Notes under the pieces: model-generated | Seen by the model: only the letters and a program-made list of their open reading frames with translations | Databases searched by the model: none | Told to the model about the DNA's origin: nothing | Position numbers and translations under genes: made by a program | Shown: piece after piece, positions 1-32,373 of the stretch | Layout of the letters: every line of letters begins with the position of its first letter | Position numbering within the stretch: the stretch's first letter is position 1 | Source of the DNA: an uncultured Propionibacteriaceae bacterium | GTDB lineage: Bacteria > Actinomycetota > Actinomycetes > Propionibacteriales > Propionibacteriaceae | DNA length: 32,373 bases | Reading direction: 5' to 3' | Assembly: GCA_902805915.1 (NCBI GenBank) | Contig: CADCUO010000236.1 | Span: 1-32,373 of the forward strand

Positions 1-894
1 CGCCTCCGGTTGCTGCACGTCCATGCCCACCCCGACGACGAGTCGAGCAAGGGTGCCGCGACCACGGCGAGGTATGTGGCCGAAGGCGTCCAGGTGATGG
101 TGGCGACCTGCACCGGCGGAGAGCGCGGGTCCATCCTGAACCCGGCTATGGACCGTCCCGACGTGCTGGCCAACATCGCCGACATCCGCCGGCAGGAGAT
201 GGACCGGGCCCGGGAGATCCTCGGCATCCAGCAGGTGTGGCTGGGCTTCGTCGACTCCGGCCTGCCTGAAGGGGACCCGCTGCCACCGCTGCCGCAGGGC
301 TGCTTCGCCACCGCGCCGCTGGACGAGGCGACTGCTCCGCTGGTTGAGGTGATCCGTCGCTTCCGTCCGCACGTGGTGACCACGTACGACGAGAACGGGG
401 GCTATCCGCACCCGGATCACATCAAGTGCCACCAGATCAGCGTCGCAGCCTTCGATGCGGCTGCGGACCCGCAGGCGTACCTAGATCTGGGCGAGCCGTG
501 GCAGCCGTTGAAGCTGTACTACCAGTTCACTTTCCACCGGGACCGGATCGTCGCCTTGGATGAGGCCATGCAGGCTCGCGGGCTGGAGTCGCCGTACAAG
601 GAACGGCTGGCGGAGTGGCAGCCCGATCCTGAGCATCAGCGGCGGCTGACCACCCGGGTACCGACGGCGGAGTACTTCCACGTCCGGGACCAGGCGCTGC
701 TGGCTCACGCCACTCAGGTCGACCCGGAGGGATCCTGGTTCACGGTGCCGCTGGAGGTGCACAAGCAGGCATGGCCGACGGAGGACTTCCAACTGGTCAA
801 GAGCATGGTGGAAACCTCGCTGCCCGAAGACGACCTATTCGCCGGGATCGCGGTCGCCGCGGAGCGCGATCGGGTGAGTAGAGTGCAGGTATGA
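1..894 (+). CDS. mca: Mycothiol S-conjugate amidase Mca (5' end cut by window)
   Basis: Zinc-dependent LmbE-type amidase that cleaves mycothiol S-conjugates so that the toxin leaves as a mercapturic acid and glucosamine-inositol is recycled. The reading frame is open from base 1, so only a few N-terminal codons are missing; the TTG at base 10 is not the likely start. The zinc motif AHPDDE lies at the N-terminus and the second metal motif, YPHPDH, about 135 residues in. The residues after the first motif are SSKG; a lysine here is typical of Mca, whereas the deacetylase MshB has a different sequence at this spot. The C-terminal part keeps the AHATQVDP stretch of Mca. Its length of about 298 residues fits the family (roughly 290). 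The stop overlaps the next gene (ATGA), as for Rv1082-Rv1083 in mycobacteria. Identification is secure. Confidence 0.95.
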   Translation, partial: RLRLLHVHAHPDDESSKGAATTARYVAEGVQVMVATCTGGERGSILNPAMDRPDVLANIADIRRQEMDRAREILGIQQVWLGFVDSGLPEGDPLPPLPQGCFATAPLDEATAPLVEVIRRFRPHVVTTYDENGGYPHPDHIKCHQISVAAFDAAADPQAYLDLGEPWQPLKLYYQFTFHRDRIVALDEAMQARGLESPYKERLAEWQPDPEHQRRLTTRVPTAEYFHVRDQALLAHATQVDPEGSWFTVPLEVHKQAWPTEDFQLVKSMVETSLPEDDLFAGIAVAAERDRVSRVQV

Positions 895-1190
895 CACTTC
901 TCGAGATTGACCCCAACGTGGTCAAGCCGGGATGGACGCCGCTGATCATCACCCTGCTGCTGGCCGGTGCGATGGTGTTGCTCTCCCGCAGTATGCGCCG
1001 GCAGTTCGGGAAGATCAACGTGCCTGACGAGCGTTCCGGGGTGGCGACGCCGGGGTCAGGGGTGGCTTCGCCGGGGCCAGCGGAGTCGCCGGATGTGCCC
1101 TTTCCTCATACTTCCGATAATCCTTCAGACGGCGACGCTGGCCGCCGCGTCGACCCGCGCCGTCCCAACGGATCCGGGCCACAGGTCTAA
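891..1190 (+). CDS. Small single-pass membrane protein, Rv1083-like position
   Basis: A 99-residue protein with one hydrophobic segment near residues 17-32 (TPLIITLLLAGAMVLL), then a basic SRSMRRQFGK stretch and a hydrophilic Gly/Pro/Asp-rich tail. It starts inside the stop of mca (ATGA overlap), so the two are probably translationally coupled. A small membrane protein directly downstream of mca is a recurrent actinobacterial arrangement (Rv1082-Rv1083), which supports it as a real gene. No catalytic motif is visible and its function is unknown; a link to mycothiol metabolism would be inference from position only. It is the last gene of the conserved block before the accessory region begins. 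Confidence 0.8.
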   Translation: MTLLEIDPNVVKPGWTPLIITLLLAGAMVLLSRSMRRQFGKINVPDERSGVATPGSGVASPGPAESPDVPFPHTSDNPSDGDAGRRVDPRRPNGSGPQV

Positions 1191-1212
1191 TCACCTTCTG
1201 CCTTCTGCCCTT

Positions 1213-1242
1213 TTGACCCACCCTGCATGTGAACGTTAACAT
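1213..1242 (+). promoter_or_regulatory. Predicted promoter of the araDA operon
   Basis: A TTGACC box (1213-1218) and a TAACAT box (1237-1242) are separated by 18 bp, a good match to a housekeeping sigma-factor promoter. The predicted start near 1249 gives a leader of about 33 nt ending in the strong ribosome binding site at 1271-1277. The operator at 1228-1241 lies over the spacer and -10, which suggests repression. Motif-based prediction only. Confidence 0.55.
1228..1241. promoter_or_regulatory. LacI-family-type operator
   Basis: The 14-bp sequence TGTGAACGTTAACA is palindromic at 6 of 7 base pairs, with a central CG typical of LacI/GalR-family operators. It covers the predicted -10, so a bound repressor would block RNA polymerase. 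An arabinose-responsive LacI-type AraR is the obvious candidate by analogy with other actinobacteria, but no regulator gene for it is in the window. Confidence 0.55.
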
Positions 1243-1281
1243 CCACGTCGAGGCGCGGGTTGCGCCACTAGGAGGAGACCA

Positions 1282-1410
1282 ATGACGGTCGATCGTGAAC
1301 GGGCCCTGGTGACCGGTGTCCACTCCGGCATCCCGCCGGGCCAGGCGATGGCGGCAGGCGCCGACGACGGGGCAGCCAGTGCCCGCGATGAGGAGGCGAC
1401 TCGAGCATGA
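1282..1410 (+). CDS. 42-residue ORF in the araB position; possible araB remnant
   Basis: Short ORF with an excellent ribosome binding site (GGAGGAG at 1271-1277, four bases before ATG) and an ATGA overlap with araD, so translation is likely. It is the first ORF of the operon, where araB (ribulokinase) often sits. Residues from about 9 (LVTGVHSGIPPGQA, then DDGAA) line up without gaps with the usual AraB N-terminus (VGVDFGT..GRA....DGAE), roughly 9 identities in 25 by eye, but the conserved DFGT phosphate-binding motif is lost. It may be a decayed araB with most of the gene deleted, or a leader ORF that couples ribosomes into araD. The similarity is short and from memory, so the remnant reading is tentative. 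Confidence 0.5.
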   Translation: MTVDRERALVTGVHSGIPPGQAMAAGADDGAASARDEEATRA

Positions 1411-2084
1411 CCATCTCAGCCGACATCGCCGAGGTGGTGGCCACGCTCCGCCGCGAGGTGAGGGACCTGCATGCCGAGCTGCCGCGGAACGAGCTGGTGG
1501 TGTGGACCGCTGGCAACGTGTCCGCCCGGGTGCCGGGCCATGACCTGTTGGTGATCAAACCCTCCGGCGTCAGCTATGACGAGCTGACCCCTGAGCTCAT
1601 GGTGGTCACCGACCTGGACGCCAAGCTGGTCGACGGTAACCGCGCCCCCTCCTCAGACACCGCCGCCCACGCGTACGTCTACAAGCACATGCCGGAGGTG
1701 AACGGGGTGGTGCACACACACTCCACCTACGCCACCGCATGGGCATCCCGGGGCGAGCCCATCCCCTGCGTGCTGACCATGATGGCGGACGAGTTCGGCG
1801 GCGAGATCCCGATCGGCCCGTTCGCGCTGATCGGTGACGACTCGATCGGTCAGGGCATCGTGCACACCTTGTCCGGGCACCGGTCCAGGGCGGTGCTGAT
1901 GCAGAACCACGGGCCGTTCACCATCGGCTCCAGCGCCAAGGCCGCCGTCAAGGCGGCGGTGCTGTGCGAAGAGGTCGCCCGGACCGTACACATCGCACGC
2001 CAACTCGGCGACCCGCTGCCCATCCCGCAGTCCGACATCGACTCGCTCTTCGACCGCTACCAGAACGCCTACGGGCAAAGATAA
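1407..2084 (+). CDS. araD: L-ribulose-5-phosphate 4-epimerase AraD
   Basis: Class II aldolase-fold, zinc-dependent epimerase converting L-ribulose 5-phosphate to D-xylulose 5-phosphate, the last step of bacterial arabinose use. At 225 residues it is close to E. coli AraD (231). Visible motifs are GNVSAR near the N-terminus, IKPSGVSY (phosphate binding), the zinc pair in VVHTHS, the third zinc histidine in QNHGPF, and a C-terminal tyrosine (RYQNAYGQR) matching the catalytic Tyr of the E. coli enzyme. The ATG has its own AGGAGG at 1391-1396, ten bases upstream, and overlaps the stop of the 42-codon ORF. araA follows after 10 bases, so the two are co-transcribed. The family also includes UlaF-type epimerases, but the araA neighbour settles the assignment. 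Confidence 0.93.
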
Positions 2085-2094
2085 GGACCATGAG

Positions 2095-3594
2095 ATGACA
2101 ACGACGCCGTACTGCTGGTTCCTGACCGGAAGCCAAGGCCTCTACGGCCCGGAGACTGTTGCCCAGGTGGTGGACCAGTCCCGCCAGATCGTCGACCAGC
2201 TCAACGACTCAGCCAACCTCGGTGTGGAGGTCGTGTGGAAGCCGGTGCTGACCGACTCGGAGTCGATCCACCGGCTGATCCTAGAGGCCAACAGCGATCC
2301 CGACTGCATCGGCGTCATCGCCTGGATGCACACCTTCTCTCCGGCCAAGATGTGGATCGCCGGACTGGACGCACTGCGTACGCCGCTGCTGCACCTGCAC
2401 ACTCAGTCCAATGTTGACCTGCCGTGGGGCGAGATCGACATGGACTTCATGAACTTGAACCAGGCGGCGCACGGCGACCGGGAGTTCGGCTATATCCAGA
2501 CTCGCCTCGGGGTGCCCCGCAAGACGGTGGCCGGACACGTCTCCGACCCGGGTGTCACCGCCCGGATCGGCGCCTGGCAGCGCGCCGCGGTGGGCGCCGC
2601 CGCCGTCCGGTCGCTGAAGCTGGCACGTTTTGGCGACAACATGCGCGACGTCGCGGTCACCGAGGGCGACAAGGTGGAAGCGCAGCTCCGCTTCGGAGTG
2701 TCGGTCAACACCTGGGGTGTGAACGACCTGGTGGCGGTGGTCAACCAGGTCAGCGACGCCGAGGTCGACACTTTGGTGGCCGAGTACGCCGAGCTGTACG
2801 ACATCGCACCGGAGCTCGCCGTCGGCGGCGACCGGCACGAGTCCCTGCGGTACGGCGCCCTGATCGAGGCCGGGCTGCGCAGCTTCCTCACCGACGGTGG
2901 CTTCGGCGCCTTCACCACCAACTTCCAAGACCTCGGCGGGCTGCGTCAGCTCCCCGGGCTCGCCGTCCAGCGGCTGATGGCCGACGGGTACGGCTTCGGC
3001 GGCGAGGGCGACTGGAAGACCTCGGTAATGCTGCACACCGTCAAGGCGATGGCCAAGGGCCAGCCAGGCGGGACCTCCTTCATGGAGGACTACACCTACC
3101 ACCTGGGGGAGGGCAGCCATAAGATTCTCGGCGCGCACATGCTGGAGGTCTGCCCGACGATCGCCAAGGCCCGCCCGACGGTGGAGATTCACCCGCTCGG
3201 TATCGGAGACAGGGAGGATCCGGTCCGGCTGGTGTTCGACGCGGTTCCCGGGCCGGCTGTGGTGCTGGGCATCTGCGACGTCGGCGACCGGTTCCGGCTG
3301 GTGCTGAACGAGATAGACGTGGTGGACCCCGACGAGCCGCTGCCCAACCTGCCGGTGGCCCGCGCGGTCTGGGAGCCTCGACCCTCCCTAGCCACCTCGG
3401 CGGAGTGCTGGCTGGCCGCCGGCGGACCGCACCACACCGTGCTGTCCTCGGCAGTCGGTACCGACGAGCTGTACGATTTCTCCGAGATGATCGGCACCGA
3501 GCTGCTGGTCATCGACGCCGACACCACGCCCCGCGGCTTCGCCAAGGAGATCCGCTGGAACCAGGTCTACCACCGCCTCGGCCTAGGCGGCTGA
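2095..3594 (+). CDS. araA: L-arabinose isomerase AraA
   Basis: Cytosolic Mn-dependent isomerase that turns L-arabinose into L-ribulose. The 499 residues match the usual 500. The start [11 protein letters not shown] is the typical AraA N-terminus, and the conserved block [14 protein letters not shown] holds a metal-binding Glu; a further conserved His lies in GGPHHTVLS near the C-terminus. The ATG at 2095 has AAGGA at 2083-2087 (seven bases away); an upstream ATG at 2090 opens only a two-codon frame. With araD it makes two of the three arabinose-pathway enzymes. The kinase AraB and any sugar importer are absent from the window, so the pathway must be completed elsewhere. Confidence 0.96.
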
Positions 3595-3824
3595 CCTCCG
3601 CCGCGCTGAACCAGATCAGGACGGCACCGCCGGCGGCTCGGACGCTGCCTGCCCCGTACCGGACGAGTATTGGTCCGGGCTCCCCGGCGCGGGTACGAAG
3701 GAATCGTCTCAGCGCCGGTTAAGGTTTCACCTGGTTGGTGTCGTGGCCAGGGCGATCGGGCATGACGTCGTCTGGACTGTATCGGGGGATCGCGTGCCGG
3801 AACCGGGTGAAGTCTGGTGAGTCT

Positions 3825-5096
3825 GTGACTGAGGCAGGCACCAGCGGCTCCTCCACCCGCGGGCTGGCTGGCTGGGCCGTCGGGTACAGCTCATCCCTGC
3901 TGGCTGACCAGGTGTTCTTCCTAGCACTGACGTTTGCAGCTCTCCAGGTAGGTACTCCGGGGCAGCTCGGGCTGGTGTTGGCAGCCGGGTCGATCCCACG
4001 GCTGCTGATCTTGATGATCGGTGGCGCCCTGGCCGACCGGAGATCACCGAAGCGGATCACCGTCGCCACCGACGCAGCCCGCGCCGCAGTCCTGGCGGCA
4101 GCGGCTGTTGTGCTGATGCTGGGATCGATGACCACCTGGCAGCTCGTCAGCGTGGCGCTGGTGATCGGGGCGCTGGACGGGTTCTTTCTGCCCGCCGTTG
4201 GAGCGCTGCCGGCTCGGATCGCGCCGGTGCACGAGATGGGCCGGGTCGCGGCGCTTCGGACGGTCGCGCAGCGGGTGGCCCTGCTGGCAGCTGGGCCTCT
4301 TGCTGGCTGGTTGGTCCATATGTACGGCCCGAGCGCAGCATTCTGGGCTTCGGCCGCACTCTTTCTCGTGTCGGTTAGCTCCTTGGCGACGCTGACGCTG
4401 CACCCCTCTCCGCCGCCGCCACCAGGGCACTCAGACCCGGAGCGCGAGAGCAGCCAGCAGGAGTACGGCTACCTCAGACAGGCAGGAACCGCGTTGCGTC
4501 TGGTCCGCCGGCATCCGGTGCTGCCGTGGCTGCTGCTGCTGATAGCCGGGTTGAACTTCGGTTTCGCTGGACCGGTGACCGCCGGAATCCCCCTGCTCGC
4601 TACCGGGTCTCAGTGGGGTGCCAGTGGCGCAGGTCTTCTCCTCGGAGCGTTCGGGCTAGGTGCGGCAGCGACGGGGGTGGGTCTGATCTTCACCCGTTGG
4701 ATCCCTCACGCCGGGATGCTGGCGATCGGATGTGTCGTGACCATGGGAGCCGCTTTGGCGGCCCTGGGGTACGTGACAACGTTCCCGGCGGCATTGTCGG
4801 CGGCCGTCGTGCTGGGGCTTGGATCCGGGGTATGCGGCACCGTGATTCACGCGATGGTGCTGACCACCACTCCGAAAGCAGAGCTGGGTCGGGTGATGGC
4901 GCTGCTGTCGATCAGCATCGAAGGTGTTGTGCCGCTCAGCTATGCCCTGACGGGGCTCCTGGCCGACTTCACCGGAGCCCGCGCGACCTTCGTTGTGGGT
5001 GGGGTCATCATTCTCGCCACGGCCGCCCTGGCCGTGACCCGACCAGCGGTGAGGTCATTCGAGCTAGTTCGCCCGGCGGCCAGCCAAGACGCCTAG
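3825..5096 (+). CDS. MFS exporter, DHA3/EntS-like (probable drug or metabolite efflux)
   Basis: Integral membrane protein with about 12 hydrophobic segments in two halves joined by a charged loop (HSDPERESSQQEYGYLRQAGTALRLVRRHP). The A-loop motif GGALADRRSPKR after the second segment is the MFS signature, and the pattern ALDGFFLPAVGALPARIAP resembles the DHA3 (MFS_3, enterobactin-exporter-like) group. The ligand cannot be read from the sequence. The start is uncertain: the frame is open from TTG 3735, with ATG 3762 and GTG 3807 and 3825 as options. I chose GTG 3825 because GGTGAG precedes it and the extra residues look non-conserved. It lies between araA and the cellulase and is an exporter type, so it is unlikely to import arabinose. 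The 230 bases before it hold nothing I recognise. Confidence 0.85.
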   Translation: MTEAGTSGSSTRGLAGWAVGYSSSLLADQVFFLALTFAALQVGTPGQLGLVLAAGSIPRLLILMIGGALADRRSPKRITVATDAARAAVLAAAAVVLMLGSMTTWQLVSVALVIGALDGFFLPAVGALPARIAPVHEMGRVAALRTVAQRVALLAAGPLAGWLVHMYGPSAAFWASAALFLVSVSSLATLTLHPSPPPPPGHSDPERESSQQEYGYLRQAGTALRLVRRHPVLPWLLLLIAGLNFGFAGPVTAGIPLLATGSQWGASGAGLLLGAFGLGAAATGVGLIFTRWIPHAGMLAIGCVVTMGAALAALGYVTTFPAALSAAVVLGLGSGVCGTVIHAMVLTTTPKAELGRVMALLSISIEGVVPLSYALTGLLADFTGARATFVVGGVIILATAALAVTRPAVRSFELVRPAASQDA

Positions 5097-5117
5097 CTGC
5101 GTCGTAAAGATGGCCGC

Positions 5118-5165
5118 GAGGTGACTCCCTCGTCGGCTACGCTGCGTCGACGCGGGGTTCACCTC
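5118..5165. promoter_or_regulatory. Inverted repeat upstream of the GH5 cellulase gene
   Basis: Arms GAGGTGA (5118-5124) and TCACCTC (5159-5165) are perfect complements separated by 34 bases; a 10-bp palindrome GCGTCGACGC lies inside (5144-5153). It sits 33-80 bases before the cellulase start. It could be a regulator site or the end of the MFS transcript. It does not match the CebR box known from Streptomyces cellulase genes. Confidence 0.25.
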
Positions 5166-5197
5166 TTGGGGATTCACACCCATTAGGAAGTTTCCCC

Positions 5198-6742
5198 ATG
5201 AAACCCGTCACCTCACCCCTGCGCGCCCTCGCGGCCGCACTGGCGCTCGGGGCCATCGCTGTCAGCGGAGCGCATCTGTCCCACGTCCCTACCGCGTTCG
5301 CCGCGTCGCCCTCCGTCGGCTGGCTGCACACCTCCGGGTCGAAGGTCTTGACGTCGACCAACCAGGAACACACCATCAAAGCTGCGAACTGGTTCGGCCT
5401 GGAGACGTCGAACTGTGCACCGCATGGGCTGTGGAGCATCAGTCTTGACGCCGGCATGGCTCAGATCGCGTCGTTCGGCTTCAACACGATCCGGCTTCCG
5501 TTCTCCAACGAGTGCATCCGCGGCGCGGCCGTCAGCGGCTTAGACATCACCAGGAATCCATTGCTGGCCAACAAGACCCCCCTGCAGATCATGGACATCG
5601 TGATCCAGCGCGCTGAGGCGAACGGGCTCAGTGTCATCCTGGACCGGCACCGCCCGAGCTCCGCGGCTCAGTCTGAGCTGTGGTACACCCCGACCTATCC
5701 GGAGAGTGCGTGGATCAACGACTGGACCATGCTGGCAAAACGCTACGCTGCCAGCCCGACAGTGATCGGCGCCGACCTACACAACGAGCCACACGGCACC
5801 GCCTGCTGGGGCTGTACGGACGCCTCCCGCAACTGGCCGGCCGCAGCAACGCGAGCAGGGAACGCCGTCCTCGCCGCAAACCCCAAGCTGCTCATCATCA
5901 TTGAAGGTGTGGAGCGGCAGGCCAACGGCGAGTCCACCTGGTGGGGCGGCGGACTGTCTGACGTCCGCGCACACCCGGTCAGCCTGGCTGTCGGCAACCG
6001 GGTCGTGTACTCCCCCCACGAATATCCGGCATCGGTGTACCCGCAGAGCTGGTTCGCCGCTGCTAACTACCCAGCCAACCTGCCTGCGCAATGGGACAAG
6101 AGCTGGGGCTACCTGCACAAGCAGGGCATCGCGCCCATCCTGGTCGGAGAGTTCGGGACCAAGCTCGAAACGCGTTCAGACCAGCAGTGGCTCGAGAGCT
6201 TCGTTGCGTACCTGCAGAGCAACAAGATCGGCTTCGGCTACTGGTCGTTCAACCCCAACAGCGGCGACACAGGTGGTCTGGTCAAGGACGACTGGGTCAC
6301 TCCGCAAACCGCAAAGCTCACCGCACTGGCACCCATCTTGGTGACCGCACCGCCGACAACGCCGACGGCCACCCCCAGCCCAACCGCGACGGCCACGCCC
6401 AGCCCATCAACGCCACCCGCAACAACGATTCCGCCGGCAGGTGCGATCAGTGCGGCCTGGCAGCTGCAGTCGTCATGGCAGCAGGGCTATGTCGCCCAGG
6501 TGACCATCAAAGCCGGTTCGGCGACGCGTAGCGGCTGGACGCTGAAATGGTCTGATGCGAACGCGACCTCGGTCGTCAACGCCTGGGGCATGACATGCTC
6601 GGTCACCGGCCAGCAGGTCACCTGCCGTGGCGCGGACTGGGCCACGCACATCCCTGCCGGTTCCTCGGTCACCGTCGGTCTGCAGCTGAACGCCGCCGGG
6701 GGCGGCCCCTCCAACCCGTTGCTGGCCATCTCGTCACCGTAG
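5198..6742 (+). CDS. Secreted GH5 endoglucanase with C-terminal CBM2
   Basis: Exported beta-1,4-glucanase of 514 residues. Residues 1-35 form a signal peptide (basic start, hydrophobic core, AFA cleavage site before ASPS). The GH5 domain spans about 40-380: RLPFS with the conserved Arg99, DRHRP, the acid/base Glu197 in LHNEPHG, SPHEY (274-276), the nucleophile Glu318 in VGEFG, and Trp349 in GYWSFNP. A Pro/Thr linker covers about 383-415. A family 2 cellulose-binding module follows (about 416-512), with conserved Trp residues and a Cys pair. AGGAAG at 5185-5190 sets the ATG. It converges on the GH6 gene with only five bases between the stops. Its substrate is probably amorphous cellulose or a mixed beta-glucan, either from plants or the polymer made by the adjacent operon. 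Confidence 0.93.
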   Translation: MKPVTSPLRALAAALALGAIAVSGAHLSHVPTAFAASPSVGWLHTSGSKVLTSTNQEHTIKAANWFGLETSNCAPHGLWSISLDAGMAQIASFGFNTIRLPFSNECIRGAAVSGLDITRNPLLANKTPLQIMDIVIQRAEANGLSVILDRHRPSSAAQSELWYTPTYPESAWINDWTMLAKRYAASPTVIGADLHNEPHGTACWGCTDASRNWPAAATRAGNAVLAANPKLLIIIEGVERQANGESTWWGGGLSDVRAHPVSLAVGNRVVYSPHEYPASVYPQSWFAAANYPANLPAQWDKSWGYLHKQGIAPILVGEFGTKLETRSDQQWLESFVAYLQSNKIGFGYWSFNPNSGDTGGLVKDDWVTPQTAKLTALAPILVTAPPTTPTATPSPTATATPSPSTPPATTIPPAGAISAAWQLQSSWQQGYVAQVTIKAGSATRSGWTLKWSDANATSVVNAWGMTCSVTGQQVTCRGADWATHIPAGSSVTVGLQLNAAGGGPSNPLLAISSP

Positions 6743-6747
6743 CCGGC

Positions 6748-7923
6748 TTACCAGTTGGCGTTGCGGACCAGCTCGTCGGCGTAGTCGGGCCAAAACTGAC
6801 CAGCTGGCGGTTGTCCGGCCCGACAGGAGCCGTCGGACTCACCAGGTGGCTTGACCCACAGATAGCTGTCGACGAGTGACGTCGGCGCAGTCTGTGGGGC
6901 AGGCCCGAGCGCGCGGCCGGGTGGATTGCACCATTCCTCGGCCGGCGCCGGCCCGTTGCCGTTGCGACTGGTGTCCACGACGAAGGTCTTCCAGCCCAGC
7001 TGTGGAGAAATTTGGCGGCCATAGCCGATCTCGTCCTCGGTACGGCGGTAGTTGGACACATTGAGGGAGAAGCCGCGGGCCGCCGCCACTCCCGCCGCTG
7101 ACAATCGGCGGACCATCTCCGCTGCCGGTACCCAGCCGCTGTGTCCGGCGTCGAGGTAGACCGCAACTCCCTCGACCGGAGCCAGTTGTTGCGTCGCGGC
7201 TCGAAGCAGCTCGGTTCGCTGGGTCTGGCGGTCGGCGGGAAGCCGATCGAGCTGTCCCAGTGCATCCGGTTCGAGCACGACCGCAACGCCCGGTCCGGAG
7301 GAGGCGCCGCCGGCTCGCAGACCGGCGGTGAAGGCCTCGATCCAGGCGGTGTAGGCGGTGCCGGAGCTCGCGCCCCCCGTGGACGCGCCGCCGCAGTCCC
7401 GCAGCGGAATCCCGTACGCCACCAGGACTGCTACCTGTTGCTTCGACACAGCTCCCCGAACTGTGGCGGCTACCTGGGAGCTGAGAATCTTCGGCGTGAC
7501 CGCGGCGTCGGTGAACCAGACCGCCCTCGGCTGCTGCGCTAGTTTGCGGAGTCGGGCGGCCCGCTCCGGCTGACCTGCGGAATCAGCACTCTTCGCTGCT
7601 TGCTCGGCCTGCGGGTACGGCGGGGTCCACAGCGGGCCGCGAGCAAAGGGGGACGGAGGGGCTGCCGCGGAAGGGGGCGCTTGGGACTGCTGCGCGGCGG
7701 GCATCGTGGCCGCCTGCACCGCGCAGGCGGCTCGCAGCTCAGCGTCCGGGTCGCTTGACACCTGCCCGCTCGGGCTTGCCACTGCGGTCGCCAGCGCGAC
7801 GGCGAGCACCATCGCGATAGCGGCGCCGACGATCCAAGCGGTGCGGCGCCGGCCACCAAGAGGTCCGGAGAAGCGGCGGCGCAAGACGCCGGCCTGCTCC
7901 GAGGTCGGCCTGGTCGTCGTCAT
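6748..7923 (-). CDS. GH6 cellulase, membrane-anchored or secreted, no CBM
   Basis: Family 6 glycoside hydrolase of 391 residues. A basic N-terminus (RRRFSGPLGGRRR) precedes one hydrophobic segment (about 29-50), so it is a signal anchor or signal peptide, followed by an Ala/Pro/Gln-rich spacer to about 95. The catalytic-domain motifs match the family: RDCGG (Asp176), VLEPDAL (Asp220, the expected general acid), YLDAGHSGW (Asp258), NVSNYRRTEDE, and WVKPPGESDG (Asp364). These correspond to Asp79, Asp117, Asp156 and Asp265 of Thermobifida Cel6A. It is the last gene of the exopolysaccharide operon; its ATG overlaps the stop of the synthase gene (ATGA). By analogy with CslZ in Streptomyces and BcsZ in proteobacteria, it probably trims or releases the nascent glucan rather than digesting external cellulose. 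Confidence 0.9.
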   Translation of the reverse strand: MTTTRPTSEQAGVLRRRFSGPLGGRRRTAWIVGAAIAMVLAVALATAVASPSGQVSSDPDAELRAACAVQAATMPAAQQSQAPPSAAAPPSPFARGPLWTPPYPQAEQAAKSADSAGQPERAARLRKLAQQPRAVWFTDAAVTPKILSSQVAATVRGAVSKQQVAVLVAYGIPLRDCGGASTGGASSGTAYTAWIEAFTAGLRAGGASSGPGVAVVLEPDALGQLDRLPADRQTQRTELLRAATQQLAPVEGVAVYLDAGHSGWVPAAEMVRRLSAAGVAAARGFSLNVSNYRRTEDEIGYGRQISPQLGWKTFVVDTSRNGNGPAPAEEWCNPPGRALGPAPQTAPTSLVDSYLWVKPPGESDGSCRAGQPPAGQFWPDYADELVRNANW

Positions 7924-9536
7924 GGCGCCGGGACGAGTTCACGGAGAGCCTCGGAGCCGTCCTCAGCCGGCTGACCGTCGGGGCGCTGCCACCGGGCTTC
8001 ACCGGTGGGCAGACCGCGGCTGGCCAGCCGCTCCAGCACAGCCGGCCGCAGGGCCCAGGACACTCCGGTCCCGAGCACGCACACGTGCACCATGGCGAAA
8101 GCGACGTTGTTCAGCATGGCTGCGTCGCGGTTGTGCATCAGACCCCAGACCGACGAGCCGAGCAGCGTCGCACCCATCAGCAGGCCGGGCCAGACCGCGC
8201 CCGGCTGCCACTGTCCGGCGCCAGACTTCGGTGTCACCACAAACCTTCCGCGCCGCCGGGACAGCACCTGCAGGGTGGCTGCGATGTGGATCCAGAACGA
8301 CGCCGCGGCCAGACAGAAGGCGCTGAACGTGTACGCCCCGCCGCCGCCGACCGCGACCGTGACGATCGCCAGCAGGAAGTACGGGAGGAAGTGCAGCAGG
8401 AACGAGTCGGCGGTGGCCGCCGCGACGGGTTGCTCACCGGTGAGGATCCGGATGACGGGCAGTGACATGTAGATCAGAACTGTCCAGCCGGTGAGGAAAT
8501 AGAGGCTGGACAGCAGGTACTGCGCCTTGACCACCAACGGCAGGCTCGACCGGGCAGCCCGACCGACGGCCGACAGGCATCCGCGGGCCCAGCGCAGCTG
8601 CTGGCTGACGTATGACGCCATGTCCAGTGGACCCAGTCCCTGCACCAGCACCTCGGGTACGTACACGGTGCGCCAGCCCCGCTCCTGCAGCACCAGTGAC
8701 AGCTCGAAGTCCTCGGTGACCGACTCCTCGGGGAACCCACCGACCTGATCCAGCGCGGCACGCCGGAACACTACGTTGGTGCCGCAGCAGAACATGGCGC
8801 CGAGGGCGCCCTTGCCGCGCCCGATGCAGCCGAAGAACAACGCCTGCTGTGCCCAGGATGCCGCCGCGACAGGGTTCCGGTCGGCGTTGGCGTAGTACTG
8901 GGGGGTCTGGACGAAGGCGACTCGAGCGTCGGACAGGTGGCCGAGGGTGCGGCGCAGGAACTCCGGGTGCGGCACGTGGTCGCTATCGAGGACCAGCACG
9001 TACTCGCCGTCGGTCCGTGCCAGGGCGGCGTTGACGTTGCCCGCCTTCGCGCCGGTGTGCTGGTCGCGGGTCAGGTAGCGGGCGCCGTACCGGGCGGCCA
9101 GCTGCTCCATCTCGATGTCATCACCGTCGTCCAGCAGATAGACGGTGACGTCGGCTCCGCGCAGCTTCACCGCCGCGGCGACGACCGGCTCGACCACCTC
9201 CACCGGCTCGTTGTAGCGCGGTACGTATACGTCGACGGCGGCATAGTGCGGCAAGGTCGAGGCGGTCGTGGCAGCCGCGGTGAGGCGCCGGTCGTTGAGC
9301 AGCGTCCACCAGAATCCGACGGCCTGCACGATGTTGAACGTCTCAGCCAGCAGCAGGGCGGCGTAGAGCCAGGGGTTGCCCACCCGGTCTGGGTTGAGCA
9401 GCCAGCTGAAGTACCAGAACGAGGCGGCGATATTGGCCAGCAGGAGCAGCCGCAGCGTGACGGGCCGGGGCGTCTTGAGGACCGCCTCGGTGGCAGCCGG
9501 CGTCGGCCCGGTCGAGGTGAGCGGTTTCGGACTCAT
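7920..9536 (-). CDS. BcsA-like processive GT2 (cellulose synthase-like), no PilZ domain
   Basis: Inner-membrane processive glycosyltransferase of 538 residues. Two N-terminal membrane segments (about 28-47 and 56-80) precede the cytosolic GT2 domain: LLDDG (136-138), LVLDSD (DxD, 184-186), FCCGTN (about 249-254), TED (274-276) and QxxRW (312-316). At least five membrane segments follow. FVVTPK at 432-437 matches the FxVTxK gating loop of BcsA. The C-terminus ends without a PilZ c-di-GMP domain. I chose ATG 9536 rather than the ATG at 9560 because AAGGAG sits eight bases upstream and it gives an ATGA overlap with the preceding gene. The gating loop argues for a cellulose or cellulose-like product exported through its own channel; the exact linkage cannot be read. 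Confidence 0.88.
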   Translation of the reverse strand: MSPKPLTSTGPTPAATEAVLKTPRPVTLRLLLLANIAASFWYFSWLLNPDRVGNPWLYAALLLAETFNIVQAVGFWWTLLNDRRLTAAATTASTLPHYAAVDVYVPRYNEPVEVVEPVVAAAVKLRGADVTVYLLDDGDDIEMEQLAARYGARYLTRDQHTGAKAGNVNAALARTDGEYVLVLDSDHVPHPEFLRRTLGHLSDARVAFVQTPQYYANADRNPVAAASWAQQALFFGCIGRGKGALGAMFCCGTNVVFRRAALDQVGGFPEESVTEDFELSLVLQERGWRTVYVPEVLVQGLGPLDMASYVSQQLRWARGCLSAVGRAARSSLPLVVKAQYLLSSLYFLTGWTVLIYMSLPVIRILTGEQPVAAATADSFLLHFLPYFLLAIVTVAVGGGGAYTFSAFCLAAASFWIHIAATLQVLSRRRGRFVVTPKSGAGQWQPGAVWPGLLMGATLLGSSVWGLMHNRDAAMLNNVAFAMVHVCVLGTGVSWALRPAVLERLASRGLPTGEARWQRPDGQPAEDGSEALRELVPAP

Positions 9537-12406
9537 CGTGGCATCTCCTTGAACTCCCATACGGTCACGTTCGCCACCTTGTGAACGGCGGTCTCTCTTG
9601 CTCCAGCTGCCTCGAGGTCGAACAGCGTCTTGCCGACCTCGGCTGCGTACACGCGCTCGTTCAGAAAGCTGCCGAACACGAACACCGACCTTCCGTCGGG
9701 TGGGATCTTCGGCATTCCAGTCTTCTTCGCGCGTGGTTTCACTGAGCTGGCTCTGATGGCCGGAATCCCAGCCGAGTAGTAGTCCAGCTCGGATTTCAGA
9801 AAGCCGGGCGCGTAGAGCAGGACGTCGCCGGTCTCTGAGTTTGCCTTCACCCAGGCCACCGCACCGCGGAAGTCGTAGCTGCGGGGGTTGGACTGGTTCA
9901 CCTGCTGGTCCACCAGGCCACCGGCGAGCGAGGCCAGGACAACAACGGGAACCACCAGCCTGGTCAGCGGACCACGTCCCCAGCTGGCGGCCAGGCGAGA
10001 GAGCAGTAGCAGCAGCATCGGCACCGTTGAGGTGAAGTAACGCAGCTCGAAGAACTGGCGGCGCTCGAATCCGAACGCGAACAGCATCGCTGCAGGGACT
10101 ACGGCGACGAGGACGAGCACGAAGTCATACCCGGTCCGACTGCGCCCGAGCGCTCCAAAGCAGGCCAGCAAAGCCAACGGCCACAGGGCGCTGAGCTGCA
10201 CCATGGTGTCGTCGGCGTGGTAGCCCCAGATCGCCCAGATCGTGTTGGCGGCCACAGCATAGATGTCGGGGTCCGCGCCGGTCGCGTTCGACGCGGCGGC
10301 GCCAGTCTGCGCGGGCGCGCCGCTGATGCTCGTCGCCGCCAGCACGCTGTCCACCTGGGCTGCCAGGTAGGGCACCAGCGGCGCGAACGCAGCCAGCGAC
10401 GCGACAACCGAGATGCCCCACCCGCGGGCGAGCCGGACGTCGCGGCTGCGGACCGCCAGCACCGCGAACACTGCATGGTGCACCAGCAGCGGCAGCGCCG
10501 AGAACCAGTGCAGGTACAGCATCGCCACCGTGGTCGAGCAGAACACCACCCAGTTCAGCGCCGCAGGAGTGAGAGACCAGGCGTTTCTGGACCTCGGCCT
10601 GTCAGAGGTGCCACGCAGGATGCGGATCTGGGACCACGCAGCGAGTGTGGCCAGCAGCATCCAAACCGCGTACATCCGCGCCTCTTGGGCGTACCACACC
10701 GCGATCGGGGCGACGGCCGCGACGAGAGCGGCTATCCGAGCCGTCCGACGGTCCCACAGGTCCCGCGCCATCGCGTACATCAGCGGAATGAACACCAGCC
10801 CCGCTATCAGGCTGGGTATCCGGACCGCCCATTCCGCTGTGCTGCCGGTCACGTGCACCATCGACCACAGCACCGCCCCGAACAGCGGTGGGTGGACGTC
10901 GTTTTGACGCAGGGTTGCAATCATGTCCCAGAAGGGCAGCTGCGACTGCTGGATGCTGATCGCCTCATCCACCCAGATGCTGCGGGTGACGATGACCCGC
11001 AACGCGACACCGATGACCAGCGCCAAACCCAGCGGCCACAGCGGCAGCAGCCGTTCCTTCCAGGTCGGCTTGGCCACCGGCGCGCCAAGTGTGTCTGGGA
11101 CCGCGGGCGCAGCCGGATAGGCGCGACCCGGGACTCCGGCGCCGACGCTTCGCCCAGGCAGCCTGGGCCCGCCCACCAAGGCGCGTGCCGGTCGCGGAGC
11201 CGAGAGCGTCGACACCACAGCCACGGCTGAACCCAGCAGCAGCCCGAAGCACGCGGTCATGCTTGCGGCGACCACATCGCGGACCGAGGCCGCAGAGAGC
11301 AGCAGAGCCAGTTGGGTGGCCAATGCGAGGGCCACTAGCGAGCCAGCGAGCCGGCTCCGGCCGGTGACGCACAGCTGGGCCAGCAGTACCTTCGCTATAC
11401 CGAGCGACGCCATCGCCGCGACGTAGCCGATCACGTAGGTGTCCACCCCGCGGTAGCCTTCGCCGAGCGCTCTGGCGTACCAGTCGGCCGGAATCAACGC
11501 CACCACAGCGATCACCACCGCCGAGACTGCCACCGCCGCGTAGATCGCCACCAGCAGTGGGCCGTGTCCCCGGCGCTGCCGGCCCGCCGGCATCAGCACC
11601 ATCGGGATGGTGGCGGTGGCGAAGTAGGCGGCTCCACCGATGGTCGCAACAGCGGCGATCACACCCGCCTGCGGGCCGGACAGGATCCGGTTGGCGACGA
11701 TCACGTCCTGGGTGGCGATCACGGCAACCAACAGGAAGGTCAACGTCACCGCGGTCGACCTGAAGCTGGGTAGGCCGCCCGAGGCGGTGTCGGCGTCGAC
11801 ACGGTTGGGACCGCCCCGGCCAAAGGCCGTGGCGGTCAGTAGGGCGGCGTACCCCGCAGCAACGACGGCCAGTGCGGCCCCCGTCGCTCCGAACATCGGG
11901 ACCAGCGCAACTCCGAACAGTCCCCGGATCAGTGGCTCCACACAGAGGGTGGCAGCGGTCCCCCGGATGCGTTGGGTTCCGTACAGGTGCCCGCGGGCGA
12001 GCGGCAGCAGGGTAGCTGAGGGTCCAGCGGTGGCCAGGAGCAGAACTGCAAGGACCGGAAGGCCCATCATCGGAGCCAGTACGGGAGAGAGCGCCGCCAG
12101 CAGGCCTTCGACGACCAGCCCGATCACCAGTGCTGGCCGGAAGAGCCGCTGCGCCAAGGCAGGATCGAGGGCTAATGCAGCGGTGACGCTGTCGGCCACC
12201 ATGTGCAGCAGCAGGTAGGCCGCCAGGAACGCGACGAAGTCGCCGTACCCCTCGGGCAACAGCATTCGGGCCAGCACGGCACTGACCAGCAGGTTCCCGG
12301 CTCCGGCCAGGAGTTGCCCGGAGAGCGCCAAGCCCTGGCTGCGGCCAGCGCGGGTGAGATCGGCTCGGCTGGGAGCAGACGTGGGTACGGTCAAAGAGGT
12401 CGTCAT
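9533..12406 (-). CDS. Fusion protein: polysaccharide flippase (Wzx/MATE-like) plus GT-C (PMT/ArnT-like) glycosyltransferase
   Basis: A 957-residue polytopic protein with two distinct halves. Residues about 20-400 have some 12 hydrophobic segments and an early LARMLLPEGYGDF motif typical of polysaccharide-export flippases. A Pro/Gly/Ala-rich linker covers about 402-447. Residues about 450-870 form a second membrane domain with IWVDEAIS (Asp480-Glu481) in the first loop and NDVHPPLFG (His505), the signature of PMT/ArnT/GT39-type enzymes that use polyprenyl-phosphate sugars outside the membrane. A soluble C-terminal region (about 860-957) ends it. A GGAG eight bases before the ATG and ATGA overlaps at both ends tie it into the operon. 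The Alg5-like enzyme at the head of the operon could supply its donor. The acceptor is unknown. No frameshift is needed; the fusion is one open frame. Confidence 0.85.
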   Translation of the reverse strand: MTTSLTVPTSAPSRADLTRAGRSQGLALSGQLLAGAGNLLVSAVLARMLLPEGYGDFVAFLAAYLLLHMVADSVTAALALDPALAQRLFRPALVIGLVVEGLLAALSPVLAPMMGLPVLAVLLLATAGPSATLLPLARGHLYGTQRIRGTAATLCVEPLIRGLFGVALVPMFGATGAALAVVAAGYAALLTATAFGRGGPNRVDADTASGGLPSFRSTAVTLTFLLVAVIATQDVIVANRILSGPQAGVIAAVATIGGAAYFATATIPMVLMPAGRQRRGHGPLLVAIYAAVAVSAVVIAVVALIPADWYARALGEGYRGVDTYVIGYVAAMASLGIAKVLLAQLCVTGRSRLAGSLVALALATQLALLLSAASVRDVVAASMTACFGLLLGSAVAVVSTLSAPRPARALVGGPRLPGRSVGAGVPGRAYPAAPAVPDTLGAPVAKPTWKERLLPLWPLGLALVIGVALRVIVTRSIWVDEAISIQQSQLPFWDMIATLRQNDVHPPLFGAVLWSMVHVTGSTAEWAVRIPSLIAGLVFIPLMYAMARDLWDRRTARIAALVAAVAPIAVWYAQEARMYAVWMLLATLAAWSQIRILRGTSDRPRSRNAWSLTPAALNWVVFCSTTVAMLYLHWFSALPLLVHHAVFAVLAVRSRDVRLARGWGISVVASLAAFAPLVPYLAAQVDSVLAATSISGAPAQTGAAASNATGADPDIYAVAANTIWAIWGYHADDTMVQLSALWPLALLACFGALGRSRTGYDFVLVLVAVVPAAMLFAFGFERRQFFELRYFTSTVPMLLLLLSRLAASWGRGPLTRLVVPVVVLASLAGGLVDQQVNQSNPRSYDFRGAVAWVKANSETGDVLLYAPGFLKSELDYYSAGIPAIRASSVKPRAKKTGMPKIPPDGRSVFVFGSFLNERVYAAEVGKTLFDLEAAGARETAVHKVANVTVWEFKEMPR

Positions 12407-13539
12407 CGCATTACTCCGGTTGGGCGGATCCCCTGGAAGTGCTCGGTCCGAGGGATCCGCTGGTAGGTGGCAAGCTCGGCGCCCCGGGTCAGCAGCACCC
12501 GGAGCAGATCGGCGGTCTCGCTGGCCGCCACCGACTGTTGCCGAACTACGGCCAGCCCAGAGCCTCGAGCCAGTGCCGCGGCCACCACCGCCTCCGGACT
12601 GTCGGGTAGCAGCGGCAGGTGCAGCCGGGAAGCGGCGACCTCGGTGGCTGAGTCGTGCGGCCAGGCGATCAGCGGGACCCCGGCCGTACTTGCCGCCATC
12701 GTGGTGTGCGGATCACAGCTGATGCACAGCTGTGCTCGACTGAGCAGGTCCCGCTCTGCGGCCAGGGTCAGCGGCGGGATCGCACACCGTGCTCTGACTC
12801 CGAGCCGGTGCAGGGCAGCGGCAACATCGCTAGCGGCTTCCAGGTCGTCACCGGCGCCGAACCCGCAGCGCCATGCCTGCACGACCACGGAGCTGTCTGT
12901 CTGCAGCTGCCGGGACACCGCTGCACAGACTCCGGCGACCAGCTGCGCAGTCACCTCGGCGCCACCGTTCGCGGCGACATCGAGGAAGGTCAGCGGGCAC
13001 CACACCTCCGTGCCACCGCTGACCGGACGCGGCGGGTCGAGCGCTTGCAGCCACGCCAGGTCAGCACCGACGCGGAGCGGTCCTGGTGCCCCGGCGGCGG
13101 TGAGATGGAGGGCCGACTCGGCGTTGTCGAGGACAGTGAGGGAACTGCCTCTCACCAGTCGGTCGGCAAAGAAGGCGTCCCGGCGGGTGGTCAGCGCCTC
13201 GGCGGCGACTCCCACCAGCGCAAAGCGTCGGCCGGTGGTACTGACGGCCGTCATCAGCGCGTACAGCTCTGCCAGTCCGAACAGATGGGCGTCGCGGGCT
13301 CGGCTGGAAAGCGGCCTACCGCCGAGCACGACAACCGAGTCGACGAGCGGAAGCGCACGCAACACCGCGGTTGGAGTGGCCGCGATGGTCGACAGCCCGG
13401 TGGCTCGTTGGGTCCGTTCCGGCTCCGCTGCCGCTACCAGCACCTGGATCGGTCCCAGTGCAGCCGAAGTGGCGACCAGCGCTGCGTCGGCCGCGACGTC
13501 ACGCCAACGTGAGGGTTGCAGCAACAGCGTCGCTGTCAT
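12403..13539 (-). CDS. Polysaccharide pyruvyl transferase-like protein
   Basis: Soluble protein of 378 residues, tentatively in the CsaB/WcaK pyruvyltransferase family. Matching features are a glycine-rich strand-loop (VVVLGGRPLSSRA), a second strand FALVGVAAE, the RVGADLAWLQ block, and a late CDPHTTMAASTAGVPLIAW stretch in the place of the family's RLH-A-G-P motif. The usual Arg-Leu-His is altered to Asp-Pro-His, so the enzyme may be divergent or inactive. Members add pyruvyl ketals from phosphoenolpyruvate to exopolysaccharide sugars, giving negative charge. The start is set by AGGAGG six bases before ATG 13539. It overlaps the upstream GT4 gene by 41 bases and the fusion gene by ATGA. A GT-B-fold glycosyltransferase is the main alternative. 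Confidence 0.6.
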   Translation of the reverse strand: MTATLLLQPSRWRDVAADAALVATSAALGPIQVLVAAAEPERTQRATGLSTIAATPTAVLRALPLVDSVVVLGGRPLSSRARDAHLFGLAELYALMTAVSTTGRRFALVGVAAEALTTRRDAFFADRLVRGSSLTVLDNAESALHLTAAGAPGPLRVGADLAWLQALDPPRPVSGGTEVWCPLTFLDVAANGGAEVTAQLVAGVCAAVSRQLQTDSSVVVQAWRCGFGAGDDLEAASDVAAALHRLGVRARCAIPPLTLAAERDLLSRAQLCISCDPHTTMAASTAGVPLIAWPHDSATEVAASRLHLPLLPDSPEAVVAAALARGSGLAVVRQQSVAASETADLLRVLLTRGAELATYQRIPRTEHFQGIRPTGVMR

Positions 13540-14710
13540 GGGACACCTCCTGGTAGATCTCTAGATGACGTTGCGCGATGGTGGGCCAGGTTCGGTCAGC
13601 GGCCAGCTGCTCGACCGCGCGGCCGAGGCGGGAGACCGCGGCAGGGTCCGCGGCCAGGCGGCGCAGCCGGTCTGCCCAAGCCTTCGGGTCACCGGGTACG
13701 GCGACGCTGGGGTCGGCGCCGACTGTCGCAGCAAGCCGCTGTGACATCAGGACCGGGGTACGGTGAGCCAGCGCCAGCGCAAGCGGCCCACTCGAGGCAT
13801 GGGGCTCCGGATAGCACAGCATCAGCACGTCGGCGGCCTGGAACCAGGCCGACACCTCCGCGTCCGCGACGTACCCAGTGAAGAGTGCCGCGTTGCCCCA
13901 GCGCTGCTGCAGCCGGTTCGCATAGTCGTCCCCCCGCGCGGTCAGCCGCGGGTGCGGACCACCGGCGACCACCATCGATATGCCGGCGCCGGCGAGCCGG
14001 GCCGCCTCGAGGGCAGTCTCCAGACCCTTGTACGGAGCTAGGAAACCGAAGCAGAGGGCCAGCAGCCCGTCACCGGACACGCCCAAGCGGCGGCGGGTCT
14101 GGGTCCGCGGCTGGGACGGAAGCGGAGGTGTCTCGATGCCGTGGGGGACAACCTCGGCGCTGGGGATCAGGCTGCGGAACGCGGGTTCGTGCACCAGCAC
14201 CGCGTCAGCCAGGCCTGGGAGGATCTGTTGCACGGCGGCGATCGCGGCCCGCGCAGCGATGGCAGGCACCTCGACGCGGTGCATCGCGGTGTAGCCGCTG
14301 GTCACTGCGGCCGGGTTGACCACCTGATGCATGGTGACGACGGTGCGCTGGGAGAAGCCTGTGCGGTGTCGAGCGGCGAGCCCGGCGACGGTGGCTGGCA
14401 AACCAGTGGCGCCGGAGTAGAGGAACAGCTCGTGCTGGAGGTGCGCCACCGGCGCGCCGGTTGCGTGGGCAGCCGCCAGGGCGGTCCGAACGGCCCCGCT
14501 CCCGTACCGAAATGCGCGGCGGACCTGCACTGGGCCGTCCTGCCCGAGAGCCGGTTCGCCCGCCACCTCGGGCGCGACCACGGTGACCGCCACGCCGTGC
14601 CCGGCGAGCGCCTGAGCAAGATTGGCCGTATAGGAGGCAACCCCGGTGTCCCCGTCGTGGCGAGAACCCAGGCGCGGGTACGGGCTGATCAACGCCACAT
14701 CAGGAGACAC
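13499..14710 (-). CDS. Glycosyltransferase family 4
   Basis: GT-B-fold, probably retaining, cytosolic glycosyltransferase of 403 residues. The N-terminal domain starts VALISPYPRLGSRHDGDTGVASY with the glycine-rich acceptor loop. The C-terminal nucleotide-sugar domain has ALCFGFLAPYKGLETAL, VAGGPHP, GYVADAEVSAWFQAADVLMLCYPEP and SSGPLALALAH, where the family's second Glu of the EX7E motif is not obvious. The start is GTG 14710, with GGAG about eight bases upstream; the ATG nearby at 14700 is out of frame. It overlaps the Alg5-like gene by 11 bases and the pyruvyltransferase-like gene by 41. It probably adds a sugar to a lipid-linked precursor or a branch; donor and acceptor are unknown. Confidence 0.85.
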   Translation of the reverse strand: MSPDVALISPYPRLGSRHDGDTGVASYTANLAQALAGHGVAVTVVAPEVAGEPALGQDGPVQVRRAFRYGSGAVRTALAAAHATGAPVAHLQHELFLYSGATGLPATVAGLAARHRTGFSQRTVVTMHQVVNPAAVTSGYTAMHRVEVPAIAARAAIAAVQQILPGLADAVLVHEPAFRSLIPSAEVVPHGIETPPLPSQPRTQTRRRLGVSGDGLLALCFGFLAPYKGLETALEAARLAGAGISMVVAGGPHPRLTARGDDYANRLQQRWGNAALFTGYVADAEVSAWFQAADVLMLCYPEPHASSGPLALALAHRTPVLMSQRLAATVGADPSVAVPGDPKAWADRLRRLAADPAAVSRLGRAVEQLAADRTWPTIAQRHLEIYQEVSHDSDAVAATLTLA

Positions 14711-15569
14711 AGAACAGCTCCGCAGTGGAGCGGACCGGGCTCGGTTCGATGGCCGCGGCCCCGGACGAGGGGCTGTCGTGGGAGACCAGGGTCAGGGTGG
14801 GCTGTCGCTTGACCGGCACGGGCTCGATGACTGCCGGCACAATGGCCAGGGCCGGCATCCGTACCGGCATCACCTGGTGGTGCAACCACAGCCGGGCCAG
14901 CGACGCCGCCATCCTCCAGGTGTCGCAGGCAGCCCGGACGCGGGAGCCGTCCTGGTCGATCCACACCGTGGGCACTTCTGCCACCCGGAGGCCAAGAGCG
15001 CGGGCCGTGAGCAGCAGGTCCACATCGAAGATGAAGTCGCGGGAGGAGACCAGCGGCATCACTCGGCGCGCCGCCTGCCGGGTGATCACCTTTGCCCCGC
15101 ACTGGGTGTCCAAGAAGGGCAGCGGGAATACCAGCCGTACTGCGCGAGCGAACCCGGCACTTGCGATCCGACGCCCGATCGGACGGGGTTTCGGCAGCAC
15201 CGAGGTGGGATGCCACCGTGACGCGATGGCGATGTCGGCGCCGGTGTCCGCGATGGTGTCGGTGAGTGCCTTGATCTCAGCTGGCGGCGTCGCGCAGTCG
15301 GCGTCGACGAAGACGATCAGGTCCGCCTCGCTGGCCCGGAACGCCTCGGCCAGCACTCCGCCCTTACCCAGACGCGGGTAGGCCACTGCCCGGACCCGGG
15401 GGTCCTCGGCTGCATGGGCGGCGACGATTTCTGCCGTTGCGTCGGTGCAGTCGTCGAGCGCGACGGTCAGTCGCACGTCCGGTGCCAGCAGGTCACTTCG
15501 GTACGCAGCCAGTGTTCGACCGATGCGGTGTTGCTCATTATGGGCAGGAATGACTATCTCGAGTGACAT
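14700..15569 (-). CDS. GT2 polyprenyl-phosphate glycosyltransferase, Alg5/DPG-synthase-like
   Basis: Non-processive GT2 enzyme of 289 residues and first gene of the exopolysaccharide operon. Motifs are IVIPAHNEQHRIGRTL, a metal-binding VFVDADCATPP, ASRWH, and DTQCGAKVI, the last characteristic of dolichyl/polyprenyl-phosphate glucose (or mannose) synthases. No membrane segment is evident, so it would act at the inner face of the membrane. The last 55 residues are low-complexity and look non-conserved. GGAGGAG four bases before ATG 15569 makes the start clear. Inference: it makes a polyprenyl-phosphate hexose that the GT-C half of the fusion protein uses. Glucose is likely but cannot be proved from sequence. 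Confidence 0.82.
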   Translation of the reverse strand: MSLEIVIPAHNEQHRIGRTLAAYRSDLLAPDVRLTVALDDCTDATAEIVAAHAAEDPRVRAVAYPRLGKGGVLAEAFRASEADLIVFVDADCATPPAEIKALTDTIADTGADIAIASRWHPTSVLPKPRPIGRRIASAGFARAVRLVFPLPFLDTQCGAKVITRQAARRVMPLVSSRDFIFDVDLLLTARALGLRVAEVPTVWIDQDGSRVRAACDTWRMAASLARLWLHHQVMPVRMPALAIVPAVIEPVPVKRQPTLTLVSHDSPSSGAAAIEPSPVRSTAELFCVS

Positions 15570-16177
15570 GGAGCTCCTCCACGGGAAAGGGCCACATCAA
15601 TGCGCTACAGGACCTGCATCAACTGGCACGTGTATGAGTTGTGTCCACGTGTTCACATCGGTCGAAGACAAGCGCCCTGACAAACGATTCCTGACCTGGC
15701 CTGATGTGAAGCTCAACCCCGAGCCATGGACATCAATACTGCGAAGTACTACTACGTCATCCGAGACCTGTAACCCCCCGGCGGGCACTACTTTAGGGCG
15801 GGAACGGGGGAGTCAAATCAAGCAATTAGTGGCCAACAGCCCGATCAAAACGGACACCGCGGATCCTGTTAACCAATTCAGGCGTGACGCTGAGTGTGGG
15901 CGCCGAAAGCGGCGCTAGCCGTTCAGGCCGTGAATAAGATGAGTTCACTGAAGCGTCATTCCGTTTATCGGTCAGATGCCCCATCCGAGGACGCAGCCGC
16001 CCGGACGCTGCTCCCCGACACACCTTGGAGGCCGGCCAAGCCAGCCAACTACGCTGAAGTCCGAACCCACCGCAGCGCTGCTGGGATGGCTTGCTACCCC
16101 TCAAGATCTCGGTCCCCCCATCGCGGAGTCCGGACATACCGACAGCACCACTCGACCTGGCGGAAGGACGGTGCCTG
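15570..16177. other. 608-base intergenic region between divergent transcripts
   Basis: No convincing gene. It is visibly less GC-rich than its surroundings around 15811-15880 and 15931-15970. It should hold the promoter of the reverse exopolysaccharide operon and of the forward DUF255 gene. Contents: two CACGTG cores (15627-15632 and 15646-15651), the second inside an 18-bp palindrome; a C-rich/G-rich pair (CCCCCG 15775-15780, CGGGGG 15805-15810); and a small perfect hairpin, GCGCCG-AAAG-CGGCGC (15900-15915). A reverse-strand TTGACT (15811-15816) with TAAAGT (15790-15795) has a 15-bp spacer, so it is a weak promoter candidate. The short ORFs here lack ribosome binding sites and family features. 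Confidence 0.5.
15640..15657. promoter_or_regulatory. 18-bp palindrome, candidate operator of the exopolysaccharide operon
   Basis: TGTGTCCACGTGTTCACA is symmetric at 7 of 9 pairs (TGTG-N2-CACGTG-N2-CACA). Another CACGTG core lies at 15627-15632, its centre 19 bases away, about two helical turns. The site is 71-88 bases upstream of the operon's first ATG. It looks like a CRP/GlxR box with two extra central bases. No known regulator is assigned. Confidence 0.4.
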
Positions 16178-18211
16178 ATGAATCGACTGGCACACTCGCA
16201 GAGCCCATACCTGCTTCAGCACAAGGACAACCCGGTCGACTGGTACGAGTGGGGGGACGAGGCGTTCGACCGTGCCCGGGAGCTCAACCGACCCGTGTTG
16301 CTGAGCGTGGGGTACGCGGCCTGTCACTGGTGTCACGTGATGGCGCACGAGTCGTTCGAGGACCCCGCCACCGCCGAGCTGATCAACGCCTCCTTCGTCG
16401 CGGTCAAGGTGGACCGGGAGGAACGCCCAGACGTCGACGCCGTCTACATGCAGGCGACGCAGGCGCTGACCGGTCACGGTGGCTGGCCGATGACGGTGTT
16501 CCTCACCCCGGACCGGCGCCCGTTCTACGCCGGCACCTACTTCCCGCTGACACCCCACCACGGGCTGCCATCGTTCTGGCAGCTGCTGGAGGCCATCACC
16601 GAGGCCTGGACCCAGCGGAACAGCGAGGTGCTGAGCAGCGCCGGCACCATCATCGAGCACCTGGCCGGGATGCGGCCCGAGCTCGCACCCGGCACTGTCT
16701 CGGCCGACGACCTGGTGCAGGCGCGGCAGGACCTGCGACGCAGCTTCGATCCCGTGCACGCCGGCTTCGGTCAGGCGCCGAAGTTCCCGCCGTCCATGGT
16801 GTGCGAGGGCCTGCTGCGCCTCGGCGATCCCGACTCCATGGCGATGGTCGGGCAGACGCTTGCGGCGATGGCCCGCGGCGGCATCTACGACCAGCTCGCC
16901 GGTGGCTTCGCCCGGTACAGCGTGGATGCCCAGTGGGTCGTACCGCACTTCGAGAAGATGCTGTACGACAACGCGCTGCTGCTCGGCGTCTACACCCACT
17001 GGTGGCGGCGGACCCGGGAGCCGCTCGCCGCACGGGTGGTGACCGAAACCGTGGAGTGGCTGGTCCAGGAGATGCTGACCGAAGAGGGCGGGTTCGCGGC
17101 GAGCCTGGACGCCGACTCCTTGGACGAGACCGGGCATCTGCACGAAGGCGCCTTCTACGCCTGGAACCCCGAGCAGCTGGTGGTTGTCCTGGGTGAGGAG
17201 GACGGGCGGTGGGCGGCCCAGCTGCTGCAGGTCACCGAGAGCGGCACGTTCGAGCACGGACTGTCCACGCTGCAGCTCAAGACCGACCCCGACCCGCAGC
17301 GGTGGGCCGACGTGCGGCAACGGCTGGCTGCGGCGCGGGCGAGGCGGGCGCGACCCGGTCAGGATGACAAGGTGGTTGCCGCCTGGAACGGATGGCTGAT
17401 CGACTCACTGGTGCAGGCCGCGTTCGTCTTCGACCGGCCGGAGTGGCTGGAGCTCGCCCGACAGGCCGGCGCTGCGGTGTGGGAGCGGCACTGGGTTGCT
17501 GGCCGGTTGCGGCGCACCTCTCGGGCTGGTCAGACCTCAGCCGCGCCGGGCATTCTGGAGGACTACGGCGCGCTGACGCAGGCGTTCACCCGGCTGGCCG
17601 GCGCCACCGCTGACCCGCTCTGGATCGACCGCGCACACCTACTGGCCGAGGTGATCATGACGCAGTTCGACGACGGTGCCGACGGGTTCTTCGACACGGC
17701 TGCCGACGCCGAGCAGTTGTTCACCCGACCCCGAGACGCCACCGACAACGCCACCCCGTCGGGACTCTCCAGTGCGGTCCACGGTCTGAGTCTGCTGGCC
17801 GAGTTCACCGGTGACCGGGCGTACGCCGACCGGGCCGGGCGGGCCGCCGCCACCGCCGCGGAGCTGGTCCGCCGCGCCCCTCGATTTGCTGGGTGGCTGC
17901 TCGCCGACGCAGCTAGCCGGGTGGGCGAGCACCGGCCGGTGCAGGTGGCCATCGTCGGGGATCCCGGGTCGCCCGCGGTGGCGGGCCTGGTGCGGACCGC
18001 TCACCTGGCGGCGCCGGCCGGATCGGTGGTGCTGGCCGGCGTACCGGACGCGGCAGGTATCCCGCTGCTGGCGGACCGTCCGCTGCGCGACGGGCAGGCG
18101 ACGGCGTACGTCTGCCGGGGGTTCGTCTGTCAGCTTCCGGTGACCTCAGTCGAGGAGCTGCGTGGGCAGCTCGGCGGACTTGCCGTGCCAGACGCTCAGC
18201 CGGCGCGGTAG
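16178..18211 (+). CDS. DUF255 thioredoxin-fold protein with six-hairpin domain (YyaL/SSP411 family, Rv1084-like)
   Basis: A 677-residue cytosolic protein of the YyaL/spermatogenesis-associated-20 family. The N-terminal thioredoxin-like domain (about 1-165) has [20 protein letters not shown] and a CxxC pair (Cys49 and Cys52 in AACHWCHVM), then [12 protein letters not shown]. The rest is an alpha/alpha toroid of the glycosidase-like type with [24 protein letters not shown] and DNATPSG. Its biochemical role is not established. The ATG at 16178 has AAGGA nine bases upstream; the frame is open 29 codons further back, but those residues look non-coding. It is the first gene after the accessory region and in mycobacteria follows the mca pair directly. 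Its 3' end overlaps the convergent trhA gene by 16 bases. Confidence 0.9.
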
Positions 18212-18894
18212 GTCAGCACCGAGATCGCGGTGTAGTGCAGGATGAACGCCGCGATGGTGAAGGCGTGGAAGATCTCGTGGAAGCCGAACCACTTCGGTGA
18301 CGGGTCCGGCCGCTTGAAGCCGTAGACGGCCGCGCCCAGGGTGTAGGCAAGGCCCCCGGCCACGATGAGGATCACGATCATCGCCCCGCCGACCTCCCAG
18401 AAGGTCCTCATCCAGCCGATGGCTACCCATCCCATGCAGAGGTAGAGCAGTGTGTACAGCCACCGCGGCGCGCTGAGCCAGAACAACCGAAACAGCAGCC
18501 CGGCAACGGCGCCGCCCCAGATCACGCCCAACATCAGCGCCCGGTCCCCACCCTCCAGCATCAGCAGAGCGAACGGGGTGTAGGTGGCAGCGATGAAGAC
18601 GAAGATGTTGGCGTGGTCCAGCCGGCGCAGCACCGCCTCGCCGGTCGGGCCCCAGTAAAAACGGTGGTAGAGGCCACTGGTCCCGAACAGCAGCAGTGAC
18701 GCGAGCAGGAACACCGCCCCACCCAGCTTGCCGAACCCGGTGGGTGCCAACGAGACCAGCACGATGCCGGCGGCCAGAGCCAGCGGCGTGATCCCGGCAT
18801 GGAGCCAGCCGCGAAGCTTGGGTTTGACCTGGCGTACGGTGTCGGCGATCGGCTCGCTTTTCTTCGGGCTGCGATCGTGGTCCAGCTGCGCCAT
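18196..18894 (-). CDS. Hemolysin III/TrhA family membrane protein
   Basis: PAQR-superfamily membrane protein of 232 residues with seven predicted membrane segments. The conserved metal-site motifs are present: SGLYHRFYW after segment 2, [10 protein letters not shown], and [12 protein letters not shown] near the C-terminus. Members have been linked to membrane-energetics homeostasis rather than true haemolysis. It matches Rv1085c in position and orientation, between the DUF255 gene and the divergent cis-prenyltransferase. The start ATG 18894 has no ribosome binding site, but a GATAAT -10 lies seven bases upstream, so the mRNA is probably leaderless. Its tail overlaps the DUF255 gene by 16 bases. 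Confidence 0.92.
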
Positions 18895-18901
18895 GGCTCT
18901 T

Positions 18902-18907
18902 ATTATC
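18902..18907 (-). promoter_or_regulatory. -10 element, leaderless promoter of the TrhA gene
   Basis: Reverse-strand GATAAT (5 of 6 to TATAAT) ends seven bases before the ATG at 18894, which puts the transcript start at or next to the start codon. No clear -35 and no ribosome binding site are seen. Confidence 0.5.
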
Positions 18908-18964
18908 CCTGTCTGCGGCTCGCGCAGATCCGGTGGCAGACGACCACTGCGCGGCCGTGCGAGA

Positions 18965-18970
18965 TACGCT
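18965..18970 (+). promoter_or_regulatory. -10 element, leaderless promoter of the cis-prenyltransferase gene
   Basis: TACGCT fits the actinobacterial TANNNT pattern and ends seven bases before the ATG at 18978. There is no ribosome binding site. The same hexamer at the same distance precedes xseA. Confidence 0.45.
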
Positions 18971-18977
18971 GCGATCT

Positions 18978-19787
18978 ATGGCGCGACTCGAGCGGATCCG
19001 GGAGTTCGTCGACCGTCTGCATCCCTCCGGTCTGCTGTACGGCACCTATGAGCACCGGCTGGTCGCCGAGTTGGACCGCGGGCGGCTGCCCCGGCACGTG
19101 GCGGTGCTCGCCGACGGCAACCGTCGCTGGGCGCGGACGAATGCGCCGGGGAAACCACTGGTGGCGGGCTACCAGGCGGGAGCGGACAAGCTCGAGGAGT
19201 TTGTGGAGTGGTGTGACGAGCTCGGCATCCCGGTGGTGACGTTGTGGGTGCTGTCCACCGACAACTTTACCCGCAGCAGCGAGGAGGAGGTAGGTCCGCT
19301 GCTGCGGGTGATCGAGAAGATGGTGACTGACCTAGCCGCGACCGGCCGGTGGCAGGTGAACCCGGTAGGCGCCTTGGACCTGTTGCCGGCGACGTCGGCG
19401 GAGATCCTCAAGGCCGCTCATCGAGACACCATGGGAGTCGAGGGGATGGTCGTCAACGTCGCCGTCTCTTACGGCGGCCGGCACGAGCTCCGGGATGCAG
19501 TCCGGTCACTGCTGACCGAGCATGCCAAGAACGGCACCTCGATCGAGGAGCTGGCGCAGACGCTCGACATCGAGCACATCGCCGACCACCTGTACACCAA
19601 GGGTCAGCCGGACCCGGACCTGATCATCCGTACCTCCGGCGAGCAGCGGCTGTCCGGGTTCTTGATGTGGCAGTCCGCGCACAGCGAGTTCTACTTCTGC
19701 GAGGCCTTGTGGCCGGATTTCCGCAAGATCGACTTCCTCCGTGCGCTCCGCTCGTACGGGCAGCGGGAGCGCCGGTTCGGCCGCTGA
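18978..19787 (+). CDS. Isoprenyl (cis-prenyl) transferase, Rv1086-like
   Basis: Cytosolic cis-prenyltransferase of 269 residues that adds isoprene units from IPP to an allylic diphosphate, feeding polyprenyl-phosphate carriers. Motifs: VLADGNRRWA with the catalytic Asp46, TLWVLSTDN, VSYGGR, and the IPP-binding C-terminal blocks DLIIRTSGEQRLSGFLMWQSAHSEFYF and LWPDFRKIDFL. Its position beside trhA matches Rv1086, described in M. tuberculosis as a short-chain (Z-farnesyl) enzyme; product length here is inferred from that synteny only. The ATG at 18978 is preferred over an earlier in-frame start because it aligns with family N-termini and has a -10 seven bases upstream. Its product could feed the lipid carrier used by the nearby exopolysaccharide enzymes. 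Confidence 0.92.
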   Translation: MARLERIREFVDRLHPSGLLYGTYEHRLVAELDRGRLPRHVAVLADGNRRWARTNAPGKPLVAGYQAGADKLEEFVEWCDELGIPVVTLWVLSTDNFTRSSEEEVGPLLRVIEKMVTDLAATGRWQVNPVGALDLLPATSAEILKAAHRDTMGVEGMVVNVAVSYGGRHELRDAVRSLLTEHAKNGTSIEELAQTLDIEHIADHLYTKGQPDPDLIIRTSGEQRLSGFLMWQSAHSEFYFCEALWPDFRKIDFLRALRSYGQRERRFGR

Positions 19788-19908
19788 CAATGCCTCGCCC
19801 GTCACGATCAGGTGACATCGGCGTGGCTGCTCCCGACTGAGCCCGGACAGTCGTACGTTGCAGCTACGGGCCGTGGGGAAGCGGTCCGTACGGGAGGCAA
19901 TTGATGCG

Positions 19909-19982
19909 CCGTCTCAAGACGGACACCACTGGTGGGCCTGCTCCGGCCGACCCACCATCCCGGCCAACCACCTAACCAGTGG
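19909..19982 (+). other. Hairpin-rich leader upstream of phoH2
   Basis: Three stems lie in the 236-base gap before phoH2: CCGTC-TCAA-GACGG (19909-19922), GGTGGG/CCCACC (19931-19936 with 19951-19956), and CCACTGG/CCAGTGG (19926-19932 with 19976-19982). The last two share two bases, so they compete in part. A GGCC pair lies within the second loop. It may be a structured 5' UTR or part of the end of the prenyltransferase transcript. It matches no riboswitch I recognise. Confidence 0.35.
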
Positions 19983-20023
19983 GGCCGGACGCAGATGGCG
20001 TACGGCCTCCAGAAGGACTCACA

Positions 20024-21328
20024 GTGTCTCCTGCCGGCAGCCGTCGTACGTACGTCATCGACACCTCCGTCCTGCTCAGCGACCCGAACGCGTTGCGGCG
20101 TTTCGCTCAACACGACCTGGTCGTTCCCTTGGTGGTGATCACCGAGCTGGAGGGAAAACGTCACCATGCCGAGCTCGGCTTCTTCGCCCGGTCAGCGCTG
20201 CGTCACCTGGATGAGCTGAGGATCGCCTTCGGACGGCTGGACGCACCGGTGCCGGTGAACGAGGACGGCGGCACGGTCCATGTCGAACTGAACCACACTG
20301 ACCCCTCGGTGCTGCCGGCAGGCTTCCAACTGGGCGACAACGACTCACGGATCCTTGCGGTCGCGCTCAACTTCGCCGCCGAAGGGCACGCGGTCACGCT
20401 GGTGTCAAAGGACCTGCCGATGCGGGTCAAGGCGGCCGCGGTCGGGCTGCCGGCTGAGGAGTACCAGGCCGAGCTGGTGGTGGAGTCGGGCTGGACCGGG
20501 ATGACCGAGCTGGAGGTGGGCAGGGCCGATCTGAACCAGCTTTACGACGCCGGCGTACTCGACGTTGAGGGGGCGCGCGAGCTGCCCTGCCATACCGGGG
20601 TGGTGCTGCTCGCCGGCTCCGGGTCCGCGCTCGGCCGAGTGACCCCCGACAAACAGCTGAGGCTGGTCAAGGCAGACCGGGACGCCTTCGGCATCCGCGG
20701 CAGGTCCGCCGAGCAGCGGGTGGCGCTGGAGCTGCTGCTCGACCCGAGCATCGGCATCGTGTCCATGGGAGGCCGCGCTGGGACGGGGAAGTCGGCGTTA
20801 GCTCTGTGCGCAGGTTTGGAGGCGGTGCTGGAACGCCGCCAGCACTCCAAGGTCGTCGTATTCCGGCCGCTGTACGCGGTGGGCGGCCAGGAGCTCGGCT
20901 ACCTCCCAGGCAGTGAGGGGGAGAAGATGGCGCCGTGGGCCCAGGCGGTCTTCGACACCCTCGGTGCGGTGGCTTCCAAGGCGGTCATCGACGAGGTGTT
21001 GGACAGGGGACTGCTTGAGGTGCTGCCGCTGACCCATATCCGGGGCCGGTCGCTGCATGACGCGTTCGTGATCGTCGACGAGGCGCAGTCGCTGGAGCGC
21101 AATGTGCTGCTGACCGTACTCAGCCGGATCGGGCAGGGTTCCCGGGTGGTGCTCACCCATGACATCGCCCAGCGCGACAACCTTCGGGTCGGCCGGCACG
21201 ACGGCGTGGTCGCCGTGGTGGAGAAGCTCAAGGGCCACCCCCTCTTCGCCCACGTCACCCTGCACCGCTCCGAGCGGTCCCCGATCGCCGCGCTGGTGAC
21301 CGAGATGCTGGGCGACATCCCCCTCTGA
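20024..21328 (+). CDS. phoH2: PhoH2: PIN ribonuclease domain fused to PhoH ATPase/helicase
   Basis: A 434-residue two-domain protein. Residues about 8-150 are a PIN nuclease fold with acidic metal residues in YVIDTSVLL (Asp13), [10 protein letters not shown] (Glu41), LGDNDSRIL (Asp105, Asp107) and VSKD (Asp130). Residues about 225-434 are a PhoH P-loop ATPase with Walker [10 protein letters not shown] (249-257), Walker [10 protein letters not shown] (Asp352-Glu353) and the HRSERSPI C-terminal motif. Mycobacterial PhoH2 is a sequence-specific RNA helicase/RNase. I chose GTG 20024 because AGAAGGA lies six bases upstream; the frame is open earlier but without family-like residues. No antitoxin-like small gene is recognisable next to it. 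It converges on fumC across a palindromic cluster. Confidence 0.93.
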
Positions 21329-21360
21329 GGCTCCCGCCGCCAGGAACGCTTCCGGGGGCC

Positions 21361-21477
21361 GGTGAGTTTCCCACGTCAACGTGGGAAACTTACAGCTCTA
21401 CTCACTTAACTGGCACTTCACCCAAGCTATAGCTTGGGTGAAGTGGGGGTGTCTCACGTTAACGTGGGAAACTCACC
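21361..21477. repeat. Compound palindrome cluster between convergent phoH2 and fumC
   Basis: Three adjacent palindromes within 117 bases. First, GTTTCCCACGT/ACGTGGGAAAC (21366-21389, two-base loop), extendable to about 15 pairs. Second, a perfect 32-bp palindrome at 21414-21445 with 16-base arms and no loop. Third, CACGTTAACGTG (21455-21466) with partial flanking pairs. The outer arms 21361-21376 and 21462-21477 are also perfect 16-base inverted repeats, and AACGTGGGAAACT occurs twice in direct orientation (21378-21390 and 21461-21473). No transposase is present. It may be a bidirectional terminator or a REP/MITE-like element; no uridine run is seen. Confidence 0.8.
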
Positions 21478-21500
21478 ACCCCCCACCCCCTGAAGCTGGG

Positions 21501-22895
21501 CTACTGGGGCGGGCGGGTCATGGCGAGGACGTCGAGGGCGCTGTCGAGCTGTTCTTCGGTGAGCTTGCCGTCGGAGACGAAGCCCGACTCGATCACCACC
21601 TCGCGGATCGTCTTGCCATCCTTGAGGGCCTTCTTGGCGACCGCGGCGGCGTTCTCGTAGCCGATGTAGCGGTTCAGCGGGGTGACGATGGACGGCGACG
21701 ACTCGGCCAGTGTGCGGCAGTGGTCGACGTTGGCCACGATTCCCACGACGCAGCGGTCGGCCAGCAGCCGGCTGACGTTGCTGAGCAGTCGGACTGACTC
21801 GAGCACGTTGCGCGCCATCACCGGCAGCATCACGTTCAGCTCGAAGTTGCCCGAGGCGCCGGCGAAGGTGACAGCGGCATCGTTGCCGATCACTTGGGCA
21901 CAGACCATGGTGGTCGCCTCCGTGAGCACCGGGTTCACCTTGCCCGGCATGATGGAGGATCCCGGCTGCAGGTCCGGCAACGCGATCTCGCCCAGGCCGG
22001 CGCGCGGCCCAGACCCCATCCACCGCAGGTCATTGGCGATCTTGTTCAGGCTGACGGCTACGGTTCGCAGCGCGCCGGACGCCTCGACCAGACCGTCCCG
22101 GGCGCCCTGGGCCTCGAAGTGGTTGCGCGCCTCGGTTAGCGGCAGACCGGTTTCCTCGGCGACGATCGAGATGACCGATGCGGCGAAGCCAGCCGGAGTG
22201 TTGATGCCGGTGCCGACGGCGGTGCCGCCCAGCGGCAGCTCGGCCACTCGGGGAAGAGCAGCCTGGACCCGCTCGATGCCGTACCGGATCTGGGCGGCGT
22301 ACCCACCGAACTCCTGACCCAGCGTCACTGGAGTGGCGTCCATCAGGTGGGTCCGTCCACTCTTCACCACCTCGGCGAACTCGGCTGCCTTCGCCTCGAG
22401 AGCCTCGGCGAGGTGGCTGAGCGCCGGCAATAGCGCGTTGACCAGGCTTTGCGTGGTGGCGATGTGGATCGCGGTCGGGAATACGTCGTTGCTGGACTGG
22501 GATGCGTTGACGTGGTCGTTCGGATGCACCGGGTCGCCTAGGATCTTGGTGGCGAGGGTGGCCACGACCTCGTTGGTGTTCATATTGCTCGAGGTACCTG
22601 ACCCGGTCTGGAAGACGTCGATGGGGAACTCGCGGTCGTGTTCCCCGGCAGCGACCGATGCCGCCGCCTCGGCAACCGCGTTGGCGATCGGTTCCGGCAG
22701 CACTCCGAGTTGGCTGTTGGTCTTTGCTGCGGCCCGCTTGATCAGACCGAGGGCGGCTATCAGCGCCGGGTCGATTGGTACACCGGAGATCGGGAAATTC
22801 TCGACGGCACGCTGCGTCTGCGCCTGGTAGAGGGCGCGCGCGGGGACCCGTACCTCACCCATGGTGTCGTGTTCGATCCTGAAGTCGTCGCTCAT
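21501..22895 (-). CDS. fumC: Class II fumarate hydratase
   Basis: Fumarase C-type TCA-cycle enzyme (fumarate to L-malate), a homotetramer with no iron-sulfur cluster; 464 residues, as in E. coli (467). Signatures: [14 protein letters not shown] (98-110), the [10 protein letters not shown] block (128-137), [10 protein letters not shown] with the active-site His183, and the loop [11 protein letters not shown] with the likely catalytic Ser314. Together these fit fumarase rather than aspartase or argininosuccinate lyase. The start ATG overlaps the stop of the upstream spermidine-synthase-like gene (ATGA), so it is translationally coupled. In mycobacteria fum lies beside glpX and near phoH2; glpX is not found here. 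Confidence 0.95.
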
Positions 22896-23611
22896 TGCCC
22901 CATTCTTGCCGAGCCGCTTCCCGGGTCGGAAAGCGGGCGGACGAGGGTGTAGATCGCATACTCCAGCTCACGTTGCCCCCGCCGGGTCACGACCACATGT
23001 TCGACCGCGTCCGCCGAGACCGACCGACAGACGTGGTGGAAGTCTGGGGCTCGGCTTTGAGACCAGACGGCGAGAATGCCACCCGGTCGAAGCTGCTGGT
23101 ACGCCGCGGTCAACAGCTCCGGGTCGTACAGCGTGGCGTTGGCGATGTGGATGAGGAAGTTAGGACCGTTGTCGACGTCCAACACAATGGCATTCCAGGG
23201 ACCCGTCGGTGCCGCCGCTTCGCCGAGGAGCACTGCCTTGATGTCGCAGACGTGGAGACTGACCCGCGGATCGGCGGCCACACCACCCAGCATCTGGGTG
23301 ACCCCGGCACGAGCCCATGCGACCAGCGGCGCCTCGATCTCGACCACATCCACCTGCCCGACCGGATGCTGCAGCAGCTGGTGGACGGTATAGCCCAGAC
23401 CGAGCCCGCCTACGAGAACGCGATCCGCGGGGTGGCCGGGTGGGATGGCTAAGTCCGCGAGTTCACGTTCGCTGACGGTGTCGACGCTGTCCATCGCGAA
23501 CGCGCCGCTCACGATCAGCTCCTCGACTGCCTCGTCGCCTGAGCCTCGTCGTCTCAGCACGACCTCGCCGGAGAATCCGGGTTGCCGGCCGAGCACCTCA
23601 GGATCATCCAC
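22892..23611 (-). CDS. Spermidine synthase-like SAM-dependent methyltransferase-fold protein
   Basis: Rossmann-fold protein of 239 residues. The SAM-binding pattern is clear: [16 protein letters not shown] (motif I), [15 protein letters not shown] (acidic residue after strand 2), [10 protein letters not shown], then [15 protein letters not shown] and [13 protein letters not shown]. This resembles polyamine aminopropyltransferases, but full substrate motifs are not evident and many such actinobacterial proteins are uncharacterised, so no substrate is claimed. The ORF extends to 23737, but GTG 23611 is preferred: GAGG lies upstream at suitable distance and it avoids overlap with the divergent DUF4245 gene. 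It is coupled to fumC by ATGA. Confidence 0.78.
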
Positions 23612-23691
23612 ACCCCATCCTCGCTGATGGTCGAACGTAGCGTTGCTCGAGCTGCGACGTGACGGCACGCTTGAGCGGTCAGCTATTTTCG

Positions 23692-23709
23692 CCCATCTGT
23701 GAAGATGGG
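23692..23709 (+). promoter_or_regulatory. Hairpin abutting the DUF4245 start codon
   Basis: CCCATCT-GTGA-AGATGGG is a perfect 7-bp stem with a four-base loop, ending three bases before GTG 23713. A TATTTT -10 candidate lies at 23684-23689, so the transcript could begin inside or just before this stem. The stem would cover the GGGAG that is the only ribosome-binding-like sequence. Confidence 0.3.
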
Positions 23710-23712
23710 AGC

Positions 23713-24264
23713 GTGGCACGTTCCAAGAGACAACCAACTCCCGGCGATATGATCCGGTCCCTCTTGGTGATCTTGGTGCCCGTCTTGATCATTACGACGA
23801 TCGCCACGCGTACGCCGGATGCTCCCCCGGTCACGGTGGTCGACTACCAGCCGGTGCTGGCGCGGGCTCGCGCGGAAGCACCGTACCCGGTGCTGGCGCC
23901 GGTCAGCCTTCCCCCGGACTGGCGGCCCACCCGGGTCTCCTGGCTGAAGACCGGCGAGCCCGCACTGAACGGGGAGCCGTCTCGGAGGAACCAGTGGGAG
24001 CTAGGCCTGCTGGCGCCGAACGACGTCTATATCGCCCTGACTCAGGGGGATCGGCTGGCGCAGGAGCTGATCAAGGAGGAGACCCGGAACGGGGTGCCGG
24101 ACGGCAGCAGCCGGGTCAACGCAACCACCTGGCAGCGGCTGGTTAGTGGCGACGACCGGACCCGCTCGCTGGTGTCGTCGACACCCACTGTGACAACCAT
24201 CGTTGCTGGTGACACGAGCTATGACGCACTCGAGTCCTACGCCGCCACGCTGCGGCCCGGTTGA
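23713..24264 (+). CDS. DUF4245 membrane-anchored protein (Rv1100-like)
   Basis: A 183-residue protein with a short basic N-terminus (VARSKRQPTPGDM), one membrane segment (about 15-30, SLLVILVPVLIITTIA) and an extracellular domain. Features shared with the DUF4245 family are the VDYQPVLARARAEAPYPVLAP stretch, LPPDWRPTRVSW, the QWELGLL strand and a Trp-containing TTWQRL motif. Its function is unknown. GTG 23713 is chosen since the frame upstream (open to 23659) reads through the promoter region of the divergent gene. In mycobacteria the equivalent gene lies near fum and xseAB, as here. Confidence 0.82.
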   Translation: MARSKRQPTPGDMIRSLLVILVPVLIITTIATRTPDAPPVTVVDYQPVLARARAEAPYPVLAPVSLPPDWRPTRVSWLKTGEPALNGEPSRRNQWELGLLAPNDVYIALTQGDRLAQELIKEETRNGVPDGSSRVNATTWQRLVSGDDRTRSLVSSTPTVTTIVAGDTSYDALESYAATLRPG

Positions 24265-24515
24265 GGGCAGCCGCCTGCCGGCACTTCGCGTTCCGCCCCG
24301 CTCGTTTCTGCTGACGACGCCGCAGTACCCATGCCTTGATGGTTCCGCTGCGCGATCACTTGGAGCTCTTGCGTGACTCGGCGGTAGTCAGCGTCGTGAG
24401 GTCCTCCGACAGGTCCGGCGACGTACGGCCGGCGGTGAGAAGCCGGCTCCAGTGCCAGCACCAACAAGACAAGTGTCGCGATGACGATCACAAGATTGGT
24501 CATGGCAGCAATCAT
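24237..24515 (-). CDS. Possible small single-pass membrane protein
   Basis: A 92-residue ORF (88 if begun at the second Met, 24503) with a strongly hydrophobic N-terminal segment (NLVIVIATLVLLVLAL) and a hydrophilic tail that becomes low-complexity at the end. No family is recognised and neither start has a clear ribosome binding site or -10. It overlaps the 3' end of the DUF4245 gene by 28 bases in convergent orientation. It is the only plausible gene in the 323 bases between the DUF4245 gene and the GlxA-like regulator. It may be a chance ORF. Confidence 0.4.
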   Translation of the reverse strand: MIAAMTNLVIVIATLVLLVLALEPASHRRPYVAGPVGGPHDADYRRVTQELQVIAQRNHQGMGTAASSAETSGAEREVPAGGCPQPGRSVAA

Positions 24516-24531
24516 GCCCGCACAAGGATGC

Positions 24532-24555
24532 TGCCACGAGTGGCATGCGTGCCAC
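24532..24555. promoter_or_regulatory. TGCCAC half-site cluster before the GlxA/AraC regulator
   Basis: Three half-sites: TGCCAC (24532-24537), GTGGCA (24540-24545) and TGCCAC (24550-24555). The last two form a perfect inverted repeat around TGCG, and the first and third are direct repeats 18 bases apart. They lie roughly 33-56 bases before the start codon, over the place of a -35 box. That fits a regulator site, possibly autoregulation, since AraC-type proteins bind direct repeats. Confidence 0.45.
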
Positions 24556-24575
24556 CGTACGCAATTTTCCTGCCA

Positions 24576-24581
24576 TATAAT
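24576..24581 (+). promoter_or_regulatory. Perfect TATAAT -10, leaderless promoter of the regulator gene
   Basis: A consensus TATAAT ends six bases before ATG 24588, placing the transcript start at the start codon. No ribosome binding site is present and no -35 is recognisable; the half-site cluster occupies that region. Confidence 0.6.
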
Positions 24582-24587
24582 CCACCC

Positions 24588-25559
24588 ATGGCCTTGTCCA
24601 CTGTCAGCGTGATCCTGATCGAGCCCATCGCCGTGTTCGAGTTCGGCGTGGCGGCGGAGGTCTTCGGTATCGACCGTTCCGACGACGGCGTGCCGCCCAT
24701 CGACTTCCGGGTCTGCTCGGCGACGCCGGGGGTACCGCTGAAGACCCAGAATGTGTCACCTTTCGGGATTGTCGCGCCGCACGGTCTCGATGCCGTAGCA
24801 GGCAGCGACCTGGTGGTCGTGGCCGCGACCGCTTTCCGCCAGGACCAGGACTATCCGGCGGAGGCGCTCGAGGTCATCCGGCAGGCCCATGCAGCAGGTG
24901 CCACCATGCTCAGCTTGTGTTCCGGCTCCTTCGTCCTGGGTGCCGCGGGGTTGCTGGACGACCGCAACTGCACAACGCATTGGAAGTACTTCGACGAGAT
25001 GGCCGCGGCCTACCCGAAGGCCAGGGTGGACACTCGGTCGCTCTACGTTGTGGACGGCAACATCATCACCAGTGCTGGCACGGCAGCGGGTATCGACGCT
25101 TCGCTGTACCTTGTCCGCCGCGAACTTGGCACCCAGGTCGCGACGAAGATCGCGCGGCGTATGGTCGTTCCGCCGCAGCGCGACGGCGGCCAGCAACAGT
25201 TCGTCGAGATGCCGATCCCGGAGTGCACGGCTGACAGCCTCGCTCCGCTGTTGGCGTGGGCGTTGGACCACATCGCCGAGGACCATTCCGCTGCGTCGCT
25301 GGCCAAGCAGGCGATGATGAGCGAGCGTACGTTCGCGCGACGGTTCAAGGCCGAGACGGGAACCACGGCACACAAGTGGCTGACCCAGCAGCGCATCCTT
25401 GCCGCCCGACAGCTGCTGGAGGACACCGATCTCGGCGTCGAGCAGATCGCGCAGCGAGTGGGTTTCAACTCCACTGTGGTGCTGCGGGAGCATTTCCGTC
25501 GGGAGATCGGGTTGGCCCCGGTCGACTACCGCCGCCGGTTCGTGCCGGCTGCGGTCTAG
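24588..25559 (+). CDS. GlxA-family transcriptional regulator (DJ-1/PfpI domain plus AraC HTH)
   Basis: A 323-residue regulator. Residues about 5-165 form a DJ-1/PfpI-like (class I amidotransferase-type) sensor domain, with the nucleophile-elbow cysteine Cys111 in LSLCSGSFVLGAAGLL and THWKYF. Residues about 215-320 hold the AraC DNA-binding domain with two helix-turn-helices (SLAKQAMMSERTFARRFKAETGTT, and VEQIAQRVGFNSTVVLREHFRREIG). It belongs with the large GlxA/FtrA/ArgR-type group; the ligand is unknown. ATG 24588 is chosen over the far-upstream ORF start because it aligns with family N-termini and has a consensus -10 just upstream. Its 3' end overlaps convergent xseB by four bases. No clear target gene lies nearby, apart from possible self-control. 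Confidence 0.88.
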   Translation: MALSTVSVILIEPIAVFEFGVAAEVFGIDRSDDGVPPIDFRVCSATPGVPLKTQNVSPFGIVAPHGLDAVAGSDLVVVAATAFRQDQDYPAEALEVIRQAHAAGATMLSLCSGSFVLGAAGLLDDRNCTTHWKYFDEMAAAYPKARVDTRSLYVVDGNIITSAGTAAGIDASLYLVRRELGTQVATKIARRMVVPPQRDGGQQQFVEMPIPECTADSLAPLLAWALDHIAEDHSAASLAKQAMMSERTFARRFKAETGTTAHKWLTQQRILAARQLLEDTDLGVEQIAQRVGFNSTVVLREHFRREIGLAPVDYRRRFVPAAV

Positions 25560-25792
25560 GTCTCGTCGTTTTCGCTCGCGGCGGACCTGGCGGCGTCGAT
25601 CTTGGCCTTGGCTCCGTCCAGCCACTGCTGACAGACCTGGGCCAGCTTCTCCCCGCGCTCCCACAGCGCCAACGACTCATCCAGCGGCACCCCGCCCGAC
25701 TCCAGCTTCTGCACCACCTGAACCAGCTGCTCGCGAGCCTGCTCATAGCTGAGCGCGTCGAGGTCGCTGTGATCGGCTTTGGGACTGCTCAT
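25556..25792 (-). CDS. xseB: Exodeoxyribonuclease VII small subunit
   Basis: A 78-residue subunit of ExoVII, which degrades single-stranded DNA from both ends. The core LSYEQAREQLVQVVQKLESGGVPLDESLALWERGEKL is the standard XseB helical hairpin that packs on XseA. The ATG overlaps the xseA stop (ATGA), so production is coupled to xseA as in many bacteria. It ends in an acidic tail (SENDET) and overlaps the regulator gene by four bases, tail to tail. Confidence 0.95.
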   Translation of the reverse strand: MSSPKADHSDLDALSYEQAREQLVQVVQKLESGGVPLDESLALWERGEKLAQVCQQWLDGAKAKIDAARSAASENDET

Positions 25793-27024
25793 CGAACTGC
25801 TCCTAGTTGTCCTGGTTGAGTCTCGCGAACGGAGACGATGAGCTGGCCGTCCAGCAGATACGCCAGCAGGTCGTCCTCGGGGTCCACATCGGCTACCGAT
25901 GTCACGGCATGGCCGGCACCGTCGACCAGGATGGCGTAGCCACGCTCCAGCGTCGCTTTCGGCGACATGGCCCGCACCCGGGCGAGGGTGTGCTCGACCG
26001 CAGTCGACTCGTGATTGATCCGGCTCGTGATCGCGCGCAGTGCACGGTGCCGAAGCCCGTCGATCTGGTCGTAGCGCAGGTCGAAGCTGGCCGTCGGGTC
26101 TGACAGCACGGGCCGCGACCTGATCGACGTCAGGAACTCCTGCTGCCGGTTGATGATGGTGGCCATTGCTTGACGGAGCCGTCGGATCGACTGCTCGATC
26201 CGATCCGACTCCTCCCTCACATCCGGTACCACCCGCTTGGCCGCATCGGTCGGGGTGGAGGCCCGAGAGTCGGCAACCAGGTCCAGGATGGGGTTGTCCG
26301 TCTCGTGACCGATGGCGCTCACCACCGGGGTCGTGCAGGCGAAGACAGCCCGGATCAGGCCCTCATCGGAGAACGGCAACAGATCCTCCAGGGAGCCGCC
26401 GCCGCGGGCGACCACAATGACGTCCACCTCCGCGATGGCGTCCAGCTGCTTCAGCGCTCCGACGAGCTGCTCACAGGCCTGAGTGCCCTGGACCAGGGCG
26501 TGCCGAATCTCCATCCGTACCGCCGGCCACCGGCGGCGGGTGTTCTCCACCACATCGCGCTCCGCCGCGCTGCCGGCCGCTGTCACCAACCCCACCACTC
26601 GCGGCAGGAACGGCAACCGACGCTTACGTACCGGGTCGAAGAGTCCTTCGGCCTGCAGCATCCGCTTGGTCTGCTCCAGCCGTGCCAGCAACTGGCCTTC
26701 GCCCACCGGCTTGATGGCATCGCAGTAGAAGGAGAAGCGACCAGAGGTCTCGTAGTAGGACGGCTTCAACCGGGCGACCACGGTAGCGCCCTCGGTCAGT
26801 GGCCCGGCGGAGTCCAGAGTGGTCGGTGTCACCGTCACACTGGCCGAGACGTTGGCAATCTTGTCCCGCAGGGTGAGGAAGATCGTCTTGCTGCCCGAGC
26901 GCCGATTGATCTCGATCAGCTGTCCCTCGACCCAGATCTGGCTGAGGCGCTCCACCCAGCCCTTCACCGCGTGGGCCACCACCCGCAGTGGCTGCGGGTT
27001 CTCCGGCGATGACTCGATCGGCAT
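25789..27024 (-). CDS. xseA: Exodeoxyribonuclease VII large subunit
   Basis: Catalytic subunit of ExoVII, 411 residues from the chosen start (mycobacterial XseA is of similar length). The N-terminal OB-fold (about 10-105: [25 protein letters not shown]) binds single-stranded DNA. The catalytic domain has [19 protein letters not shown], the conserved [16 protein letters not shown] and SAIGHETD. A long helical region (about 255-370) follows, then the GYAILVD segment. The ORF runs on to 27120, but ATG 27024 is preferred: it fits family N-termini and TACGCT lies seven bases upstream. It is divergent from ispH, as in mycobacteria. Confidence 0.93.
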
Positions 27025-27031
27025 GCCGGCA

Positions 27032-27037
27032 AGCGTA
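27032..27037 (-). promoter_or_regulatory. -10 element, leaderless promoter of xseA
   Basis: Reverse-strand TACGCT, seven bases before ATG 27024, is identical in sequence and distance to the element before the cis-prenyltransferase gene. No ribosome binding site is seen. It helps decide the xseA start. Confidence 0.45.
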
Positions 27038-27121
27038 CGGGGAGCCGCCGACATCGCAGCGGACCGTGCAGGCAGCCGGACGCCCACAACGCTCGGCTGG
27101 GTGGTCAGGCGCGGCGCCACC

Positions 27122-27127
27122 TAGACT
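27122..27127 (+). promoter_or_regulatory. -10 element, leaderless promoter of ispH
   Basis: TAGACT fits TANNNT and ends seven bases before ATG 27135; there is no ribosome binding site. With the xseA element it forms a compact divergent promoter pair in a 110-base gap. Confidence 0.45.
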
Positions 27128-27134
27128 GAAGCCC

Positions 27135-28124
27135 ATGACGAGTACCCCCCAGACCGAGACTCCGGCCACCAAACGGGTCGTGGTGGCCGCACCGCGCGGA
27201 TACTGCGCCGGTGTGGACCGAGCGGTGGTCACGGTGGAGAAAGCGCTGGATCGGTACGGGGCACCCGTCTACGTACGCAAGCAGATCGTGCACAACCGGC
27301 ACGTCGTGGAGGACCTGGAGGAGCGCGGCGCCATCTTCGTCGAGGAGCTGAGTGAAATCCCTGAGGGCGCCACCGTGGTGTTCTCGGCCCACGGCGTCTC
27401 ACCGGCCGTCCATGCCGAGGCCGAACAGCGCAGCCTGAAGACGATCGACGCCACCTGCCCACTGGTCACCAAGGTGCACCACGAGGCCCGCCGGTTCGCC
27501 CGCGACAATCTCGACATCCTGCTGATCGGCCACATCGGCCATGAAGAGGTGGAGGGTACGACCGGTGAGGCTCCGGACAACATCACGGTCGTGCAGTCAC
27601 CCGACGACGTCGCTGGTGTTGAGGTCCGGGACCCGGCGAGGGTTGCCTGGTTGAGCCAGACCACACTGAGCGTGGACGAAACCCTGCAGACGGTGGACAA
27701 GCTTCGGGAGAAGTTCCCGCTGCTGATGAACCCGCCGAGCGGCGACATCTGCTACGCGACCCAGAACCGGCAGCTCGCAGTGAAACAGATCGCTGCCCAG
27801 GCGGACCTGGTGATCGTGGTCGGATCGGCCAACTCCTCCAACTCGGTCCGGCTGGTCGAGGTGGCACTGGAAGCGGGCGCCAAGTCCGCATACCGGGTGG
27901 ACAACGCCGGCGAGATCGACCTGGCCTGGCTGGAGGGTGCGGACAGCATCGGCGTGACCAGCGGCGCCTCCGTACCGGACGACCTCGTGCAGGCCGTGCT
28001 GGAGTTCCTGGTCAGCCGGGGCTACCCAGTGGCCACCGAGGAGCGGTTGACCGAGGAGTCCTTGGTCTTCGCGTTGCCCCCAGAGCTGCGCAAGGACCTG
28101 CGCGCCAGCGCTGTCACGGACTGA
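27135..28124 (+). CDS. ispH: 4-hydroxy-3-methylbut-2-enyl diphosphate reductase IspH (LytB)
   Basis: Iron-sulfur enzyme of the last step of the MEP pathway, making IPP and DMAPP from HMBPP. The 329-residue protein has the three cluster cysteines: Cys24 ([10 protein letters not shown]), Cys108 (DATCPLV) and Cys206 (SGDICYAT). It also has [18 protein letters not shown] with the conserved acidic residue, and [13 protein letters not shown] for diphosphate binding. The ATG at 27135 matches family N-termini; the upstream extension of the frame is antisense to xseA. Its products are substrates of the cis-prenyltransferase encoded about 8 kb away. A rho-independent-like hairpin follows the stop. Confidence 0.96.
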
Positions 28125-28132
28125 GTGCAGGG

Positions 28133-28152
28133 GCCGGGCAATACCCGGCTTT
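28133..28152 (+). terminator. Probable intrinsic terminator after ispH
   Basis: Nine bases after the ispH stop, GCCGGG (28133-28138) and CCCGGC (28144-28149) form a 6-bp GC stem with loop CAATA, followed by TTT. The U-run is short, so it may be only moderately efficient. The convergent rmuC gene ends 43 bases further on. Confidence 0.55.
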
Positions 28153-28195
28153 GGGCGGCTAGCTGTGCGGCGCGGCCAGCCCTTTGACGTCTGAG

Positions 28196-29770
28196 TCAGG
28201 TGCCAGTCCTGCGACCACGAGGGGGGTCGTCCGTACCGGTGTCCTCCAGCAGCTCCAGAAGGTCCGGTTCTGCGCGGACCAGCTCGTTTGCCTCCGGGAT
28301 GTCACTGGCTGACCGTGACCGGCGAGCGCCGCGGCCCACCAAAGGCTCCACCTTGACCGCGTCATCGACGAGCTCCGGTGCCTGGATCTGACGGACCGAA
28401 TCGTCCACCGAGGTGAGCGCCAGCAGCTCCTTCTCGCTCACCTTCAGGTCGCGGAACTTCCGCGCCCGCACCAGCACAGTCCCCTCCACGGTGGCGACCG
28501 TCTCGTTGTAGGCGTTCACCGACGTCCGCAGCGCCCGCCCCAGCTTGTCGAAGCGGTTGCCCATCAACCCGAGCTTGTCGTGCAGGTCGCGACCGAGCTT
28601 GAACACCTCGGCGGCGCTCTCGGCCAAAGCAGCCTGCTTCCACCCGTACGCAACCGCGCGCAGCATCCCGATCAGCGTGGTCGGCGTGGCCAGCACCACG
28701 TCGCGGCTCGCCGCGTACTCGTACAGGTTGGGCACCTGGTCGAGCGCGGCGGAGAAGAAGGTCTCGTTAGGCAGGAACAACACCACGAACTCTGGGGTCT
28801 CCGCAGCCTTCCAGTACTGCTTGGACGACAGCTGGTCGACGTGGTTCTTCACGTTCTTGGCGTAGTTGGCCAGGTACTGGCTCTTGGACGGCTCGTCCTC
28901 GGTCTCGGCCGCATCCAGAAAGGCACTCAATGGCACCTTGGAGTCGACGAAGATGTGCTTGCCCTCGGCCAGGTTGACCTTCATGTCCGGTCGCACCGTC
29001 ACACCGTCGGCCTTGGTCGTGTACTGCAGTTCGAAGTCACAGCGCTCCACCATCCCGGAGATCTCGGCCACCCGCTTGAGCTGCGTCTCTCCCCATGAGC
29101 CACGGATCTGCGGCTTGCGCAAAGCCGTCACCAGAGCTGCGGTCTCGCGCCGCAGCGTCTCCCCGGTCTGCTGCACCGCGCGAACCTGAGCCCGGAGGTC
29201 GGTGGCCATCTCGACGCGCTCCTTTTCCACGTCGGTCAGCCGCAGGTTGAACCGGTCCAGACTCTCCCGCACCGGGGTCATCAGCTGTTCGGTGGCGCGC
29301 AGCCGAGCCTCGGCGTTGGCATCAGCCGTCTTGCCCTGTTTCTCGATCGTCTCGGTCGACAACACCCGGAACTGGTTCAGCATGGACTCCCGGTCTGCGG
29401 CCAGCTCCTTCGCTCGAGCCATCGCTGCGTCGCGTTCGGCGAGGGCACGCGCGACCTCGGCGCCCACGGTGGCCGCCTCAGCCTGCGCGGTGGCTGTGTC
29501 CGCTCGTGCCTCGGCCACGTCTGCGCGAGCCTGCGCTGAGGTGCTGCGCTCCTGCGCCACCTCGCTGCGAGCCTGCGCCGCCTCCGCCCGTGCCTGCGCC
29601 GCAGATGTCTGCGCGTTCGCCAGTTCTGCCCGGGCCTGAGCCAGGTGGCTGTCGGACCGCGCGTTCTCGGTGTCCGAACGCGCCGCAGCAAGCATCCGGC
29701 TCAACCCGGCTCCGAGCAGCAACCCCACAGCGAGGCCCGCGCAGAGCATGACGAGCAGTTGGAGATCCAT
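28196..29770 (-). CDS. rmuC: DNA recombination protein RmuC
   Basis: A 524-residue RmuC-family protein, thought to limit inversions at short inverted repeats. A single N-terminal membrane segment (about 4-26) is followed by an Ala/Glu/Arg/Gln-rich coiled coil (about 30-215) built of near-repeats such as AQARAE and AQARSEV. The nuclease-like RmuC domain spans about 215-450: GSWGETQLKRVAEISGM, FVDSKVPLSAFLDA, FVVLFLPNETFFSAAL, and LATPTTLIGMLRAVAYGW. The C-terminal 60 residues are charged and look unconserved. The start ATG lacks a strong ribosome binding site. It lies 73 bases downstream of the DUF3618 gene on the same strand and may be co-transcribed with that cluster. Confidence 0.93.
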   Translation of the reverse strand: MDLQLLVMLCAGLAVGLLLGAGLSRMLAAARSDTENARSDSHLAQARAELANAQTSAAQARAEAAQARSEVAQERSTSAQARADVAEARADTATAQAEAATVGAEVARALAERDAAMARAKELAADRESMLNQFRVLSTETIEKQGKTADANAEARLRATEQLMTPVRESLDRFNLRLTDVEKERVEMATDLRAQVRAVQQTGETLRRETAALVTALRKPQIRGSWGETQLKRVAEISGMVERCDFELQYTTKADGVTVRPDMKVNLAEGKHIFVDSKVPLSAFLDAAETEDEPSKSQYLANYAKNVKNHVDQLSSKQYWKAAETPEFVVLFLPNETFFSAALDQVPNLYEYAASRDVVLATPTTLIGMLRAVAYGWKQAALAESAAEVFKLGRDLHDKLGLMGNRFDKLGRALRTSVNAYNETVATVEGTVLVRARKFRDLKVSEKELLALTSVDDSVRQIQAPELVDDAVKVEPLVGRGARRSRSASDIPEANELVRAEPDLLELLEDTGTDDPPRGRRTGT

Positions 29771-29843
29771 GCCTTGATCTTCACCCGGGCCACTGACAGT
29801 TCAGCGCTGACACACCGCGGGGTGCCGGGATCCAGGAAGAGCT

Positions 29844-30371
29844 CTATCGGCCGCGGCCCTTTGCTGAGCGCCCCGTCACTGAGCGTCCCGTCAATGGGTG
29901 CCCCGTCACTGGGCGCACTACCGCTGGGCGCCTACTGGTTGGGCGGGCCGTCTTCGACGAGCGGCGTTGCATTGCTGGACGGCGGGTCCTCGCGGTCAGC
30001 TGAGCTTGCCTGCGCCGTGATCGGGAGACGTGAGCGACGACGAGTCCGATCGTTGCGGCCACAGCACCGGCGGCTGCACCGATCGTGGCCCGCGGATTGG
30101 CCTTCAGCTGGCTCACCAGATTGCCGGCGGAGAGGCTGGCCTGCTCTCTCACCCTGGTGAACGTGGTTTGCGCCTGCGTCGCGGCGTCGTTGACCTTGGT
30201 TCGGGCCTGTTCCTTGGCGTCGTTGACCTTGCTTTTGGCCTGCTTGGAGACGTTCAGCTTCTCCTCCAGGGCCTCGATCGTTTCGCCGAGCCGCTCACGG
30301 GTCTCAGCAATGTCAGCCTCCAGCTCCTCCTTGGTGGCGTCCTTGGGTGGTTCAGGCGTCGAATTGGTCAT
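29844..30371 (-). CDS. DUF3618 family membrane protein with repetitive basic tail
   Basis: A 175-residue protein. The acidic N-terminal motif EELEADIAETRERLGETIEALEEKLNV is the DUF3618 hallmark. An amphipathic stretch (about 42-80) and one membrane segment (about 96-113, GAAAGAVAATIGLVVAHV) follow. The last 60 residues are Arg/Ser/Thr-rich and finish in five-residue repeats (VTGHP, LTGRS, VTGRS) encoded by a 15-bp tandem repeat. The ATG overlaps the stop of the holin-X-like gene (ATGA). Its function is unknown; the cluster resembles envelope-stress or membrane-remodelling sets of actinobacteria. Confidence 0.85.
   Translation of the reverse strand: MTNSTPEPPKDATKEELEADIAETRERLGETIEALEEKLNVSKQAKSKVNDAKEQARTKVNDAATQAQTTFTRVREQASLSAGNLVSQLKANPRATIGAAAGAVAATIGLVVAHVSRSRRRQAQLTARTRRPAMQRRSSKTARPTSRRPAVVRPVTGHPLTGRSVTGRSAKGRGR
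29857..29931. repeat. 15-bp tandem repeat in the 3' end of the DUF3618 gene
   Basis: Consecutive 15-base units: CCCTTTGCTGAGCGC, CCCGTCACTGAGCGT, CCCGTCAATGGGTGC, CCCGTCACTGGGCGC, and a more diverged fifth unit at 29917-29931. Being multiples of three, copy changes would keep the frame and only lengthen or shorten the protein's basic tail. Confidence 0.75.
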
Positions 30372-30790
30372 CGGCGTGCACTGTCCTTGATCTCGTTGAT
30401 GTCGCGTTTGATGTTCTCAACCGCTCGGTCCGGGGTCGGGGGTGCCGCCTGCTGCAGCTTCTGCTTCCCCATCAGCCCGGCGACGCCGGCAACGGCGAAC
30501 AGCACCACGGTGATGATCAGTGCTGCAACCCAAGCCGGGAGAAACAAACTGAGCACCAGAATCAGGGTCGCGATCAAGGCACCGACTCCATAGAGCGCGA
30601 TGACACCAGCCGCGCTCAGAATGCCCGCCCCAGCGCCGAATCCCTTGGCCTTCTCTGTGATCTCGGTACGGGCCAGCTGGAGTTCGGAGCGAATCAACCG
30701 GGTCGAGTCCTCAGACAGCTGCCGCACCAAGGTGGCCAGCGATGTGTCGTCGGGCTCCGGCGGGGAAGGGTGCGTGGGAATGTGGGCCAT
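30368..30790 (-). CDS. Holin-X-type (DUF1469) membrane protein
   Basis: A 140-residue protein with an N-terminal cytosolic helix (TSLATLVRQLSEDSTRLIRSELQLARTEITEKAK), two adjacent membrane segments (about 50-82 and 86-107) and a basic/acidic C-terminal helix. This is the pattern of the Actinobacteria holin-X / phage-holin-family group, which in chromosomes is not necessarily lytic. GAGG six bases before the ATG sets the start. It overlaps the DUF3618 gene by ATGA and follows the DUF4235 gene by 39 bases, so the three form an operon. Confidence 0.85.
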   Translation of the reverse strand: MAHIPTHPSPPEPDDTSLATLVRQLSEDSTRLIRSELQLARTEITEKAKGFGAGAGILSAAGVIALYGVGALIATLILVLSLFLPAWVAALIITVVLFAVAGVAGLMGKQKLQQAAPPTPDRAVENIKRDINEIKDSARR

Positions 30791-30829
30791 GAGATACCTC
30801 GTTCGGCGTCGGGTAGGCGGGGCTGGGAG

Positions 30830-31102
30830 TCAGTTACCCGGCCAGGCGCCCGTAACCCGCTCGAAGACGCGGGCACCGGTGCGGTCGATAACCGCCTTGA
30901 CCGAGGCGAAAATCGCGCCCTGGATAGCGGCCGCTAGGACTACCTGCCCCATTGGGTACTCCGACTGCAGGGCGTCGGGAGCATCCTCCTCGTTCGCCAC
31001 GCGTTTCCACACCTGCTTGAACAGCGCGCTGGCGATGGCACCCGCCGCGAGCCCGGCCCCGAGGCCGACTGGCCGATACACTGCCTTTGCCACCTTGCTC
31101 AT
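30830..31102 (-). CDS. DUF4235 membrane protein
   Basis: A 90-residue protein with two hydrophobic segments (about 13-26 and 53-66) around a KQVWKRVANEEDAPDALQSEYPMGQVV loop, which is the typical DUF4235 pattern. The ORF could start at 31114, but ATG 31102 has GGGAGA at good distance, so I chose it. It is the first gene of the DUF4235/holin-X/DUF3618 cluster. No function is known. Confidence 0.83.
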   Translation of the reverse strand: MSKVAKAVYRPVGLGAGLAAGAIASALFKQVWKRVANEEDAPDALQSEYPMGQVVLAAAIQGAIFASVKAVIDRTGARVFERVTGAWPGN

Positions 31103-31167
31103 CAGTTCTCCCATTCGTACGCGGGCACCAGGCCGCGGTTCAAGATCATCGGACTCGACCTCAGCGC

Positions 31168-31195
31168 AACCGCTTCGGCGGTTTACACGATAAAC
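31168..31195. promoter_or_regulatory. UUCG hairpin and GTTTA/TAAAC inverted repeat in a divergent promoter region
   Basis: AACCGC-TTCG-GCGGTT (31168-31183) is a stable UUCG tetraloop stem on the forward strand. It overlaps GTTTA-N5-TAAAC (31181-31195), a perfect 5-bp inverted repeat. Both lie between the divergent DUF4235 and M18 peptidase genes. It may be an operator for one of them. No terminator T-run follows. Confidence 0.3.
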
Positions 31196-31250
31196 AGTAG
31201 TCGAGGGAGTCGGTGGCGTTGAGGCCGGCCGCTGCCGGTTGCGGGCGGGA

Positions 31251-31256
31251 TAGTTT
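31251..31256 (+). promoter_or_regulatory. -10 element, leaderless promoter of the M18 aminopeptidase gene
   Basis: TAGTTT fits TANNNT and ends seven bases before ATG 31264. No ribosome binding site is present. Confidence 0.4.
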
Positions 31257-31263
31257 GGAACCC

Positions 31264-32373
31264 ATGTCTGCTGCTGTTGACCACCTAAACGATCTAGCCG
31301 ACTACATCCGCGCCTCTCCCTCCTCGTTCCACGCCGCAGCAGAGGGCGCCCGTCGGCTGCGGGCGGCCGGCTTCACCGAGCAGGACGAGAGTCAGCCGTG
31401 GCGCCCGGAGCCAGGAGGGCACTTCCTGGTTCGCGACGGGGCTCTGGTGGCCTGGCGGCTGCCTGCGCACGCGGCACCGACGACGCCTTTCCGGATCGTC
31501 GGCTCCCACACCGATTCACCGACATTTTCGTTGAAGCCCAATCCCGACCTCGGCAGGTTGGGCTGGCAGCAGCTGGGGGTCGAGGTTTACGGGGGGCCGC
31601 TGCTCAACTCCTGGCTCGACCGTGAGCTGGGGCTGGCCGGCCGCCTGGTCCTCGACGATGGGGTGGAGGTGCTGGTCCAGACCGGCCCGATCATGCGGAT
31701 CCCTCAGCTGGCCATCCACCTGGACCGGATGGTCAACGAAGAGGGGGTGAAGCTGGACAAGCAGCAGCACACCGCGCCCATCTGGAGCGTGTCCCGACCA
31801 GACCTCAACGTGGTCGACTATCTAGCCGAGCTGACCAGCCACCCGGGCGGCGCCATCGCCGGCTACGACCTCCGTGCCTTCGACACCGCGGCGCCTGCTG
31901 TCTTCGGGCCGAACCAGGAGTTCTTTGCGTCGGCCAGACTGGACAACCTGAGTAGCGTGCACGCCAGCGTCGCTGCCCTGATCGAAGCCGAGGACAGCGA
32001 ACACATCGCCGTGGTGGCTGCCTTCGACCACGAGGAGATCGGCAGCGGATCGCGCTCCGGTGCGGCGGGCCCGATCCTGGCGGACGTGCTGACCCGAATC
32101 ATGACCTCGCTGGGGGCATCGGTCGACGAGCAGCATCGGGTGCTGGCGGGTTCGTACTGCCTCTCCGCCGACGCCGGCCACGCCGTGCACCCCAACTATG
32201 CCGGACGGCACGATCCCGCGAACCAACCGCTGCTCAACGGTGGCCCGCTGCTCAAGATCAACGCCAACCAGCGTTACGCCACCGATGCGCGCGGCGCGGC
32301 GCTGTGGCGCCGGGCATGCCGCCAGGCTGGAGTGTCAACCCAGGAGTTCGTCTCCAACAACGCGGTGCCGTTC
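31264..32373 (+). CDS. M18 family aminopeptidase (3' end cut by window)
   Basis: Cytosolic dinuclear-zinc aminopeptidase, open for 370 codons to the window edge with no stop, so the C-terminal part (about 50-60 residues) is missing. Metal and catalytic motifs match M18: GSHTDSP (His82), SARLDNLSS (Asp227), DHEEIGS (Glu257 catalytic, Glu258 metal), and SADAGHAVHPNY. Family members remove N-terminal residues, often acidic ones, from peptides. The start ATG 31264 fits the family start HLNDLADYIRASPSSFHAA. It is divergent from the DUF4235 cluster. Confidence 0.93.
   Translation, partial: MSAAVDHLNDLADYIRASPSSFHAAAEGARRLRAAGFTEQDESQPWRPEPGGHFLVRDGALVAWRLPAHAAPTTPFRIVGSHTDSPTFSLKPNPDLGRLGWQQLGVEVYGGPLLNSWLDRELGLAGRLVLDDGVEVLVQTGPIMRIPQLAIHLDRMVNEEGVKLDKQQHTAPIWSVSRPDLNVVDYLAELTSHPGGAIAGYDLRAFDTAAPAVFGPNQEFFASARLDNLSSVHASVAALIEAEDSEHIAVVAAFDHEEIGSGSRSGAAGPILADVLTRIMTSLGASVDEQHRVLAGSYCLSADAGHAVHPNYAGRHDPANQPLLNGGPLLKINANQRYATDARGAALWRRACRQAGVSTQEFVSNNAVPF

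What the first reader, a model, noticed from the sequence alone, without database searches (positions are those of the whole stretch)
6748..15569. Six-gene, fully overlapping operon for a cellulose-like, possibly decorated exopolysaccharide
Alg5-like GT2, GT4, pyruvyltransferase-like protein, flippase/GT-C fusion, BcsA-like synthase and GH6 hydrolase are encoded in one transcript, each overlapping the next (11, 41, 4, 4 and 4 bases). The set joins a lipid-linked-sugar route (Alg5-like plus GT-C) with a synthase-dependent route (BcsA-like plus GH6), two logics that are usually separate. I know of no described system with this gene set.
Basis: partly seen in the sequence, partly recalled or inferred. 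Interest (0 to 1): 0.8.

Follow-up and report, generated by a model that had tools for sequence, protein, structure and literature searches.

The report
Putative grafted-cellulose operon in Actinomycetota
A conserved set of overlapping genes in soil actinobacteria seems to couple a cellulose-type synthase to a lipid-carried sugar route, which may hang side groups on the chain as it leaves the cell; no experiment has been done.

Summary
The six overlapping genes are real and not a chance neighbourhood. A pattern-based scan kept 38 loci with the same synthase type, 37 titled as Actinomycetota. Its GT-C partner lies just upstream in 36 of 36 loci with enough sequence; all five core genes are present in 17 of 24. 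The GH6 slot holds GH8, the BcsZ family, in 23 of 34 loci, GH6 in 4. The synthase keeps cellulose-synthase motifs but forms its own clade apart from CslA. The fourth protein looks like a Wzx flippase fused to an ArnT/PMT-like GT-C. I read the operon as a cellulose-type synthase with a lipid-linked grafting module; substrates and acceptor are inferred. It is probably not a pyruvyltransferase here, though one close pair shows purifying selection. Novelty: new variant of a known kind.

The parts
14700..15569 (-). GT2 of the polyprenyl-phosphate-sugar synthase type (Alg5/DPMS-like), first gene
   Evidence: Pfam PF00535; only PDB hit at E<=1e-5 is dolichol monophosphate mannose synthase 5mlz, E 2e-7. 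In the 35-row table both DxD aspartates are in 35 rows, and the D, Q and K of the D-T-Q-C-G-x-K motif in 20; I take the other 15 rows to be synthase sequences matched by the GT2 profile, not checked row by row. 'Alg5-like' motif is recalled.
13499..14710 (-). GT4 glycosyltransferase, GTG start
   Evidence: Pfam GT4 domains; the PYKG motif is in 20 of 20 rows, but no EX7E pair is seen at the usual place in those rows (motif recalled).
12403..13539 (-). CsaB-like protein with dismantled PEP site
   Evidence: TIGR03609 E 2.5e-6; GT-B-like model, mean pLDDT 90.9; by alignment R148->D, R306->D, K328->A, H308 kept (positions from PMC10435577).
9533..12406 (-). Fusion: Wzx/MOP-like flippase (about residues 14-402) plus GT-C glycosyltransferase (about 449-957)
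   Evidence: AlphaFold2 model, mean pLDDT 85.4, pTM 0.59. Foldseek lists WzxE 9g9p (TMt 0.71, top hit), MATE proteins and MurJ, and also ALG12, OST/PglB and ArnT. The listing gives no ranges; that the flippase is the N-terminal half is inferred from PMT_2 at 505-634. D480, E481, D503, P506, P507 in 37 of 37 rows.
7920..9536 (-). BcsA-like processive beta-glycan synthase, no PilZ domain (start 9536 or 9560)
   Evidence: CelA E 7e-80, solved BcsA; DxD, TED and QxxRW in 39 of 39 rows, FxVTxK gating loop in 38 of 39, the other row ending at a contig end.
6748..7923 (-). GH6 cellulase with a hydrophobic N-terminal stretch, probably a membrane anchor
   Evidence: PF01341 E 5e-65; nearest solved chain 1uoz 'putative cellulase', E 2.7e-67; three catalytic-site aspartates in 5 of 5 rows (roles recalled). 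Anchor read by eye from the sequence; no topology program was run.
5198..6742 (+). Neighbour: GH5 cellulase with CBM2, convergent, stop 5 bases from the GH6 stop
   Evidence: PF00150 and PF00553. GH5 genes were also confirmed in 6 of the 38 relative loci: L061, L062, L063, L069, L071, L080.

Best explanation
The operon makes a cellulose-type beta-glucan with side groups grafted on outside the membrane. Shown by sequence or fold: the synthase is a BcsA-type enzyme with its catalytic and gating motifs; a cellulase (GH6 here, GH8 in most relatives) goes with it; the GT2 resembles polyprenyl-phosphate sugar synthases; the fourth protein joins a Wzx-type flippase to a GT-C enzyme of the class that uses polyprenyl-linked sugars. 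Inferred: gene order follows the pathway. GT2 loads a sugar on polyprenyl phosphate; GT4 (and in some relatives CsaB, by pyruvylation) extends or modifies it in the cytoplasm; the Wzx half flips it; the GT-C half transfers it to the glucan leaving the synthase; the cellulase trims or releases chains. In this window the CsaB-like step is probably not pyruvylation. The GT-C sits in the 'second partner' place that BcsB, CcsB or GlxA occupy in known systems.
For: Conserved order: GT-C just upstream in 36 of 36 loci with at least 1.5 kb; all five core genes in 17 of 24 loci with at least 6.3 kb. Downstream, of 34 loci with at least 600 bases: GH8 in 23, GH6 in 4; exchange of cellulase families points to a beta-1,4-glucan. 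Active-site conservation. Folds. Own synthase clade, SH-aLRT 99. BcsB in 0 of 5 genomes and over the cut-off in 0 of 38. GlxA in none of the 80 fetched loci L053-L132 nor in the window; the query found all 8 GlxA-bearing loci, one of them its own source. Reduced loci keep only GT-C, synthase and GH8 of the operon's families on the stretch held (L061, L063).
Against: No product, linkage or acceptor is known; a GT-C acceptor cannot be read from sequence, so it could glycosylate a lipid, a protein or a wall polymer. 7 of 24 well-covered loci lack at least one core gene. The operon is patchy: among 20 genomes of the genus searched, the window's included, only the window and G013 hold a close synthase (next best 39%). 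The GT4 lacks the usual EX7E pair and the CsaB-like protein its PEP site in this lineage, so two 'steps' have no assured chemistry. BcsB absence does not discriminate: 12 of 12 other genomes with distant BcsA-like genes also lacked it by the same model. Cellulase family does not fix the substrate: Streptomyces CslZ also acts on peptidoglycan and chitin (PMC11022532 passage), and GH8 includes other glucanases and chitosanases (recalled). The fusion model has pTM 0.59, so the placing of its halves is unsure. Pvg1p is not among the 50 hits listed for the CsaB-like model.
Confidence: 0.5

Rival explanations
1. Plain cellulose synthase with a mainly structural partner: the GT-C/flippase protein serves as a membrane scaffold in the BcsB/GlxA place and the other genes make a separate wall glycan.
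For: GT-C is the one neighbour never missing (36 of 36), also where GT2, GT4 and CsaB-like are not on the stretch held (L061, L063).
Against: GT-C loop residues D480/E481 and D503 are in 37 of 37 rows, which a mere scaffold would not need.
Confidence: 0.2
2. A lipid-linked oligosaccharide pathway (Wzx-like) is primary, and the BcsA-like enzyme adds a short beta-glucan to it or to a wall polymer rather than making free cellulose.
For: Wzx-like part; GT2 of polyprenyl type; no PilZ domain on the synthase.
Against: Full processive-synthase motif set including the FxVTxK gate; GH8 or GH6 next to it in 27 of 34 loci; none of the six families is a Wzy polymerase.
Confidence: 0.15
3. Pyruvylated cellulose-like polymer, with an active CsaB-type enzyme.
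For: All four PEP-contact residues are kept in 7 of 21 aligned copies (L058, L070, L073, L075, L077, L082, L085); P. alvei CsaB acts on a lipid-linked disaccharide (PMC10435577 passages).
Against: For the window: R148, R306 and K328 equivalents are D, D and A; R148 is D in 7 of 7 Propionibacteriales rows, and R148K or R148Q killed P. alvei CsaB. In four of those rows position 328 is R, and K328R stayed active in P. alvei, so that change alone proves nothing.
Confidence: 0.08

Closest known systems
Streptomyces CslA-GlxA-CslZ
   Same: Actinobacterial GT2 cellulose synthase with a non-BcsB partner and a cellulase gene in the cluster (PMC11022532 passages). Of 8 GlxA loci fetched, 6 have a synthase and all 6 of those have a GH6 near it.
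   Different: Separate synthase clade; no GlxA; partner gene is a flippase/GT-C fusion; lipid-linked-sugar genes present.
Gram-negative bcsA-bcsB-bcsZ
   Same: Synthase motifs; GH8 in the BcsZ place in 23 of 34 relative loci.
   Different: No BcsB over the cut-off, no PilZ on the synthase, GT-C/flippase and CsaB-like genes added.
Clostridial ccsZABHI
   Same: Gram-positive cellulose locus with another cellulase family (GH5) and decoration genes (PMC7710045 passages).
   Different: CcsB partner and O-acetylation there; flippase/GT-C and GT2/GT4/CsaB-like here.
Three-component extracytoplasmic glycosylation (GT-A enzyme, GtrA flippase, GT-C)
   Same: Polyprenyl-phosphate sugar synthase, flippase and GT-C transferase (outlined in PMC13390465 passages).
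   Different: Flippase is Wzx/MOP-like, not GtrA, and is fused to the GT-C; acceptor would be a synthase-made glucan.
CsaB/Pvg1p ketal-pyruvyltransferases
   Same: Sequence kinship of the family (PF04230 in L066); intact PEP residues in 7 of 21 rows.
   Different: PEP site lost in the window's lineage.

Membership tests
BcsA-type cellulose synthase (GT2) | D, DxD, TED, QxxRW and FxVTxK motifs | tested here: met
   DxD, TED and QxxRW in 39 of 39 rows; first D and FxVTxK in 38 of 39 each, a gap in the other row.
BcsA-type cellulose synthase (GT2) | C-terminal PilZ domain | tested here: not met
   Protein ends about 100 residues after the gating loop; no PilZ in the Pfam scan.
bcs system | BcsB partner | tested here: not met
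   PF03170 in 0 of 5 genomes and over cut-off in 0 of 38, one weak hit below it; controls E. coli and B. subtilis positive. Window genome 84% complete.
bcs system | Cognate cellulase next to the synthase (BcsZ, GH8) | tested here: met
   Met in kind: GH6 here; GH8 in 23 and GH6 in 4 of 34 relative loci.
CslA-GlxA system | GlxA radical copper oxidase | tested here: not met
   No PF09118 in G000; no GlxA in the window or loci L053-L132. 7 of 38 genomes hold some PF09118 domain, outside the fetched stretches as far as one search shows.
CslA-GlxA system | Synthase inside the CslA clade | tested here: not met
   6 CslA-type rows and 39 window-type rows separate, 100 and 99 SH-aLRT (quick tree, long-branch warning).
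Three-component glycosylation | GT-C with acidic catalytic residues in the first loop | tested here: met
   D480/E481 in 37 of 37 rows, fold.
Three-component glycosylation | GtrA-type flippase | tested here: not met
   Flippase part is WzxE/MurJ-like.
CsaB pyruvyltransferase | PEP-contact residues R148, R306, H308, K328 | tested here: not met
   Window keeps H308 only.
Cellulose producer | beta-1,4-glucan product | not testable with these tools
   Needs linkage analysis.

The most novel reading that the evidence does not exclude
A further class of bacterial cellulose machine in which a Wzx-flippase/GT-C fusion replaces BcsB or GlxA as the synthase's partner and grafts lipid-carried sugars onto the chain as it emerges. 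The anionic or acyl end-group may be swapped by lineage: pyruvate where CsaB keeps its PEP site, and sulfate or an acyl group where that site is lost and a sulfotransferase or HxxxDG protein is added at the operon's end.
Probability: 0.3. Interest if true: 0.82.

Novelty: new variant of a known kind. Interest (0 to 1): 0.62.

Why it matters
If true, synthase-made cellulose can be branched in one operon by lipid-linked sugars, joining two routes that are usually treated as separate. It would give Gram-positive cellulose another type of partner protein and supply enzymes for decorated cellulose. It would also show a pyruvyltransferase scaffold kept by selection after loss of its donor site.

Tried and rejected
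Chance neighbourhood: rejected by conserved order. Member of CslA-GlxA: rejected. Known RNA element: no Rfam match in the window at gathering threshold. Absence of BcsB as a distinctive mark: weakened, since 12 of 12 other BcsA-like genomes also gave none. Pvg1p as fold match for the CsaB-like model: not among the 50 hits listed. PDB sequence searches: P0003 none at E<=1, its family profile one hit at E 0.36, the fusion's profile none at E<=0.1. A first gene caller based on GC3 chose antisense ORFs in very GC-rich loci, and the flank clustering was likewise full of antisense shadows; for the core genes I relied on profile searches of six-frame translations. Rows dropped: the L055/L057 GT2 row (L055's contig starts after GT2, so a paralogue was matched); 15 of the 35 GT2 rows are taken as mismatches; the split or partial CsaB-like copies of L066, L068 and L088 were not put in the 21-row table. 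Literature searches that listed nothing on this gene set: (open-access library only).
Full report
OBSERVATION. The window is contig C236 of an 84% complete draft genome. Its same-genus relative G013 lies on a contig of the same length as a Microlunatus endophyticus record (358,367 bases), so the genus is probably Microlunatus.

CONSERVATION. Among 57 related genomes only G013 has a close synthase (69%); the next best is 39%. G013 holds all six genes in order, with a second GH6. The CsaB-like protein is found in 5 of 391 genomes of the order, the window's included (at most 5 candidates per genome were scored in the rows listed, so a lower bound). Of the other four, two hold all six genes, one lacks GH6, and one begins within the operon, so that GT2 is not seen. 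A scan of the 84,980-species collection with a five-sequence synthase alignment gave 167 relatives, of which the best 80 loci were kept. 38 of these (L053-L090, 52-72% identity) are of the window's kind: 37 records are titled as Actinomycetota or members of it and one as Acidobacteria. Titles include Nocardioides, Aeromicrobium, Microlunatus, Frankia, Solirubrobacterales, Acidimicrobiales and Nitriliruptorales. The scan rests on two peptide patterns, so it misses an unknown number. In 296 genomes drawn from the phylum, 5 matched the fourth protein at E <= 1e-20: the window itself, one strong match (9e-97) and three weak ones (at most 2 candidates per genome scored in the rows listed). The system is taxonomically broad but rare.

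ANATOMY ACROSS LOCI. Of 38 loci, 36 hold at least 1.5 kb upstream of the synthase, and 36 of 36 have the GT-C there. Of 24 loci with at least 6.3 kb upstream, GT2 is in 21 (weak in L079 and L087), the flippase part in 20 (doubtful in L081 and L087), the CsaB-like gene in 19, GT4 in 17, and all five in 17. The exceptions are L061, L062, L063, L066, L079, L081 and L087. L061 and L063 (Solirubrobacteraceae type) have only GT-C, synthase and GH8 of the operon's families on the stretch held. In L062 the GT4 lies downstream. Of 34 loci with at least 600 bases downstream, 23 have GH8 next, 4 have GH6 (L055, L057, L058, L090) and 7 neither (L053, L054, L056, L062, L069, L080, L086); L080 has a GH8 upstream. 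Pfam confirms GH8 in 8 of these loci; ten proteins were scanned, the two from L067 and L073 being other genes. GH8 is the family of BcsZ (established knowledge); exchange of GH8 and GH6 in this place, and GH5 in clostridia, is the best evidence that the polymer is a beta-1,4-glucan, though these families can act on other substrates. GH5 cellulases were also confirmed in 6 of the 38 fetched loci and, with a CBM2, beside the operon in the window.

SYNTHASE. It matches CelA (E 7e-80, below that model's cut-off) and solved BcsA (for the profile). DxD, TED and QxxRW are in 39 of 39 rows and the FxVTxK gate in 38 of 39, the remaining row (L088) being cut by a contig end. There is no PilZ domain. In a quick maximum-likelihood tree of 97 rows the 39 window-type synthases are one side of a branch (99), apart from 6 synthases beside GlxA (100), 10 rows from related genomes and 42 distant BcsA-like rows; the tool warned of long branches. 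BcsB (PF03170) was found in 0 of 5 genomes and over the cut-off in 0 of 38, with one weak hit below it. The same model was also negative in 12 of 12 genomes with distant BcsA-like genes, so this is not distinctive. GlxA is not in the window genome, nor in the window or any of the loci L053-L132, while the query found all 8 GlxA-bearing loci, one being its own source. Some PF09118 domain exists in 7 of the 38 genomes.

LIPID-LINKED MODULE. The GT2's only PDB hit at E <= 1e-5 is dolichol monophosphate mannose synthase. The fourth protein was modelled at mean pLDDT 85.4 and pTM 0.59. Its best structural match is the lipid III flippase WzxE (TM-score by target 0.71); MATE proteins and MurJ follow, and the GT-C proteins ALG12, PglB/OST and ArnT are in the same list. 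The list gives no ranges; PMT_2 at 505-634 places the GT-C in the C-terminal half, so the flippase is the N-terminal half by inference. D480, E481 and D503 are in 37 of 37 rows. A literature search for such a fusion listed no paper.

CsaB-LIKE PROTEIN. Mutants of P. alvei CsaB show that R148, H308 and K328 matter for PEP, with R306 also placed at PEP by docking; R148K, R148Q, H308A and H308R were inactive, K328R, H308K and H308S active (PMC10435577, abstract and passages). For Pvg1p, R217 and R337 are proposed PEP contacts (PMC4872226 passages). In a 21-row alignment (window plus 20 of the 38 loci) all four are kept in 7 rows. In the 7 Propionibacteriales rows R148 is D in 7, R306 is D in 6 and Q in 1, K328 is absent in 7 (A in 2, R in 4, I in 1), and H308 stays in 3, the window included. 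The window has D, D, H and A. In the Aeromicrobium pair L055/L057, which has none of the four residues, dN/dS is 0.145 for this gene, against 0.148 for the fusion, 0.177 for GH6 and 0.083 for the synthase. Other pairs gave 0.33-0.36; the window/L090 pair gave 0.58 at dS 0.83. So the protein is kept, but hardly as a PEP enzyme. The model is a confident GT-B-like fold, with UDP-GlcNAc 2-epimerases and GT-B transferases as nearest folds at modest TM-scores (0.42-0.59 by query).

TAIL GENES. Six Propionibacteriales loci other than the window (L053-L057, L090) carry a further protein after the synthase or GH6, with an HxxxDG motif in 5 of 6. Five of the six were scanned and had no Pfam match; four were scanned and had no NCBIfam match. 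It resembles CoA-dependent acyltransferases of the condensation/PapA kind by this motif only (recalled). It was not found in the window's draft genome. Five loci (L064, L067, L069, L072, L076) have a sulfotransferase-like tail by profile, Pfam-confirmed in L067, L072 and L076. Among the 21 CsaB-like rows, one of these tails is seen in 0 of 7 with an intact PEP site and in 9 of 14 without. The nine come from two clades only, so this is a hint and not a test.

MECHANISM. Best reading: GT2 loads a sugar on polyprenyl phosphate, GT4 extends it, CsaB pyruvylates it in some lineages, the Wzx half flips it, the GT-C half grafts it onto the glucan from the synthase, and the cellulase trims. Steps shown: fold, family and residue identity. 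Steps inferred: substrate, acceptor and order. The gene order matches the order of these steps. The alternative that the GT-C is mainly the synthase's partner, in the place of BcsB or GlxA, is supported by its constancy and is not excluded.

LITERATURE. PMC11022532 (passages) describes core synthase plus an unrelated partner (BcsB, CcsB, GlxA) plus a cellulase as the shared plan of bacterial cellulose systems. PMC7710045 (passages) gives a Gram-positive locus with GH5 and O-acetylation genes. PMC7112194 (12 of 44 passages) surveyed synthase operons in 1758 bacteria; the passages I saw do not mention this arrangement. PMC13390465 (abstract and passages) describes Wzx/Wzy and GtrA clusters in Actinoplanes; 'cellulose' and 'pyruvyl' do not occur in its main text. 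None of the searches listed a paper that points to this gene set.

Noticed in passing
window 5198-6742 (+): GH5 cellulase with a CBM2 domain, convergent with the operon and ending 5 bases from the GH6 stop; it stands where the six other Propionibacteriales loci have the HxxxDG-type protein downstream.
   Followed up: partly
G000 contig C93 (L044, 7674-8282): Second GH6 gene, cut by the contig end, 54% identical to the operon's GH6 over 209 residues; M. endophyticus has two GH6 genes in tandem (L033, L090).
   Followed up: partly
L053 11569-12930, L054 11572-12897, L055 7677-9044, L056 11572-12849, L057 12426-13796, L090 13908-15236: Conserved protein at the operon end, HxxxDG motif in 5 of 6 (acyltransferase-like), no Pfam match in the five scanned, not found in the window's draft genome.
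   Followed up: yes
L064, L067, L069, L072, L076, downstream of the synthase: Sulfotransferase-like gene at the operon end, which suggests a sulfated product.
   Followed up: partly
window 13499-14710 and 19 homologues: The GT4 keeps the PYKG motif but no EX7E pair is seen at the usual place in 20 of 20 rows; its donor chemistry may be unusual.
   Followed up: partly
L061, L063: Reduced version in Solirubrobacteraceae-type genomes: only GT-C, synthase and GH8 of the operon's families on the stretch held, with a GH5 cellulase further off and a GH15 gene upstream in L063.
   Followed up: partly
L034 (G010, same genus), minus strand near 8270-9616: BcsA-like synthase in a 965-residue open frame with a long extra C-terminal part; very long branch in the tree.
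   Followed up: no
window 1407-3591 (+): Class II aldolase-family gene followed by L-arabinose isomerase.
   Followed up: no
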